Positions 1 to 58,532 of a stretch of DNA of 58,532 nucleotides are shown piece by piece; the first letter of the stretch is position 1; each line of letters begins with the position of its first letter. The notes beneath the pieces were generated by a model that saw only the letters and a program-made list of their open reading frames with translations, had not been told where the DNA came from and searched no databases. This DNA comes from Eubacteriales bacterium (GTDB lineage: Bacteria; Bacillota; Clostridia; Lachnospirales; Lachnospiraceae), in contig JAUNDV010000002.1 of assembly GCA_030525875.1 (NCBI GenBank), positions 1 through 58,532 on the forward strand, in the 5' to 3' direction. A program made the position numbers and the translations under genes.

Positions 1-51
1 ATTCTTCGAGTCTTTTATCTTTCGGTATTTGATTTTTGAGATACTCATCTG

Positions 52-80
52 GCTGAAGCTTTTTGCTTCAGCTTTTTTTT
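52..80 (+). terminator. intrinsic terminator of an upstream gene
   Basis: Perfect 8-bp stem GCTGAAGC/GCTTCAGC (52-59 and 65-72) with a T5 loop, followed by eight T. It ends a transcript that enters from outside the window; the bases before it are too few to name that gene. Confidence 0.85.
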
Positions 81-92
81 GTGATTTTGAAC

Positions 93-121
93 TTGTGCAA
101 GCTAGTTATCTTTTTTATAAT
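93..121 (+). promoter_or_regulatory. promoter of the rhomboid gene
   Basis: TTGTGC at 93-98 and TATAAT at 116-121 are separated by 17 bp. They lie after the upstream terminator and 60 bp before the rhomboid start. Confidence 0.6.
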
Positions 122-181
122 GAATAAAGTAGCAATATAAACGAAATAGAGATGACGGATAAAATATTTTACGGAGAAAAT

Positions 182-805
182 ATGGAAAAAACGAAACATA
201 GGCAGCATATAGTTACATATTCGTTAATAGGATTGAATATAATATATTTTTTATTTTTATCAATGCTTGGTGATACAGAGACAGATATTGATATGATGAT
301 AAAGTATGGTGCAATGTATGAACCTCTTTTGCTTGAGAAGGGGGAATATTTTAGATTGCTTTCATCATGTTTTATGCATTTTGGCATTGAACACTTAGTT
401 AGCAATATGTTAGTTTTGTTTTTGATGGGCGATAATCTGGAGAGATACCTTGGTCATATAAAATTCCTTATTTTGTATATTGCCTCTGGAATAATAGGAA
501 ATGTTGTAAGCCTGTATTATCACAATATAATAGGAGAGTTTGTGGTGTCAGCAGGTGCCAGTGGTGCTGTATTTGGAGTGTCAGGGGCAATCTTGTGGAT
601 CCTTATGCGAAATAAAGGACAGCTTGATGAACTTTCATTAAATAGAATACTTTTGATGATAGGTATGAATATATATATTGGAGTCACAGGAAGCGGCGTT
701 GATAATGCTGCGCATATAGGAGGATTACTCAGCGGATTTATCTTAGCTGTTTTATTTTACAGAATGCCAAAGAAGAGAAGCCGTGGCGAATGGGATTATA
801 TGTGA
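182..805 (+). CDS. rhomboid family intramembrane serine protease
   Basis: This is a 207-residue polytopic membrane protein that would cleave substrate transmembrane helices within the bilayer. The rhomboid catalytic motif GASGAVFG is present, with the nucleophile at Ser127; the partner His178 sits in a later helix (AHIGG). An HxxxN element (EHLVSN) in the second helix is the usual oxyanion contributor. An in-frame ATG at 152 exists, but the one at 182 has GGAG five bases upstream, so it is preferred. The length fits compact six-helix bacterial rhomboids. The gene is monocistronic, with its own promoter and two tRNA genes downstream. The substrate cannot be inferred. Confidence 0.93.
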   Translation: MEKTKHRQHIVTYSLIGLNIIYFLFLSMLGDTETDIDMMIKYGAMYEPLLLEKGEYFRLLSSCFMHFGIEHLVSNMLVLFLMGDNLERYLGHIKFLILYIASGIIGNVVSLYYHNIIGEFVVSAGASGAVFGVSGAILWILMRNKGQLDELSLNRILLMIGMNIYIGVTGSGVDNAAHIGGLLSGFILAVLFYRMPKKRSRGEWDYM

Positions 806-847
806 GGAAAATTTCGTGGAAGGTTTCAAGCGTTTTAAAAAATAGTG

Positions 848-876
848 TTGACAAATTTTAAATTTAATAGTACAAT
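848..876 (+). promoter_or_regulatory. promoter of the tRNA-Asn/tRNA-Glu operon
   Basis: Consensus TTGACA at 848-853, 17-bp spacer, TACAAT at 871-876, ending 24 bp before the tRNA-Asn 5' end. Confidence 0.85.
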
Positions 877-900
877 CTTTTTGTTGTCGCATAGACACGT

Positions 901-974
901 GCCTCAATAGCTCAGTTGGTTAGAGCATCTGACTGTTAATCAGGGGGTCATAGGTTCAAGTCCTATTTGGGGCG
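901..974 (+). tRNA. tRNA-Asn (anticodon GTT)
   Basis: The cloverleaf is complete: acceptor GCCTCAA pairs with TTGGGGC, the anticodon loop is CTGTTAA, and the T-loop TTCAAGT is present. CCA is not encoded. asnS, whose product charges this tRNA, lies about 4 kb downstream. Confidence 0.97.
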
Positions 975-990
975 TTATAAAATTATATAC

Positions 991-1062
991 GGCGCCATGG
1001 TCAAGCGGTTAAGACACCACCCTTTCACGGTGGTATCACGAGTTCGATTCTCGTTGGCGTCA
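991..1062 (+). tRNA. tRNA-Glu (anticodon TTC)
   Basis: Acceptor GGCGCCA pairs with TGGCGTC. The anticodon stem is CCACC/GGTGG around loop CTTTCAC, and the T-loop is TTCGATT. It lies 16 bp after tRNA-Asn and is almost certainly cotranscribed. CCA is not encoded. Confidence 0.97.
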
Positions 1063-1068
1063 TTTATC

Positions 1069-1098
1069 AAACTGAAATCCATTTGGGTTTCAGTTTTT
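1069..1098 (+). terminator. terminator of the tRNA operon
   Basis: A 12-bp stem (1069-1080 with 1085-1096) around an ATTT loop, followed by T residues, seven bases after tRNA-Glu. Confidence 0.9.
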
Positions 1099-1277
1099 GT
1101 TTATTTCCAATATTTTGTATAAATCTTTTTGCTTATCTGAAATCTTTTGCATAAGTCTTTTCGTAGAATCTGAAATTAGTTCATAAATGCAAATCCGATA
1201 AATTATTAGTGGATGATTTTTTTTATAAAAGAGTATATAATTTAATGAGATTATAATGTGAAAGGAATTATTTTATC

Positions 1278-1697
1278 ATGAGAGACGATAATTGTATTTT
1301 CTGTAAAATAGCAAATGGAGATATTCCTTCAGATACTATATATGAAGATGAGGAGTTTAGAGTTATTTTGGATTTAAGTCCTGCATCAAAGGGACATGCA
1401 CTTATTCTTCCAAAGACACATGCGGCTAATCTTTTTGAATTGGATGATGAGATTTGTGCAAAGGTGCTTATTTTGGCAAAGAAAATTGGAAAGGCTATGC
1501 AGACTGCACTTTGTTGTGATGGAATAAATATAGTTCAGAATAATGGAGAGGCAGCCGGTCAGACGGTTATGCATTTTCATGTGCATATTATACCTAGATA
1601 TAATGGAGAAAAGCAGATAGTGGCATGGGAGCCTAAGCAGTCAATTCCAGAAGAACAGAGAGAAATCGTTGAGAAAATAAAGACTGCCTTGATTTAA
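1278..1697 (+). CDS. HIT family (histidine triad) nucleotide-binding protein
   Basis: A 139-residue single-domain HIT protein of the HinT/Hit branch; family members hydrolyse nucleoside phosphoramidates or dinucleotide polyphosphates. The triad HFHVH at His99, His101 and His103 is intact; the middle or last His is the nucleophile region in this family. The N-terminal CxxC (FCKI) is typical of Firmicute HIT proteins. AAAGGA lies upstream of the ATG, and a TATAAT at 1236-1241 may be the -10 box. It appears to be a single-gene transcript. The physiological substrate is unknown. Confidence 0.92.
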   Translation: MRDDNCIFCKIANGDIPSDTIYEDEEFRVILDLSPASKGHALILPKTHAANLFELDDEICAKVLILAKKIGKAMQTALCCDGINIVQNNGEAAGQTVMHFHVHIIPRYNGEKQIVAWEPKQSIPEEQREIVEKIKTALI

Positions 1698-1762
1698 GAT
1701 TCTAAATACAAAATATACGAATAATATACACTAAAAGTAATATTTAAGAAGGGTTATATATA

Positions 1763-3124
1763 ATGGGAGAAGATTTAAAATATTTATCTGTTCCGCTTCC
1801 TGAAAATATATTAAAGTTAAAATGGGGCGGAAGATTTGAAGATTGTCTTAAAGCAATAGATCGAAGACTTATGGACGATAAAACCTCAGATGTAATGAAA
1901 AATAGACTTTTATACGAGAAGGAATTGCTTCAGAGAATACCAGAGCAGTATCCATTTAGTTATGCTGAGGCTTTAAAGAAGCTTAGAGATAATATAGCTG
2001 ATTTTAAAGATGAAGAATTAAAAGAACTATGGGAATCAGATGCCTGCGAGTGGATATTTAAGGATGGAGAAGTGTATTTTCATCAGCTTTTCTATGAAAA
2101 TCTCATAAAGACAAGACCTCAATATAAAGAACGAGTGATTGTTAAGGATGAATATGCAAAGAATAATGCTAAGATGCTCTGTCAGAATGTTGAGATAATG
2201 AAGGCAAATGGAGAAAGAAAGCTCCGTATGCATTTAAAAACTACGATAAGGTTCAAGGAATCGGCTAAAGAAAAAATAATGAATAAAAAAGTCAGAGTCT
2301 TTATGCCTTTACCAGTACTTTATCAGCAGATGGAAGATTTTAAACTTATAAATAGATCTATGGAACCTGTTGCAGTAGCTCCGGCTGATTATCCACAAAG
2401 ATCAATTGTGTTTGAAACTATATACACCGGAAAAGAAGAGTTTTCAACGGAATACGAGGTTACAAACAGGACAGTTTATCATAACCCTGATCCTGAGACG
2501 GTTTTGGAGGCACAGCCATCATTTTATCTTGGAGAAGAACTGCCTCATATAAGAAAAACACCATTTATTGAAATGCTGACAAAGGAAGTTGTTGGAGATG
2601 AACAGAATCCTTTGCTTAAGGCGTGGAAGATATATGATTATATAACCTCACATGTCATGTATTCATTTGTAAGAAGCTATAGTACAGTTTATGATATTCC
2701 AGAATATGTTGCTTCAGGTCTTAAGGGTGATTGCGGATTTCAGGCACTTATGTTCATCTCAATGTGTAGATGTGCAGGTGTGCCAGCAAGATGGCAGTCT
2801 GGACTGTATGCAACTCCTTTAGATACAGGTTCACATGACTGGGCAGAGTATTATGTGGCTCCTTATGGATGGATGTTTGCAGATTGTTCATTTGGAGGAA
2901 GTGCATATAGAGATAACGATGAAGAGAGAAGAAAATACTATAGATGTAATCTGGATCCTTATCGTATCTGTTATGCCTCAGAATTCCAGCATCCTTTTGT
3001 AATGCCTTGCGATGCACTTAGAAATGATCCTTATGATAACCAGGTCGGAGAGATCATATGCGATGGACAAGCTCTTTTATATGAAGACTTTGATACAGTT
3101 TATGAGCTTGAGATAACAGAATAG
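1763..3124 (+). CDS. transglutaminase-like domain protein
   Basis: This 453-residue soluble protein has a C-terminal transglutaminase-like cysteine peptidase domain, roughly residues 285-400. The apparent triad is Cys324 (KGDCGFQ), His358 (SHDWAEYY) and Asp374 (FADCSFGG). The N-terminal 250 residues show no motif I recognise. There is no signal peptide, so it is probably cytoplasmic. Bacterial relatives are thought to be proteases or amide-bond hydrolases rather than crosslinkers. AGAAGGG precedes the ATG. The substrate cannot be assigned. Confidence 0.82.
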   Translation: MGEDLKYLSVPLPENILKLKWGGRFEDCLKAIDRRLMDDKTSDVMKNRLLYEKELLQRIPEQYPFSYAEALKKLRDNIADFKDEELKELWESDACEWIFKDGEVYFHQLFYENLIKTRPQYKERVIVKDEYAKNNAKMLCQNVEIMKANGERKLRMHLKTTIRFKESAKEKIMNKKVRVFMPLPVLYQQMEDFKLINRSMEPVAVAPADYPQRSIVFETIYTGKEEFSTEYEVTNRTVYHNPDPETVLEAQPSFYLGEELPHIRKTPFIEMLTKEVVGDEQNPLLKAWKIYDYITSHVMYSFVRSYSTVYDIPEYVASGLKGDCGFQALMFISMCRCAGVPARWQSGLYATPLDTGSHDWAEYYVAPYGWMFADCSFGGSAYRDNDEERRKYYRCNLDPYRICYASEFQHPFVMPCDALRNDPYDNQVGEIICDGQALLYEDFDTVYELEITE

Positions 3125-3207
3125 AAATAATTAACTATGAAAATAGTACACATAAGTGTATAATGAATAAGATAATTAAAAATAATCCAGAAAAGAGATG
3201 AGGGAAT

Positions 3208-4104
3208 TTGACTGAAAAGAAATTTAAGATAATAAGCGACAGCTGTTGTGATCTGACAGAAGATATAGTAAAAAAACTTGATATAGACATAGTTTCGCTT
3301 TATGTGGCATTTGGTGATGGTAAATATCTCAGAGATCATGTAGATTTTACATATGAGGAGTTTTATCAGAGGATGCATGATAATCCGTCAGATTACCCTA
3401 AGACCTCTCTTCCAGGGATTGATGATTACATGAAGGCCTGGGAGCCATATGTGAAAAAAGGGATACCTGTTATGAGTATTTCCATGACATCAAAGATGAG
3501 TGGATCTTTTAATTCAGCCAGAACTGCAAAAGAAGAAATGATGGAAATATATCCTGAGGCAGAAATAGAGGTTATTGATTCTCTTTCTCTTACTATACTT
3601 GAAGGATTGCTGGTTTATGAAGCTTGTAAATTAAGAGATTCAGGGATGGAGCTTGGAGATGCAGCAGAGAAGCTTAAGAGCTATATTCCAGATGGAAGAG
3701 CGTATTTTACAGTAGCAGATCTTTCCTACCTTTCTAAAGGAGGAAGGATAGGAAATCTTGTAAAGCTTGCAGCTGTAGGACTTGGTATTAAGCCAGTGAT
3801 TCTTTTTAATGATGGTAACATAAGTCTTTCAATGATAACAAGAAGCCGCACAAAGTCATTAAAGGAGCTCGGTATAAAATGTGCAGAATATTTTATTAAT
3901 GAGCATGAAAATCCTGAAGATTATTATGTGGGCATAGCTTATGGATTTGACAGTGAAGCCGCTGTAAAAGTAAAAGAAGCTTTTACAGAAAGGCTGGAAA
4001 AAGAAGGCCTCAAATCAGAACCTTCGATTTCACGTCTTGGAACTATGGTAGGAGCACATAACGGCCCATATCTTGTTGGCATTGCTGTTTTAAAAAAGCA
4101 CTGA
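3208..4104 (+). CDS. DegV family fatty-acid-binding protein
   Basis: A 298-residue two-domain DegV (EDD fold) protein. Family members bind fatty acids and some act as FakB subunits that present fatty acid to the kinase FakA; no fakA is visible in the window. The N-terminal signature ISDSCCDLT and the central MTSKMSGSFNSAR motif, which lines the fatty-acid pocket, are seen. The start is TTG at 3208, with GAGGG just upstream; the nearby ATG at 3198 is out of frame and stops after five codons. The short SD-to-start spacing makes the exact start uncertain. Confidence 0.9.
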   Translation: MTEKKFKIISDSCCDLTEDIVKKLDIDIVSLYVAFGDGKYLRDHVDFTYEEFYQRMHDNPSDYPKTSLPGIDDYMKAWEPYVKKGIPVMSISMTSKMSGSFNSARTAKEEMMEIYPEAEIEVIDSLSLTILEGLLVYEACKLRDSGMELGDAAEKLKSYIPDGRAYFTVADLSYLSKGGRIGNLVKLAAVGLGIKPVILFNDGNISLSMITRSRTKSLKELGIKCAEYFINEHENPEDYYVGIAYGFDSEAAVKVKEAFTERLEKEGLKSEPSISRLGTMVGAHNGPYLVGIAVLKKH

Positions 4105-4129
4105 TATCGATTCCGTTGAGGTAATTATT

Positions 4130-5209
4130 ATGGCAGATTTAAGTAATCCCATAAATTTTCTTTCTAAAGCCTTGGAGGAAACCTTGGTTTTGGAAAATGA
4201 AAAAGCAAAGCTTGCAGAGCTTACAGATAAAAAAAATCTTGCAGAAAAGAATCTTACAATATTAAAAAAGGATATAAGCAGGGAAAAGGAAAAAACTGTA
4301 AAAAGTCGAAGAGAGGATATTGAGGACAGCTTTGATAAGCAGATAAAGTCAATAGAATCGGATATAAGGACTGTTAATGAAAAAAGAAGCAAGGCAAGAA
4401 ATAGCGGAGTAAAAAGCAGAATAGATGAACATACAAAGACATATAAGGATGATATAAAAAATATCAGAGGTCTTATAAAAGAAAAATTCAAAAAGGCTGG
4501 ACTTTCACAGATATATAATAATAAATTTTTCTTTTCTTTGTATATGCCACATAGTGTAGGCGAGTGGACTACTGCTATAATTACTTTTTTAATAGTTTTC
4601 TGTCTTGTGCCGATAATTATAATTAACATGCAGTTTACAGAGAAAACACCTTCTTTTTATAGTATATTAGTGTATACTTTGGATATACTGGTTTTTGGAA
4701 GTATATATGTATTTATAGGAAATAAGGTAAGAATAAAGCATAACGATACTCTTAAAAGCTGCAGAGAGCTGATGGATCAGATTAATAAGGATAAAAAGAG
4801 TATCAAAAAAGTAACCAGACAAATCAGACGGGATAAGGATGATTCCTTATATGATCTGGGTGCATTTGACGATGAGCTGACACAACATCGTCAAAAATGC
4901 GAAACCGTCAATATACAAAAGGATGAGGCCTTAAACAAGTTTGATGCAGTTACAAAGCAGGTTCTTATGGATGAGATAGATTCAAGATATATAGATGAAC
5001 TTGCAAACAGGACGGCACAGCTTGAACAGTTAAAGCTTGATTTTAAATCGTTAAGTGACAGTGTTGAAGAAAAAACTCTTTATGTAAATGATCAGTATGG
5101 CCAATATATAGGCGTAAGCAATATAAGCAGTGAAAAAATCAGACAGATGATAGAAATGATCAGAAATAAAGAGGCAGGCAGCATAAGCGAAGCTGCATCC
5201 AGAGTATAA
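4130..5209 (+). CDS. coiled-coil protein with two central transmembrane helices, unknown function
   Basis: I do not recognise this 359-residue protein. It has a highly charged Lys/Glu-rich coiled coil at about residues 15-125, two hydrophobic helices at about 145-167 and 175-197 with a short loop between them, and a second coiled coil from about 203 to 345. The layout predicts a hairpin membrane anchor with both coiled-coil arms on the same, probably cytoplasmic, side. GAGG precedes the ATG. It starts 25 bp after degV and ends 31 bp before asnS, so it may be cotranscribed with either. Its composition matches the neighbouring core genes, with no sign of transfer. Confidence 0.75.
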   Translation: MADLSNPINFLSKALEETLVLENEKAKLAELTDKKNLAEKNLTILKKDISREKEKTVKSRREDIEDSFDKQIKSIESDIRTVNEKRSKARNSGVKSRIDEHTKTYKDDIKNIRGLIKEKFKKAGLSQIYNNKFFFSLYMPHSVGEWTTAIITFLIVFCLVPIIIINMQFTEKTPSFYSILVYTLDILVFGSIYVFIGNKVRIKHNDTLKSCRELMDQINKDKKSIKKVTRQIRRDKDDSLYDLGAFDDELTQHRQKCETVNIQKDEALNKFDAVTKQVLMDEIDSRYIDELANRTAQLEQLKLDFKSLSDSVEEKTLYVNDQYGQYIGVSNISSEKIRQMIEMIRNKEAGSISEAASRV

Positions 5210-5240
5210 GTACGAAAACACATATGAGGAGAAATAATAT

Positions 5241-6635
5241 ATGGAAAAGTTACTGACAATAAGGGAAATATTTAAAGACAGAGAAAAATACATAGATCAG
5301 GATGTAGCTATAGGTGGCTGGGTACGCTCTGTAAGAGATTCAAAAACCTTTGGATTTATAGTTGTAAATGATGGAACATATTTTGAGCCTATTCAGGTAG
5401 TTTATCATGACAGCATGGATAATTTTCAGTCTGTTTCAAAATTAAATGTAGGGTCAGCCATAATTGTAAGAGGTAAGCTTGTAGCAACGCCTGAAGCAAA
5501 GCAGCCTTTTGAAATACAGGCAGACAAGGTTGAGATAGAAGGCGCTTCAACACCTGATTATCCGCTTCAGAAAAAGAGACATACATTAGAATATCTTAGA
5601 ACAATGACTCATTTGAGACCAAGAACAAATACCTTTATGGCTGTGTTCAGAGTAAGAAGCCTTGTGGCTTATGCTATACACCAGTTCTTCCAGGATAGAG
5701 GTTTTGTATACGTTCATACACCTATCATCACCTCGTCAGACTGTGAGGGAGCAGGTGAAATGTTCCAGGTTACAACGCTTGATCTTGACAGAATTGCCAA
5801 GGGAAACAGCGATAAAGTAGATTATTCAAAGGATTTCTTTGGAAAGCCAACATTTATGACTGTATCAGGACAGCTTAATGTAGAAACATATGCTATGGCA
5901 TTTAGAAATGTTTATACATTTGGACCTACCTTCCGTGCAGAGAATTCAAATACAACAAGGCATGCGGCAGAATTCTGGATGGTTGAGCCAGAGCTTGCAT
6001 TTGCAGATCTTAACGATACTATGGATGTCGAAGAGGCATTACTTAAGTATATTATCAGATATGTACTTGAAAATGCACCTGAGGAGATGAAGTTCTTTGA
6101 CAGCTTTGTTGAAAAGGGACTTATTGACAGACTTAACAATATTCTTGAAAATGAATTTGTAAGAATAACATATACAGAGGCGGTAGAATTACTGGTAAAG
6201 CATAATGATAAGTTTGAAAATCCAGTTGAGTGGGGATGCGATCTTCAGACAGAGCATGAGAGATATCTTACAGAGAAGATATACTGTAAGCCAGTATTTG
6301 TAACAGATTATCCTAAGGATATAAAGGCGTTCTATATGAAGCAGAACGATGACGGAAAGACTGTAGCAGCAGTAGACTGCCTTGTTCCGGGAGTAGGAGA
6401 GATCATGGGTGGTTCTCAGAGAGAGGATGACTATGATAAGCTTGTAAAGCGTATGGAAGAGATGAAGTTAGATCCTAAGGACTACCAGTTCTATCTGGAT
6501 CTTAGAAAATATGGAACAGTAAGACATTCAGGATTCGGACTTGGATTCGAGAGAGCAGTAATGTATCTTACAGGTATGCAGAATATAAGAGACGTAATAC
6601 CGTTCCCTAGAACAACTGGTACATGTGAATTATAA
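5241..6635 (+). CDS. asnS: asparaginyl-tRNA synthetase
   Basis: A class IIb synthetase of 464 residues that charges tRNA-Asn with asparagine. The N-terminal OB-fold anticodon-binding domain (about 1-105, with [17 protein letters not shown]) is followed by the class II catalytic core. Motif 2 [15 protein letters not shown] and motif 3 [15 protein letters not shown] are clear, and the C-terminus [12 protein letters not shown] is characteristic of AsnRS. The length is typical. AGGAG precedes the ATG. A tRNA-Asn gene lies nearby at 901-974. Confidence 0.97.
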
Positions 6636-6646
6636 GCAGGATTTAC

Positions 6647-6697
6647 AACAGGTCAGAGGCAGGCAAAGAGATTTGCTGCTTTTGACCTGTTTTATTT
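6647..6697 (+). terminator. terminator after asnS
   Basis: Outer stem AACAGGTCA/TGACCTGTT (6647-6655 and 6683-6691) continues into an inner G-bulged helix and is followed by a T-rich tract. Confidence 0.8.
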
Positions 6698-6712
6698 TTA
6701 TTTGAGGTTGGT

Positions 6713-7822
6713 ATGAGATTTATACATTTGAGTGATGTTGGACTGGGAAAAAATACGGAAAGTGGAAAGTTCTGGGGAAGAGACAGAGCTGTAGAGATAG
6801 TAAATACCTTGAGGAGAACTGTGGATAAAGCCACTGAAACGGCATGTGAATTGTTGATAATATCCGGAGGACTTTTTTCACATCAGCCTGTAAGCTCAGA
6901 ACTTGAAGAAATTAATAGATTATTTTTATCTATTCCTTACGTAGAAGTTATAATTGTAGCAGGAGAAAGTGATATACTTAAGAAAAATAGTCCGGTTAAT
7001 AGCTTTTTATGGGCACCAAATGTTCACTATGTTATTTCAGAAGGTATTGAGCGAATAGAATTTAAAAAATTCAATGCCGCAGTTTACGCTAAATCCGTTT
7101 CTTTAAGGCAGGAGGAAAATATTCCAGGTTTTAGAAGTCTTTTAAAGGAAGCATTTTCAGAAAATCAGGAAACTATATGTATGCTGGTGTCTGCAGAACC
7201 AAACTATAATGAAGTTGCTTCTGTTATCAGTGATGTATCAAATGAAAAATATTTAAAGCGTATATCTTATGCTGCACTTGGTGGTGTAAACCGCCATCAG
7301 GAGGTGCTCAGATCCAAAGTATATTATAGCGGAGGACTTGAACCTAAAGGGATGCAGGATACAGGGGAGCACGGCTTTTATATAGGAGATATCAGTAATG
7401 CAACAGGTCAGCTTATTAAGCTTGAATTTATTCCTATTGCCGAGACCTCGTATGTTTCATTAAATATAGAGGTAGATGAAAATACAACTGCTTCAGGACT
7501 GCTCGAGATGCTTAGAAGTGAAATGGATAAAAGGGGCAGAAAGAATATTTATAAAATTCATATATTTGGAAAGAAGAATCCAGATGAGAGCTTTCAGCCA
7601 GAAAGGCTTGAAAAAGAATATCGTATTGCTGAAATTATGGATGAAAGTGAACCACAATATGATTTTTCACTTTTATTTCAGGAACATCCTCAGGACATGA
7701 TAGGGTATTATATAAGTAAGCTTATAAAAAATGAAGAAGATGTTTCAGAGATAGAACGTAAGGCGATGTTTTATGGTATTGATGCATTGCTAAAAACTTC
7801 TGAACAAAAAGGAAAAGAGTAA
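6713..7822 (+). CDS. degenerate SbcD/YhaO-like metallophosphoesterase domain protein (predicted inactive)
   Basis: The 369-residue protein aligns by eye with DNA-repair exonuclease subunits of the SbcD/YhaO type: it begins MRFIHLSDVGLG and continues with the expected beta-alpha pattern. The canonical metal ligands are mostly gone. The first DxH is DVG (His to Gly10), the GD box is GG (52-53), GNHD is GESD (84-87), and GHxH is GGVNRH (190-195). It is therefore probably a non-catalytic scaffold. It ends two bases before the AAA ATPase gene, the same order as yhaO-yhaN, so the two products probably form a complex. Loss of catalysis is inferred from motifs only. Confidence 0.8.
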   Translation: MRFIHLSDVGLGKNTESGKFWGRDRAVEIVNTLRRTVDKATETACELLIISGGLFSHQPVSSELEEINRLFLSIPYVEVIIVAGESDILKKNSPVNSFLWAPNVHYVISEGIERIEFKKFNAAVYAKSVSLRQEENIPGFRSLLKEAFSENQETICMLVSAEPNYNEVASVISDVSNEKYLKRISYAALGGVNRHQEVLRSKVYYSGGLEPKGMQDTGEHGFYIGDISNATGQLIKLEFIPIAETSYVSLNIEVDENTTASGLLEMLRSEMDKRGRKNIYKIHIFGKKNPDESFQPERLEKEYRIAEIMDESEPQYDFSLLFQEHPQDMIGYYISKLIKNEEDVSEIERKAMFYGIDALLKTSEQKGKE

Positions 7823-7824
7823 TT

Positions 7825-9648
7825 ATGAGATTTATTGAGCTTAAAATAGATGGATTTGGAAAATTTACAGATCTAAACATCAAATTCAAGCCAGGGATAA
7901 ATATTATATTCGGAAGAAATGAGGCTGGGAAGTCCACACTTCATACTTTTCTCAGAGCAATGCTGTTTGGTATAGACCAAAGACCAGGAAGATCAGGGAA
8001 AAAGGCTTTGTATGAAAGACTTGAGCCTTGGGATAATCCTGAAAGATACAAAGGAAGTCTTACAGTCAAGCACAAGGGTGAAAAATACAGAATAGAAAGA
8101 GATTTCAGTATTTCTCCAAAGAATTTAAGAATATTCAGAGTGTCAGATGAAAAAGAAATAGAAGATCCAAAGAAACTCTTAAAGGAAATGCTGTGTGGGC
8201 TTACAGAAACTGGCTATATAAATACTATAAGCATAGGTCAGCTTGGCGCTACTACAGAAAAAAGTATGGCTGAGGAAATAAAGAGATATATATCTAATCT
8301 CAATACCTCTGGAAGCTCAGAACTGAATGCGGCAGCAGCAATAGAGTACCTGAACGAGCAGAAGGCCTTTATTAATCAGAATTATCAGCCGGATGCGGTA
8401 AAGGCATATGCTGGAACTATAGGAAAAATAAAAAATCTCGAAGCTATTTTAAGTAAGCCTGAAAATGAAAATAAGATTCTTAAGTATACAGGAGAGAGAG
8501 ACAGACTAAAGAATGAAATTGTTGAGCTCGAAATAAGAAAGGATGAGCTTCAGGATTCGATTCAAAAGGGAGAAAAAATTCTTTTTGAAAACAATTTTAA
8601 GAATGTGGCTGCTATAGAGAATTTCAGAGAAGAAGTGAAACATAAATATGATGAATATATCATCATAAAGAAGAAGGCAGAGCAGAAATATAGAAAATAT
8701 GTTCCTATACTACTCATAATTCTGGCAGCAGCATTTTCAGGAATTGCCTTATACAGATCTGGTAGCAGTGAGTTCTTGATATTTGGAATACCGGCGGCAG
8801 TACTTACACTTATTTCCGTAGTAATGTTTACATTTTCAAAGAAAATTTCGAAGAAATATGTGATTAAGAAAAAAGAATTGTCAGATATATTCAGCGAACA
8901 GCTTGGAAATGAAGCCATAGATGAAAATTCCTGTTCAAATTTGGATGAGAGGTTAAATGGCTTTGTTAAGCTGTGCAAGGCAATAGAAGAATCTTCTAAG
9001 GAAAAGGAAAATATAGATGAACAGCTGATAAAGCTAAGCAGAAAGCAGAATGTATGTCAGGAGGATATCGAAAGACAGCAGGAGATAAGATTTGCAGTTG
9101 AGCAAAATCTCATGCAGCTAAATGCATTAAAGAATCAGGCAGAGGAACTTAAATACATAATTGCCGAAAATAACAGAATAAAAGAAAAGACAGATGCTAT
9201 GGAGATTGCGGCAGAGAAGATTATGTCGCTTAGCAAAAGTATTAGAAACTCTATGGGAATATATATGAATAAAGAAGCCGGACGTCTTATATCCGAAATA
9301 ACAGGAAGGGCATACGAAAGTATAGATATAGATGAAAATATGTCGGTTTTCCTTAATAAAAACGGAAGAATGATACCTGTAGAACAGGTTAGCTCGGGTA
9401 CTATAGATCAGGTCTATCTTGCTCTTAGGCTTTCGGCAGTAAGACTTATAGAGGGAAAGGAGGATGTGCTCCCGCTTATATTTGACGATAGCTTTGTTTT
9501 ATATGATGATGAACGTTTAAGACATGCAATTTCATTTATAAGCTCCGAATATAAAGGGCAGATTTTAATTTTTACCTGTCATCACAGAGAAGAAAATGCT
9601 CTTTATGACGAGGAAAAGGGATTTAATTTGGTTAAATTAGCAGACTAA
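7825..9648 (+). CDS. YhaN-like AAA/SMC-type ATPase with internal transmembrane pair
   Basis: A 607-residue ABC/SMC-family ATPase. The N-terminal half carries the Walker A motif GRNEAGKST at 30-38; the C-terminal half carries the ABC signature VSSGTIDQVYLALR at about 521-534 and the Walker B region LPLIFDDSF at about 551-558. Coiled coils flank two hydrophobic helices at about 292-312 and 317-335, as in YhaN-type proteins. It is much shorter than B. subtilis YhaN and shows no CxxC zinc hook. Family knowledge suggests a DNA-repair or DNA-end role at the membrane. AAAGGAAAAGAG upstream sets the ATG, and the gene is coupled to the preceding degenerate nuclease-like gene. Confidence 0.85.
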   Translation: MRFIELKIDGFGKFTDLNIKFKPGINIIFGRNEAGKSTLHTFLRAMLFGIDQRPGRSGKKALYERLEPWDNPERYKGSLTVKHKGEKYRIERDFSISPKNLRIFRVSDEKEIEDPKKLLKEMLCGLTETGYINTISIGQLGATTEKSMAEEIKRYISNLNTSGSSELNAAAAIEYLNEQKAFINQNYQPDAVKAYAGTIGKIKNLEAILSKPENENKILKYTGERDRLKNEIVELEIRKDELQDSIQKGEKILFENNFKNVAAIENFREEVKHKYDEYIIIKKKAEQKYRKYVPILLIILAAAFSGIALYRSGSSEFLIFGIPAAVLTLISVVMFTFSKKISKKYVIKKKELSDIFSEQLGNEAIDENSCSNLDERLNGFVKLCKAIEESSKEKENIDEQLIKLSRKQNVCQEDIERQQEIRFAVEQNLMQLNALKNQAEELKYIIAENNRIKEKTDAMEIAAEKIMSLSKSIRNSMGIYMNKEAGRLISEITGRAYESIDIDENMSVFLNKNGRMIPVEQVSSGTIDQVYLALRLSAVRLIEGKEDVLPLIFDDSFVLYDDERLRHAISFISSEYKGQILIFTCHHREENALYDEEKGFNLVKLAD

Positions 9649-9701
9649 CAAAAAAACTGATAAAAATTAACAAAAAAAAATAAATAAAATAATATGTTTT
9701 A

Positions 9702-9730
9702 TTCACATTAAACAAAACGTGTGATATAAT
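9702..9730 (+). promoter_or_regulatory. promoter of glgCD
   Basis: TTCACA at 9702-9707, 17-bp spacer, and an extended -10 TGATATAAT with the hexamer at 9725-9730, about 50 bp before glgC. Confidence 0.75.
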
Positions 9731-9782
9731 ATTTTCATAATTTATTTAGGGATTTCCTATTGATTTGTAAAGAGGTGGTATT

Positions 9783-11054
9783 GTGATTAAGAAAGAAATG
9801 ATTGCCATGCTTTTGGCTGGTGGACAAGGAAGCAGACTAGGTGTGCTTACAAAGAGTGTTGCAAAACCTGCTGTAGCTTTTGGAGGAAAATATAGCATTA
9901 TAGACTTTCCTCTTTCTAACTGTATCAATTCAGGCGTTGACACTGTAGGTGTTTTGACCCAGTATCAGCCATTGAGACTTAATTCGCATATAGGTATAGG
10001 TATGCCTTGGGATCTTGACAGAAATTATGGAGGCGTAGCTGTACTTCCTCCACACGAAACAAGTGCAGGATCAGACTGGTATTCAGGAACTGCCAATGCG
10101 ATATATCAGAACCTTGAATATATGGAAGCATATAATCCTGATTATGTACTGATTCTTTCAGGTGACCATATTTATAAGATGGACTATGAAGTAATGCTGG
10201 ATTACCACAAGGCATCAAATGCAGATCTTACTATTGCTACTATGCCGGTTCCTTGGGAAGAGGCAAGCAGATTTGGTCTTGTTATAACAGATGAAACAGG
10301 AAGAATTAAGGAATTCGAAGAGAAGCCGGCTGAGCCACATTCTAATCTGGCTTCAATGGGTATTTACATTTTCAATTGGAAGATTCTTAAAGAGGCACTT
10401 ATTAAGCTTAAAGATGAACCTAATTGTGATTTTGGAAAGCATGTAATTCCTTATATCAGAGAGCATGAGGGAAGAATTTTTGCTTATGAGTTCAATGAGT
10501 ATTGGAAGGATGTAGGAACTTTAGGTTCATACTGGCAGGCTAATATGGAGCTTGTAGATATAATTCCTGAATTTAATCTTTATGAGGAATACTGGAAGAT
10601 ATATACCAAGTGTGAAAATATCAAGCCACAGTATCTTGGACCAGATTCAGAGGTATCTAGAAGTATAATTTCAGAAGGCTGTGAGATTTATGGAAAGGTA
10701 GAAAATTCTGTAATAGGTGCAGGAGTAGTAATTAAGGAAGGTGCTGTAGTTAAGGATTCTATCATTATGGCTGATACAGAGATAGGAGAAGGCACTGTTG
10801 TAGAGAAGGCAATTATTGCAGAAAAATCAGTTATTGGAAAGAATTGTGTACTCGGAGCATTTGAATATGCAGAATCCAAGCTGGATAAGAAGGTTTACCA
10901 GTTTGATCTCGTTACAATTGCAGAGAAAACAGTTATTCCTGACAATGTTACAATAGGAAAGAATACTGCTATTAAGGGCGTTACATGTGCGGAAGACTAT
11001 CCTGACGGACTTCTTGAAAGCGGAGGATATATCATGAAGGAGGTAGAAGCATAA
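9783..11054 (+). CDS. glgC: glucose-1-phosphate adenylyltransferase, catalytic subunit
   Basis: GlgC makes ADP-glucose from glucose-1-phosphate and ATP for glycogen synthesis. The 423-residue protein has the nucleotidyltransferase signature [19 protein letters not shown] from about residue 13, the substrate motif IYIFNWK, and a C-terminal left-handed beta-helix from about 285 with hexapeptide repeats ([18 protein letters not shown]). The start is GTG at 9783, preceded by AGAGGTGG. It overlaps glgD by one base (TAATG), so the subunits are translationally coupled, as expected for a GlgC-GlgD heterotetramer in Firmicutes. Confidence 0.97.
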
Positions 11055-12172
11055 TGAGAGCAGTAGGAGTAATTTTAGCAGGCGGTAATTCAAAGAGAAT
11101 GAAGGAACTCAGCAACAAGAGAGCAATTGCTGCAATGCCTGTTGCAGGTGGGTTCAGAAGTATAGATTTTACACTCAGCAATATGTCAAATTCACATATT
11201 CAGACTGTTGCTGTACTTACACAGTATAATTCAAGATCACTTAATCTTCATCTTAATTCATCCAAATGGTGGGATTTTGGAAGAAAGCAGGGCGGATTAT
11301 ATGTATTTAATCCAACAATAACTGCTGAATCAAGTGACTGGTACAAGGGCACAGCTGATGCACTTTATCAGAACCTTAGCTTTTTAAAGCATAGCCATGA
11401 GCCATATGTAGTAATAGCTTCCGGAGATGGAATTTATAAGCTTGACTATAACAAGGTACTGGAATATCACATTGAGAAGAAGGCAGATATCACAGTAGTT
11501 TGTAAGAAGATGGAAGATGAAGAGGATGTAACAAGATTTGGCTGCCTCAAGATAAATGACGAAGGAAGAATTACTGATTTTGAAGAAAAACCTATCAAAT
11601 CAGACTCTAATACAATAAGCTGCGGAATATATGTTATAAGAAGAAGACATCTTATTGAGCTTATTGAAAAGTGCATTGAAGATGACAGATATGACTTTGT
11701 TCAGGATATTCTTGTAAGATATAAGAATTTAAAGAGAATATATGCATATAAGATGGATGGATACTGGTCAAATATTGCAAGTGTAGATTCATATTATAAG
11801 ACAAATATGGATTTCCTTAAGCCTGATGTAAGACATTATTTTGCTGAGGATCCACAGATCTATACAAAGATAGAGGATCTTCCTCCTGCAAAATATAATC
11901 CAGGATCATCCGTTAAGAATTCACTTGTTGCAAGCGGATGTATATTAAATGGTACAGTTGAGAATTCTCTTTTATTCAAGGATGTTTATGTAGGTAATAA
12001 CTGCGTTATAAAGAATTCTATCGTTCTTAATAATGTATATATCGGAGATAATACTGTATTGGAAAATTGTATTGTTGAGTCTAGGGATGTTATCAGAGCT
12101 AATTCAACATATATAGGCACACCGGAGTCAATCAAGATAGTTGTAGAGAAAAATGACAGGTATGCCGTATAA
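11054..12172 (+). CDS. glgD: glucose-1-phosphate adenylyltransferase, GlgD subunit
   Basis: A 372-residue paralogue of GlgC. It retains the nucleotidyltransferase fold and C-terminal beta-helix but has a changed nucleotide loop (GGNSKRMKELSNKRAIAAMP), the mark of GlgD. In Firmicutes GlgD is not active alone but raises GlgC activity in the heterotetramer. GGAGGT lies inside the glgC 3' end. No other glycogen gene follows directly; spoVG is next. Confidence 0.95.
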   Translation: MRAVGVILAGGNSKRMKELSNKRAIAAMPVAGGFRSIDFTLSNMSNSHIQTVAVLTQYNSRSLNLHLNSSKWWDFGRKQGGLYVFNPTITAESSDWYKGTADALYQNLSFLKHSHEPYVVIASGDGIYKLDYNKVLEYHIEKKADITVVCKKMEDEEDVTRFGCLKINDEGRITDFEEKPIKSDSNTISCGIYVIRRRHLIELIEKCIEDDRYDFVQDILVRYKNLKRIYAYKMDGYWSNIASVDSYYKTNMDFLKPDVRHYFAEDPQIYTKIEDLPPAKYNPGSSVKNSLVASGCILNGTVENSLLFKDVYVGNNCVIKNSIVLNNVYIGDNTVLENCIVESRDVIRANSTYIGTPESIKIVVEKNDRYAV

Positions 12173-12241
12173 TCATTTGAGTACGATTTAAAAGCTCAAT
12201 AGGTTATAAGAAATAATGTAGTAAGTTGGGGGATGGTAATT

Positions 12242-12514
12242 ATGAAAATAACAGATGTCAGAGTTAGAAAGGTTTTTAGAGATGGAAAGATGAGAGGCTT
12301 GGCATCAATAACAATTGATGATGTATTTGTTGTTCATGACATTAAGATCATTGAGGGAGACAATGGTTTGTTTATTGCAATGCCAAGCAGAAAATCAAAG
12401 GATGGAGAATATAGGGATATTGCTCATCCAATTAACTCTGATACAAGAAATATTATTCAGGAGCGTGTGCTTGAAGCTTACAACACAGCTGATGAAGATA
12501 CAGAAATTGAATAA
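12242..12514 (+). CDS. spoVG: septation/regulatory protein SpoVG
   Basis: A 90-residue SpoVG, a nucleic-acid-binding regulator found widely in Firmicutes, including non-sporulating ones. The near-invariant start [12 protein letters not shown] and the [10 protein letters not shown] segment are present. An ATG at 12233 is in frame, but GGGGG ends at 12232, giving 9 bp to the ATG at 12242, which also restores the usual family N-terminus. A strong hairpin follows immediately. It is probably monocistronic. Its presence does not prove that the organism sporulates. Confidence 0.96.
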
Positions 12515-12525
12515 TTATTAAAACC

Positions 12526-12562
12526 ATTAGCGGCCGGATACTTGATAAATCCGGCCGCTAAT
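12526..12562. terminator. GC-rich hairpin after spoVG (terminator-like)
   Basis: Perfect 14-bp stem (12526-12539 with 12549-12562; core AGCGGCCGGAT) with a 9-base loop. There is no long T tract on the plus side. It lies between convergent spoVG and the GntR gene and may serve both strands. Confidence 0.75.
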
Positions 12563-12598
12563 ATTATACTGTAAATATATAAAAATTGGATACAAAAC

Positions 12599-13297
12599 TT
12601 ATATTTTGAATTTATCAGGACTGTTATTTTCTTCGAAATAATCTTTATAATCGATATTTATAATATCCTGCATTCGAATCATGGAATAGCTTAGATGATT
12701 TTTCATGCATTTGTTTAGATTTGTTATATCGCCTGACTGAATCAGATCAAATATTTCATGATGTTCGGATATAATGCGTGGGAAGTCAGTCTCTGATTCA
12801 AAATCAAGTTTTCTGAATCTGGTATAGTGGAGCTGTTCAGACTGTAAGACGTCCCAGAGATAGTCTTTACCTGTAGATGAAAACCATATACTGTGGAGAT
12901 TTGCATCTGCATGATAAAACTGATCCTTCGAAAAGTTATCATCAAGTATCATTGCTTCCTGACGTCGGATCTGGTGTTTGATATCTTCAAGTATAAGAGG
13001 TGTCTTGACTTTGATGAAATCGTCTATGACCATAGTTTCAACAGCTATACGCATATAGATCATTTGCTTTATATTATTTAGATTCAAAAGTGGTATATAA
13101 AAGCCCTTATAAGGAATGTTAAGCAGAAATTCCTGGTTTTGAAGCATTTTCAATGCATTTCTTACAGGAGTTCTTGAAACCTGAAAGCGTTCGCATATTT
13201 CAGTTTCACTTATAATCTGTCCGGGTTTTAGCTGTAAGGTGAGTATATCATTTTTGATAGTCTGATATACGAGTTCATCACGATTTTTTGTATCCAT
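12599..13297 (-). CDS. GntR-family transcriptional regulator (FCD/FadR subfamily)
   Basis: A 232-residue regulator with an N-terminal winged helix (about 5-70, containing ISETEICERFQVSRTPVRNALK) and an all-helical FCD ligand domain with His/Asp metal-type residues. FCD regulators typically sense sugar acids and bind short palindromes. The preferred start is ATG at 13297, with AGGAT eight bases upstream; an ATG at 13303 would sit too close to that site. It is divergent from the YhcH-family gene, and palindromes resembling TTGTATACAA lie in the shared region and before kduI, so it is the likely uronate-pathway repressor. The effector is inferred, not seen. Confidence 0.92.
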   Translation of the reverse strand: MDTKNRDELVYQTIKNDILTLQLKPGQIISETEICERFQVSRTPVRNALKMLQNQEFLLNIPYKGFYIPLLNLNNIKQMIYMRIAVETMVIDDFIKVKTPLILEDIKHQIRRQEAMILDDNFSKDQFYHADANLHSIWFSSTGKDYLWDVLQSEQLHYTRFRKLDFESETDFPRIISEHHEIFDLIQSGDITNLNKCMKNHLSYSMIRMQDIINIDYKDYFEENNSPDKFKI

Positions 13298-13334
13298 ATT
13301 CATATCCTGCCTACAAAATAAAATTATGCTTTTA

Positions 13335-13344
13335 TTATATACAA
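13335..13344. promoter_or_regulatory. putative GntR operator 1
   Basis: TTATATACAA differs by one base from the palindrome TTGTATACAA. It overlaps a minus-strand TATAAT (13334-13339) before the regulator gene, suggesting autoregulation. Confidence 0.5.
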
Positions 13345-13362
13345 TTAAAGAAAAAAAATAAA

Positions 13363-13372
13363 GTGTATACAA
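13363..13372. promoter_or_regulatory. putative GntR operator 2
   Basis: GTGTATACAA differs by one base from TTGTATACAA. It lies just upstream of the tandem repeat and probable promoter of the YhcH-family gene. Confidence 0.55.
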
Positions 13373-13374
13373 TA

Positions 13375-13396
13375 TTAAACAGCAGTTAAACAGCAG
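13375..13396 (+). repeat. tandem 11-bp direct repeat
   Basis: TTAAACAGCAG occurs twice, head to tail and without mismatch, ending just before a possible -10 (TATTAT, 13398-13403). Confidence 0.8.
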
Positions 13397-13459
13397 ATAT
13401 TATAAAGATACCAAAGCTGTATAAATTAAATAAAACAGAACAAAAACAGGAGGAACAAA

Positions 13460-13930
13460 ATGTTTTATTCATCAGTAAAAATAACAGAAAACATGAAGAA
13501 ATATCCAGAGGCTATTCAGAAGGCAGTAGAGTGGCTTAAGACCAATGATCTCGAGCATATGGAAGCTGGAAAGTACGAGATCGACGGAAAGAAGATGTAT
13601 GCAAATATCTCTGATACAAAGACAGAGCCAGTTGCAGACAGAAAGCCTGAAGCACACAAGAAGTACATTGATGTACAGTATCTTGTAACAGGTGAGGAAA
13701 AGCTCGGCTTTGTAAACATTTCAGAGGAATATGTTCCTGTAACTGTAAATGAGGAGAAGGATGTTCTTTTCTATGCTCATGAGGATATTAAGGGAGAGAA
13801 TTTTGTGACTGCAAAGCCAGGAGATTTCAGCGTATTTTTCCCAAGTGATATTCACAGACCTGGTTGTGCTGTAAATGAGCCTATGGCTATAAGAAAGGCA
13901 ATCGTTAAAGTAAGCACAGAGCTTATCTGA
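13460..13930 (+). CDS. YhcH/YjgK/YiaL family protein (DUF386)
   Basis: A 156-residue cupin-like protein of the YhcH/YjgK/YiaL family, with the typical segments KKYIDVQYLVTGEE and FFPSDIHRPG. Members sit in sialic-acid and uronate/sugar-acid operons, and some act as sugar anomerases or isomerases. AGGAGG lies upstream of the ATG. Its position between a GntR/FCD regulator and kduI-kduD points to a role in uronate (pectin-derived) catabolism. The precise reaction cannot be read from sequence. Confidence 0.9.
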   Translation: MFYSSVKITENMKKYPEAIQKAVEWLKTNDLEHMEAGKYEIDGKKMYANISDTKTEPVADRKPEAHKKYIDVQYLVTGEEKLGFVNISEEYVPVTVNEEKDVLFYAHEDIKGENFVTAKPGDFSVFFPSDIHRPGCAVNEPMAIRKAIVKVSTELI

Positions 13931-13974
13931 TATTTATTTAAAATCTATTTGAAATCTATTTAAAATGAAGTTTT

Positions 13975-14009
13975 ATTGGCGCTTGTAACAATAGCGCCAA
14001 TATTTTTTT
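13975..14009 (+). terminator. terminator after the YhcH-family gene
   Basis: 9-bp stem ATTGGCGCT/AGCGCCAAT (13975-13983 and 13993-14001), then a run of T. It separates this gene from kduI, which has its own promoter. Confidence 0.9.
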
Positions 14010-14023
14010 GTGCAAAAGGATAC

Positions 14024-14052
14024 TTGAACTCATTTGTATATAGTGGTATTAT
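14024..14052 (+). promoter_or_regulatory. promoter of kduI-kduD
   Basis: TTGAAC at 14024-14029, 17-bp spacer, TATTAT at 14047-14052. The operator palindrome at 14064-14073 falls just after the expected transcription start. Confidence 0.65.
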
Positions 14053-14063
14053 AAAAATATAAG

Positions 14064-14073
14064 TTGTATACAA
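14064..14073. promoter_or_regulatory. putative GntR operator 3 (perfect palindrome)
   Basis: Perfect palindrome TTGTATACAA around the predicted +1 of the kduI transcript. It matches the two near-copies beside the GntR gene, indicating a common repressor. Confidence 0.6.
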
Positions 14074-14125
14074 ATTAACTATTATAAATACAAAGTCTTT
14101 TAGAGCTATTTTAAAGGAGAAGGTC

Positions 14126-14971
14126 ATGGTAGATATCAGATATTCAGCAAACCAGAGAGATGTTAAGAGATATACTCAGGAAGAGCTTAGAAATGAATTT
14201 CTTATAACAGATCTTTATGTTCCAGATAAGATTAAGGCTGTATATTCACATGTAGACCGTATGGTTACATTTGGATGCATGCCAGTTGAGAAAAGAGTAT
14301 CAATTGATGACGGCATAGATTGTTGGAGCAATTTTGGAACACATTATATTCTTGAGAGAAGAGAAATAGGTATTTTCAATATCGGTGGAACAGGAACTAT
14401 AACTGCTGATGGCGTCAGCTACGAGTTAGGATATAAGGACTGTCTTTATATCACCAGAGGAACCAGGGAAGTATTCTTTGAAAGCAAGGATAAGACAAAG
14501 CCAGCAAAGTTTTATATGGTTTCAGCACCAGCTCATTGCTCATATGAAACAAAGCTTATCACAATTAAGGAAGCAGCAAAGAAGCCTCTTGGATCAGCTG
14601 AAACATCTAATAAGAGAGTTATTAATCAGTTTATTCATCCATCAGTAATTAAGACCTGTCAGCTTTCTATGGGTATGACAGAGCTTGAGCCAGGAAGCGT
14701 ATGGAATACTATGCCAGCGCATACACATGAGAGACGCATGGAGGTTTACATGTATTTTGAGGTTCCTGAGGATCAGGCTGTTATGCATTTTATGGGAGAA
14801 CCTAGTGAGACAAGACATATTGTCATGAAAAATGAAGAAGCGGTTATAAGTCCATCATGGAGCATTCATGCAGGAGCTGGAACCAGCAACTATACCTTTA
14901 TATGGGCCATGGGTGGAGAAAATCAGGAATTTGACGATATGGATAATCTCAAGACAACAGATCTTAGATAA
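14126..14971 (+). CDS. kduI: 5-dehydro-4-deoxy-D-glucuronate isomerase
   Basis: KduI converts 4-deoxy-5-keto-uronate, released from unsaturated galacturonides, into 3-deoxy-hexodiulosonate. The 281-residue length is normal. The zinc ligands of this cupin-fold enzyme are intact: His199 and His201 in AHTHERRMEVYMYF, Glu206, and His248 in SWSIHAGAG. AAAGGAG precedes the ATG. Upstream are a consensus-like promoter and a perfect TTGTATACAA palindrome, indicating repression by the nearby GntR/FCD regulator. kduD follows 120 bp downstream. Confidence 0.97.
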   Translation: MVDIRYSANQRDVKRYTQEELRNEFLITDLYVPDKIKAVYSHVDRMVTFGCMPVEKRVSIDDGIDCWSNFGTHYILERREIGIFNIGGTGTITADGVSYELGYKDCLYITRGTREVFFESKDKTKPAKFYMVSAPAHCSYETKLITIKEAAKKPLGSAETSNKRVINQFIHPSVIKTCQLSMGMTELEPGSVWNTMPAHTHERRMEVYMYFEVPEDQAVMHFMGEPSETRHIVMKNEEAVISPSWSIHAGAGTSNYTFIWAMGGENQEFDDMDNLKTTDLR

Positions 14972-14999
14972 ACCACATCAAAAAATGCAAAGGTAAAAG

Positions 15000-15061
15000 C
15001 AAATATAAAAGTAAGAATAAAAGCAAATATAAAAAGCGAAAAGAAAGAACAAATATAAAAG
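15000..15061 (+). repeat. A-rich repeats between kduI and kduD
   Basis: CAAATATAAAA recurs at 15000, 15024 and 15050. The copies at 15001 and 15051 extend to 14 identical bases (AAATATAAAAGTAA). The repeats are spaced 24-26 bp and have almost no C. Their role is unknown. Confidence 0.75.
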
Positions 15062-15091
15062 TAAAAAATATATACAAAAGGAGAAATGAAA

Positions 15092-15892
15092 ATGTCTTAC
15101 ATGGATAAGTTTTCACTTGAAGGCAAAGTTGCACTTGTAACAGGTGCTTCTTACGGAATTGGTTTTGCTATCGCAACAGCATTTGCAAAGGCAGGAGCAA
15201 CAATTGTTTTTAATGATTTAAGACAGGATCTTGTTGATAAGGGACTTGCAGCATATAAGGAGCTTGGCATTGATGCACATGGATATGTATGCAATGTTAC
15301 TGATGAGACAGCTGTAAATGAGCTTGTTGCTAAGGTAGAGAAGGAAGTAGGAGTTATTGACATTCTTGTAAACAATGCAGGAATCATTAAGCGTATTCCT
15401 ATGTGCGATATGACAGCTGATGAGTTCAGACAGGTTATAGACGTAGACCTTAATGCTCCATTTATCGTAGCAAAGGCAGTTATCCCATCAATGATCAAGA
15501 AGGGCCACGGAAAGATCATTAATATCTGTTCAATGATGAGTGAGCTTGGAAGAGAAACTGTTTCAGCTTATGCAGCAGCAAAGGGCGGACTTAAGATGCT
15601 TACAAAGAATATTGCATCAGAGTATGGTGAGTATAATATTCAGTGTAATGGTATAGGACCTGGTTATATTGCAACACCTCAGACAGCTCCTCTTAGAGAG
15701 AAGCAGGCTGATGGAAGCAGACATCCATTTGACCAGTTTATTATTGCTAAGACACCTGCAGCAAGATGGGGAAATCCAGAGGATCTTGCAGGTCCAGCAG
15801 TTTTCCTTGCTTCAGAAGCATCTGATTTTGTAAATGGACATATCCTTTACGTAGATGGAGGAATTCTTGCTTATATCGGCAAGCAGCCTTGA
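15092..15892 (+). CDS. kduD: 2-dehydro-3-deoxy-D-gluconate 5-dehydrogenase (KduD, SDR family)
   Basis: KduD reduces the KduI product to 2-keto-3-deoxygluconate with NAD(P)H. It is a 266-residue classical SDR: cofactor loop TGASYGIG near residue 18, NNAG structural motif, and catalytic Ser147-Tyr160-Lys164 (YAAAK). ATGs at 15086 and 15092 are in frame; AAGGAG ends at 15083, so the second has proper spacing (8 bp). It is cotranscribed with kduI through an A-rich repeated spacer, and a strong terminator follows. KDG kinase and aldolase are not in this window. Confidence 0.94.
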   Translation: MSYMDKFSLEGKVALVTGASYGIGFAIATAFAKAGATIVFNDLRQDLVDKGLAAYKELGIDAHGYVCNVTDETAVNELVAKVEKEVGVIDILVNNAGIIKRIPMCDMTADEFRQVIDVDLNAPFIVAKAVIPSMIKKGHGKIINICSMMSELGRETVSAYAAAKGGLKMLTKNIASEYGEYNIQCNGIGPGYIATPQTAPLREKQADGSRHPFDQFIIAKTPAARWGNPEDLAGPAVFLASEASDFVNGHILYVDGGILAYIGKQP

Positions 15893-15974
15893 TAAACAGA
15901 GCAGATAAATGAGGCCGGTAAATACGGTAAGTCCAGCAGGTATAATTGCTTGCAATAGAAAATAGCTTATGATA

Positions 15975-16012
15975 AAATTCACTGTAGTAATAGCTGCAGT
16001 GAATTTTTATTT
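15975..16012 (+). terminator. terminator of kduI-kduD
   Basis: 10-bp stem AAATTCACTG/CAGTGAATTT (15975-15984 and 15997-16006) followed by a T-rich tract. Confidence 0.85.
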
Positions 16013-16079
16013 TCATAATAGGTGTGTTATTCGTCTATATTCCTATTATTGCAGTATTGAAAGACATGATATTAAAGTT

Positions 16080-16119
16080 CCGAAGAATGTCCCTCTTAGA
16101 GGAAAATCTTCGGGTTTTA
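16080..16119 (+). promoter_or_regulatory. leader hairpin before the FAD oxidoreductase gene
   Basis: CCGAAGA/TCTTCGG (16080-16086 and 16107-16113) encloses a smaller CCTC/GAGG hairpin and is followed by GTTTT, 30 bp before the start codon. It could be a weak terminator or attenuator. Confidence 0.45.
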
Positions 16120-16145
16120 GTGTGTTAAATAGCCAAGGAGGTTTT

Positions 16146-17564
16146 ATGGGAACAAATTACAGCGCAAGCAGATCAGATTATGATGTTATTATCATTGGAG
16201 CGGGTCCATCAGGTATTTTCTGTGCTTATACTTTGATTGAGGCAAGACCGGACATGAAGATCCTTATGATAGAAAAGGGTCGTCCTATAGAGAAGAGAGT
16301 CTGCCCTAAGAGAGTTACAAAGACATGTGTTGGCTGCCATCCATGTAATATAACAACAGGTTTTGCGGGAGCGGGAGCATTTTCAGATGGAAAGCTTTCA
16401 CTGTCTCCTGATGTAGGAGGAACTCTTCCTGATATCCTTGGATATGACAAGGCAATAGAGCTTATAAATGAATCAGATCAGATATATCTTAAGTTTGGTG
16501 CTGATACAAATGTACACGGTGTAAATAAGCAGAAAGAGATCGAGGAGATTAGAAGAAGAGCAATCAAGGCAAATCTTAAGCTTGTAGAGTGTCCTATCAG
16601 ACACCTTGGAACAGAGGAAGGATACAAAATCTATCAGAGAATTCAGAACTATTTACTTGATAAGGGAGTTGAGATGGCCTTCAATACAATGGTTACTGAT
16701 ATCGTGATAGAAGATGGCAAGGCAACAGCTGTTGTTACAGATAAGGGAGATACTATTTACGCTCCTGAAATCGTTGCAGGAATAGGAAGAGAGGGTTCTG
16801 ACTGGTTCTGCCAGATCTGCCACAGCCATGACATAGAGACAGAGGTTGGTACAGTTGATATCGGAGTAAGAGTAGAAGTAAGAGATGAAATCATGGAGTT
16901 TATAAACAAGAATCTCTATGAGGCGAAGCTCATCTACTACACCCCTACCTTTGATGACAAGGTAAGAACCTTCTGCAGCAATCCTTCAGGAGAGGTAGCT
17001 ACAGAGTATTATGACGATGGACTTGCAGTTGTAAATGGACATGCATATAAGTCACAGGATATGAAGACAAACAATACAAACTTTGCTCTTCTTGTATCTA
17101 AGAATTTTACAAAGCCATTTAAGACTCCTATCGAATATGGTAAGCATGTTGCACAGCTTTCAAATATGCTTTGTGATGGCAAGATACTTGTTCAGACCTT
17201 TGGAGATTTCCTCAGAGGACGTCGTACAACAGAAGAGAGACTTTGCAGAAATAATATTATTCCAACCTTAAAGGATGCGGTTCCTGGAGACCTTAGCCTT
17301 GTACTTCCATATAGAATTATGCTTGATATAAAGGAAATGCTTCTGGCTCTTGATAAGGTTACACCTGGAATTGCCGGAGATGAGACTCTCTTATATGGAG
17401 TTGAAGTTAAGTTCTATTCAAACAGAGTAGTTGTAAATAAGGATTTTGAAACATCTGTAAAGGGACTTCGTGCTATCGGAGATGGTGCAAGTGTTACAAG
17501 AGGACTCCAGCAGGCAAGTGCAAATGGAATAAGTGTAGCACGTTCTATACTTGAGAAAAAATAA
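16146..17564 (+). CDS. FAD-dependent oxidoreductase of the COG2509 type
   Basis: A 472-residue flavoprotein of the uncharacterised FAD-dependent dehydrogenase group. The Rossmann dinucleotide motif IIIGAGPSGIF is at about residues 16-26. A cysteine-rich stretch CVGCHPCNI precedes the conserved TGFAGAGAFSDGKLSLS, and a GDGASVTRGLQQA motif near the C-terminus closes the FAD site. The open frame extends 59 codons further upstream, but AGGAGG at 16138-16143 dictates ATG 16146 and the extra region contains the upstream terminator. It is followed closely by pth. The substrate is unknown; CxxC chemistry is possible. Confidence 0.88.
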   Translation: MGTNYSASRSDYDVIIIGAGPSGIFCAYTLIEARPDMKILMIEKGRPIEKRVCPKRVTKTCVGCHPCNITTGFAGAGAFSDGKLSLSPDVGGTLPDILGYDKAIELINESDQIYLKFGADTNVHGVNKQKEIEEIRRRAIKANLKLVECPIRHLGTEEGYKIYQRIQNYLLDKGVEMAFNTMVTDIVIEDGKATAVVTDKGDTIYAPEIVAGIGREGSDWFCQICHSHDIETEVGTVDIGVRVEVRDEIMEFINKNLYEAKLIYYTPTFDDKVRTFCSNPSGEVATEYYDDGLAVVNGHAYKSQDMKTNNTNFALLVSKNFTKPFKTPIEYGKHVAQLSNMLCDGKILVQTFGDFLRGRRTTEERLCRNNIIPTLKDAVPGDLSLVLPYRIMLDIKEMLLALDKVTPGIAGDETLLYGVEVKFYSNRVVVNKDFETSVKGLRAIGDGASVTRGLQQASANGISVARSILEKK

Positions 17565-17584
17565 TTTACAAAGGATGATTTAAA

Positions 17585-18160
17585 ATGTACATAATAGCAG
17601 GACTTGGAAATCCAGATAAAAAATATGAAGGGACAAGGCATAATGCTGGTTTTGAAGCTATAGATAAGCTCGCAGATAAGCTGGGAGTAAAGCTCTCAGA
17701 GAAAAAATTCAAGGGCCTTTGTCAGACTATAAGTCTTAATGGAGACAAGTATTTGCTTCTTAAGCCATTAACCTATATGAATAATTCTGGAGAGTCTGTA
17801 AGAGCGGCAGCAGATTTTTATAAGATAGCTCCTGAAAATATAATTATATTATATGATGATATAAATTTTGAGTGCGGAAGGATGCGTATCAGAGGCAGCG
17901 GTTCTGCAGGCGGTCACAACGGGATGAAGAGCATTATCGCACATCTTGGAAGTGATAAATTTCCAAGAGTAAGGATAGGTGTAGGAGGCCTTTCTGAAAA
18001 TGAAGATATGATTTCACATGTTCTTGGAAAGTATAATAAAAAAGACAGAGAGGTTATGGACAAAGTTTCTACGGTGGCAGCTGAAGCGGCTTTATGTATA
18101 GCAGAAAAGGGATTTGAAGAAGCAATGAATCAATTTAATGGTTTAAATCTTGCGGAGTGA
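17585..18160 (+). CDS. pth: peptidyl-tRNA hydrolase
   Basis: Pth releases peptides from prematurely dropped peptidyl-tRNA. The 191-residue length is typical. It begins with MYIIAGLGNPDKKYEGTRHN, where His19 is the catalytic base and Asn9 a substrate contact. Later conserved segments are PLTYMNNSGESV, the YDDI aspartate region and GSAGGHNGMKSI. AAAGGA precedes the ATG. It is in the usual pth-mfd order, and its stop overlaps a possible GTG start of mfd. Confidence 0.97.
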   Translation: MYIIAGLGNPDKKYEGTRHNAGFEAIDKLADKLGVKLSEKKFKGLCQTISLNGDKYLLLKPLTYMNNSGESVRAAADFYKIAPENIIILYDDINFECGRMRIRGSGSAGGHNGMKSIIAHLGSDKFPRVRIGVGGLSENEDMISHVLGKYNKKDREVMDKVSTVAAEAALCIAEKGFEEAMNQFNGLNLAE

Positions 18161-18168
18161 AAATCATA

Positions 18169-21100
18169 ATGTATAATGCTTTAAAACAAATTGAATCATT
18201 TAATAATGCAGAACGGGAGCTTAAAAAAGCTCCCGTTCCAATTAGTATATCAGGATGCATAGAATCACAAAAGGTTCAGGTGGCAGCAGAATTAGGAAAA
18301 GAATATTCATGGAAGCTCTTTATATGCAAGGACGAAAAGACAGCACAGGATATAGTCGGAGATTACAAGAATTTTGAAGATAATGTCTGGTTCTATCCAG
18401 CCAAGGATATGCTTTTCTACAGCTCTGATATACATAGAGGGGTGATAACAAACCAGAGAATGGAAGCGCTTAAGCATCTTATGGAAGATGAGAGCGGAGT
18501 TATTGTCACAACCATAGATGGAATAATGGATAAAATATCCTCAGAAAAGGAAGTTTCAGGCGAGAAACTTGTTTTGAGAGAGGGTATGATACTTAATATA
18601 GGAAATTTTGCATCTATTTTCCAGAAGCTTGGATACGAAAGAAATTTTCAGGTAGAGCTTAAGGGGCAGTATAGTATAAGAGGCGGAATAGTAGACATAT
18701 ATCCTGTAACAGCAGATGAGCCATACAGAATAGAACTGTTTGACGATGAAATTGATACTATAAGAAGCTTTGATATAGAATCACAGAGGTCTATAGACAG
18801 AGTAGAGGAGCTCTTAATATACCCTGCCGATGAAAAAAGTGGAAAAGGAGAAGTATCTCTTATAAGCTATTTTTCTGATACAGCTTTAATATTTATGGAT
18901 AATCCTGAGAGAATCAGGCAAAGAGCCATAAGTGTCGAGGAGGAATTTAGAGAAAGCATGGAGCATAGAATGCTCGATGAGAAATACTTTTCCCAGGAAG
19001 AAGATGAAAATGAATTTGTAGCGGATATATTTTCAGCTGAAGAAATACTTGATAGCTTACGAAACAGGAGATCCGTACTATTTGCCGGTTTGAATGAAAG
19101 TCTCAAGGACTTTGGTGCACAAAGAGATTTTATTATAAATACTGCAACGCAGGGAAGCTACAAGGAAAGCTTCGAAATGCTTATTGCCGATCTAAAAAAA
19201 TATGCAGATCAGGGATACAGGATAAGTATACTTACACCATCGCATACAAGAACTTCAAGACTCGCCGAAAATCTACGAGATTATGGCATTAAAGCATTTT
19301 GTCCGGATGAAAATGATAAAAATGATCTGAAGCCGGGAGAAGCAGAGGTTATCTACGGATGTCTGAGTCATGGATATTTATATCCGGATGTAAAATATGC
19401 ACTTTTTACTGAAAGTGATATGTTTGGTGCTTCAAAAGCCAGAAAGAAAAAGAAGAGAGAAAAATTCAGCGGACAAAAGCTTGATAGCCTTAGCGAGTTA
19501 CAGGTAGGAGATTATGTAGTCCATGAGAGCCATGGTATAGGAATATACAAGTGCATAGAGCATATAGAACGAGAAGGGAATGGAAAGGACTATATAAAGG
19601 TCGAATATGCTGATGGAGGAAATCTGTATATTCCGGCTACAAAACTTAATCTGGTACAGAAATTTGCAGGAGCAGAGGCAAAGAAGCCAAAACTCAATAA
19701 GTTGAATGGCACTGACTGGACAAAGACAAGACAGAGAGTAACACGTGCTGTAAATGATATAGCAAAGGAACTCATACAGCTGTATGCAAGCAGAATTCAT
19801 GCTGACGGATTTAGATATAGCGAGGATACTGTATGGCAGCAGGAGTTTGAGGAGATGTTTCCATTTGAAGAAACAGATGATCAGATAGCGGCAATAAATG
19901 CAGTAAAGGCGGATATGGAAAGCGGAAGGATCATGGACAGGCTTATCTGTGGTGATGTAGGCTATGGAAAAACAGAAATTGCACTGAGAGCAGCATTTAA
20001 GGCTGTACAGGATGGAAAGCAGGTTGCCTATCTTGTTCCTACAACTATACTTGCAAAACAGCACTATAACACCTTTGTGGAAAGAATCAAGAATTTTCCT
20101 ATAGAAGTCGATCTTATGTGCAGATTCAAATCAGCTGCGGAAAACAAGCTAACAGCAGAAAAGCTTAAGGCTGGAAAGGTTGATATTGTAATAGGAACGC
20201 ATAGAATTCTTTCAAAAGACGTAGAATTTAAAAATATAGGTCTGCTTATCATAGATGAGGAGCAAAGATTTGGAGTAGCGCACAAAGAGAAAATAAAACA
20301 GCTTAAAAACAATATAGATGTACTCACTCTTACAGCCACACCTATTCCTAGAACCTTGCACATGTCACTTGCAGGAATAAGAGATATGTCTGTGCTGGAA
20401 GAGCCTCCAATAGACAGACTTCCTATTCAGACCTATGTTATGGGATATAACAATGAACTTGTCAGGGAAGCAGTTACCAGAGAAACACAAAGAGGCGGAC
20501 AGGTTTATTATGTATATAACCGGGTAAAGGATATTGAAGAAAAAACAGACAGTCTGAGGAGACTTTTGCCGGATATTAACATAGAGTATGCGCATGGTCA
20601 GATGAATGAAAGAGAACTTGAACGCATAATGCTGGATTTTATAAGCGGTGAGATAGATATGCTTGTATCTACTACTATTATAGAAACCGGACTCAATATA
20701 CCAAATGCAAATACACTTATAGTTGACGGCGCAGAAAAAATGGGTCTCTCACAGCTTTATCAGATAAGAGGAAGAGTCGGAAGATCAAATAAAACCTCAT
20801 ACGCATTTCTTATGTATAGAAGAGACAAGATCTTGTCTGAGGAAGCAGAAAAAAGATTAAAGGCAATCCGGGAATTTACCGAATTTGGAGCAGGAATAAA
20901 AATTGCCATGAGAGATCTTGAGATAAGAGGCGCTGGAAATGTACTCGGAGCGGAGCAGCATGGACAGATGGAAGCAGTTGGATATGAGATGTACTGTAAG
21001 CTTTTAAACCGTGCTGTGAAACTTCTTAAGGGAACAGAGGATGAGCACGATATCTTTGAAACTACTATAGATTGCGATATAGATGCTTTTATACCAGACA

Positions 21101-21516
21101 GCTATATAATGAGCGAATATCAGAAATTAGATGTATATAAACGAATTGCTGATATAAAAAATGAAGAAGAATGTCTGGATATTCAGGATGAGCTTACAGA
21201 TAGATTTGGAGATATTCCTGATTCTGTGATGAACCTTCTTACAATAGCACAGTTTAAGGCAGATGCACACAGAGCCTATGCGACGGATATAACTATAAGG
21301 AAAAATAGCTTTACAATTGAAATGTATCAAAGAGCCGATATAAGGACTGAGGCTATTCCGGAGCTTATTGTAAAGGAAAGAGGCCGATTAAAGTTCATGC
21401 AGGGAGCAAATCCTAAATTTATATATGAAGATAAAAAGAATATATATAGCGATGCAGGAACAATGCTTGGAAAGGCCCGGGAGCTAATTTATGCATTGAA
21501 TAAGGAAAGCAAGTAA
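18169..21516 (+). CDS. mfd: transcription-repair coupling factor
   Basis: Mfd removes RNA polymerase stalled at DNA lesions and recruits UvrA. It has 1115 residues: N-terminal UvrB-like domains, a CarD-like RNA-polymerase interaction domain near 440-520 (VGDYVVHESHGIGIY), and the RecG-like translocase with Walker A GDVGYGKT at about 595, box IDEEQRF at about 693, and TATPIPRTLHMS. A GTG at 18157 is in frame and overlaps the pth stop, but GGAG at 18154-18157 better serves ATG 18169. The length is slightly below the usual 1150-1180. Confidence 0.96.
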   Translation: MYNALKQIESFNNAERELKKAPVPISISGCIESQKVQVAAELGKEYSWKLFICKDEKTAQDIVGDYKNFEDNVWFYPAKDMLFYSSDIHRGVITNQRMEALKHLMEDESGVIVTTIDGIMDKISSEKEVSGEKLVLREGMILNIGNFASIFQKLGYERNFQVELKGQYSIRGGIVDIYPVTADEPYRIELFDDEIDTIRSFDIESQRSIDRVEELLIYPADEKSGKGEVSLISYFSDTALIFMDNPERIRQRAISVEEEFRESMEHRMLDEKYFSQEEDENEFVADIFSAEEILDSLRNRRSVLFAGLNESLKDFGAQRDFIINTATQGSYKESFEMLIADLKKYADQGYRISILTPSHTRTSRLAENLRDYGIKAFCPDENDKNDLKPGEAEVIYGCLSHGYLYPDVKYALFTESDMFGASKARKKKKREKFSGQKLDSLSELQVGDYVVHESHGIGIYKCIEHIEREGNGKDYIKVEYADGGNLYIPATKLNLVQKFAGAEAKKPKLNKLNGTDWTKTRQRVTRAVNDIAKELIQLYASRIHADGFRYSEDTVWQQEFEEMFPFEETDDQIAAINAVKADMESGRIMDRLICGDVGYGKTEIALRAAFKAVQDGKQVAYLVPTTILAKQHYNTFVERIKNFPIEVDLMCRFKSAAENKLTAEKLKAGKVDIVIGTHRILSKDVEFKNIGLLIIDEEQRFGVAHKEKIKQLKNNIDVLTLTATPIPRTLHMSLAGIRDMSVLEEPPIDRLPIQTYVMGYNNELVREAVTRETQRGGQVYYVYNRVKDIEEKTDSLRRLLPDINIEYAHGQMNERELERIMLDFISGEIDMLVSTTIIETGLNIPNANTLIVDGAEKMGLSQLYQIRGRVGRSNKTSYAFLMYRRDKILSEEAEKRLKAIREFTEFGAGIKIAMRDLEIRGAGNVLGAEQHGQMEAVGYEMYCKLLNRAVKLLKGTEDEHDIFETTIDCDIDAFIPDSYIMSEYQKLDVYKRIADIKNEEECLDIQDELTDRFGDIPDSVMNLLTIAQFKADAHRAYATDITIRKNSFTIEMYQRADIRTEAIPELIVKERGRLKFMQGANPKFIYEDKKNIYSDAGTMLGKARELIYALNKESK

Positions 21517-21565
21517 AAACGCTTGAAAAACTGTTTAAAAACTAAGCCAATAAAGGTCTAAAACC

Positions 21566-21594
21566 TTGACAAAGGTGCAAAAAAAATATATAAC
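21566..21594 (+). promoter_or_regulatory. promoter of the HU gene cluster
   Basis: TTGACA at 21566-21571 with TATAAC at 21589-21594 (17-bp spacer). It leaves a leader of about 110 bases before the HU gene. Confidence 0.65.
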
Positions 21595-21708
21595 CTTTAC
21601 AATACATTATTTTGCGATAATGTTGTTTAGAGTGTAATTCTATATTAAAAATCGTATGTTTGTAAAGGGAATTACTTTAGTCGAATAAAACTTTAGGAGG
21701 ATGACTTA

Positions 21709-21984
21709 ATGAATAAGAATGAGTTAGTAAGCGCTGTTGCTGAGCAGAGCGGAGTGTCAAAGAAGGATGTAGAGAAGGTTATCAAGGCTATGACATCAGC
21801 AATTCATGAAGAGCTTGCAAATGGTGGAAAGGTACAGATTCCTGATCTTGGAGCATTCAAGTGCAATGATAGAAAAGAGAGAACTGTTCGTAATCCTAAG
21901 ACTGGTGAGACAATGGTTTCTCCTGCTTGCAAGGTAGCAAAGTTCACAGCTGCCAAGGCATTAAAGGAGTGTGTAAATAAATAA
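21709..21984 (+). CDS. hup: HU family DNA-binding protein
   Basis: A 91-residue histone-like protein that bends and compacts DNA as a dimer. It starts MNKNELVSAVAEQSGVSKKD and has the beta-arm region RKERTVRNPKTGE with the conserved Arg-Asn-Pro tip and the closing FTAAKALK helix. AGGAGG precedes the ATG. It is the first gene of a tight set with rqcP and the divIC-like gene, an order common in Lachnospiraceae. Confidence 0.96.
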   Translation: MNKNELVSAVAEQSGVSKKDVEKVIKAMTSAIHEELANGGKVQIPDLGAFKCNDRKERTVRNPKTGETMVSPACKVAKFTAAKALKECVNK

Positions 21985-21987
21985 GCG

Positions 21988-22227
21988 ATGAGACTTGATA
22001 AATATCTAAAGGTATCACGTCTTATAAAAAGACGTACAGTTGCCTGTGATGCCTGCAATGCCGGAAGAGTCAGTGTCAATGATAAGGTGCAGAAGGCATC
22101 CTACGATGTTAAACCTGGTGATATCATAGAGATAAAGTTTGGAGAGAAATCTGTAAAGGCAGAGGTACTTTCTATTGAAGAAACGGTAAAGAAGGAAGAA
22201 GCAAAGGAGCTTTTTAGATATCTTTAA
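21988..22227 (+). CDS. rqcP: S4-domain RNA-binding protein RqcP
   Basis: A 79-residue S4 protein matching RqcP (YabO/HslR group). In Firmicutes RqcP works with RqcH in C-terminal alanine tailing of stalled peptides on 50S subunits. The S4 core MRLDKYLKVSRLIKRRT and the beta segment GRVSVNDKVQKAS are clear. It starts three bases after the HU stop without a strong SD, so it is probably translated by coupling. Confidence 0.9.
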   Translation: MRLDKYLKVSRLIKRRTVACDACNAGRVSVNDKVQKASYDVKPGDIIEIKFGEKSVKAEVLSIEETVKKEEAKELFRYL

Positions 22228-22229
22228 AG

Positions 22230-22535
22230 ATGAGTAACAGGCATTATAAAAAAAACAATCTAAATAACAAGCTGGCGTTGTTTGGAATAACGCTTGTTGT
22301 TATCCTGTTGGCTTTTACTATTGGTATAAGAAGCAGGAGCCTTAAAGAGCAGGAGCAGATGTATCAGATGAAGGAAGATACGCTTTCTAAAGAGATAAAA
22401 AAAGAGGAAGAGCGTACGGAACTTCTGAATGAAAAGAAAAAGACATCGAATTCTCTGGATTCCATAGAGGAAATAGCGAGAGAACATGGTTTTATATATA
22501 AAGACGAGATTGTTTTTAAAAGTGATGAAGAGTAG
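22230..22535 (+). CDS. septum formation initiator family protein (DivIC/FtsB type)
   Basis: A 101-residue bitopic protein with a short basic N-terminus, one transmembrane helix at about 13-32, and a Glu/Lys-rich coiled coil to about 75, ending in a conserved-looking IEEIAREHGFIYKDEIVF segment. This is the DivIC/FtsB design: a divisome component binding FtsL and DivIB/FtsQ. It starts two bases after rqcP, consistent with an operon. Sequence identity in this family is low, so the call rests on architecture and context. Confidence 0.85.
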   Translation: MSNRHYKKNNLNNKLALFGITLVVILLAFTIGIRSRSLKEQEQMYQMKEDTLSKEIKKEEERTELLNEKKKTSNSLDSIEEIAREHGFIYKDEIVFKSDEE

Positions 22536-22561
22536 TGCCGTTTGATCAAAGCTTAATAAAC

Positions 22562-22602
22562 AGAGACAGAAAGGGTGTTATTACCGTTATCTGTCTCTTT
22601 TT
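22562..22602 (+). terminator. terminator after the divIC-like gene
   Basis: 9-bp stem AGAGACAGA/TCTGTCTCT (22562-22570 and 22590-22598) with an inner pairing and a T tract. It implies that tilS has its own promoter. Confidence 0.85.
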
Positions 22603-22604
22603 GA

Positions 22605-22633
22605 TTGTATCTAAAAACAATATAGTTTATACT
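22605..22633 (+). promoter_or_regulatory. tilS promoter (predicted leaderless transcript)
   Basis: TATACT at 22628-22633 ends seven bases before the tilS ATG; TTGTAT at 22605-22610 is a 17-bp-spaced -35. No Shine-Dalgarno lies before the ATG. Confidence 0.55.
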
Positions 22634-22640
22634 GATTTTT

Positions 22641-23648
22641 ATGGATAAATTAATTAATGAGGTATTAAAAAGAATAAGAAAAGAAGCTGTTTTAAGGGCT
22701 GGAGATGCTGTACTTGTGGGCTTTTCAGGCGGTGCAGATTCGGTTTGTCTGCTGGATATGCTGGCATCAGTTAGAAGACTCCTGAAAATAGAAGTTTATG
22801 CCATGCATATCAATCATCAGTTAAGAGGTGATGAGGCAGAAAGAGACGAACTTTTTTGCAGAGAGTTTGCCAGAGAGGCAGCAGTTGATTTTACCTGTAA
22901 GAGATTAGATGTCTTGTCATATCAGGAAGAGAAGAAACTGTCTCTTGAGGAAGCAGCCAGAATACTAAGATACGATGCACTAGAACAAAGACAGAAGGAA
23001 CTTTCTTTAGCTACAGGTAAGAAGGTGTGGATAGCTACAGCCCACCATGCAGATGATCAGGCAGAGACCATACTTATGAATATGCTTAGAGGAAGCGGAC
23101 TTAAGGGAATGGGTGGCATGAGACCTGCAAGGGACTGCATTTTGAGGCCACTCCTTGGTATTGGCAAAAAAGATATACTTGCTTATATTGAGCGAAATTC
23201 TCTTAGCTATGTTACGGATAGCACTAATCTGTGCAATGATTATACCAGAAATAAAATAAGAAATGAGATACTTCCTGTACTTAATAGGGATGTAAATACA
23301 AGGGCTTCAGAGCACATAAACAGCATTGGAGATATATGCAGAGAGGCGGATGATTATTTTACCCGTATCGCAAGAGAATATATTGAAAATGAAGCGGAAA
23401 TTCTAGAGGATGGAAGAGCTATTTTACTCAATCAAAATGTCTTAAAAGAAAAAGACAAAATAATAAGAAGGTATGTTATAATTGAAGGGCTCCGGAGTCT
23501 TAATATACCGCTTAAGGATTGGGGAGAAAGGCATTTTGAGGACATAGATGCTTTGCTTTTTATGAGCAAGGGAGCACATGTAGATCTGCCAGGAAAAATA
23601 ATGGCAGAAAATAAATATAAAGAGACAATAATTTATAATAAATTTTAG
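22641..23648 (+). CDS. tilS: tRNA(Ile)-lysidine synthetase, short form
   Basis: TilS converts C34 of tRNA-Ile(CAU) to lysidine, making it read AUA. The N-type ATP pyrophosphatase P-loop SGGADS is at residues 29-34, followed by HINHQLRGDEAERDE and HHADDQAETILMNMLRGSG. At 335 residues it is well below the 430-470 of E. coli and B. subtilis enzymes and lacks the C-terminal TilS domains, resembling the short Aquifex form. The ATG has no SD and lies just after a -10 box. hpt and ftsH follow, the classical tilS-hpt-ftsH order. Confidence 0.95.
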   Translation: MDKLINEVLKRIRKEAVLRAGDAVLVGFSGGADSVCLLDMLASVRRLLKIEVYAMHINHQLRGDEAERDELFCREFAREAAVDFTCKRLDVLSYQEEKKLSLEEAARILRYDALEQRQKELSLATGKKVWIATAHHADDQAETILMNMLRGSGLKGMGGMRPARDCILRPLLGIGKKDILAYIERNSLSYVTDSTNLCNDYTRNKIRNEILPVLNRDVNTRASEHINSIGDICREADDYFTRIAREYIENEAEILEDGRAILLNQNVLKEKDKIIRRYVIIEGLRSLNIPLKDWGERHFEDIDALLFMSKGAHVDLPGKIMAENKYKETIIYNKF

Positions 23649-23663
23649 TGAGGAGGACAGATT

Positions 23664-24194
23664 ATGTCATATACAATTTCAAAACTTATACCAGAGGACG
23701 AGCTTAGAGAGGGAATAAAGAAGGTTGCTGAGAGAATTAACAATGATTATGGAGATAAGGATGTTCATCTTGTCTGTGTTTTAAAGGGCGGAGTTTATTT
23801 CCTTACCGAGCTTTCAAAGTATCTTAAGATGAATGTTTCAATAGACTTTATGTCTGTATCAAGCTATGGTTCATCTACAGTTTCATCAGGCGTAGTAAAG
23901 ATAATAAAGGATCTGGACGAGCCTATTAAGGATAAAAATGTTATCGTAGTTGAAGATATAGTTGATACAGGAAATACTCTTTCATATCTTATCTCTATGC
24001 TTAAGGACAGAGAGCCTGCATCTATCAAGCTCTGCACAATGCTGGATAAGCCAAGCAGAAGAGAGAAGGACATAGATGCTGATTATACTGCATTTACAAT
24101 TCCAGACAAATTTGTACTTGGATTTGGACTCGACTTTGATCAGAAGTATAGAAATCTTCCATATATAGGAGTTGTAGAGTTCGATGAACAATAA
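23664..24194 (+). CDS. hpt: hypoxanthine phosphoribosyltransferase
   Basis: A purine salvage enzyme making IMP or GMP from hypoxanthine or guanine and PRPP. It has 176 residues with the PRPP-binding motif VVEDIVDTGNTLSYL (acidic pair near residue 97), a KGGVYF loop and the C-terminal base-specificity segment GFGLDFDQKYRNLPYIG. GAGGAGG precedes the ATG. Its 3' end overlaps ftsH by 11 bases, indicating translational coupling. Confidence 0.97.
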   Translation: MSYTISKLIPEDELREGIKKVAERINNDYGDKDVHLVCVLKGGVYFLTELSKYLKMNVSIDFMSVSSYGSSTVSSGVVKIIKDLDEPIKDKNVIVVEDIVDTGNTLSYLISMLKDREPASIKLCTMLDKPSRREKDIDADYTAFTIPDKFVLGFGLDFDQKYRNLPYIGVVEFDEQ

Positions 24195-25989
24195 GACACC
24201 AAGACTATCTTTGCCATTGACTCTGCTTATGATAGGATTGATAGCGTTAACCTTCGTTCCGTTTAAGGTCTTTTCACAGAGACTGTCAGGAACGGAACTT
24301 AAAAACATGCTTTCGCATCCGGAACTCATAAGAGAGGTTACAATTGAAGTTAATGCAAATAATGATGCAGGAGAAATAATTATTTTCCTGAATGATAACA
24401 AATCTGTCAAGGCAACAATAGTTGATATTCCTCAGTATGAGCTTATGCTTGAAGATATGGGTATTACATATACGATTGAGCCTGCTTCAGATGGTTTTAT
24501 AAGCATGCTTCCTACTATAATGTCGATTTTAATGATGTTCTTCTTCCTTATGATGATACTTAATCTAAGAGGCGGAGGTGGCGGAGCAAATGCAAAGCTT
24601 ATGAATTTTGGAAAGAGCAGGGCAAGGCTTGCCGAGGATTCAGGAGTTAATTTCTCAAATGTCGCTGGCATGGAAGAGGAAAAAGAAGAGCTTAAGGAGA
24701 TAGTTGAATTTCTGAAGCATCCGATTAAGTTCAGGGACATGGGAGCCAGAATTCCAAAGGGTGTAATACTTGTAGGTTCTCCGGGAACAGGTAAGACCTT
24801 ACTTGCAAAGGCCACTGCAGGAGAGGCGAATGTGCCTTTCTATAGCATTTCTGGTTCTGATTTTGTAGAAATGTATGTTGGTGTTGGTGCTGCCAGAGTG
24901 AGAGACCTTTTTGGAGAGGCGAAGAAGAACAGTCCGTGCATTATTTTCATAGATGAGATAGATGCTGTAGCGAGAAGAAGAGGTACAGGCGTAGGCGGTT
25001 CTCATGACGAGAGAGAGCAGACGCTTAATCAGATGCTTGTTGAAATGGATGGCTTTGCGCAGAATCAGGGAATTATAGTTATGGCTGCAACAAACCGTGT
25101 AGACATACTTGATCCTGCCATCATGAGACCGGGAAGGTTTGATCGTAAGGTAACAGTCGGAAAGCCTGACGTGAAGGCGAGAGAAGAGATACTTAGACTG
25201 CATGCAAAAAATAAGCATCTCGAAGAGGATGTTGACCTTAGAAGAGTTGCACAGACGACAGCTGGATTTACCGGTGCTGATCTTGAAAATCTGCTTAATG
25301 AAGCTGCTATTGCGGCAACAATGGACAGCAGAGAGCTAGTATGTCAAAGAGACATTAACAATGCATTTATAAAGGCTGGAATAGGCACAGAAAAGAAGTC
25401 CAGAGTTATTTCTGAAAGGGATAAGAAAATAACTGCATATCATGAGACTGGACATGCTATACTGTTCCATCTTCTCAAGGATGTTGGACCTGTACATATA
25501 ATAAGTATAATACCTACAGGAGACGGGGCTGCCGGATATACAATGCCTCTTCCTGACAGTGAGGATCAGTTTACAACAAAGACACAGTTAAAGCATATGA
25601 TGATGGCTGCCATGGGTGGCAGAATTGCAGAAGAGCTTATATGTGATGATATTACTACAGGCGCTTCACAGGACATCAAGCAGGTTACCGGCATTGCAAG
25701 AGCCATGGTTACAAAGTTTGGAATGAGTGATGAAATAGGAATGATCTATTGTGAAGAGGGAAGTGATGATGTATTCCTCGGATACGATATCGCCCATACA
25801 AAGAACTATGGAGACAATATGCTTAGCAGAATCGACAATGAAGTCAAGAGACTTGTCGATGAAAGTTATAGAGAAGCTAAGAAGCTCATCATGGAAAACA
25901 TGGATGTCCTCGAAGCAAGCTGCAAACTCCTTATAGAAAAGGAAAAAATCACTGGAGAAGAGTTCGCTGAACTTTTTAGTAATAAGTAA
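24184..25989 (+). CDS. ftsH: ATP-dependent zinc metalloprotease FtsH
   Basis: A membrane AAA+ protease that degrades misfolded and regulatory proteins. It has 601 residues: transmembrane helix at about 9-27, extracytoplasmic domain, second helix at about 104-124, AAA domain with Walker A GSPGTGKT (198-205), Walker [16 protein letters not shown], second region of homology near [20 protein letters not shown], and zinc-binding HETGH at 420-424. The start overlaps hpt. The C-terminal tail is short but complete. Confidence 0.97.
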
Positions 25990-26153
25990 CAAAATGAATT
26001 GTTAAAGTTACACAAAAAGAGTTTTTGAAGGTGAATAATTTTATTTATTATGAAAGATGACACAAACAGGGGTTTTTGTTATTATAATAGACGTAACCCC
26101 CAATACATTATATAGTTTTGCTACACCCCATAAGAAACGAAATACCTTCTCCT

Positions 26154-26187
26154 GAAAGCGTCAACCCGTTGTTGGCGCTTTCTTTAT
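26154..26187 (+). terminator. terminator downstream of ftsH
   Basis: 12-bp stem GAAAGCGTCAAC/GTTGGCGCTTTC (one G-U pair; 26154-26165 and 26171-26182) followed by TTTAT. It lies 165 bp after ftsH, so it may end the ftsH transcript or a separate short RNA. Confidence 0.8.
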
Positions 26188-26210
26188 ATCCATTATTGTT
26201 TTATTTGAAC

Positions 26211-26238
26211 AAGGCCACCGGAATAATCCGGTGGCCTT
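26211..26238. terminator. bidirectional hairpin at the end of the glycosidase gene
   Basis: Perfect 12-bp stem AAGGCCACCGGA/TCCGGTGGCCTT with an ATAA loop. It lies 12 bp after the minus-strand glycosidase stop and terminates that transcript. Confidence 0.85.
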
Positions 26239-26250
26239 AAATATTTGCTG

Positions 26251-28299
26251 TTAGTCGGTCCACATTATATTGTGCTCACCTTCAGCCCAGTTTATATATA
26301 CCTTTGATGAGTATGGGGACAGGTGACATCTTAAAAATCCGTGTTTAGGACTTCTGTGATGAAATCCGACATTATATCTGGTATCATCTGCTGACATAAC
26401 TCTGCTAAGTGTCATGCTGTCTGTGACACCAAGCTGCCATACAGGTATCTGTATATCTCTTTCGTCATTGAGAGCGTTTATGACTGTTAAAGCAATTTTG
26501 TCATCCAGCATTCGTCCGTAAGCGATTATTCCGTCTGCTGAATATACTTCCTTCCATGATCCATATCTGAAAACGTCATTTTTATGAAGATCTACCATAT
26601 AGGTATGGAAGTCGAGCAGGTGGTAATTTTCATTTCCCCAAGGATAAGTACGTCTTGAGTCCGGATCTGTCCATCCGCAAAGTCCGACTTCGTCACCATA
26701 GTAGATGGTTGGAGCACCGGGCCAGGTCATCTGAATAACTACGGCTGCACAGAAAAGCCCAAGATTTATATTTTTTGAGGCGGCTTCAGCACCTACGCTG
26801 GCAAGTCTTCCTACAGTCTTATTTGTTCGTGTAAGGAAGCGTGAGTGATCATGGTTGCTTAATTCGTTCATGGATGAAAGAATTGAAGCTGTCTGCATTG
26901 AACACTGGGCATATTTCATGGTTTCGAAAAAGCTCTGCGCATCTCCGCACAAATCAGGATTATAGCTGTCGCTGTGCTTTTCCATACCTGTTATATACCA
27001 GCCGACAGGCTCCATAAAAGCATCATAGTTCATTATGCTGTCCCATTGATCGCCCTGAAGCCATTCGTAGGAGTCGCCATAGTGTTCTGCGAATATTACG
27101 GCATCCGGATTGGTGGATTTTACTGCCTTACGGAAGTTTTGCCAAAAATGATGATTGTACTCCTTGCTGTGACCAAGATCGGCAGCGACATCAAGCCTCC
27201 ATCCATCAGCACAAAATGGCTCACTTATCCATTTTCGTGCGATATTCATCATATAGCTTTCAAGCTCAGGAGCTTCTTCATAATTAAGCTTTGGAAGAGT
27301 GGTATTACCCCACCATTTTTCGTAGCTTTTATTTTCAGGCCATGCCTGTTCGCTCTTATCCTCGAAGTTGAAATAGCTGACGTAAGGACTCTTGGCAGAA
27401 TGATAAGCGCCATCGGCATATCCCGGTAAATTTTTATATATTGAATCCTCGTCCATCATTTTACTGAAGGAACCGCAGTGGTTAAATACTCCATCCATTA
27501 TTACCTTAATTCCGGCTTCGTGGCATTTTTGCACAAAATCTATGTAGAATCTGTCAGAGGAGTGAAGGTTTTGCTGGTCCGCAGAACGTGTTGCATAATC
27601 TCCATCTTTGGTAATAACAGTATAATGCGGGTCGATATGTTCATAATCCTGAGTATCATACTTGTGGTTTGACGGGCTTACAAACAGCGGGTTAAAGTAG
27701 ATTGCTTCAACACCGAGGGCCTTCAAATAGTTGAGGTTGTTTAGCACCCCTTGCAGATCTCCGCCGTAGAAACGCCCTACATCTAAGGTGCTTATAGGTG
27801 CGTGCCAGTCGCAAACACGCTCAGCTTCCTTGTCAAGATAAGTATATTCGCCTGTAATGACATCATTTGAAGGATCTCCATTTGAAAATCTGTCTGTAAA
27901 TATCTGGTATATTACACAGCCCTGCATCCATCTTGGAACATGGAATCCGGGAGTTATGCAGAAATAATATTTGTCGTTGAGCTGGTTGTCTGTACCAAGT
28001 CTGGTATAGGTACAGACCTCTTCATCTCTTATGGCTTTAAAATAGTATTTTATCTGCTGCTCAGAGATGTTAAGGTCGATTTCATAATAATCAAATATAT
28101 CATCTGAAGAAATCCATGACATTTCAAATGACTCTTCAGTACCGTTTTTAAGCACAACAATAAAGACTGTATCCAAATTGTCCTTAAGTGCCCGAAAACG
28201 GATTGTAACTGTATCACCAGGATCACATTCTGGTGGTATTCTATAATTTATAGTGCCATCTGAAAATAGGGCCTCTTTATTAATTGAAAATGTATCCAT
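26251..28299 (-). CDS. GH13 alpha-glycosidase (neopullulanase/cyclomaltodextrinase type)
   Basis: A 682-residue intracellular alpha-amylase-family enzyme, with no signal peptide, that would hydrolyse maltodextrins, cyclodextrins or pullulan fragments. An N-terminal beta-sandwich (about 1-120, CBM34-like) precedes the (beta/alpha)8 barrel. The four GH13 regions are present: MDGVFNHCG, GWRLDVAADLG with nucleophile Asp370, FAEHYGD with acid/base Glu405, and LSNHDHSRF with Asp484. The promoter region has an extended minus-strand -10 TGATATAAT at 28338-28330, and the SD is weak. It would complement glycogen metabolism through glgCD. Confidence 0.93.
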   Translation of the reverse strand: MDTFSINKEALFSDGTINYRIPPECDPGDTVTIRFRALKDNLDTVFIVVLKNGTEESFEMSWISSDDIFDYYEIDLNISEQQIKYYFKAIRDEEVCTYTRLGTDNQLNDKYYFCITPGFHVPRWMQGCVIYQIFTDRFSNGDPSNDVITGEYTYLDKEAERVCDWHAPISTLDVGRFYGGDLQGVLNNLNYLKALGVEAIYFNPLFVSPSNHKYDTQDYEHIDPHYTVITKDGDYATRSADQQNLHSSDRFYIDFVQKCHEAGIKVIMDGVFNHCGSFSKMMDEDSIYKNLPGYADGAYHSAKSPYVSYFNFEDKSEQAWPENKSYEKWWGNTTLPKLNYEEAPELESYMMNIARKWISEPFCADGWRLDVAADLGHSKEYNHHFWQNFRKAVKSTNPDAVIFAEHYGDSYEWLQGDQWDSIMNYDAFMEPVGWYITGMEKHSDSYNPDLCGDAQSFFETMKYAQCSMQTASILSSMNELSNHDHSRFLTRTNKTVGRLASVGAEAASKNINLGLFCAAVVIQMTWPGAPTIYYGDEVGLCGWTDPDSRRTYPWGNENYHLLDFHTYMVDLHKNDVFRYGSWKEVYSADGIIAYGRMLDDKIALTVINALNDERDIQIPVWQLGVTDSMTLSRVMSADDTRYNVGFHHRSPKHGFLRCHLSPYSSKVYINWAEGEHNIMWTD

Positions 28300-28471
28300 A
28301 TTTAAGCTTTCTAAATCTGTTTTTATTTTATTATATCATGAGATGTAATAAAAATAGAATTAGAAAATATGAGAAATGCGTATTGAAAGGTATTAGAAAT
28401 ATAAAAGTGAAGTGGAAATAAACTTTTCACTTCATAATAAAAGAAATAAAAAAGAAATTTATAAAAAAGTG

Positions 28472-28500
28472 TTGACAAATCTGTATATAAAAGGTAAAAT
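28472..28500 (+). promoter_or_regulatory. promoter of tRNA-Phe/tRNA-Gly
   Basis: TTGACA at 28472-28477, 17-bp spacer, TAAAAT at 28495-28500, 40 bp before tRNA-Phe. Confidence 0.8.
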
Positions 28501-28540
28501 ATCAACGTTGTCTGACGGTACTAAATTACTCAAGACATGA

Positions 28541-28613
28541 GCCTCGGTAGCTCAGTTGGTAGAGCAATGGACTGAAAATCCATGTGTCGCTGGTTCGATT
28601 CCTGCCTGAGGCA
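28541..28613 (+). tRNA. tRNA-Phe (anticodon GAA)
   Basis: Acceptor GCCTCGG pairs with CTGAGGC, anticodon stem ATGGA/TCCAT surrounds CTGAAAA, and the T-loop TTCGATT is present. CCA is not encoded. Confidence 0.97.
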
Positions 28614-28647
28614 CGCGGACATATGTGCCGGAACAAATATTTTATTA

Positions 28648-28719
28648 GCGCGAGTGGCTCAGTGGTGGAGCGTCGCCTTGCCAAGGCGAAGGTCGCGGGT
28701 TCGATCCCCGTCTCGCGCT
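28648..28719 (+). tRNA. tRNA-Gly (anticodon GCC)
   Basis: Acceptor GCGCGAG pairs perfectly with CTCGCGC; anticodon stem TCGCC/GGCGA surrounds TTGCCAA. Its 3' half is repeated at 30242-30286, marking it as the likely integration site of the adjacent island. Confidence 0.97.
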
Positions 28720-28730
28720 CTTTTCTTTTT

Positions 28731-28763
28731 AACGCATGTTCTTGCTTAGTAGGAACATGCGTT
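28731..28763 (+). terminator. terminator after tRNA-Gly
   Basis: Perfect 11-bp stem AACGCATGTTC/GAACATGCGTT with an 11-base loop, then ATTTTG. Confidence 0.75.
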
Positions 28764-28794
28764 ATTTTGTGTGAATAAATACTTTTGTGTTATT

Positions 28795-29073
28795 TCATCT
28801 TTTCAGGTCAGCAAACAACTCATCAAGGCCATTGTAACCTTTTACAGACGGGTCTTTTGCAATCCTTTCTGCTTCCAGCATGGCAGCAATCGTTTCTTTA
28901 TTTGGTTGCTCTAACTTTACTTCAAATGGAATTCCACCTTCGCGAAGAGATTGGCGCACAAAGATGTTAAAAGCTGTAGTCAGATTCATACCGAGTTCAG
29001 CAAATAATGTATCTGCCTGAGCTTTTAAATCTGTGTCCATACGAATGCTGATGTTTGTAGTATTTCCAGCCAT
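28795..29073 (-). CDS. RelB/DinJ family antitoxin (orphan)
   Basis: A 92-residue ribbon-helix-helix antitoxin of the RelB/DinJ family: NISIRMDTDLKAQADTLFAELGMNLTTAFN is the diagnostic N-terminal half. GGAG-type SD (AAAGGAG) lies upstream on the minus strand. A RelE/YafQ toxin gene would normally follow downstream, but only 31 bp separate the stop from the tRNA-Gly terminator, and no toxin frame exists. It is therefore an orphan, probably stripped of its partner by rearrangement at the tRNA end. Confidence 0.9.
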   Translation of the reverse strand: MAGNTTNISIRMDTDLKAQADTLFAELGMNLTTAFNIFVRQSLREGGIPFEVKLEQPNKETIAAMLEAERIAKDPSVKGYNGLDELFADLKR

Positions 29074-29151
29074 ATAATCAACTCCTTTCTCCTGATGTTT
29101 GTATTATATGATATTTGCACGAAGAAAACAATGCAATGCACGAATATTTAA

Positions 29152-29351
29152 TAATAAATTTATCTAAAAAAGATTTTATTCAAATCCATAAAAGTTGTTG
29201 ATGCCTTTCACAAGTTAATACTGCATTACATTGATTTTGCAGTGAATATTATTTGCTCTTGCGATGTCAGCATAATAATGTTCGTTGCTGTGTCCTCATC
29301 GTCATTCGGGGCAGACGATGTGTCTGTGCCTACATTTGCATCGATTTCCAT
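29152..29351 (-). pseudogene. remnants of an amidase 3' end and of an unknown gene
   Basis: Positions 29152-29214 match 32577-32640, the end of the amidase gene, at roughly 80 percent, and still encode LVKGINNFYGFE plus stop on the minus strand. Immediately upstream on the same strand is a 41-codon open stretch starting at 29351 with an Asp/Thr/Ser-rich start (MEIDANVGTDTSSAPND). It has no good SD and I do not recognise it. Both look like debris from rearrangement in the 470-bp gap between the two antitoxin genes. Confidence 0.65.
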
Positions 29352-29370
29352 CTCAAAAATTTATTCCATA

Positions 29371-29407
29371 AAAAACCAGTCAGGTAATTTCATCTGACTG
29401 GTTTTTT
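29371..29407. terminator. bidirectional terminator
   Basis: Perfect 13-bp stem AAAAACCAGTCAG/CTGACTGGTTTTT with a 10-base loop; both flanks give T tracts on their own strand. Confidence 0.9.
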
Positions 29408-29431
29408 GTAAAATCAACAAAGGAGGAAAAT

Positions 29432-29482
29432 TTCGTGAAGTGGAAATGGAAGCATTCGCTTGACGGAAGGAGAGAAATGATT
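29432..29482 (+). CDS. possible 16-codon leader peptide before yefM
   Basis: A GTG start with AAAGGAGG eight bases upstream opens a 16-codon frame (MKWKWKHSLDGRREMI) between the terminator at 29371-29407 and the yefM operator region. It is too short to judge as a gene, but the ribosome site is as strong as any in the window. Function unknown. Confidence 0.25.
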
Positions 29483-29491
29483 TAAAATATA

Positions 29492-29524
29492 TGTACACAA
29501 ATACGTACATATATTACGTATACA
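29492..29524. promoter_or_regulatory. yefM operator region with GTACA repeats
   Basis: TGTACA (29492-29497), GTACA (29505-29509) and GTATACA (29518-29524) recur every 12-13 bp just before the yefM SD. YefM antitoxins are known to bind TGTACA-core palindromes, so this is a likely autoregulatory operator. Confidence 0.6.
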
Positions 29525-29546
29525 AAGATTAAGAGGAGGTTTCAGC

Positions 29547-29861
29547 ATGGTAGCAACAAAACCACTTGATTTAAGAAGCAATCTGAAAAAATATATGGAC
29601 TGTGCATTTAGTGGAGAGATTGTTGTCATTACTCGTCCTAAACAGGAAAATGTGGTTATGATTTCAGAAGACGCCTATAACAAACTGGAAAAGGCAAGTC
29701 GTAATGCGGAGTATTTAGAACATCTCGACCGCAGTTATCAGCAGCATGCAGCCAATCAAACGATTACATTCTCCTTAGAAGAATTAAGAGAAATGGAGTC
29801 GGATGACTGGAAACCTACGCAGAAAGTAAAGGAGTTTATGGAGCAAGTAGTGAATGAATGA
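29547..29861 (+). CDS. yefM: Phd/YefM family antitoxin
   Basis: A 104-residue type II antitoxin. The N-terminal Phd/YefM DNA-binding fold (about 1-55, with LDLRSNLKKYMDCAF and the RPKQENVVMISEDAYNKL strand-helix) is followed by an acidic C-terminal tail that would neutralise the toxin. AGGAGG lies upstream. It overlaps yoeB by eight bases, the normal coupling. A GTACA-repeat operator precedes it. The first 70 bases of this gene recur identically at 32480-32549. Confidence 0.95.
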   Translation: MVATKPLDLRSNLKKYMDCAFSGEIVVITRPKQENVVMISEDAYNKLEKASRNAEYLEHLDRSYQQHAANQTITFSLEELREMESDDWKPTQKVKEFMEQVVNE

Positions 29862-30117
29862 TTTTACATTTTCAAGTGAAGGATTTGCTGATTATCTTTA
29901 CTGGCAGACACAAGATAAAAAGACATTAAAGAAAATCAATTCCTTGTTAGAGGATATCCGACGGAATGGAGTTATGCAGGGAATAGGAAAACCGGAGCCA
30001 TTGAAGCACCGTTCAGGTTACAGCCGGCGAATAGATGAAGCCAACCGTCTTGTGTATGAAATGGATGAATTGCAGAATATACGCATTATCAGTTGTAAGG
30101 GACATTACGAGGACTAA
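29854..30117 (+). CDS. yoeB: YoeB/Txe family mRNA interferase toxin
   Basis: An 87-residue RelE-superfamily toxin that would cleave mRNA in the ribosomal A site. Family hallmarks are YLYWQTQDKKTLKKIN, GIGKPEPLKH, SRRIDEANRLVYE and the terminal GHYED, keeping the catalytic-type Glu, Arg and final His. The segment usually read as SGxWSRRI is shortened to SGYSRRI and the HRLVY histidine is Asn (NRLVY), so activity may be altered. It is coupled to yefM and is the last gene before the duplicated tRNA-Gly 3' half. Confidence 0.93.
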   Translation: MNDFTFSSEGFADYLYWQTQDKKTLKKINSLLEDIRRNGVMQGIGKPEPLKHRSGYSRRIDEANRLVYEMDELQNIRIISCKGHYED

Positions 30118-30241
30118 ACTTACCACTATAGAGCGTAAAAGAAGAAAAAACGTGTAAAACCACCTGATTTTGTGTGCAAGAATTTTTTGCAAGAGGCCAA
30201 AATCCCTGTATTTATGGGATAAAACGAGAGCATGAAAATCA

Positions 30242-30286
30242 CCTTGCCAAGGCGAAGGTTGCGGGTTCGATCCCCGTCCAGCGCTC
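30242..30286 (+). repeat. duplicate of the tRNA-Gly 3' half (att-like site)
   Basis: Matches tRNA-Gly(GCC) positions 28676-28720 at 42 of 45 bases, from the anticodon loop to the 3' end. The acceptor end reads CCAGCGC instead of CTCGCGC, so it cannot pair with the local 5' half and came from a different tRNA-Gly allele. With the tRNA it brackets 1.5 kb, like attL/attR of an integrated element. Confidence 0.85.
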
Positions 30287-30346
30287 ATGGATGTTTAATA
30301 ATCAGTAATCTTAGCAATTTCTTAAAATACGGACAGGAGTATGACA

Positions 30347-30633
30347 GTGATTTTTAGAGGAATAATGCTATTGCTTATTTCTGTTGTAGTCGTATATTAT
30401 AGTTTTTTATTAGTTAGCTTTTTGTTAATTTCACATCGAAAAAAGTATATTGATAAAAAATGTATATATACGGTATGCTATATCATAATTATGGCAGTAG
30501 TGGGTGGAATGTATTTTTTGAAGCTAACACAGATATAGCTATAGGCATTTTATTGATTACAGTAGTAGTGACGAGTTTTGTTGGAAAGCATATTTTAAGG
30601 CTTTCGGATATAAAAAACAAAAATCGGGATTAG
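30347..30633 (+). pseudogene. frameshifted small membrane protein
   Basis: The frame from GTG 30347 (AGGAG seven bases upstream) encodes two hydrophobic helices and stops at 30538. One extra T in the T6 run at 30514-30519 would continue it in frame with a third helix (IAIGILLITVVVTSF) to a stop at 30631-30633, about 95 residues in all. I do not recognise the protein. Either it is broken or the T6 run is a slippage site or sequencing error. Confidence 0.55.
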
Positions 30634-30639
30634 TGAAAT

Positions 30640-31372
30640 ATAAAAGTACAAGTATTGGTGGAACACCGGTTTCGTCACAGACACGCTCGCATACCTTTTT
30701 ATTTATCTTACCGAGAATAATGATAAGCTCATCCTCAGTTTCAAATTCTCCATCATATGGTATTAACCAGGCAAGAAACTTATTTAGAGTCTCAACTTTA
30801 CCTTTGGTGAAAGCGTGACGGGGTTGACAAAGCTTGATTTTAAAGCCCATATCCTTTGCAAAAGCTCTCATCTCATTACTGATGTTAGCCCTATTGCCAT
30901 CACGATTGACAACAGATGACATGTTGTCAAAAAGGATTTCTTTGGGTACACCATCGGTAGTTTTAAATGATGCTATCAGGCAGTCAAATACATCCTGTCT
31001 TGTTTTATATAGTTTGTAAGTAAAGATGGGGTATCTAGAATAACCCAGTTTATAATCAAACACCTGAAAGGTGAATGGTTCTCCATAATGATTATGAAGG
31101 GGAACATCTTCCTTACAATCAACCTGTGCCTGAACTCCAATATCTGTTTCATAACGAGGATGGCTTCATCTTGAATGAATTCATAGACCGTTCTGACATT
31201 TGCCCCTCTAAGTGAAAGCTTTGTCTTGATAAGGTCATAATGCTCATCAAGTCTGCTAGATTTATTGTGATGTTTAGGCTTGCCTTCGTATCCGTCATAA
31301 TACCTTTTGACAGTCCTGCGATCCAAATCATACTGACGAGTAAGTTCTGAGAAATTTGGTTTTATACTGCAG
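30640..31372 (-). pseudogene. IS21 family transposase (istA) remnant
   Basis: Two minus-strand frames together resemble IstA. The upstream part (to about 31155) has FSELTRQYDLDRRTVKRYY of the helix-turn-helix region. The downstream part carries the rve/DDE core: QVDCKEDV (first Asp), ILFDNMSSVVN (second Asp) and FTKGKVETLNKF (Glu). A frameshift or small deletion separates them near 31155. The N-terminus, the C-terminus after about PPILVL and the istB gene are missing, so it is non-functional debris. Confidence 0.85.
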
Positions 31373-31428
31373 ATAATATAGAATACTGAAAAACGGCAAA
31401 AAAGAAAGAGAATATTATTTGCGAGTAT

Positions 31429-31457
31429 TTGATATTTTGCCGATAATGTGATATACT
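31429..31457 (+). promoter_or_regulatory. promoter of the fic gene
   Basis: TTGATA at 31429-31434, 17-bp spacer, TATACT at 31452-31457, about 105 bp before the start. Confidence 0.65.
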
Positions 31458-31561
31458 ATAAAAATTGAGAAGAAATATACTGATTTATTTAAGAGAACAG
31501 AATGGAGTTGAGTATTGCAGTTGACTAAAATATTATTTGGAAATATAACGGAGGAGAGCAG

Positions 31562-32452
31562 ATGCGATACCTTTCAGTTACTGAAATAGCGAAAAAATGG
31601 GATGTGTCGGAACGCAGCGTAAGAAATTACTGTGCTCACGGACGTGTTAATGGTGCGTTCCTTACCGGCAAGACCTGGAACATCCCCGAAAATGCGGAGA
31701 AGCCGGAGCGTTCAAATAAAAAGAAAGAACAGCCAATTACATTGCTGGATATTCTGCAAGAGCAGAAAGCAAGTAATCATTCTGGTGGCATTTACCATAA
31801 GACACAGATTGATTTAACATACAACTCCAATCACATTGAAGGCAGCCGTCTGACCCATGATCAGACCAGATATATCTTTGAAACCAATACCATCGGTGTA
31901 GAAAAAGATGTTCTGAATGTGGACGATGTGATTGAAACGGCAAATCACTTCCGATGCATTGATATGATTATTGATAACGCCAAGGCAACGCTGACAGAAA
32001 AGTTTATCAAAGAACTTCATCTGATTTTGAAGAGTGGTACCAGCGATTGCAGAAAAGATTGGTTTGCTGTAGGTGATTATAAAAAAATGCCGAATGAAGT
32101 TGGTGGTATGGATACTGCACTTCCGGAAGAAGTTTCAGATAAAATGAAAACTCTGCTGACAGAGTACAATGGAAAAAAAGCAAAGACTTTTGAGGATATT
32201 ATGGACTTCCATGTAAAGTTTGAGCGAATCCATCCGTTTCAGGATGGAAACGGTCGTGTAGGCAGACTGATTATGTTTAAGGAGTGTCTGAAATATAATA
32301 TTGTGCCGTTTATTATTGAAGATGATTTGAAAATGTTTTATTATCGTGGCTTGAAAGAATGGAATCGTGAAAAAGGTTATCTGACAGATACATGTTTGAC
32401 GGCACAGGATAAGTATAAAGCGTATTTGGATTATTTTAGGATCAAGTATTAA
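31562..32452 (+). CDS. Fic family protein with N-terminal helix-turn-helix
   Basis: A 296-residue Fic protein, a family that usually transfers AMP to hydroxyl side chains. An N-terminal HTH (YLSVTEIAKKWDVSERSVRNYC, read in two parts; about residues 1-45) suggests DNA binding or autoregulation. The Fic motif HPFQDGNGRVGR at 224-235 is complete, including catalytic His224. An upstream inhibitory helix with Ser89, Glu93 and Gly94 fits the class II self-inhibition signature (S/T)xxxE(G/N). GGAGGAG precedes the ATG. No separate antitoxin gene adjoins it. It lies in the island between the IS21 remnant and the yefM fragment. Confidence 0.92.
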   Translation: MRYLSVTEIAKKWDVSERSVRNYCAHGRVNGAFLTGKTWNIPENAEKPERSNKKKEQPITLLDILQEQKASNHSGGIYHKTQIDLTYNSNHIEGSRLTHDQTRYIFETNTIGVEKDVLNVDDVIETANHFRCIDMIIDNAKATLTEKFIKELHLILKSGTSDCRKDWFAVGDYKKMPNEVGGMDTALPEEVSDKMKTLLTEYNGKKAKTFEDIMDFHVKFERIHPFQDGNGRVGRLIMFKECLKYNIVPFIIEDDLKMFYYRGLKEWNREKGYLTDTCLTAQDKYKAYLDYFRIKY

Positions 32453-32479
32453 CCCAAGGTACGATTGCCAAAGTCAGCG

Positions 32480-32576
32480 TTTCAGCATGGTAGCAACAAA
32501 ACCACTTGATTTAAGAAGCAATCTGAAAAAATATATGGACTGTGCATTTGGCGGAGAGCATACGAGGAGCTTGTAA
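32480..32576 (+). pseudogene. truncated duplicate of the yefM 5' end
   Basis: Positions 32480-32557 match 29540-29617 with two mismatches (first 70 bases identical). From ATG 32487 the frame keeps 24 YefM-like codons, then runs into unrelated sequence and stops at 32574-32576 after 29 codons. The AGGAGG of the intact gene lies outside the duplicated part, so the fragment has no SD. It marks a very recent duplication with a 2940-bp offset. Confidence 0.9.
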
Positions 32577-32601
32577 GTAATAAATCCATCTAGAGAAGTC
32601 C

Positions 32602-33528
32602 TTATTCAAATCCATAAAAGCTGTTGATGCCCTTCACAAGTCCTTCAACCTGTTTTTTGAGTTGCTTTTCGCTATGGTCAGAGCATTGATTTCCTAATTC
32701 TATATCTACTGAAGGAATATAACTGTATGAGGTCTGTGTCAGATCCATATCCAAGCTTCTACTTTTCCATATTTTCATGCCACTGTCAGCTAATCCGTTA
32801 ATAAGACATTCGCCAAGAGCCTCTGATTGTTTCCATGAAGCTTTGACTGTGTCAAGGTATTTCAAACCATCAGGAACGGACATATAAAAGCAACCCTTGT
32901 CATAATCAAGTCCGTCTCCGTCCCAATGAAGTGCGATATGGCAGTCTGCTACGTTGTTGCATATAACAGTTCTGGCTACATTGTCAAGCTGTACATCATC
33001 ACCATCTCTAAGCATCAAAACATCATAACCATTAGCGAGCAGGCTGTCCTTGAGAAGCTGCGCGGCCTTTAGGGTTATGTCACTTTCTTTGATACCATCT
33101 TTAAATGTCATGCCTGATGATACGGCAACTGCCTTTGTAGAGCCTTTGGATGTTGTTCCGCCTGTAAGCTTGGCTGTCTTGTCAGGGTGACAGTATGTTT
33201 TCACACTTGAACCACCATTTGTTCCGTGACCTGCATTAATTCCGATAATCTTATTTTTTCTATTTGACTTAGCAAGATACATTTTGGCTTTGCCTGAGTT
33301 TATTTCTGAAAATTCTGAATATTTCCACTTAGAGCTTAGTCCGATTTCTGCTCCGTCTGAGTATCCGTTTTTTGATTTTAACTCATCTGTTTTTTCTTTA
33401 TTGCTTTCAATATTTTGCTGTGTTTGTGAAGCATTTGTCTGGTTGCAGTTAGCAAATGAAAATGCTACCGCTAAAATAAAAGCAAAACATAGGGCTTTAT
33501 TTATTTTAAAATGTAAATGTTTTCTCAT
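32602..33528 (-). CDS. N-acetylmuramoyl-L-alanine amidase (Amidase_3), lipoprotein-like
   Basis: A 308-residue secreted cell-wall hydrolase. The N-terminus has Lys/Arg, a hydrophobic stretch and a possible lipobox ending FANC at about residue 28. The zinc-amidase fold from about 90 shows all four key elements: His in INAGHGTNGG, Glu in KESDITLKAA, His in HIALHWDGDG, and Glu in SVDIELGNQ. The sixty-odd bases covering its 3' end and the adjoining downstream sequence recur in diverged form at 29152-29214, so it borders the island's rearrangement. Divergent from mntP. Confidence 0.9.
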   Translation of the reverse strand: MRKHLHFKINKALCFAFILAVAFSFANCNQTNASQTQQNIESNKEKTDELKSKNGYSDGAEIGLSSKWKYSEFSEINSGKAKMYLAKSNRKNKIIGINAGHGTNGGSSVKTYCHPDKTAKLTGGTTSKGSTKAVAVSSGMTFKDGIKESDITLKAAQLLKDSLLANGYDVLMLRDGDDVQLDNVARTVICNNVADCHIALHWDGDGLDYDKGCFYMSVPDGLKYLDTVKASWKQSEALGECLINGLADSGMKIWKSRSLDMDLTQTSYSYIPSVDIELGNQCSDHSEKQLKKQVEGLVKGINSFYGFE

Positions 33529-33635
33529 ATTCTTATTTTCTCCATTTGTTAAGCTGGTTTATAAAATTGATGTATAAGGTCAATATAGCATTTGTGCTAT
33601 GGCTATGCAAGCTTATGTACTATTTGATTTTTGTG

Positions 33636-33644
33636 TGCTATAAT
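33636..33644 (+). promoter_or_regulatory. extended -10 promoter of mntP
   Basis: TGCTATAAT (extended -10, hexamer 33639-33644) about 35 bp before the start. No good -35 is present. I see no yybP-ykoY-type manganese riboswitch in the 130-bp gap. Confidence 0.55.
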
Positions 33645-33679
33645 ACAGGGAATTTGATTTTTTGATATCGGGAGGAAAC

Positions 33680-34246
33680 ATGGGATTAATTGAAATAATA
33701 TTTCTTGCATTCGGGCTTAGCATGGATGCGTTTGCTGTATCTATATGTAAGGGGCTTTCGCTTACAAAAGCTGATATCAAAGCTGGTATAATATGTGGAT
33801 TATGGTTTGGCAGTTTTCAGGCATTGATGCCATTTATAGGATACTTTCTTGGCGCAAGGTATGCATATGCGGTAGAAAGTGTAGATCACTGGATAGCTTT
33901 TGTTTTGCTTGGATTAATAGGCTTTAATATGATAAAGGAAGCATTTTCAGAAGAGGAAAGCGGGAAGGACAAAGGAGATTTATCTCCTAAAAATATGCTT
34001 GTGCTCGCTGTTGCGACATCAATAGATGCTTTGGTAGTGGGAATTTCGCTTGCCATGGCTGGAAATGTAAATATAGCAACAGCTGTGATATTTATAGGTG
34101 TAATAACCTTTGCTATGAGCTTCATTGGAGTAAAGCTTGGGAGATTCTTTGGAAGCAAGCTTAAGAAGAATGCCCAGATACTTGGAGGTGTGATACTTTG
34201 CTTTTTGGGAGTGAAGATACTGATGGAACATTTGGGGATTTTTTGA
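33680..34246 (+). CDS. mntP: manganese efflux pump MntP
   Basis: A 188-residue six-helix membrane protein exporting Mn2+. The two related halves each carry a conserved Asp in a helix: FGLSMDAFAVSICKG near residue 14 and VATSIDALVVGIS near 115, with charged loop EEESGKDKGD between. An in-frame TTG at 33662 is possible, but GGGAGG ends at 33675 and sets ATG 33680. A terminator follows 17 bases after the stop. It is monocistronic. Confidence 0.95.
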   Translation: MGLIEIIFLAFGLSMDAFAVSICKGLSLTKADIKAGIICGLWFGSFQALMPFIGYFLGARYAYAVESVDHWIAFVLLGLIGFNMIKEAFSEEESGKDKGDLSPKNMLVLAVATSIDALVVGISLAMAGNVNIATAVIFIGVITFAMSFIGVKLGRFFGSKLKKNAQILGGVILCFLGVKILMEHLGIF

Positions 34247-34262
34247 TAAGATTAAATACAAA

Positions 34263-34296
34263 AAGACTTTCGCTGTAAGTGACGAAAGTCTTTTTT
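34263..34296. terminator. terminator between mntP and the transporter gene
   Basis: 9-bp stem AGACTTTCG/CGAAAGTCT (34264-34272 and 34283-34291) followed by T6 on the plus strand and preceded by AAAA, so it can serve both convergent genes. Confidence 0.85.
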
Positions 34297-34316
34297 GGTA
34301 TATTTTATTTTACATA

Positions 34317-35501
34317 TTAAGCTTGTTTCTGCTCTCTTTCTTCACGATTCTTCTTCATAACACGTGGAATTGATATGATAAGAGGAAGAACGATAGTTGG
34401 AAGAGCGATCTTTCCAAGAAGTGTATATCCCTTGTTTACGATGGCAATAAGTCCAACACGTGAAATGAACCAGCAAACAAGAAGGTAACCGGTAGAAAGA
34501 ATGAAGAACTTCATCTTATGGCTTACCTTGTCAGATTTCCAAACTGTTGCCCAACGGTTTGAGAAGTTGAATGTAAAACTTGGTGCAGTTGATACAACTG
34601 AAAATACAACAACAACCCAGTAAACTGCTGTAAGAACAGGAGGAAGATATTTCTGACATATTGTAAGAATAGGTGCACTGTCTGAAACTACATCAGGCAT
34701 AAATGGAAGAACTATAATACCGGTCATAACAAAAAGCAAGGTAACTAATGCACCTATCATGATGCCTGATCCGATAGCGTCCTTCTGGTTACGGAGTCTG
34801 TCACCATAGTTACTAAGAGATGAACCCCACTGAGAACAGGTAGCACAATATGCAAGGAACATGCTGAGATGGGCATTTACTGTGCTTATGCCCCAGTTAG
34901 GACCTTCTTCGAAATTTCCTATACGTGCTGCGATTACATCGCCACGAATAGCAAATACTGCTATCATGATTGCAACAAGTGAAACAATAAGTGTAACAGT
35001 CATAACGCCGTTGAATTTTCTTAAGAAACCAGCACCATTTACTGTAAGAGCGGCAAAGAGAAGAACTCCGCCAATACTTGCAATTGTATTAGGTATACCA
35101 AAGAGCTGATTCATAAGCTGTGAGAAAAGTGCTATGGTAGCGCCTACAGTAACAAGTCCCATCATTGTTGAATAGATATCAAAGAAGATAGTAACAATCA
35201 TCTTTAATGTTGGATTTGAGTTAGGCTTCTCAAGGCCGTAAAGCGCAAGATAATAAGAGTTATAGTTGCTAACTTTATATGCACGTACAAAATTAAGTCC
35301 TGTTACGCAGAAGAAAGCCATTGCAGCGAAGAAGATAAGAAGCCATACGAGTGCCCATCCTCCTCCAAGCGTTACAATGTATTGTGAGGCATAAACTCCT
35401 GATGCCATGTTTGCGCCACAATATGTTCCGAACATCAAAGCGCCTAGACCAAACCATATGCTAAATGTTTGCCAAGCACCGCCTTTTCCTTTATTTTCCA
35501 T
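34317..35501 (-). CDS. YkvI-like polytopic membrane transporter
   Basis: A 394-residue integral membrane protein with about ten to eleven helices, beginning IWFGLGALMFGTYCGANMASG. The glycine-rich first helix and overall pattern resemble the YkvI (COG3949) group of the amino-acid/amine transporter superfamily; the substrate is unknown. ATG 35501 has AAAGGGG six bases upstream; the longer frame from 35573 has none. It follows the UroD-like gene on the same strand after a 153-bp leader with competing hairpins, so the pair may import and process one compound. Confidence 0.75.
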   Translation of the reverse strand: MENKGKGGAWQTFSIWFGLGALMFGTYCGANMASGVYASQYIVTLGGGWALVWLLIFFAAMAFFCVTGLNFVRAYKVSNYNSYYLALYGLEKPNSNPTLKMIVTIFFDIYSTMMGLVTVGATIALFSQLMNQLFGIPNTIASIGGVLLFAALTVNGAGFLRKFNGVMTVTLIVSLVAIMIAVFAIRGDVIAARIGNFEEGPNWGISTVNAHLSMFLAYCATCSQWGSSLSNYGDRLRNQKDAIGSGIMIGALVTLLFVMTGIIVLPFMPDVVSDSAPILTICQKYLPPVLTAVYWVVVVFSVVSTAPSFTFNFSNRWATVWKSDKVSHKMKFFILSTGYLLVCWFISRVGLIAIVNKGYTLLGKIALPTIVLPLIISIPRVMKKNREEREQKQA

Positions 35502-35533
35502 ATTAACCCCTTTCAAAAATAAACATAAAATCA

Positions 35534-35581
35534 AATGAGCATCGCATGCTCTTGAAGCTTGTGAGCAAAACAATGCTCATT
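35534..35581 (-). promoter_or_regulatory. leader with mutually exclusive hairpins before the transporter gene
   Basis: On the minus-strand RNA, TGAGCA (35579-35574) can pair with TGCTCA (35567-35562), and GAGCAT (35551-35546) with ATGCTC (35542-35537). Alternatively AATGAGCAT (35581-35573) pairs with ATGCTCATT (35542-35534). The two states exclude each other, as in an attenuator. Confidence 0.45.
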
Positions 35582-35654
35582 GATTCTAGATTATTTACAC
35601 AATATAGTTTTTGCAGAAAATAGATAGTCTATAATTTGATAAAACAATTAGCGA

Positions 35655-36677
35655 TTAATGTTTTTCTGCATATTCTATTGCGGCTTCACGTACCCACTCA
35701 AGACGTGTATCGTCGATATCGTTAGGAACGGTGCAATCGTCTCCGAGCATAACACCAACCTGACCACATTCATCAAGAATCTTGAATGCAGCTTCCTTAA
35801 CTTCTTCCTTTGTTCCCTTGTAGATGATTGTATCCTGTGCGTATCCTCCAAATACTGGCTTTCCGCCAAAGAGTTTCTTTCCATCGCTTAATGATACACC
35901 TTCAGCGTATACTGCGATATTGTAAGCAGCTGCTTCGTAATCCTTGAATAACTCAAGTGTGTTAGAAAGTCCGTGATATCCACAGATATGAAGAAGGTTC
36001 ATATTGCTAAGTTTGTTAGCGGCTGCCATAACCTTCTTATCAGATGGTGCAACATATTTTGCATAAAGTTCATCAGGTATATACTGTGCCTGATTGTTTA
36101 CGCTGAAGTAAATTCCATCTACGCCACATTCCTTAATAAGCATTTCGTTGAGTGCAATGATGCCATCAGCGATTTTATCAAGTGCTGCAACAACAGAATC
36201 AGGATCCTCCTCAAGATACTGAAGGAATAAAGGTTTCTGGTCAGAAACTGTTCCTACATCTAAACCGCTCAGACTTGTACGGAGAACGATATATGGAGAA
36301 AATCCGGTTGAATAAACAGGAGCATCACAATCTTTGTAGATTTCAAGAACACGCTCTGTAAGCTCTCTTGTTTTCTTTCCGTATGCAGAATCTACAGCAG
36401 GAGGTACTACATTTCTGAGGTCGGATGCCTTCTCGACAAAAGATGTATCGAGTGGCATGATCATAAGTGTATCATTCATAATTTTTGCAACGTCTGGATC
36501 GAATTTCTCGAGAGCGTATTTGTGTCCCATAACGTTACGCTCAAATGCGTCTGCATTTTCAAGGCCTGTTCCCCATTCTGGAGCTTCTACAAAATGGTGG
36601 AAGAATGCAACTGGAACACGATCTACAGGTTTGTTCTGTAAGAAGTTCATAAATCTTTCACGTTTTGTCATTGTCAT
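35655..36677 (-). CDS. uroporphyrinogen decarboxylase-like (URO-D/MtaA family) protein
   Basis: A 340-residue URO-D superfamily protein. The TIM-barrel N-terminus KRERFMNFLQNKPVDRVPVA and the zinc-type motif LLHICGYHG place it nearer to MtaA/CmuA-type corrinoid or coenzyme methyltransferases than to HemE. No heme genes are nearby. GAGG precedes the ATG by eight bases. A YkvI-like transporter follows. No corrinoid protein is encoded in the window, so the methyl acceptor and substrate are unknown. Confidence 0.8.
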   Translation of the reverse strand: MTMTKRERFMNFLQNKPVDRVPVAFFHHFVEAPEWGTGLENADAFERNVMGHKYALEKFDPDVAKIMNDTLMIMPLDTSFVEKASDLRNVVPPAVDSAYGKKTRELTERVLEIYKDCDAPVYSTGFSPYIVLRTSLSGLDVGTVSDQKPLFLQYLEEDPDSVVAALDKIADGIIALNEMLIKECGVDGIYFSVNNQAQYIPDELYAKYVAPSDKKVMAAANKLSNMNLLHICGYHGLSNTLELFKDYEAAAYNIAVYAEGVSLSDGKKLFGGKPVFGGYAQDTIIYKGTKEEVKEAAFKILDECGQVGVMLGDDCTVPNDIDDTRLEWVREAAIEYAEKH

Positions 36678-36794
36678 AAATATTTCCTCGCTTTCATTAT
36701 ACGCTTTGTATAAAATGTTAATAAAATAGTATCATGATGAAGAATATTTGTATAATGAATATAATTATTATGGGGTATAAATAAAAGTAATAAC

Positions 36795-36826
36795 CCAAAA
36801 TATACTCTAAAAAGCTTATATTTTGG
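36795..36826. repeat. inverted repeat CCAAAATATA-N12-TATATTTTGG
   Basis: Perfect 10-bp arms at 36795-36804 and 36817-36826 in the 302-bp gap between the UroD-like gene and tRNA-Gly. No T tract follows, so an operator is more likely than a terminator. The rest of the gap is AT-rich and holds a possible minus-strand -10 at 36696-36701. Confidence 0.6.
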
Positions 36827-36911
36827 CGAATTATGATACAAAATAACCTATAACAAAAAGATGATAGGAATGTGATGATGGATAGATGGATGAAAAAAAT
36901 AAAAAAAATGC

Positions 36912-36940
36912 TTGACTATTTTTGGTGCTTAGTATATACT
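36912..36940 (+). promoter_or_regulatory. promoter of tRNA-Gly(TCC)
   Basis: TTGACT at 36912-36917, 17-bp spacer, TATACT at 36935-36940, 39 bp before the tRNA. Confidence 0.8.
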
Positions 36941-36979
36941 TCAACATGTTCGAGAGAACAAAACAAATAAGTAACCTTC

Positions 36980-37050
36980 GCGGGTGTAGTTCAATGGTAG
37001 AATGACAGCCTTCCAAGCTGTACACGTGGGTTCGATTCCCATCATCCGCT
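36980..37050 (+). tRNA. tRNA-Gly (anticodon TCC)
   Basis: Acceptor GCGGGTG pairs with CATCCGC (one G-U); anticodon stem ACAGC/GCTGT surrounds CTTCCAA. Second tRNA-Gly of the window; it too is followed by accessory genes. Confidence 0.97.
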
Positions 37051-37052
37051 TC

Positions 37053-37092
37053 AACATCTATTTATGGTTTTTGACTGTAAATAGATGTTTTT
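37053..37092 (+). terminator. terminator after tRNA-Gly(TCC)
   Basis: Perfect 12-bp stem AACATCTATTTA/TAAATAGATGTT (37053-37064 and 37078-37089), then a T-rich run. Confidence 0.9.
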
Positions 37093-37097
37093 GTTTT

Positions 37098-37152
37098 ACA
37101 GGAAACTTCGTTTTCTGTAAAGTTAAAAAAGTACCTGTATAAAGACAGGTAC
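37098..37152. repeat. two adjacent short hairpins
   Basis: ACAGGAAA/TTTTCTGT (37098-37105, 37111-37118) and GTACCTGT/ACAGGTAC (37131-37138, 37145-37152). They lie between the tRNA terminator and the 3' end of the DUF operon; the second may terminate that operon. Confidence 0.5.
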
Positions 37153-37265
37153 AAAAATAGATAACACGGTTTTACAATATATAAAAGCCTCCAACACAAT
37201 GCCAGCTTACCCTAAAAATGGATCAGAATTAAGGGGACGGATAGATTGATAATGTCAATTTCATC

Positions 37266-37472
37266 TTATGCGGATTGCCTGGCTTCGATATATAGATCAA
37301 TATCTTCTACAATATATTTTTCACCAGTGGTGTGAAGTGCTTCATAACAAGAATAAATATATTCCCACACACGGTATTTGGTAAAAAGTGCAGAAACCTG
37401 CTTGCCGGTTAAATTCTTTGCGGTTTTGTATTTCTCGACACAGTAGATCAGAAAAATTCCTTCCTTACTCAT
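37266..37472 (-). CDS. DUF3791 family protein
   Basis: A 68-residue protein resembling DUF3791, with the pattern FLIYCVEKYKTAKNLTGKQV, then a WEYIYSCYEALHTTGE segment and a short Asp-Ile-Asp-Tyr-like C-terminus. Family function is unknown; members recur beside DUF3990 genes. An ATG at 37478 overlaps the upstream stop, but GAGGAGG ends too close to it; ATG 37472, seven bases downstream of the SD, is preferred. It is the last gene of the four-gene operon and a candidate antitoxin or accessory partner. Confidence 0.8.
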   Translation of the reverse strand: MSKEGIFLIYCVEKYKTAKNLTGKQVSALFTKYRVWEYIYSCYEALHTTGEKYIVEDIDLYIEARQSA

Positions 37473-37474
37473 AA

Positions 37475-37714
37475 TCATACCTCCTCTGGAAATGTAAATG
37501 TACCGGTTTTCTTTTCTTCATCAAACATATTGAATAGCATCAAAGGACTTAGATGCCATACTTTTGTATCTTCATGCTCTAATGAAGAATACACTCCCGA
37601 TTCATAAAACTCTCTGGAAGCAGCTACTTCGTCGTATGGATAGTGTTCCGTGATCAGACGGATTACCTGCGGAACCAAAAGTGTTAACACTGCTTCAAAT
37701 TTCTGTTTCTCCAT
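37475..37714 (-). CDS. small acidic protein of unknown function in the DUF3990 operon
   Basis: I do not recognise this 79-residue protein. It is predicted mostly helical, with an N-terminal amphipathic segment (VLTLLVPQVIRLITEHY), a Glu/Ser middle part and a WHLSPLMLFNMFDEE motif, which would suit a protein-protein interaction. It starts within the stop codon of the DUF3990 gene (TAATG), and its SD GAGGAGG is formed by the last Glu codons of that gene. Coupled position suggests an antitoxin or cofactor of the DUF3990 protein. Confidence 0.75.
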   Translation of the reverse strand: MEKQKFEAVLTLLVPQVIRLITEHYPYDEVAASREFYESGVYSSLEHEDTKVWHLSPLMLFNMFDEEKKTGTFTFPEEV

Positions 37715-38205
37715 TAAAATTCCTCCTCTGGAACTGTTCCGATAAATTTCAGGTAACTTAATGCATTTTCTGATGTAAACACCAGCTGGTTATAGAGTTT
37801 CTTAATTTTTAAGGCTTCGAGAGTCTGCTCTTTTGAAAACACACCGGCTGTATATAAGTTAAAGGTTGTATAAACATCATCATTGGCGACCGGTCCGAAG
37901 ATAATGTCAAAAGCTTCGCCGTTATAGTTTCCAGCCCGATTGTCAGATACAAAATCTAACCAGGCTTCATTTGCGGTATCAAAGCTCAAAACAGAACATG
38001 AAGAAAATGCCTTCGCTTTATCAAGTTCATAGATATTTACGACTCGACGCCCCTCTTTTCGGCGCTTGTATACTTTGTCAGCAAAGCCAATTGCCTGCAT
38101 CTTATTTGTTGTTGTGTAAAATCCGAAACCAAAGTCTAGAAAACGATTTTGCTGGATGAGCTTTGGCTTGGATACGATTACATTACTTCCATGGTATAAA
38201 ATCAT
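37714..38205 (-). CDS. DUF3990 family protein, predicted ADP-ribosyltransferase fold
   Basis: A 163-residue cytosolic protein matching the DUF3990 pattern: LYHGSN at the N-terminus, [20 protein letters not shown] at about 23-42, and a late [15 protein letters not shown] segment at about 138-152. The H-G-S, G-x-G-F-Y-x-T and terminal Q-x-V/F blocks resemble the H-Y-E/Q core of ADP-ribosyltransferase-type toxins; this is inference by motif. It starts inside the stop of the preceding gene (ATGA). It would be the effector or toxin of the operon. Confidence 0.82.
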
Positions 38206-38504
38206 AGATTTTCCTCCAATATTTTTGTGGCGAGTCTCTGCTCCTTGGTCAAGGACTTGATCATGGCTTCAACATGGTGACGTTTATCAACCTGCTCTCG
38301 TACTTCTTTAATCTCATCTTTCCCGACATACTTTGAAATGACCTTTTTTCCGTCTCTGTATTTTAGATAGTAGTAGATATTTCCATTGATTTTCTTTTCA
38401 GAAATCGTACCTTTTGGAAGATTGGAAAGTGTTTCCTGATACCTCGCCAACATATAGTCTATTCTCTGTTTTTCCTGTAAAACTGTATTTAAAATCATAT
38501 TCAT
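38202..38504 (-). CDS. DUF6788-like small basic protein
   Basis: A 100-residue protein, first of the operon. A helical start ([20 protein letters not shown]) is followed by a beta pair with a conserved-looking Tyr-Tyr-Leu-Lys-Tyr-Arg-Asp-Gly-Lys core and a basic helix ending [13 protein letters not shown]. The layout resembles DUF6788, whose members often sit in mobile elements. GTG 38513 is in frame, but AGGTG placed six bases upstream favours ATG 38504. A consensus-like promoter lies directly upstream. Confidence 0.7.
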
Positions 38505-38521
38505 GTCAATCACCTATCTAT

Positions 38522-38550
38522 ATTATACCCAACTAAAACTTGTATATCAA
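38522..38550 (-). promoter_or_regulatory. promoter of the DUF3990 operon
   Basis: On the minus strand TTGATA (38550-38545), 17-bp spacer, TATAAT (38527-38522), 18 bp before the first ATG. It is among the best promoters in the window, so the operon should be expressed. Confidence 0.8.
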
Positions 38551-38582
38551 TATATGTTGTGTAAAGCGTAGAAAAAAGAAAG

Positions 38583-38602
38583 ACCCCTCAATCATGAGGG
38601 GT
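38583..38602 (-). terminator. terminator of the XRE-cupin regulator gene
   Basis: ACCCCTCA/TGAGGGGT stem with a 4-base loop. On the minus strand it is followed by CTTTCTTTTTTC, giving a T-rich tail. Confidence 0.85.
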
Positions 38603-38636
38603 GTTGATATGTCGCATACCTTTTGTTCTATAAAAC

Positions 38637-39317
38637 TCAATTAGAAGTCCTTGCTATAGGAAACCATATCGCTGGTGTAAAGAGCGATAAGCCGGTGACG
38701 GTGGTATCAAGCTCATTGTATATGGTGTGAGGAATGTTTGACTTTAGGAGCATGCTTTCTCCATTGCGGAGTCTGATTTTCTCTCCAGGGATTTCGATGA
38801 CTAGTTCGCCACTTTCTACAATAATAATTTCCTCACTTGGATGCTTTACTGGAAAGTCTCCGTCAGCTGACTTTGGATCAAGTTCAAATCTTATTACCAA
38901 AGACTGAGGAACATACTTAGGAGATGGCATCGGTGACAGGAGATGGTATTTAACATGTGAGTTAGGCAGTGACAGGCTTACGATCTGATCAGAAGTAATT
39001 TTTACATAACTTACATTGCTGTCGTCATTCTCTGTACTAGGAGTTTCCTTTTCAGAAGCTACAGGAGCAGTCTGGATGGCTGACTCATCATAATCGTCCT
39101 CTTCGCTATATTCTCCATCAAGCTCTACCTGCTTCATAAAATAATAAGTAGGAACATCCAGGGCCTGACTTATCTTACGAAGAGTGGATAAAGATGGTTC
39201 GGTCTGATTTCTTTCTATCTGAGATATATAACCGATGGAGAGTCCTGATTTCTCTGATATTTCCTTTAAGGTTGTTCTCTTCTGCTTTCTTACAGATCTA
39301 ATAATATCACCTAACAT
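38637..39317 (-). CDS. XRE-family regulator with C-terminal cupin domain
   Basis: A 226-residue regulator with an N-terminal helix-turn-helix (about 8-62, with LKEISEKSGLSIGYISQIER), an acidic linker and a cupin sensor domain (about 145-215, with HPSEEIIIVESGELVIE and SNIPHTIYNE). Such regulators usually control a nearby amino-acid, peptide or polyamine catabolic operon. It diverges from the epimerase/DUF819/peptidase genes, and an inverted repeat lies between the -35 and -10 of that operon, so it is the likely regulator. Confidence 0.92.
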   Translation of the reverse strand: MLGDIIRSVRKQKRTTLKEISEKSGLSIGYISQIERNQTEPSLSTLRKISQALDVPTYYFMKQVELDGEYSEEDDYDESAIQTAPVASEKETPSTENDDSNVSYVKITSDQIVSLSLPNSHVKYHLLSPMPSPKYVPQSLVIRFELDPKSADGDFPVKHPSEEIIIVESGELVIEIPGEKIRLRNGESMLLKSNIPHTIYNELDTTVTGLSLFTPAIWFPIARTSN

Positions 39318-39539
39318 AAAGTATTATTCTCCTTAATATACTGAATAAACGCATTTGTTCTATGATTAATATACCAAAAAATAAGACATTAAACTATTTA
39401 TATTAAAAAATAAGATAAAAAAACTTTTTTTTGGCTATTATACATATATAGATATTACTTAAATTCATACAAGACAAATCTTAAAATTATACTAATTGTG
39501 TAAAATAGTGAGATTATAGTAATAAAACGCGTTAAGCTG

Positions 39540-39568
39540 TTGACACAAAATTTTACAAATAGTAAAAT
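39540..39568 (+). promoter_or_regulatory. promoter and operator of the epimerase operon
   Basis: TTGACA at 39540-39545 and TAAAAT at 39563-39568 (17-bp spacer). The inverted repeat ATTTTAC-AAATA-GTAAAAT (39550-39568) fills the spacer and -10, an ideal repressor site. Confidence 0.65.
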
Positions 39569-39600
39569 TGCGATAATATATTTTTACGGAGGAAATATAA

Positions 39601-40677
39601 ATGAAGATTACAGACATTAAAATTGAAAAGCTTTATATTCCTATGAAAAAGCCATTTAAGATCGCTTTTGCTGAGCAGGATCATTCAGAGAACATTCTTG
39701 TAAAGATCATGACAGACGAAGGCATCTGGGGTATAGGAGAGGCAGCGCCTTTTGAGCCAGTTACAGGTGAGTCAAATGAGACAGTTATCTGCGTTCTCAA
39801 CTTATTCAGGCAGGCTCTTATCGGCATGGATGCTGTAAATATTGAGCAGATTCACGTTATGATGGATCGTCTCATTGTTGGAAATACAGCAGCTAAGGCA
39901 GCTATTGATATTGCTCTTTACGATATCAAGGGTAAGATGATGGGACAGCCTCTTTACAAGGTTCTTGGTGGAAATTCTAATTCTTTCATTACAGATATGA
40001 CAATCGGAATCGATACACCAGAGAATATGGCAGCTGAGGCTAAAAGCCGTGTTGAAGATGACGGTTTCAGCGTTCTTAAGATTAAAGCAGGAATCAATCC
40101 TGAAAATGATATAAGAGCTATTAAGCTTATCAGAGAGGCAGTAGGACCTTCTGTAAGACTTAGAGTTGATGCTAACCAGGGCTACACAGTTAATGATGCA
40201 ATAAGAACACTTAATGCATTTGACGAGGTTGGAGGAGTTGAGGCTGTTGAGCAGCCAGTTCCTTACTGGGATGTAGACGGAGCAGCATTTATCCGTTCAA
40301 AGGTAAATGTTAAGGTTATGCTTGATGAGACTATCCATACATCAATTGATGCTGCAAGAGCAGTAAAGAAGGATGCAGCAGATATTCTTAATATCAAGCT
40401 TATGAAGTGTGGCGGACTCTATGAGGCAGAGAAGATCAATGCTATTGCAGAGGCTAACCATGTTAACTGTATGGTAGGCTGCATGCTTGAGTCTAAGGTT
40501 GCTATCGCTGCAGGTGCAAGTTTCGTTGCTGCTAAGGCAAACGTAACTGAGGCTGACTGTGACAGCTTTATGTATGCTGTAGATCCTGAAATGGGAATGA
40601 GCGGCGGATTTACTATTAAGAACGGTGTTTATACAATGTCAGAGAAGCCAGGTCTTGGCCTTGATATTGATTTCTAA
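39601..40677 (+). CDS. dipeptide epimerase (L-Ala-D/L-Glu epimerase type), enolase superfamily
   Basis: A 358-residue muconate-lactonising-type enolase-superfamily enzyme. The catalytic set is complete: Lys160 and Lys162 in the LKIKAG motif, metal ligands Asp190 (DANQGY), Glu217 (EQP) and Asp242 (LDET), and Lys266 on the other face. The N-terminus MKITDIKIEKLYIPMKKPF and the pattern of specificity residues suit AE (Ala-Glu) epimerases of murein-peptide recycling, though other dipeptides are possible. AGGAGG-like SD present. Operon with a DUF819 transporter and a CocE-type peptidase. Confidence 0.88.
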   Translation: MKITDIKIEKLYIPMKKPFKIAFAEQDHSENILVKIMTDEGIWGIGEAAPFEPVTGESNETVICVLNLFRQALIGMDAVNIEQIHVMMDRLIVGNTAAKAAIDIALYDIKGKMMGQPLYKVLGGNSNSFITDMTIGIDTPENMAAEAKSRVEDDGFSVLKIKAGINPENDIRAIKLIREAVGPSVRLRVDANQGYTVNDAIRTLNAFDEVGGVEAVEQPVPYWDVDGAAFIRSKVNVKVMLDETIHTSIDAARAVKKDAADILNIKLMKCGGLYEAEKINAIAEANHVNCMVGCMLESKVAIAAGASFVAAKANVTEADCDSFMYAVDPEMGMSGGFTIKNGVYTMSEKPGLGLDIDF

Positions 40678-40698
40678 ATTAGAACAGGGGGATATTTT

Positions 40699-41871
40699 AT
40701 GGAGCCAACAACCTTATTAAGTTCACCTGGTGCTTTACTGATGGTTATGTTTATGGTAGTCGCACTTGGTTTCTACCTTCAGAGATTCAAATGGGTTAAG
40801 CCATTAGGACCAGCACTTACAGTTATTATTATTGGAATAATTTTATCTAACTTAAAGATAGTTCCTGTATCAGATCCAACATATGATGCATTAACTACCT
40901 ACTGTGTACCTCTTTCAGTTAGTATCTGTCTGTTGAGCCTTGATCTTAAGCAGATGAGAAAGCTTACAAAGGAGCCTCTTATAGCTCTTGCATCAGCTGT
41001 AATCAGCGTTTGCTTCGCAGCTTTTGTATTTGGTCTTTTCTTTGCAGACAAGGTACCAGAGGGATGGAAAGTTGCAGGTATGTTCGTTGGAACATATACA
41101 GGAGGAAGCTCAAACCTTACTGCAATTGCTGTTGGACTTGATGCTGCTAAGGAGACTATTGCAGCAGCTAACGCAGCTGACTATGTTGTAGGTATTCCTT
41201 CACTTATCTTATACTTTGCTATGCCTGCTATTTATGCAAGCTCAAAGTTATTAAAGAAGTTCTGGCCATATCATTTTACTGAGGCTGAGCTTGCTGGCGG
41301 AGATGATGAAGAAGAGCTTATGGCAGCTAAGGAGTGGAGCATTCAGGAGATTGCATGGCTTCTTGGTATAGGTTTCCTTATTGTATGGGTTGCTACTACT
41401 ATTTCAGGAATGATCTTTGGAGAAGGTTTCAGAAGTGCAGGAAGAATACTTCTTATCACTACATTCTCAATCATAGCAGCACAGATTCCATTTGTTCAGA
41501 GACTTAGAGGAAACTTTGATCTTGGTCTTTATGTAGCACTTTTATTCCTTGTAACAATTGGTTTTGCAGTAGATTTAAAGCAGTTCTTTGGATCAACCTT
41601 CTATATTACTTTGTTCTGCTTCTGCGTAATAGCTGTTTCTACCTTGCTTCACCTCTTCATTACAAGACTGTTCAAGGTTAGATTTGAGTATATCCTGCTT
41701 TCAATCGTTGGATGTATCTCTGACGGACCAACAGCAGCTTTGGTAGCATCAAGTGCTAAGTGGAAATCAATCATCAATATTGGTCTTCTTATGGGTGTTC
41801 TTGCAGGTGCGCTGGGTAACTATGTTGGAATTTCAGTTGCTTATGCAATAAAGGCAGTTCTGGGCTTTTAA
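40699..41871 (+). CDS. DUF819 family membrane protein
   Basis: A 390-residue protein with about ten transmembrane helices, typical of DUF819 (YjcL-like). A conserved-looking GTYTGGSSNLTAIAVGL segment sits at about residues 134-150, and a DGPTAALVASS segment near 355; both are signature-like. A hydrophilic Glu-rich loop lies at about 195-215. Family function is not established; the neighbours suggest a dipeptide or peptide-derived substrate. It begins 21 bp after the epimerase with its own GGGGG SD. Confidence 0.85.
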   Translation: MEPTTLLSSPGALLMVMFMVVALGFYLQRFKWVKPLGPALTVIIIGIILSNLKIVPVSDPTYDALTTYCVPLSVSICLLSLDLKQMRKLTKEPLIALASAVISVCFAAFVFGLFFADKVPEGWKVAGMFVGTYTGGSSNLTAIAVGLDAAKETIAAANAADYVVGIPSLILYFAMPAIYASSKLLKKFWPYHFTEAELAGGDDEEELMAAKEWSIQEIAWLLGIGFLIVWVATTISGMIFGEGFRSAGRILLITTFSIIAAQIPFVQRLRGNFDLGLYVALLFLVTIGFAVDLKQFFGSTFYITLFCFCVIAVSTLLHLFITRLFKVRFEYILLSIVGCISDGPTAALVASSAKWKSIINIGLLMGVLAGALGNYVGISVAYAIKAVLGF

Positions 41872-42023
41872 ACAATAAATACTTGCTTTAAACAGCAGAA
41901 AATGAGTTTAATAATAAATTAAATAAGAAATTAATAAAGCTGTCCTTTGTATGAAAAGCAGTATGTGAATTGCATATTGATTCATTTCAGAAGACAGCTT
42001 TATCTTTTAGAAGGAGAAGTTAT

Positions 42024-44102
42024 ATGAGACAATTTAACCTTTATATCTCTGGCATTCTTTATGGGAAGGTTAGCTTTGACAATGAAAATATAAGACTTAG
42101 CGAGCTTGATATATATACAGCGAAAATGACAGAGGAAGCTGGGCTTTCTAATGAAAGAGCAGAATATCTTAAAGGATTTACAAAGATGGATTTTGCTCTT
42201 ATTGCGAAGCTTATTAAGGAGGAGTCTGCATTTTCAGAAGGAAATATGGAAGTTAAGCTTGATGGGCTGAGATGGCTTAGTGAAAATGGAACTGAGTTTA
42301 TGCAAAGGGATATCAAATTCCCTCTTAATGTTGTTATTGAGGATGGAAGAATTATTGCCTTCATGACACCGGCAAGAGAGATGGTAACTATTCTTGTGGA
42401 AGAAGGCAGGGAGGATAAGACTGTTCTCAAGGATTGGAAAGAGGCTTTCCCTAATGAAGAAATTCATCCAATAGGAAAAGCTAAGGAATATATGGTTCCT
42501 ATGCGTGATGGTGTAAAGCTGGCTGCTGATGTATATCTTCCGGCTGATCTTAGTGGGAAGCTTCCTACAGTGCTTGTGCGTACTCCATATGGCAAGGAGC
42601 TTGGAGCAGATGTTTATTACAGATATGTACAGAGAGGTTATGCTGTAGTAGTTGAAGACGTAAGAGGAAGAAACAGAAGTGAGGGAGAGTGGATACCTAA
42701 CTACTTTGAGGTAGAGGATGGTGATGATACACTTAACTGGATTGCTGATCAGCCTTGGTCTTCTGGAAGAGTTGGTATGGTTGGTGGCTCATATCTTGGC
42801 TATGTACAGTGGGCAGCGGCTGCAAGTGCAAACCCACATTTAAAGGCACTTATCAGTGTTGTTTGTGCAGGTGGTTCATTTATAGATATTCCTAGAAGAG
42901 GCGGAACTATGACTTCTGGAATGATGGCCTGGGCTTTTGCTGTTTCACAGAAGATGTTTAAGCCGGAGCTTATGGAGAGAGATGACTGGGATGAGGTTCT
43001 TAATATAAGACCGCTGTCAGATCTTCCTAAAAAGGCGCTTGGTTACAGCGTTCCTTTCCTTGAGAAGTGGACTGTTGTAAGCGATAATGATGAATTCTGG
43101 CAGAGAAGCAGCTGGCACGACAGAAGCAAGGGCGCAAAGATTCCTGCACTTATCCAGTCAGGCTGGTATGATGACAATGGCATGGGAACTACAGAGGCAC
43201 TTGAGCTTGTTCATGATTTCCCGGCAGAGGATAGAAAGGTGATTCTTGGACCATGGCAGCATAGCGGAAATAGTAAGTACGATATGCACGGTGTTGCATT
43301 TAAGAACAATGCACTTAGATTTGACCTTGACCTTATTTATTTTAGATGGTTTGAGAAGCATCTTAAGGAGATTGAAAATGGAATCGGCGAGATGCCACCA
43401 GTTCAGTATTACACGGTAGGAGAGGGCAAGTGGAAGACAGCTGAAAACTGGCCTCTTCCAGAAGCAAAGGAGCTTTCGCTGTACCTTGGAAGTAACGGAC
43501 ATGCAAATACTTCTTTGGGAGATGGTGTTCTTGCCAGTGAGCCTGTATCGGCTGCACCTTCAGATTCATATGACTATGATCCAAAGAATCCTGCAACCCA
43601 TATCATTGATATGTCTGAAAATGAAATAGAGGTTCCTGAGGATTATACAGAAGAGGAAAAGAGAGAGGATATTCTCTGCTTTACAACAGAAGCATTTAAG
43701 GAGCCACTTACTATTACCGGAGATGCAAGCTTTGAGCTTTATGTTTCATCAGATGCTGTAGATACAGATTTCTTTGTTAGAATCACAGATGTGGATGAAA
43801 ATGGACGTTCAATCAAGCATGCAGATGGAGTTATTTCTGCAAGATATAGAAATAGCTTTGAAAAGGCTGAGTTTATGGAGAAGGGAGAGGTATACAAGAT
43901 AAATATCAGAACTACAAAGTTCTCTAACTGCTTCCTTCCAGGTCATAAGCTTAGAGTAACCATTACTTCAAGTGCAAAGAACTTTATGTTCCCTAACTCA
44001 AATACAAAGGAAGGATATTGCGGAGTAGAGACTGTTGTAGCGCATAATACAATACATCATTCTGCAGAGTATCCTTCAAGAGTTATCCTTAGAGCTGAGT
44101 AA
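42024..44102 (+). CDS. CocE/NonD family hydrolase (X-Pro dipeptidyl-peptidase-like)
   Basis: A 692-residue alpha/beta hydrolase of the CocE/NonD (X-prolyl dipeptidyl-peptidase) class. An N-terminal domain of about 150 residues precedes the catalytic fold, which contains VPMRDGVKLAADVYLPA and the nucleophile Ser256 in GGSYLGYVQW. A C-terminal jelly-roll begins near residue 500. There is no signal peptide, so it is probably cytoplasmic. The frame opens at 41970, but AGGAG before ATG 42024 sets the start. With the epimerase it suggests proline-containing or modified dipeptide use. Confidence 0.87.
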   Translation: MRQFNLYISGILYGKVSFDNENIRLSELDIYTAKMTEEAGLSNERAEYLKGFTKMDFALIAKLIKEESAFSEGNMEVKLDGLRWLSENGTEFMQRDIKFPLNVVIEDGRIIAFMTPAREMVTILVEEGREDKTVLKDWKEAFPNEEIHPIGKAKEYMVPMRDGVKLAADVYLPADLSGKLPTVLVRTPYGKELGADVYYRYVQRGYAVVVEDVRGRNRSEGEWIPNYFEVEDGDDTLNWIADQPWSSGRVGMVGGSYLGYVQWAAAASANPHLKALISVVCAGGSFIDIPRRGGTMTSGMMAWAFAVSQKMFKPELMERDDWDEVLNIRPLSDLPKKALGYSVPFLEKWTVVSDNDEFWQRSSWHDRSKGAKIPALIQSGWYDDNGMGTTEALELVHDFPAEDRKVILGPWQHSGNSKYDMHGVAFKNNALRFDLDLIYFRWFEKHLKEIENGIGEMPPVQYYTVGEGKWKTAENWPLPEAKELSLYLGSNGHANTSLGDGVLASEPVSAAPSDSYDYDPKNPATHIIDMSENEIEVPEDYTEEEKREDILCFTTEAFKEPLTITGDASFELYVSSDAVDTDFFVRITDVDENGRSIKHADGVISARYRNSFEKAEFMEKGEVYKINIRTTKFSNCFLPGHKLRVTITSSAKNFMFPNSNTKEGYCGVETVVAHNTIHHSAEYPSRVILRAE

Positions 44103-44185
44103 TAAATCTTAATTTTTATGTATAATTTTTCTGGTTTATAACTGGAAAAAAGATAGGAAAATGCAGTACATAAAGAAAAATCAGC

Positions 44186-44214
44186 TTGCGTAGCCTTGAT
44201 TAAAAATTTATAAT
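44186..44214 (+). promoter_or_regulatory. promoter of the ECF-S/kinase operon
   Basis: TATAAT at 44209-44214 with a weak -35 TTGCGT at 44186-44191 (17-bp spacer). The leader would be about 100 bases. Confidence 0.5.
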
Positions 44215-44229
44215 AAAGCATGCAGCAAG

Positions 44230-44274
44230 GAGGTCTGAGCCTTAGGGCGCAGGCCTCTTTTTAGGTGTACACCT
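44230..44274 (+). promoter_or_regulatory. attenuator-like hairpins in the ECF-S leader
   Basis: GAGGTCTG/CAGGCCTC (44230-44237 and 44250-44257, one G-U) is followed by T5, a complete intrinsic terminator. Directly after it comes the palindrome AGGTGTACACCT (44263-44274). If the promoter at 44186-44214 is real, this is a premature terminator; otherwise it ends the upstream operon. Confidence 0.6.
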
Positions 44275-44319
44275 GGCGGCGCACGTTTCTTATAAATTTA
44301 TATAAGGAGAAATTTTGCT

Positions 44320-44841
44320 ATGCGTAAAAATAATTTAACTAAATTAACGGTTTCGGCACTGTGTCTTTCTCTTTGTCTGGTGCTTCCGTTTCTTACAGGA
44401 CAGATTCCGCAGATAGGAAATATGCTTCTTCCTATGCATTTTCCGGTTTTTATCTGTGCACTCCTCTGTGGTGCGGGCTATGGCGCTATTGTTGGATTTG
44501 TAGCTCCTATTCTTAGATATATTATGTTCAACATGCCTCAGCCACCTGTTGGAATACCAATGGCATTTGAACTGATGACTTATGGTCTTGTGGCTGGCTT
44601 TGTATATAAGAAGCTTGGACACAAGAAATATTCAGAATATAAGGCACTTCTTGTATCAATGCTTGCAGGAAGGATTGTCTGGGGTGGAGTATCTTCTATA
44701 GTTGCACTTGCTGGAGCGAAAGCATTTTCAGTGGAACTTTTTATAGCAGGGGGCTTTGTCAAAGCGGTTCCAGGAATTATCCTGCAATTACTTATTATTC
44801 CGCCTATAGTAAAGAGACTTAACAAAACTATAAACAGATGA
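44320..44841 (+). CDS. ECF transporter S component
   Basis: A 173-residue, six-helix membrane protein with the ECF S-component look: LPFLTGQIPQIGNMLLPMHF near residues 22-41, a conserved MHFPV loop, and AGYGAIVGFVAPILR. S components give substrate specificity to energy-coupling-factor vitamin and nutrient transporters that share an EcfA/A'/T module encoded elsewhere. AAGGAG precedes the ATG. It overlaps the kinase gene by four bases, so the imported compound is probably phosphorylated by that kinase. The vitamin or nucleoside is not identifiable here. Confidence 0.85.
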   Translation: MRKNNLTKLTVSALCLSLCLVLPFLTGQIPQIGNMLLPMHFPVFICALLCGAGYGAIVGFVAPILRYIMFNMPQPPVGIPMAFELMTYGLVAGFVYKKLGHKKYSEYKALLVSMLAGRIVWGGVSSIVALAGAKAFSVELFIAGGFVKAVPGIILQLLIIPPIVKRLNKTINR

Positions 44842-45449
44842 GGGTGAGCAGATTGATAGAATGGGATTTTAAGGAAAATGCTTATATTGACGGGCTGATT
44901 GAAAGTCTCATAAATAAACCGGATAAAGCCAGTAATATTGTTATCGGCATAGACGGTATGTGCGGTTCGGGAAAAACAAGCCTTGCAGCTTATATTGCAA
45001 AGAAATTCAGTGCAGCGATAGTGCATATGGATGATTTTTTTCTTCCCCCAGAGCTTAGGACAGCAGAAAGACTTGCGCTTCCCGGTGGCAATGTTCATTA
45101 TGAAAGATTTATTGACGAGGTTGGAAAATATATAAAAAGCAGCAAGGGTGAGATATCATACAGGCGGTTTAACTGTTCTCTGATGGGTTATGATAATAAG
45201 CCGATAAGCATAGGCCCTTCTGACATATACATAGTAGAGGGATCCTATTCAATGAGGCCGGAGTTATGTGATTATTACGATCTGAAAATATTTATGAAAT
45301 GTAGTAGTGAGGATCAGGAGAGCAGGATAATAGCAAGGAATGGCAAAGAAAGATTCGAAATGTTCCGCACAAGATGGATTCCTATGGAAGAAAAATATTT
45401 TTCAGAGCTTAATATAGAGAAAGAGGCAGACTGGCTGATTGTCACATAA
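44838..45449 (+). CDS. P-loop kinase, uridine-kinase-like
   Basis: A 203-residue kinase with Walker A GMCGSGKT at 40-47, a VHMDDFF lid-type motif near 62-68 (like the substrate Asp of uridine kinases) and the late IIARNGKERFEMFRTRWIP segment. It resembles uridine/pantothenate-kinase-fold enzymes, but the substrate is not clear. ATG 44838 overlaps the S-component stop (ATGA); TTG 44853 with AGGGTGAG is a possible alternative. Translational coupling implies that it traps the solute imported by the ECF transporter. Confidence 0.82.
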   Translation: MRVSRLIEWDFKENAYIDGLIESLINKPDKASNIVIGIDGMCGSGKTSLAAYIAKKFSAAIVHMDDFFLPPELRTAERLALPGGNVHYERFIDEVGKYIKSSKGEISYRRFNCSLMGYDNKPISIGPSDIYIVEGSYSMRPELCDYYDLKIFMKCSSEDQESRIIARNGKERFEMFRTRWIPMEEKYFSELNIEKEADWLIVT

Positions 45450-45452
45450 AAA

Positions 45453-45485
45453 AATCGACGGATAGTATAAAACTCTCCGTCGATT
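45453..45485. terminator. bidirectional terminator between kinase and ferredoxin genes
   Basis: Perfect 10-bp stem AATCGACGGA/TCCGTCGATT (45453-45462, 45476-45485) with a 13-base loop, between convergent genes. Confidence 0.8.
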
Positions 45486-45500
45486 AATTATTGTAATAAA

Positions 45501-45668
45501 TTACTCCTCGATAGCGCCTGTTGGACACTGACCAGCGCAGCTTCCGCAATCTACGCAAACATCTGCATCGATAACGTACTGTCCGTCTCCCTCAGAAATA
45601 GCTCCTGTAGGACAAACGTCTGCACAGCTTCCGCACATAACACATGCGTCTGTAATCTTATATGCCAT
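45501..45668 (-). CDS. 2[4Fe-4S] ferredoxin, 55 residues
   Basis: A clostridial-type ferredoxin. Translation of the minus strand from ATG 45668 (AAGGAGG nine bases upstream) gives 55 residues with two CxxCxxCxxxCP clusters: Cys9, 12, 15, 19 and Cys38, 41, 44, 48. The two halves are near-identical (CVMCGSCADVCPTGAI and CVDCGSCAGQCPTGAI), an obvious internal duplication. It carries electrons for anaerobic redox enzymes. It is monocistronic. Confidence 0.96.
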   Translation of the reverse strand: MAYKITDACVMCGSCADVCPTGAISEGDGQYVIDADVCVDCGSCAGQCPTGAIEE

Positions 45669-45841
45669 AGTAAATTTACCTCCTTATAATGATCTGATGT
45701 TGTAAAGATATGTATCCTTACATTATATTATCGTTTTTTATATTATCATATAGTAAGCTAATTTACAAGCTTAAACGTCTTTATAGATGGCGCAAATCTG
45801 GCCACAGAATGTCTTAATTTCTATGCATTTAACTTTTTATG

Positions 45842-45850
45842 TGATATAAT
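45842..45850 (+). promoter_or_regulatory. gdpP promoter (predicted leaderless transcript)
   Basis: Extended -10 TGATATAAT (hexamer 45845-45850) ends eight bases before the gdpP ATG. There is no SD and no clear -35. Confidence 0.55.
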
Positions 45851-45858
45851 CATCTATT

Positions 45859-47901
45859 ATGAAAAGTAAAAGACAATTAGGATTATCAATATCAGTTTAT
45901 TTGAGATGGCCTTTGTTGCTGTCTGTTTTTGTTGTGGTTTCAAATCTTATAGTAATAGCAGTTCCAGAGCATGAAGATGGTCTTGTCTTTATGTTTTCTC
46001 TGATAACTGTGCTGATTTGCCTTGGACTTTATTTTTATAGCAAAAAAGGCATATTTGCAGGCCTTGTAAGCTTTGCGCAGGGGTATGAAACCATTCAGAA
46101 GAAGCTTATAAGAGAGATGTCAACGCCAACAGCCCTCTGTGATGAACAGGGTTATATCATATGGCAGAATTATGCATTTCTGGATATGCTTCAGGATGAA
46201 AATGCTAAATTAGGAAATATCAAAGCCATTTTCCCGGACATCACGGATGAGATGCTTAGGTATGATTCTGAAGCTGCATTTGTGCATAGCTCATTTGGAG
46301 AAAAGAGATATAAGATTGAGCTTCAAAAAACAGCAATTGCAGAGGATAGCAATACGCCTATTTCACTTGATGAAGCTCATAAGAAGGTAGTTGCGCTCTA
46401 CATTACAGATGAGACTGAGCTGGTTGAATACAAAAAGCTTTATAATGATTCCAGACTCTGCGAAGGTCTTATATATCTTGATAACTATGAGGAAGCTCTT
46501 GAGACAGTTGAGGAAGTAAGGCGTTCATTGCTTACAGCACTTGTTGACAGAAAGATAAGCAATTACATTTCTTCAATGAACGGACTTGTCAAAAAAATCG
46601 AAAAGGACAAGTACTTTTTCCTTGTCATGGATAAGGATATGAAGAGGATGATTGAAGATAGGTTCTCAGTTCTGGAAGAGGTTAAAACTGTAAATATCGG
46701 AAATGAGCTTTCACTTACGCTTAGTATAGGTGTAGGTATGGGAGGAAAGGGATATCAGGCCAACTATAATTTCTCAAGAATTGCAATAGACCTTGCACTC
46801 GGAAGAGGCGGGGATCAGGCTGTAGTAAAATCTGTTGAAGATATAAGATATTTTGGTGGAAAGGCCCAGGCTGTTGAAAAGAATACAAGAGTAAAGGCAA
46901 GAGTAAAGGCTCATGCATTTAAGGAGCTGCTGGATTCAAAGGACAAGCTTATCGTAATGGGACACAAGATGAGTGATGTCGATAGCTTTGGAGCTGCAAT
47001 AGGCTTCTGGAGAATAGCGACAGCATTTGGTAAGAAGGCATATATCGTAAGTGGAAATACCAATCTTTCAGTTAAACCTATGAAGATGAGGTTTGTGGAA
47101 AATGCTGATTATCCAAAGGATATGTTTATAAGTGGCGACAAAGCGCTTGAGCTTGTGGATAAAAACACAATCGTGGTCGTTGTAGATGTTAACAGGCCTA
47201 GTTATACTGAGGAGCCAAGGCTGCTTTCTGCTTCTAACACAATAGTTGTAGTAGACCACCATAGAAAGGGCTCGGAAACCATTGATAATGCAGTGCTTTC
47301 ATATGTAGAGCCTTATGCTTCATCAGCGTCTGAAATGGTCGCAGAAATCGTCCAGTACATAAGCGACGATATAAGACTTACTTCACAGGAAGCGGAGGCG
47401 ATGTACTCTGGAATGGTAGTAGATACCCAGAGCTTTACAAACCAGACAGGAGTAAGAACCTTTGAAGCGGCTGCATTCTTAAGAAGAAGCGGTGCTGACA
47501 TCGTAAGAGTAAGGAAGATGTTTAGGGAGAACTTTGCTGACTACAAGGCAAAGGCTGATGCTATAGACAAAGCAGAGATTTACAGAAGTAATTTTGCCAT
47601 AAGTGTATGCAATCCTGAGGGAACAGAATCGCCTACAGTTGTTGGTGCACAGGCGGCTAACAGCCTGCTTGAAATCAGAGGAATAAAGGCAGCAGTTGTT
47701 CTTACACCTTATGATGGAAAAATATTTATTTCAGCAAGAAGTATAGATGAGGTAAACGTCCAGGTCATGATGGAGAAGCTTGGAGGAGGCGGTCACAAGG
47801 CCGTTGCCGGAGCGCAGCTTAAGGACATCAGCCTTGAAGAAGCGATTGCTAAGGTCAAAGAAGTTATAGATATAATGATGGATGAAGGAGAGATAGAATA
47901 A
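45859..47901 (+). CDS. gdpP: cyclic-di-AMP phosphodiesterase GdpP (YybT family)
   Basis: A 680-residue membrane-bound enzyme that hydrolyses c-di-AMP. Two N-terminal helices (about 14-60) are followed by a PAS-like domain (about 85-170), a degenerate GGDEF domain (about 175-310, with GRGGDQA in place of GGDEF), a DHH domain with GHKMSDVDSFGAA and the metal-binding DHH at 466-468, and a C-terminal DHHA1 domain with GGGGHKAVAGAQ. It is followed one base later by rplI and then dnaB, the classic order. There is no SD before the ATG. Confidence 0.96.
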   Translation: MKSKRQLGLSISVYLRWPLLLSVFVVVSNLIVIAVPEHEDGLVFMFSLITVLICLGLYFYSKKGIFAGLVSFAQGYETIQKKLIREMSTPTALCDEQGYIIWQNYAFLDMLQDENAKLGNIKAIFPDITDEMLRYDSEAAFVHSSFGEKRYKIELQKTAIAEDSNTPISLDEAHKKVVALYITDETELVEYKKLYNDSRLCEGLIYLDNYEEALETVEEVRRSLLTALVDRKISNYISSMNGLVKKIEKDKYFFLVMDKDMKRMIEDRFSVLEEVKTVNIGNELSLTLSIGVGMGGKGYQANYNFSRIAIDLALGRGGDQAVVKSVEDIRYFGGKAQAVEKNTRVKARVKAHAFKELLDSKDKLIVMGHKMSDVDSFGAAIGFWRIATAFGKKAYIVSGNTNLSVKPMKMRFVENADYPKDMFISGDKALELVDKNTIVVVVDVNRPSYTEEPRLLSASNTIVVVDHHRKGSETIDNAVLSYVEPYASSASEMVAEIVQYISDDIRLTSQEAEAMYSGMVVDTQSFTNQTGVRTFEAAAFLRRSGADIVRVRKMFRENFADYKAKADAIDKAEIYRSNFAISVCNPEGTESPTVVGAQAANSLLEIRGIKAAVVLTPYDGKIFISARSIDEVNVQVMMEKLGGGGHKAVAGAQLKDISLEEAIAKVKEVIDIMMDEGEIE

Positions 47902-47902
47902 A

Positions 47903-48346
47903 ATGCAGATTATTTTGATAGAAGATGTAAAAAGCCTTGGAAAGAAGGGCACAATAGTAAAGGTAAATGACAGCTACGGAAGAAATTATATAATTCCTAA
48001 GAAGCTTGGACTTGAAGCTAATGCTGTAAACCTTAATAATCTTAAGCTTGCAAATGCAAATGCAGAGAAAATTGAAGCTGCAAAGGTAGCTTCAGCTAAG
48101 GATACAAAGACAAAATTAGATGGAAAGACAATAGTAGTAAAAATTAAGGCTGGTAAGGACGGAAAGACCTTCGGTTCAATTACTGGCAAAGAAATTGCAA
48201 AGGCAATTAAAGACGATATGAAGCTGGATGTAGATAAGAAGAAGATCGTTATGGAGCCTATCAAGACAATAGGTGAGCATAAGGTAGTTATAAAGCTTCA
48301 CAAGGAAGTAAGTGCAGAGGTTACAGTAAAGGTAGAGGAAGCATAA
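47903..48346 (+). CDS. rplI: 50S ribosomal protein L9
   Basis: A 147-residue L9. The N-terminal rRNA-binding domain MQIILIEDVKSLGKKGTIV with the PKKLGLEAN turn joins the C-terminal domain through the long central helix. Normal length. GGAGAGA at the gdpP 3' end serves as SD. Operon gdpP-rplI-dnaB. Confidence 0.97.
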   Translation: MQIILIEDVKSLGKKGTIVKVNDSYGRNYIIPKKLGLEANAVNLNNLKLANANAEKIEAAKVASAKDTKTKLDGKTIVVKIKAGKDGKTFGSITGKEIAKAIKDDMKLDVDKKKIVMEPIKTIGEHKVVIKLHKEVSAEVTVKVEEA

Positions 48347-48349
48347 AAG

Positions 48350-49696
48350 ATGGATGAGGCACTGTTAAAAAGATCAGCTCCTCAGAGCATGGAAGCTGAA
48401 ATGTCAGTTATTGGCTCAATGCTCATGGACAAGGACGCCATAAGTGTTGCTTCTGAAATCCTTAATAAAGAAGATTTTTATCAGAGACAGTATGGCATTA
48501 TGTTTGAAGCTATAAGGGAGCTTTATAGTCAGGACAAGCCAGTTGATCTTGTAACGGTTCAGGATAAGCTTATTAAGGATGGAGCTCCTCCGGAGATGCA
48601 GTCTCTGGATTTTTTGAAGGATATATATAATACTGTTCCTACCTCTGTAAATGTAAAGGCATATGCAGAGATAGTATATGAAAAATCACTGCTGCGTAAG
48701 CTTATTAAGACTGCTGAAACTATAGTCCAGCAATGCTATGATGGAAGTGATGAGACCGAAGATATTCTTTCTGATACAGAAAAAAGAATATTTGAGCTTT
48801 TGAAAACCAGAGGAAGACACGAGTATACCCCTATAGAAGATGTTGCTATAGAGGTAATGCAGAAAATACAGGAGGCTTCGCAGCTTAAGGATCATATTAC
48901 AGGAGTTGCGACTGGCTTTACTGATCTTGACTACATGACCACAGGTTTACAGCCATCTGATTTCATATTAGTGGCGGCAAGACCTTCAATGGGAAAGACA
49001 GCCTTCGTATTAAATATTTTGGAATATGTAGCTGTCAAGAAGAAACGTCCATGTATGGTCTTTTCTCTCGAGATGAGTGCGCCTCAGCTTGTAAACCGTA
49101 TGTTTTCAATGGATTCAGGTATTGATGCGCAGGCACTTAGATCAGGAAAGCTTACAGAAAATGACTGGACAAGACTTATAGATACTGCCGGAAGAGTTGG
49201 AGGATCAAATATAATTATAGATGATACTCCGGGTATCTCAGTTCCTGAGCTTAGAAGTAAATGTAGAAAAGTTAAGCTGGAAAGAGGACTTGATCTTATT
49301 ATGATAGACTATCTTCAGCTTATGAGCGGAGGCTCAAAGAAATCTGACAACAGGCAGCAGGAAGTTTCAGATATATCAAGATCGCTTAAGGCACTTGCAA
49401 GAGAGATGGAGTGTCCTGTAGTAGCTCTTTCCCAGCTTTCAAGAGCCTGTGAAAGCCGAGTGGACAAGAGACCTATGCTTTCGGATCTTAGAGAGTCGGG
49501 AGCAATAGAGCAGGATGCGGATATTGTAATGTTTTTATATAGGGATGAATATTATAATCCAGACTCTGAGCATAAGGGCGAGGCAGAGGTTATCATTGCT
49601 AAACAGCGTAATGGTCCGATAGGAACCGTATCACTGTACTGGCAGGCGGCAACAACGAGATTTGTAAATAAGGAAAAGAATTTTGTTGAAGGATAA
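48350..49696 (+). CDS. dnaB: replicative DNA helicase
   Basis: DnaB/DnaC-type hexameric helicase of 448 residues. The N-terminal primase-binding domain (about 10-110) begins PQSMEAEMSVIGSML. The RecA-like domain has Walker A ARPSMGKTA at about 210-218, MIDYLQLM as Walker B, and the C-terminal ESGAIEQDADIVMFLYR and KQRNGPIG arginine-finger region. No intein is present. Its 3' end overlaps the histidine kinase gene by 14 bases. Confidence 0.97.
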   Translation: MDEALLKRSAPQSMEAEMSVIGSMLMDKDAISVASEILNKEDFYQRQYGIMFEAIRELYSQDKPVDLVTVQDKLIKDGAPPEMQSLDFLKDIYNTVPTSVNVKAYAEIVYEKSLLRKLIKTAETIVQQCYDGSDETEDILSDTEKRIFELLKTRGRHEYTPIEDVAIEVMQKIQEASQLKDHITGVATGFTDLDYMTTGLQPSDFILVAARPSMGKTAFVLNILEYVAVKKKRPCMVFSLEMSAPQLVNRMFSMDSGIDAQALRSGKLTENDWTRLIDTAGRVGGSNIIIDDTPGISVPELRSKCRKVKLERGLDLIMIDYLQLMSGGSKKSDNRQQEVSDISRSLKALAREMECPVVALSQLSRACESRVDKRPMLSDLRESGAIEQDADIVMFLYRDEYYNPDSEHKGEAEVIIAKQRNGPIGTVSLYWQAATTRFVNKEKNFVEG

Positions 49697-51218
49697 AAGT
49701 AAATTTCATAGTTTTAATGAAAAATGGCGTTCTCTTAGCATCAAGGATAAAATAGGTGTACTTTTGGGAACGTCTATTTTGTCTATTTTGGTTTCTATTG
49801 CCTTAACTGTATTTATTTTGTTGTTTACAACACAGAACTTTAAGGTTCTGCTGGATGACAATATCAGATGCTATAACTACGTAGATGCGATTCAAAAGGA
49901 AGATATTGCGTTCAGACAATATACAAAATACAGAACAGAGGACAATAAGATAAATTACGAAAAGGCCGTTTCGGAAACCAGGGAAGCTATATCAAATCTG
50001 CCTTATGATTATAAACGGATAGGTCCTCAAAGATTTGCCAAGACATGGAATATAAAGTCGGCATATAAAGAATATTCAAGACTTAATGAAAGAGTGCTTA
50101 GCCTGAATGTGACAGACTGGAATTATATTACAGAGCTCTACAAGGTGTATAATATAAATACTTATCTTGTCACATATGGAAACAGTCTTATTGGAATGAC
50201 TCTCAAAGACAGCTCATTAATTTATCATGGAATGATAAAAAAATTCTACATTTTGCCAGCGATTACCTTTGTGCTTGCATTTATATATATTCTCATTGGA
50301 AAATTTCTCAATGGTCTTATAAATAAGTCTATTTCAGAGCCGGTTTATGAGCTTGCTGAGGCATCTGAGAGAATTGCAAGGAATGAATATGATTTCCCTG
50401 ATATTGAAATAGAAAACAGGGATGAGCTGTATATGCTTAGCAAAGCCTTCAATAAAATGAAGCAGTCAACGAAGAATTATATAAGTACCTTAGAGGAAAA
50501 ACAGATAATTGCTGACAAGCTTCATGAAGAGGAAATAGAAAAGCTGGAAGTTGAGCAGAAACTTGAAAGTCTTAATTTTGAGCTTCTAAAATCTCAGGTT
50601 AATCCGCATTTTCTTTTCAATACACTTAATATGATAGCCTGCAATGCCAGATTGGAGGATGCACCTGTAACAGTGCAGATGACAAATGCGCTAGGAGAAC
50701 TGTTCAGATATAGCTTAAGAACAAGGCAGTCGGTGGTTATACTCTCGCAGGAGTTAAATATGCTTGAACAGTATATCTATATCCAGAAGATGAGATTTGG
50801 AGACAGAATGGAGTTTGAGTTAAACTGCAATGCTGACAGCCAGAAGGTTATGATACCTCCTTTTACACTTCAGCCTATAGTTGAAAACTGTATAGTACAC
50901 GGGCTTCAGGGCAAGGAAGACGGCGGCAAGGTAAATATAGACATCAACAATACAGAAAATGGAGTAGCCATAGATATAAGCGATAACGGAAAGGGAATAT
51001 CAGAAGAAAAGCTTAAAGAAATAACTGAAAATATAAAGAAAAAAAGAACCTCTAATGTTGGCATAGGCCTTGGAAACATTTACAGGATCTTTTTATCCAT
51101 GTATGGTGAAAAGTGCGAATTTAAAATAACAAGTACACAAAATGTTGGAACAAGGATACATATTTTGATACCGGAGGGAAATGATTATGAGACAGTATCA
51201 AATCTTGATAGCAGATGA
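49683..51218 (+). CDS. YesM-like sensor histidine kinase
   Basis: A 511-residue membrane kinase of the LytS/YesM group. A cytoplasmic N-terminus, helix at about 24-46, extracytoplasmic sensor to about 180, helix at about 184-207, HAMP (about 210-262), coiled coil, His_kinase domain with PHFLFNTLN (His309) and an ATPase domain with DNGKGI and GIGLGNIYR. The start is TTG 49683 with AAGGA eight bases upstream inside dnaB. It overlaps the response-regulator gene and precedes a TRAP transporter, so it probably senses the transported solute. Confidence 0.93.
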   Translation: MLKDKSKFHSFNEKWRSLSIKDKIGVLLGTSILSILVSIALTVFILLFTTQNFKVLLDDNIRCYNYVDAIQKEDIAFRQYTKYRTEDNKINYEKAVSETREAISNLPYDYKRIGPQRFAKTWNIKSAYKEYSRLNERVLSLNVTDWNYITELYKVYNINTYLVTYGNSLIGMTLKDSSLIYHGMIKKFYILPAITFVLAFIYILIGKFLNGLINKSISEPVYELAEASERIARNEYDFPDIEIENRDELYMLSKAFNKMKQSTKNYISTLEEKQIIADKLHEEEIEKLEVEQKLESLNFELLKSQVNPHFLFNTLNMIACNARLEDAPVTVQMTNALGELFRYSLRTRQSVVILSQELNMLEQYIYIQKMRFGDRMEFELNCNADSQKVMIPPFTLQPIVENCIVHGLQGKEDGGKVNIDINNTENGVAIDISDNGKGISEEKLKEITENIKKKRTSNVGIGLGNIYRIFLSMYGEKCEFKITSTQNVGTRIHILIPEGNDYETVSNLDSR

Positions 51219-51948
51219 TGAGCAGATAGAACGACTGGTTCTTCGTACAACTTTGGAAAAACATTTTTCTGAGCAGTGCACGATATATGAAGCAAAAAAT
51301 GGAAAAGAAGCAATAGCAGTTGCAAGAGAAAAACAACTGGATGCGGTTATACTCGATATAGAGATGCCGGGTATAGATGGTTTGCAGGCGGCTGAAGAAA
51401 TAAGAAAGATGTATTCCAGATGCAGTATTATATTCCTTACGGCCTTTGATGATTTTGGCTATGCCAAGAAGGCGATAAGTGTAAGAGCTCTGGACTATCT
51501 TTTAAAGCCATTTAATGAGAGCGAGCTGTTTGCTGTAGTGGAAGAAGCGTTGAGAATAGCTGATGAAGTAAAGCCGGACAACGTAAATGCAAGAAATAAA
51601 TATGACAGTGACGAGCTTGAAGGCGGAAGACAGGCTGCAATCGCAGAGAAAATGAAGGAATACATTGAAGATAATTACGTGCGTGAGATATCAATGCAGG
51701 ATGCGGCTTCATTTTTTGGATATTCAGATGCTTATTTCTGCAAGCTGTTCAAGCAGACTTTTGGAAAGAGCTTTATAACCTATCTTGCTGATTACAGAGT
51801 TGAAAAAGCAAAGGAGCTTCTGCTAAAGACAGATAAAAATGTCAGAGAAGTAAGTGAAGCTGTAGGCTATCAGGATGCAAATTATTTTGCGAAAGTATTT
51901 AAGAGAGTTACAGGAAAAAGCCCTTCAGAATATAAAAATAAGGAATAG
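51187..51948 (+). CDS. YesN-like response regulator, AraC-type output
   Basis: A 253-residue response regulator. The receiver (about 1-120) has the acidic ADDEQ cluster, phospho-acceptor Asp57 in VILDIEMPGIDG, LTAFDD and Lys in LLKPF. The C-terminus (about 150-250) is an AraC-type double helix-turn-helix (ISMQDAASFFGYSDAYFCKL, REVSEAVGYQDANYFAKVF). ATG 51181 is in frame, but GGAGGG spacing fits 51187. It likely activates the TRAP genes downstream, whose promoter has a good -10 and poor -35. Confidence 0.94.
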   Translation: MRQYQILIADDEQIERLVLRTTLEKHFSEQCTIYEAKNGKEAIAVAREKQLDAVILDIEMPGIDGLQAAEEIRKMYSRCSIIFLTAFDDFGYAKKAISVRALDYLLKPFNESELFAVVEEALRIADEVKPDNVNARNKYDSDELEGGRQAAIAEKMKEYIEDNYVREISMQDAASFFGYSDAYFCKLFKQTFGKSFITYLADYRVEKAKELLLKTDKNVREVSEAVGYQDANYFAKVFKRVTGKSPSEYKNKE

Positions 51949-52048
51949 CAGATGTAATTTAACATTAAATAAAGAAAATATTAATTTTGGACAAAATAAT
52001 GCTAAGATTATATAAAAAAATTACTTTTATTATGCGAAATACTTGTAT

Positions 52049-52054
52049 TATAAT
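52049..52054 (+). promoter_or_regulatory. -10 box of the TRAP operon promoter
   Basis: TATAAT without a recognisable -35, flanked by TTGTAT (52043-52048) and ATACAA (52061-52066). The weak -35 fits activation by the adjacent AraC-type regulator. Confidence 0.5.
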
Positions 52055-52146
52055 AGAGACATACAAAGATGTAGTGCAAAATACATAAAAAAATAAATAT
52101 GAGGAGCACGAAGTATGTTCCTTAAAGATAAATGGAGGGAAAAGAT

Positions 52147-53259
52147 ATGAAAAAAACATTAGCAGTGCTTATGGCATCAGCAATGGTTCTTTCACTTGCA
52201 GCTTGTGGCGGCAAGAAGGAAGAGACAACAGCAGCAGCAACAGAGGCAGCTACAGAAGCTGCAACAGAAGCGGCTACAGAGGCAGCAAGTGAGGAGGCTG
52301 CAGAAGGAGAAGAGGCAGCAGTAGGTGATGTTGCTAATGATCCTGAGGTTACTTTAGTTTATGCTGAGGTTAACCCACTCGACACAATCGTTGGAAAGAC
52401 AGGAACCTACTTCAAGGAGCAGGTTGAGAAGCTTTCAGGCGGATCAGTAAAGATCGACCTTCAGGCAGCAGGTGTTCTTGGATCAGAGAACGACGTTCTT
52501 GATACAATGCTTGGTGGCGCTGGAACAATCGATATGTCCCGTATTTCAGCTTTCGCTCTTACAAGCTACGGCGGAAAGAAGTCATCACTTCTTACAGTTC
52601 CTTATACCTTCGAGAGCAGAGACCACTTCTGGAATTTTGCTACATCAGATCTTGCTAAGGAATTCCTTATGGAGCCTTATGAGAATGGAACAGAGCTTAG
52701 AGGTCTTTTCTATGGTGAGGAAGGATTCAGACACTTCTTTACAAACAAGGAGATCAAGGGACTTGAGGATCTTAAGGGCATGAAGCTCCGTGTTTCTAAC
52801 GACCCTGTTATGACAGGTATGGTTGAGGGTCTTGGAGCATATCCAACAGTTATAGCATTTGGTGAGCTTTATTCAGCACTTCAGACAGGTGTTTGTGACG
52901 GAGCTGAGCAGCCAATCGCTAACTACAAGTCAAATGCATTCCCAGAGGTTGCTAACAACCTTATCCTTGATGGACATACAATCGGAGCTATCCAGGTAGT
53001 TATCACAGAGGAAGCTTGGAACAAGCTTACACCAGCACAGCAGGATGTTATCATGCAGGCTTCAGAGCTTACATCACAGTACAACAGAGAGATCTCTGAA
53101 GAGGCTGAAAATGAGGTTCTTGAGCAGTTAAAGGCTGATGGATGCAATGTAATCGAAGTTACAGATAAGAAGCCATGGCAGGATGCATGTAAGGATATCA
53201 TCGAGTCAGCAACAGCTGATCAGGCAGATCTTTACCAGCAGATCCTTGATATGAAGTAA
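52147..53259 (+). CDS. dctP: TRAP transporter substrate-binding lipoprotein (DctP family), first
   Basis: A 370-residue extracytoplasmic binding protein. A lipobox LSLAACGG near residue 16-23 is followed by a linker of Ala-Thr-Glu repeats (EAAT units, residues about 30-58) that tethers the domain to the membrane. The mature DctP fold has GLEDLKGMKLRVSNDPVM with the carboxylate-binding Arg, and GELYSALQTGVCDGAEQP. GGAGGG precedes ATG 52147. It binds an organic or sugar acid. The large-to-small order is dctP-Q-M plus a second binding protein. Confidence 0.95.
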   Translation: MKKTLAVLMASAMVLSLAACGGKKEETTAAATEAATEAATEAATEAASEEAAEGEEAAVGDVANDPEVTLVYAEVNPLDTIVGKTGTYFKEQVEKLSGGSVKIDLQAAGVLGSENDVLDTMLGGAGTIDMSRISAFALTSYGGKKSSLLTVPYTFESRDHFWNFATSDLAKEFLMEPYENGTELRGLFYGEEGFRHFFTNKEIKGLEDLKGMKLRVSNDPVMTGMVEGLGAYPTVIAFGELYSALQTGVCDGAEQPIANYKSNAFPEVANNLILDGHTIGAIQVVITEEAWNKLTPAQQDVIMQASELTSQYNREISEEAENEVLEQLKADGCNVIEVTDKKPWQDACKDIIESATADQADLYQQILDMK

Positions 53260-53303
53260 TTATCATATCTTTAATTTAAGAAGCTAAACATTTGATTTTT
53301 ATT

Positions 53304-53338
53304 AAGGCACAGGGGTCGCCTTGTGACCTCTGTGCCTT
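53304..53338 (+). repeat. stem-loop between dctP and dctQ
   Basis: 14-bp stem AAGGCACAGGGGTC/GACCTCTGTGCCTT with one G-U and a 7-base loop, no T tract. It may protect the dctP mRNA 3' end so that the binding protein is made in excess over the permease. Confidence 0.75.
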
Positions 53339-53366
53339 ATGTATTAAACAGATAGGGGGGAAATAA

Positions 53367-53888
53367 ATGCCGGCTATATTTGAAAAGCTAGATAAAATCA
53401 GACCAATATATGACATGGTTTATAAAATTGTATTGGTTTTATGTAAGCTGTTGCTTATTGCAGATATCGCTATCACAACTTTTTCTGTATGCGGAAGACA
53501 TATTCCTTTCATCCCTGATCCTGCCTGGTCAGAAGAGGTAGTACTTACTCTTATGTCATACATGGCAGTTCTTTCAGCAGCACTTGCTATAAGAAGGGGA
53601 GCACATATAAGAATGACAGCCTTTGATAACTATCTTCCTAAGAATGTATTGAAGGGACTGGACATTTTATCTGATATAGCTGTTTTTGCACTTGCAGTAA
53701 TAATGCTTGTTGTAGGATGGAAATATGCTATTCAGATCGGTGCGAGAGGAACATATATCAGTATGCCTACAGTTTCAAAATTCTGGATGTATTTTCCGGT
53801 ACCACTTGCTGGAATTGCAATGATCGTTTTTGAAATTGAAGCTATTTACAACCATATTAAAGCATTTTACGTAAAGGAGGAAAATTAA
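53367..53888 (+). CDS. dctQ: TRAP transporter small permease (DctQ)
   Basis: A 173-residue membrane protein with four helices (about 23-45, 55-75, 95-118, 132-155) and the small-permease pattern PDPAWSEEVVLTLMSYMAVLS. It stabilises the large permease. AGGGGGG precedes the ATG. It overlaps dctM by one base. Confidence 0.93.
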   Translation: MPAIFEKLDKIRPIYDMVYKIVLVLCKLLLIADIAITTFSVCGRHIPFIPDPAWSEEVVLTLMSYMAVLSAALAIRRGAHIRMTAFDNYLPKNVLKGLDILSDIAVFALAVIMLVVGWKYAIQIGARGTYISMPTVSKFWMYFPVPLAGIAMIVFEIEAIYNHIKAFYVKEEN

Positions 53889-55180
53889 TGGACGTTAATA
53901 CAACAGCAATCTTTGTATTGATTGGAAGCTTTTTCCTCATGATTTTTCTGAGGTTCCCTATTGCTTATGCAGTAGGTCTTGCATCAATTTTCTGCCTCTT
54001 AGTTCAGGGGCTTCCTCTTGCTACTATATGCCAGTATATGGTTAAGGGAATCAGTTCATTTGGATTAATGGCAGTACCATTCTTTATCACCATGGGTGTT
54101 CTCATGGGAAGCGGAGGAATTTCAGAAAAGCTCATTGCACTTGCAAATGCCTGTGTAGGCTGGATGAGAGGTGGAATGGCAATGGTTAATATCGTTGCTT
54201 CATACTTCTTTGGTGGAATTTCAGGATCTGCATCAGCTGATACAGCATCACTTGGAACAATACTTATCCCTATGATGGTAGATCAGGGATATGACGCTGA
54301 TTTCTCAACAGCAGTAACTATTACCTCATCATGTGAGGGACTTCTTGTTCCGCCTAGCCATAACATGGTTATCTACGCTACAACAGCAGGTGGAGTTTCT
54401 GTAGGATCACTTTTCCTTGCTGGATATATTCCGGGAGCTTTGCTTGCTATTTCCCTGATGGTTGGATCATATATCATTTCAGTAAAGAGAAACTATCCAA
54501 AGGGAGAGAAATTCTCAATTAAGAACCTTTTCAAACAGTTAAGCGTATCAATATGGGCGCTTGCAGCAGTTCTTATCGTAGTAGTTGGTGTAGTTGGTGG
54601 TGTATTTACAGCTACAGAGTCAGCTGCTATAGCCGTTGTATACAGCCTTATAGTTTCAGTATTTGTTTACAAGGGACTTACATGGAGAGGCGTATGGGAT
54701 GCACTTGATGAGTGTGTAAACACCTTATCTATAGTACTTATACTTATTGCAACTTCAGCAGTATTTGGATTCTGTCTTACAAGACTTCATGTTCCTGACA
54801 TTGCAGCCCAGGCTATAACAGGAATTACAGATAATCCTATTATACTTGCACTTTTACTTAACCTTATTTTGCTTGTACTTGGATGTATTATGGATATGGC
54901 ACCGATCATTCTTATCGCAACACCTATCCTTCTTCCAATTGCAACTTCAATAGGAATTGATCCGGTACAGTTTGGTATAATGGTTGTCCTTAACTGTGGT
55001 ATTGGTCTGTTAACACCTCCTGTAGGAGCGGTTCTGTTCATTGGATCAGCTATTGCAAAGCTTCCTATGGAGAAGGTTGTTAAGGCTACCTTACCATTCT
55101 ATGTATGTATGCTTATTACACTTTTACTGGTTACATTTATCCCAGGAATAAGCTTAATACTTCCAACTTTATTTGGATAA
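53888..55180 (+). CDS. dctM: TRAP transporter large permease (DctM)
   Basis: A 430-residue, about twelve-helix permease that couples Na+ to substrate uptake. Typical motifs are FGLMAVPFFITMGVLMGSGG, FFGGISGSASADTASLG, and late GCIMDMAPIILIATPILLP with NCGIGLLTPPVGAVLF. AAAGGAGG precedes the ATG. It is translationally coupled to dctQ and followed three bases later by a second dctP-type gene. Confidence 0.95.
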   Translation: MDVNTTAIFVLIGSFFLMIFLRFPIAYAVGLASIFCLLVQGLPLATICQYMVKGISSFGLMAVPFFITMGVLMGSGGISEKLIALANACVGWMRGGMAMVNIVASYFFGGISGSASADTASLGTILIPMMVDQGYDADFSTAVTITSSCEGLLVPPSHNMVIYATTAGGVSVGSLFLAGYIPGALLAISLMVGSYIISVKRNYPKGEKFSIKNLFKQLSVSIWALAAVLIVVVGVVGGVFTATESAAIAVVYSLIVSVFVYKGLTWRGVWDALDECVNTLSIVLILIATSAVFGFCLTRLHVPDIAAQAITGITDNPIILALLLNLILLVLGCIMDMAPIILIATPILLPIATSIGIDPVQFGIMVVLNCGIGLLTPPVGAVLFIGSAIAKLPMEKVVKATLPFYVCMLITLLLVTFIPGISLILPTLFG

Positions 55181-55183
55181 TTT

Positions 55184-56206
55184 ATGATGAATAAAAAGAA
55201 AACAATAATATATAGTTTTTTATTCTTAGCAATAGGCTGTTTTTTAACAGCCTGTTTTGCTGATTATAAAGAAAAAAAACAGGATGAAGTAGTTCCGGAA
55301 TATGTCTTTACTTATGCAGATAACCAGACTGAAGACTATCCTACAGTACAGGCTGCGATATATTTTGCTGAGCTTGTAGAAGAGAGAACAAAAGGAAGAA
55401 TACAGATAGACATCAATGCAAATGCTGTGCTTGGTGACGAGAGCTCGGTTATGGAGCAGATGAAGTTTGGAGGAATTGATTTTGCGAGACTTTCGCTTAC
55501 TGTACTTGCTGAGGAAGAAGAAAGACTTAATGTACTCCAGCTTCCATACATTTACCGGGATGCAGAACATATGTGGAAGGTACTGGATGGAAGTACAGGA
55601 GATAAGTTTCTGGAGATCACAGAGACCACAGGACTGGTGGGGCTTTCCTGGTATGATGCAGGAGCAAGATCATTTTATACAAGTAAGAAACCGATAAGGA
55701 CAGCAGAGGATATAAAGGGGCTCAGGATAAGAGTAATCGATTCCAAACTCATGATAGACATGGTCAATGCTCTTGGGGCTGTGGCAGTTCCACTTTTATA
55801 TGATGAGGTGTATTCTGGAATGCAGACAGGTGTATTAGATGGAGCTGAAAATAATTTTCCTTCCTATGAGTCTATGAAGCACTATGAGGTGGCAGGCTAT
55901 TATACTTTGGATGAACACACAAGAGTGCCGGAGGTTCAGGCCGTTTCAGCGGTGACATGGAATAAGCTTTCGGAAAGTGACAGGAAGATTATAAGGAGCT
56001 GTGCTGAAGAGTCGGCTCTGTATGAAAGAGAACTGTGGAAGAAATATAATGAAGAGTCACTTGATAAGTTAAAGGCAAATGGTGCTGAAATAATAGAACT
56101 GCCTCAGTCGGAGATAGACAAGTTCAGAAAAGCTGTGCTGCCTCTTTATGAAAAATATTGTTCGGAATACATGGATCTTGTTGACGAAATTATAAATACT
56201 AAATAA
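55184..56206 (+). CDS. TRAP transporter substrate-binding lipoprotein (DctP family), second
   Basis: A 340-residue DctP paralogue with a signal peptide and lipobox (FLTAC near residue 24) but no EAAT linker. The DctP motif IKGLRIRVIDSKLMIDMVN keeps the carboxylate-binding Arg, and the following LLYDEVYSGMQTGVLDGAEN is standard. It begins three bases after dctM with no strong SD, so it relies on coupling. A second binding protein in one TRAP operon may widen specificity or feed the YesM-like sensor. Confidence 0.93.
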   Translation: MMNKKKTIIYSFLFLAIGCFLTACFADYKEKKQDEVVPEYVFTYADNQTEDYPTVQAAIYFAELVEERTKGRIQIDINANAVLGDESSVMEQMKFGGIDFARLSLTVLAEEEERLNVLQLPYIYRDAEHMWKVLDGSTGDKFLEITETTGLVGLSWYDAGARSFYTSKKPIRTAEDIKGLRIRVIDSKLMIDMVNALGAVAVPLLYDEVYSGMQTGVLDGAENNFPSYESMKHYEVAGYYTLDEHTRVPEVQAVSAVTWNKLSESDRKIIRSCAEESALYERELWKKYNEESLDKLKANGAEIIELPQSEIDKFRKAVLPLYEKYCSEYMDLVDEIINTK

Positions 56207-56283
56207 TGGATGTGCGGGAAAGATATCGCATAAAATAAAATTCAATTAAGTTTATTATAAAATGAATAAGTACGGAAAATGAA

Positions 56284-56342
56284 AAGGAGCTGTTGCCTCA
56301 CAGATGTGAATTCTCATCTATTTTTTGCAACAGCTCCTTTTA
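56284..56342 (+). terminator. terminator of the TRAP operon
   Basis: 13-bp stem AAGGAGCTGTTGC/GCAACAGCTCCTT (56284-56296, 56327-56339) around a 30-base interior with a smaller AGATG/CATCT hairpin, then TTT. Confidence 0.8.
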
Positions 56343-56394
56343 TGTTTCATCTTAAGCTGCTATGACACAGCTGGTTTTGAAATAGTTAATAAAA

Positions 56395-56595
56395 TTATCT
56401 TGTAGCAAGAATCTCATTGATCTGAGATACAAGCTCATCACAATTTATTCCGTGAACCATGCATGCTTCTGCAAGAGTTTCTCCCTGTGATGCTGGGCAA
56501 CCAAGGCAATGCATTCCTGCGCGCATAAGGATAGGTGCGATAATCTCGTCAGCCTGAATAAGTTCTCCGATAAGCATGTTCTTTTCAATCTGCAT
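56395..56595 (-). CDS. DUF1858 (hybrid-cluster-associated redox disulfide) protein
   Basis: A 66-residue DUF1858 protein. The family motif GMHCLGCPASQGETLAEAC contains the conserved CxxC. Members are small redox proteins, often fused or linked to hybrid-cluster proteins, but none is in this window. AAAGGAAG lies before the ATG. It is on the same strand as mecA, 37 bp downstream of it. Confidence 0.9.
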   Translation of the reverse strand: MQIEKNMLIGELIQADEIIAPILMRAGMHCLGCPASQGETLAEACMVHGINCDELVSQINEILATR

Positions 56596-56632
56596 TTTTT
56601 TCTTCCTTTCGATTTAAAAAATATCTTTTAGT

Positions 56633-57442
56633 TTAAATACTTGCAAGTTTTTGAATAGCCCTGTCCTTGCTTATAACCGTATAATGCTCTTCATAATATG
56701 CAAGAGAGTTGTCAGTAGTCTTTATCTTACGGCCATATTCAGCAATGAGGTTACATACCTTGGCAAAATCATCATCAGGCAAAATCTGACTTCTGATGAC
56801 AAGGACGTAACAGCTTCCGTCAGGTCTTTTGTACAAGGTTGAATATCCTTTAAATAGCTTTGCTGCTTTAGATGCTGTAATAGCCTGATCAAGATCGTCA
56901 AAAGCAAAGGCTCTGAAGGTCTGTGAATATGAAGGTGCTTCATAATTATCTGAAGCTTTATTGTCTGAGATCTTGTTGTCTGAGACTCTGTTATCTGTGA
57001 CTGAGATATTAACCTCAGGACCTCCCGGAATTTTTGCCTTGATTGAGTCAAGCTTTGATGGGTCAGCTTTAATTTGTGACAACAAAGTATCAGCACCCTC
57101 CAAAATCTCGGTTGTAAGCTTCTTTATCCAGTCTTCGGCTCCGCTTTTTGGTGGAGCAGCAGAAAACTTTGAGAATCTTGTATCAAGCTCTTCAGGATCG
57201 TCTACCTTTGTGATAATGAGCTGAATTGAATTTCCACCCATAGGAATAGCTTCTATCATTATTGGGGTGTTTTCAGCGTCAAAGCCTACTTCAGCATTTG
57301 CCTTCTGCATCATCTCATTAAAAAGCTTGCGAGCCTTCTCAGAACCATATGCAAGCTCCTTGATATTAAGATTACGTATGCTAAGATCAAAGCTGCTAAG
57401 GATACATCTTATTGAATTTTCGTTAATTCTTTCTATTCTCAT
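56633..57442 (-). CDS. mecA: adaptor protein MecA
   Basis: MecA delivers substrates to the ClpC-ClpP protease. The 269-residue protein has the family start MRIERINENSIRCILSSFDL and N-terminal substrate-binding domain (about 1-90), a long linker with tandem Ser-Asp-Asn units (RVSDNKISDNKASDN, about 155-170), and the C-terminal ClpC-binding domain with FDDLDQAITASKAAK and SCYVLVI. GAGGT precedes the ATG. The length is slightly above the usual 210-250 because of the linker. Confidence 0.92.
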   Translation of the reverse strand: MRIERINENSIRCILSSFDLSIRNLNIKELAYGSEKARKLFNEMMQKANAEVGFDAENTPIMIEAIPMGGNSIQLIITKVDDPEELDTRFSKFSAAPPKSGAEDWIKKLTTEILEGADTLLSQIKADPSKLDSIKAKIPGGPEVNISVTDNRVSDNKISDNKASDNYEAPSYSQTFRAFAFDDLDQAITASKAAKLFKGYSTLYKRPDGSCYVLVIRSQILPDDDFAKVCNLIAEYGRKIKTTDNSLAYYEEHYTVISKDRAIQKLASI

Positions 57443-57659
57443 ATTTTACCTCGTACTTTATAATACAATAAAATATATAAAATATCAATTATGGTAAATA
57501 CATTTCACAAAGAGTTTAGAATTTGTGTTTTGGGCTTATGTTAACCGTTCCTAAAGCCAGCTTTGACAATTTAAATTACTGTATTATTATAATGAATATA
57601 AAGAAATCACATATAGACCCTGATCATACACATAATCTGAAATTCTAAGTTTCTTTAAG

Positions 57660-57681
57660 ACTATAGGGTATACACTATAGT
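57660..57681. repeat. 22-bp imperfect palindrome
   Basis: ACTATAGGGTATACACTATAG plus T reads the same on both strands except for one pair, centred on GTATAC. It lies in the 555-bp gap between mecA and the next plus-strand gene. It is likely a protein-binding site. Confidence 0.6.
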
Positions 57682-57837
57682 TTTATCATTAAATTCAATT
57701 TGACTGTATAATATACTGCTAAAGATATGCCATCGGAATACAATACCTTGCTAAAGCTGTCAATTGCGCTGAATATATGTATTTTTATAAAATTTGACAA
57801 AGGGTTTTAATAGGATTTCTTTATTAGAGGTACAAAG

Positions 57838-57956
57838 AAGCTCTTATATATCTGCATGAATTATTTTAAATCGGGAGCTGTTATATGGAATACAGATGTA
57901 GTAATTATTGCATTAAATATATATTTATGCAGATATATTAAGCCTGGGAGCTTATA
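57838..57956 (+). ncRNA. candidate structured leader RNA
   Basis: Long-range stem AAGCTC/GAGCTT (57838-57843, 57948-57953) plus a 12-bp helix (57846-57857 with 57927-57938) encloses 70 bases. A local hairpin GCATTAAATAT/ATATTTATGC (57910-57930) uses the same ATGC bases, so the two folds exclude each other. It ends about 40 bases before the small gene at 57998. TTGACA at 57794-57799 could be a -35, but its -10 is poor. The remaining upstream part of the gap is AT-rich and I see no gene in it. Confidence 0.4.
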
Positions 57957-57997
57957 AAAAAATTTAATATGTCATGGTTTTGTACCGGGAGGTAAAA

Positions 57998-58267
57998 ATG
58001 AATAAAAGGGGCAGGGATATCGATGACGAGGTTAAAAGAAGATATCTCGATAAGCTGAAAGAGTATAAGAAAAAGGGGGTCAGGGTGGTTATAGATGGCG
58101 ATGAGCTCCCTGAGAATGAATGGCATTGTATTTTTAATTATAATGAAGATACTAGTGATAAAAGCAAGATGTTCTATATGGCAGATTTTATAGCGGAGCC
58201 AGAAGGAGGACATATAAGTGAGGTGAGGTTTGATAAGATATGCATTAAAGATTTTACATTAAGATAG
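57998..58267 (+). CDS. small charged protein of unknown function
   Basis: I do not recognise this 89-residue soluble protein. It is rich in Lys, Asp and Glu, with an N-terminal basic helix (about 1-28, DDEVKRRYLDKLKEYKKKG) and a following beta-type region containing VRVVIDGDELPENEWHC. GGGAGG precedes ATG 57998; the in-frame ATG at 57974 has no SD. It stands alone between a candidate structured leader and a strong terminator. Confidence 0.75.
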   Translation: MNKRGRDIDDEVKRRYLDKLKEYKKKGVRVVIDGDELPENEWHCIFNYNEDTSDKSKMFYMADFIAEPEGGHISEVRFDKICIKDFTLR

Positions 58268-58330
58268 GATGGCTAAGTTAAGCCTTATATATTTTTTTAA
58301 CATAATACAATCGAATATGATTAACAAAGA

Positions 58331-58403
58331 AATCAACCTGAAAACTTAAGCAGATCTGCCCTGAAATTTAAGAAAGCTGTAGTTTTAGTCAGGTTGATTT
58401 TTT
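58331..58403 (+). terminator. large terminator after the small protein gene
   Basis: AATCAACCTG/CAGGTTGATT (58331-58340, 58390-58399) with inner AAAACT/AGTTTT (58341-58346, 58381-58386), then T6. Confidence 0.85.
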
Positions 58404-58423
58404 GAATGGAAAAATGATATACT
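58394..58423 (+). promoter_or_regulatory. promoter of the last partial gene
   Basis: TTGATT at 58394-58399 and TATACT at 58418-58423 (18-bp spacer). The -35 lies inside the terminator's T tract. Confidence 0.5.
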
Positions 58424-58471
58424 CATAAATATTGTAGGTATTAAAATATATATTACAGGTTTGGGGTTAAA

Positions 58472-58532
58472 ATGGAAAATATAAGGATAGAAGGAAGAAG
58501 AAGGCGGGGAAGATCAAGATCTGGACACAGCG
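58472..58532 (+). CDS. partial CDS, Arg-rich N-terminus
   Basis: An ATG at 58472 opens a frame that leaves the window after 20 codons (MENIRIEGRRRRGRSRSGHS). A promoter lies about 50 bp upstream, and GGGG is a weak SD. The product cannot be named; the basic start could bind nucleic acid. Confidence 0.4.
   Translation, partial: MENIRIEGRRRRGRSRSGHS

What the first reader, a model, noticed from the sequence alone, without database searches (positions are those of the whole stretch)
37266..38513. Four-gene DUF3990/DUF3791 operon beside tRNA-Gly: candidate ADP-ribosyltransferase toxin system
Four small genes overlap end to start (ATGA, TAATG, ATGA) behind a near-consensus promoter. Seen: the second gene has LYHGS, GFGFYTT and a late YNQLVF block. 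Established: DUF3990 and DUF3791 are uncharacterised families often found together, and ART toxins share an H-Y-E/Q core. Inference: the DUF3990 protein is an ADP-ribosyltransferase effector, and one or more of the three small partners (DUF6788-like, a 79-residue unknown, DUF3791) is the antitoxin. Three partners would make this more than a standard two-gene toxin-antitoxin pair.
Basis: partly seen in the sequence, partly recalled or inferred. Interest (0 to 1): 0.75.

Follow-up and report, generated by a model that had tools for sequence, protein, structure and literature searches.

The report
ADP-ribosyltransferase toxin with twin antitoxins
A small bacterial gene cluster that probably makes an ADP-ribosylating toxin, held in check by two related partner proteins and switched by its own repressor; similar clusters are catalogued as possible anti-virus systems but remain unexplained.

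Summary
The four minus-strand genes are real. Best reading: a three-gene toxin-antitoxin core plus an optional repressor gene. (1) DUF3990 (168 bits) looks like an ADP-ribosyltransferase (ART): H5, Y30 and Q140 are kept in 107, 110 and 110 of 110 relatives, and 39 of 88 members also hit Pfam ART-PolyVal. Its fold could not be modelled (tool off). (2) The 'unknown' 79-residue protein is a distant paralogue of DUF3791, so the two small downstream genes are twins. In 291 genomes of the class I count 38 intact ART+twin loci, in two gene orders. In 11 further loci the twins are intact but the ART is broken (4) or absent (7); an intact ART of this clade with a lost twin was not seen there (one case elsewhere). 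This points to the twins as antitoxin. (3) The DUF6788-like first gene is accessory. An inverted repeat straddling the promoter goes with it (8 of 10 loci with the gene, 0 of 50 without) and recurs above nine held-out copies of the gene elsewhere. I read the gene as an autorepressor. PADLOC already lists the core as phage-defence candidate PDC-M13. Toxicity, target, neutralisation, DNA binding and defence are untested.

The parts
38522..38550 (-). Promoter: -35 TTGATA (38545-38550), 17 nt, -10 TATAAT (38522-38527)
   Evidence: 11 of 12 consensus bases; -35/-10 aligned in eight loci
38526..38563 (-). Putative operator: inverted repeat, half-sites TACACAAC (38556-38563) and GTTGGGTA (38526-38533), 7 of 8 complementary, straddling -35 and overlapping -10
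   Evidence: present in gene-1 loci only
38202..38504 (-). Gene 1, DUF6788-like (100 aa from ATG 38504; the listed ORF starts at GTG 38513): accessory, probable autorepressor
   Evidence: DUF6788 21.4 bits, below cut-off
37714..38205 (-). Gene 2, DUF3990, 163 aa: probable ADP-ribosyltransferase toxin (H5, Y30, Q140)
   Evidence: Pfam 167.8 bits; PADLOC PDC-M13A 3.5e-74
37475..37714 (-). Gene 3, 79 aa: distant DUF3791 paralogue, probable antitoxin subunit
   Evidence: No Pfam hit; PADLOC PDC-M13B 1.2e-29; profile comparison with DUF3791
37266..37472 (-). Gene 4, DUF3791 (68 aa from ATG 37472; the listed ORF starts at 37478): probable antitoxin subunit
   Evidence: Pfam 80.8 bits; PADLOC PDC-M13C 1.2e-37
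37131..37152 (-). Possible terminator of the operon (8-pair stem, T run)
   Evidence: Pattern scan only; 3 such sites found in the region against 2.1 expected by chance, so weak

Best explanation
A toxin-antitoxin operon. Gene 2 is an ADP-ribosyltransferase toxin of H-Y-Q type that would use NAD+ to modify an essential cell component. Genes 3 and 4 are paralogous small DUF3791-type proteins that together form the antitoxin. Gene 1 is an autorepressor that binds an inverted repeat straddling the promoter. The likely use is phage defence by growth arrest, or upkeep of mobile DNA, when the twins are lost or displaced. Shown by computation: families, motif conservation, twin relationship, three-gene linkage, loss pattern, the repeat and its link to gene 1. 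Inferred: catalysis, toxicity, neutralisation, DNA binding by gene 1, defence.
For: ART: H5/Y30/Q140 in 107/110/110 of 110; ART-PolyVal matched by 39 of 88 members at E <= 1 (best 1.3e-4), next Pfam family 8 of 88; Pfam's ART clan lists DUF3990 (PMC7955679, passage); DUF3990 as C-terminal domain of a T6SS Rhs protein with a predicted immunity ORF (PMC4524185, passage). Antitoxin: 48 of 77 DUF3791 hits within 1 kb of a DUF3990 hit on the same strand, 0 on the opposite strand only, about 0.07 expected; 38 intact ART+twin loci in two orders; twins fused in one ORF in L145 and L117; repeats of the same kind in the partner of other DUF3990 classes; twins intact with ART broken (4) or absent (7) against 0 the other way in the class genomes. 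Repressor: repeat of at least 7 of 8 in 8 of 10 gene-1 loci against 0 of 32 and 0 of 18; nine held-out gene copies; repeat only 5 of 8 in L022, where gene 1 is deleted.
Against: No structure model. Profile comparison with DarT and KptA found nothing, though the KptA set was poorly made. No PDB chain beyond chance. The third catalytic position is Q, not E. Solo DUF3791 genes occur with no ART beside them (L129, L130, L132-L135, L137, L142), so that family has other uses. L007 has an intact ART and gene 3 but no DUF3791 gene. Seven of the 11 ART-less loci hold no ART trace and may never have had one; the four with a trace alone are 4 against 0 (P 0.125). Breaks in draft genomes may be assembly errors.
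Confidence: 0.68

Rival explanations
1. A phage-triggered effector, not a classic toxin-antitoxin pair: gene 2 is harmless until the DUF3791 twins, acting as sensors or activators, switch it on.
For: PADLOC lists the core as a phage-defence candidate. Two partners fit a sensor plus regulator, as in CmdTAC (PMC11618068, abstract). Solo DUF3791 genes show uses outside ART loci.
Against: Twins kept without an ART in 11 loci and the reverse in none of the class loci fits an inhibitor better than an activator.
Confidence: 0.15
2. DUF3990 is a pseudo-enzyme or an NAD-binding regulator, because the usual catalytic glutamate is a glutamine.
For: Q at position 140 in 110 of 110 relatives, never E.
Against: Invariance of H, Y and Q through a family of down to 19% identity speaks for a working site; use as an Rhs toxin tip (PMC4524185, passage).
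Confidence: 0.08
3. One reading: gene 1 (DUF6788-like) is itself an antitoxin and the system needs four genes.
For: In g1-bearing loci gene 1 directly precedes and overlaps the ART start.
Against: Present in 3 of 38 intact class loci and 5 of 35 genome-contig loci; deleted in the nearest relative L022; occurs without an ART, always with the repeat in the nine copies tested.
Confidence: 0.06

Closest known systems
PADLOC phage-defence candidate PDC-M13 (A/B/C)
   Same: Genes 2, 3 and 4 hit PDC-M13 models (3.5e-74, 1.2e-29, 1.2e-37). PMC13356809 (passage) counts 3,324 PDC-M13 in rumen genomes.
   Different: Gene 1 matches no PADLOC model at E <= 1. I found no mechanism for PDC-M13 in the one paper that the search for the name returned.
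CmdTAC mRNA ADP-ribosyltransferase defence (PMC11618068, abstract and section list only)
   Same: ART effector encoded with two partner proteins.
   Different: There the partners are an antitoxin and a chaperone; here the two partners are paralogues of each other and no chaperone family was hit.
DarTG DNA ADP-ribosylation toxin-antitoxin
   Same: ART-type toxin with antitoxin gene beside it (general knowledge, recalled).
   Different: No detectable DarT similarity; no macrodomain hit among the partners.
T6SS Rhs proteins ending in DUF3990 (PMC4524185, PMC10763514; one passage each)
   Same: Same Pfam domain, in a toxin position; in PMC4524185 beside a predicted immunity gene.
   Different: There it is the tip of a large secreted protein; here a small stand-alone protein with DUF3791-type partners.

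Membership tests
DUF3990 (PF13151) | Score over Pfam gathering cut-off | tested here: met
   167.8 against 32.2 bits
ADP-ribosyltransferase superfamily | H-Y-[E/D/Q] catalytic motif | tested here: met
   H5/Y30/Q140 in 107/110/110 of 110; that these are the equivalent positions is inferred, the motif itself is recalled knowledge
ADP-ribosyltransferase superfamily | Sequence link to another ART family | tested here: met
   39 of 88 members hit ART-PolyVal at E <= 1, best 1.3e-4; against: DarT and KptA comparison negative
ADP-ribosyltransferase superfamily | ART fold | not testable with these tools
   Structure prediction switched off
ADP-ribosyltransferase superfamily | NAD+-dependent transfer of ADP-ribose | not testable with these tools
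   Needs biochemistry
DUF3791 (PF12668) | Gene 4 over gathering cut-off | tested here: met
   80.8 against 25 bits
DUF3791 (PF12668) | Gene 3 over gathering cut-off | tested here: not met
   No Pfam hit; distant paralogue by profile comparison only
DUF6788 (PF20586) | Gene 1 over gathering cut-off | tested here: not met
   21.4 against 27.2 bits; 9 of 9 relatives match at E <= 0.1, best 7.2e-5
PDC-M13 (PADLOC) | Component models hit by adjacent genes | tested here: met
   Genes 2, 3, 4; PADLOC's own system rule was not run
PDC-M13 (PADLOC) | Protection against phage | not testable with these tools
   No experiment; PMC12988326 (passages) says most such candidates lack validation
Toxin-antitoxin module | Small co-oriented coupled genes that travel as a unit | tested here: met
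   Overlaps; similarity to L022 found only at 37266-38243 and 38461-38565 of window 36000-41000; window-type ART in 1 of 25 genomes of the genus
Toxin-antitoxin module | Toxin lost more often than antitoxin | tested here: inconclusive
   11 against 0 in class genomes (P 0.001), but only 4 of the 11 hold an ART trace (4 against 0, P 0.125); ART-biased second set 6 against 1
Toxin-antitoxin module | Toxicity and neutralisation | not testable with these tools
   Needs expression assays
CmdTAC | Chaperone gene in the operon | tested here: not met
   No chaperone family among Pfam hits at E <= 1
DarTG | DarT domain and macrodomain antitoxin | tested here: not met

The most novel reading that the evidence does not exclude
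Two new functional classes in one operon. (a) A DUF3791 superfamily of paired repeats (two genes, or one two-repeat protein) that is the dedicated antitoxin of DUF3990 ADP-ribosyltransferases throughout their classes. (b) DUF6788-like small proteins as a new class of transcription factor that represses its own promoter through a widely spaced inverted repeat (half-sites such as TACACAAC, TACCCAAC, TACCCCAC, starts 29-32 nt apart).
Probability: 0.45. Interest if true: 0.68.

Novelty: new variant of a known kind. Interest (0 to 1): 0.56.

Why it matters
DUF3990, DUF3791 and DUF6788 have no assigned function in Pfam. PDC-M13 is among the more frequent candidate defence loci in rumen genomes (3,324; PMC13356809, passage). 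Reading the genes as ART toxin, twin antitoxin and promoter-straddling repressor gives each a simple, separate laboratory test. If true, a common class of ART toxin-antitoxin systems sits unlabelled in gut bacteria and on Bacteroidales plasmids, and an unnamed small-protein family gains a DNA-binding role.

Tried and rejected
PDB sequence searches for genes 2, 3 and 4 gave nothing beyond chance; rows at E 0.2-1.6, among them one of a listed toxin (E 1.1), were not pursued. PARP as an ART yardstick was nearly absent (1 of 199 genomes, below cut-off). hhalign with DarT and KptA was negative; the KptA set held wrongly picked ORFs (L166 was set aside; L167 and L173 were wrong but stayed in), so that half is a weak test.

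The first gene-3 against DUF3791 comparison, on narrow alignments, found nothing. A wide one gave E 3e-13 but shared 16 members, so I rely on the disjoint one. The shuffle controls printed nothing usable and were redone.

tRNA-Gly as integration site: no repeated end; GC of operon and window both 0.375. A general search for 9-nt inverted repeats was too permissive (169 of 603 controls, 35 of 360 shuffles; 5 of 9 operon loci and 9 of 9 other gene-1 loci) and was replaced by a trained, spacing-bound score. Three top controls probably were duplicate gene-1 loci; one search repeats the control without 44 gene-1 loci. One search scored L062 from the wrong -10 hexamer; one search corrects it. A still earlier inverted-repeat scan did not separate the groups. 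Idea that all four genes are a fixed set: rejected. Idea that the module is mainly viral: 9 of 50,697 phage records, 72 of 72,556 plasmid records.

Rows left out: from 11 against 0 I left out contig-edge loci (L131, L141), both-damaged loci (L116, L119, L124) and L117 (fused twins apart from an ART remnant on the other strand); in the genome contigs set L032 and L026 (contig edge) and L029 (masked N stretch in DUF3791). In one search I left out one DUF3791 row that passes its cut-off only together with its neighbours (G288). In one search I examined 38 of the 43 other intact ARTs, chosen by class.

Full report
What is there. Four co-oriented genes lie on the minus strand at 38513-37266. DUF3990 (167.8 bits) and DUF3791 (80.8 bits) are clear; the first gene resembles DUF6788 below its cut-off and the third has no Pfam hit. 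The promoter is supported by conservation: its -35 TTGA and its -10 align in eight loci. Two start codons should probably be moved, gene 1 to ATG 38504 and gene 4 to ATG 37472; this is inference from ribosome-site spacing and homologues.

Gene 2 is ART-like. In 110 relatives selected by coverage, H5, Y30 and Q140 are kept in 107, 110 and 110 (one of the three H misses is a gap at a truncated end). In an alignment of 88, only D24, G28, Y30, R90 and Q140 are invariant. Scanned one by one at E <= 1, 88 of 88 hit DUF3990 and 39 of 88 hit ART-PolyVal (best 1.3e-4); the next Pfam family reaches 8. Pfam's ART clan lists DUF3990 (PMC7955679, passage). Against: DarT and KptA profiles gave no match (KptA set poor), the PDB has no detectable relative, and no model could be made. 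DUF3990 as C-terminal domain of Rhs proteins of type VI systems (PMC4524185 and PMC10763514, one passage each) supports toxicity by position only.

The partners are twins. Gene-3 and DUF3791 profiles from disjoint sets (74 and 89 sequences) match along 51 columns at E 1e-5 (6.6e-6 after trimming); the best of 60 column-shuffled controls reached 0.0039 and the reversed profile 0.14. Sixteen intermediate ORFs hit both profiles. Of the 35 genome-contig loci, found by ART peptides, 35 have a gene-3 relative and 34 a DUF3791 relative. In 291 class genomes, DUF3990 passes its cut-off at 96 places in 57 genomes. In loci fetched around these and around DUF3791 hits, 81 ARTs are intact: 14 sit in the window's order (ART, gene 3, DUF3791), 24 with DUF3791 first, and 43 belong to other arrangements. 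A tree without support values places the 38 together, with the small 155-aa-partner class nested among them. Of 77 DUF3791 hits over the cut-off, 48 lie within 1 kb of a DUF3990 hit on the same strand, none on the opposite strand only, about 0.07 expected; 35 genomes have both where 8.6 are expected. Each family thus also occurs alone.

One unit, two repeats. In L145 and L117 the twins form one ORF. Of the 43 other intact ARTs I examined 38 and found a downstream partner ORF of at least 90 aa for 36. By class the partner resembles the twins as follows: about 155 aa (4 proteins), second half E 3.3e-7 and first half 1e-3; mostly about 212 aa (24 proteins), E 1.7e-3 and 3.6e-4 in two places; about 140 aa (8 proteins), E 3.6e-8 to the combined profile. 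Column-shuffled controls stayed at 0.08 or worse (15 each). The 212-aa and the 1e-3 matches are weak, so 'all DUF3990 ARTs have a DUF3791-type partner' is a bold reading.

Loss pattern. In the class genomes the ART is broken with both twins intact in 4 loci (L082, L100, L118, L143) and the twins stand without any ART in 7 (L128, L136, L138, L139, L140, L144, L145); both sides are damaged or incomplete in 3 (L116, L119, L124); I saw no intact ART of this clade with a lost twin, apart from the nested class with a 155-aa partner. In the genome contigs set, biased towards ART, six loci have a broken ART with intact twins (L028, L031, L033-L036; no N runs) and one, L007, the reverse. ART (about 490 bp) and twins (about 450 bp) are equal targets. 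This is what toxin-antitoxin decay predicts, but the seven ART-less pairs may never have had an ART, and draft assemblies can break genes; without the seven it is 4 against 0, P 0.125.

Gene 1 is a probable repressor. It is present in 5 of 35 genome-contig loci and 3 of 38 intact class loci, in none of the 24 with DUF3791 first, and is internally deleted in the nearest relative L022. An inverted repeat whose downstream half overlaps the -10 hexamer and whose upstream half starts 36-38 nt before it matches in at least 7 of 8 positions in 8 of 10 gene-1 loci (6 of 8 in L005 and L008), in 0 of 32 loci of the same order without gene 1 and in 0 of 18 DUF3791-first loci that have a -10-like hexamer (Fisher P 2e-8, or 1e-7 with the near-identical L177/L178 counted once; kinship among loci makes these too small). 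Both halves change together between lineages: TACACAAC, TA(T/C)CACAC, TACCCCAC. In L022 the repeat is at 5 of 8, no better than shuffles. A half-site matrix trained on these operons then scored nine gene-1 relatives outside them (L103 and eight stand-alone copies): scores 11.2 to 23.4 at spacing 29-31. With gene-1 loci removed from the controls, 13 of 673 upstream regions reach 11.2 and 1 reaches 16.4 (five of the nine do); Mann-Whitney P 2e-7, or 3.5e-4 with one per group for four groups. By eye, L212 and L233 repeat the overlap with the -10; in L210, L211 and L214 the repeat encloses it. That gene 1 itself binds is inferred.

Mobility. Similarity to L022 is limited to 37266-38243 and 38461-38565, that is the operon without most of gene 1, and its promoter. 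The window-type ART is found in 1 of 25 genomes of the genus; ten others have diverged matches (26-41% identity, and 47% over 34 residues in one). Matches occur in 72 of 72,556 plasmid records, mostly Bacteroidales, and 9 of 50,697 phage records; a viral-contig scan gave 15 loci.

Known or new. The core is PADLOC's PDC-M13, counted but not explained in PMC13356809 (passage). Searches for DUF3990, DUF3791, DUF6788, PDC-M13 and the Pfam accessions returned 4, 1, 0, 1 and 1 papers; the passages that I read in them do not explain the system. No preprints and few subscription papers are held, so it may be described elsewhere. I call it a new variant of a known kind: an ART toxin-antitoxin candidate with paralogous twin antitoxins and an optional repressor.

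Noticed in passing
L210-L215, L232, L233: Stand-alone DUF6788-like genes, not beside ARTs, preceded by widely spaced inverted repeats; L215 and L232 appear to have two sets. Possibly a self-regulating solitary gene family.
   Followed up: partly
L129, L130, L132-L135, L137, L142: Solo DUF3791 genes without ART or gene 3, several scoring as high as those of intact operons; in L134 and L137 directly beside ATPase-like genes.
   Followed up: no
L097, L111, L112: A DUF3990 class of about 290 aa starts with what reads by eye as an XRE-type helix-turn-helix, so the ART may help regulate itself; L097 holds two DUF3990 classes in tandem.
   Followed up: partly
L204: 2555-4615 (plasmid pBF9343): DUF3791, DUF3990 and a hypothetical gene directly followed by a zeta-toxin family gene on a conjugative Bacteroides plasmid.
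   Followed up: no
L078: Two complete DUF3791-ART-gene3 modules in tandem, diverged from each other.
   Followed up: no
window 38637-39317: The XRE-cupin regulator gene upstream of the operon has no close relative in 20 other genomes of the genus (best 54% over 63 residues), so the region beside the operon may be acquired too.
   Followed up: no
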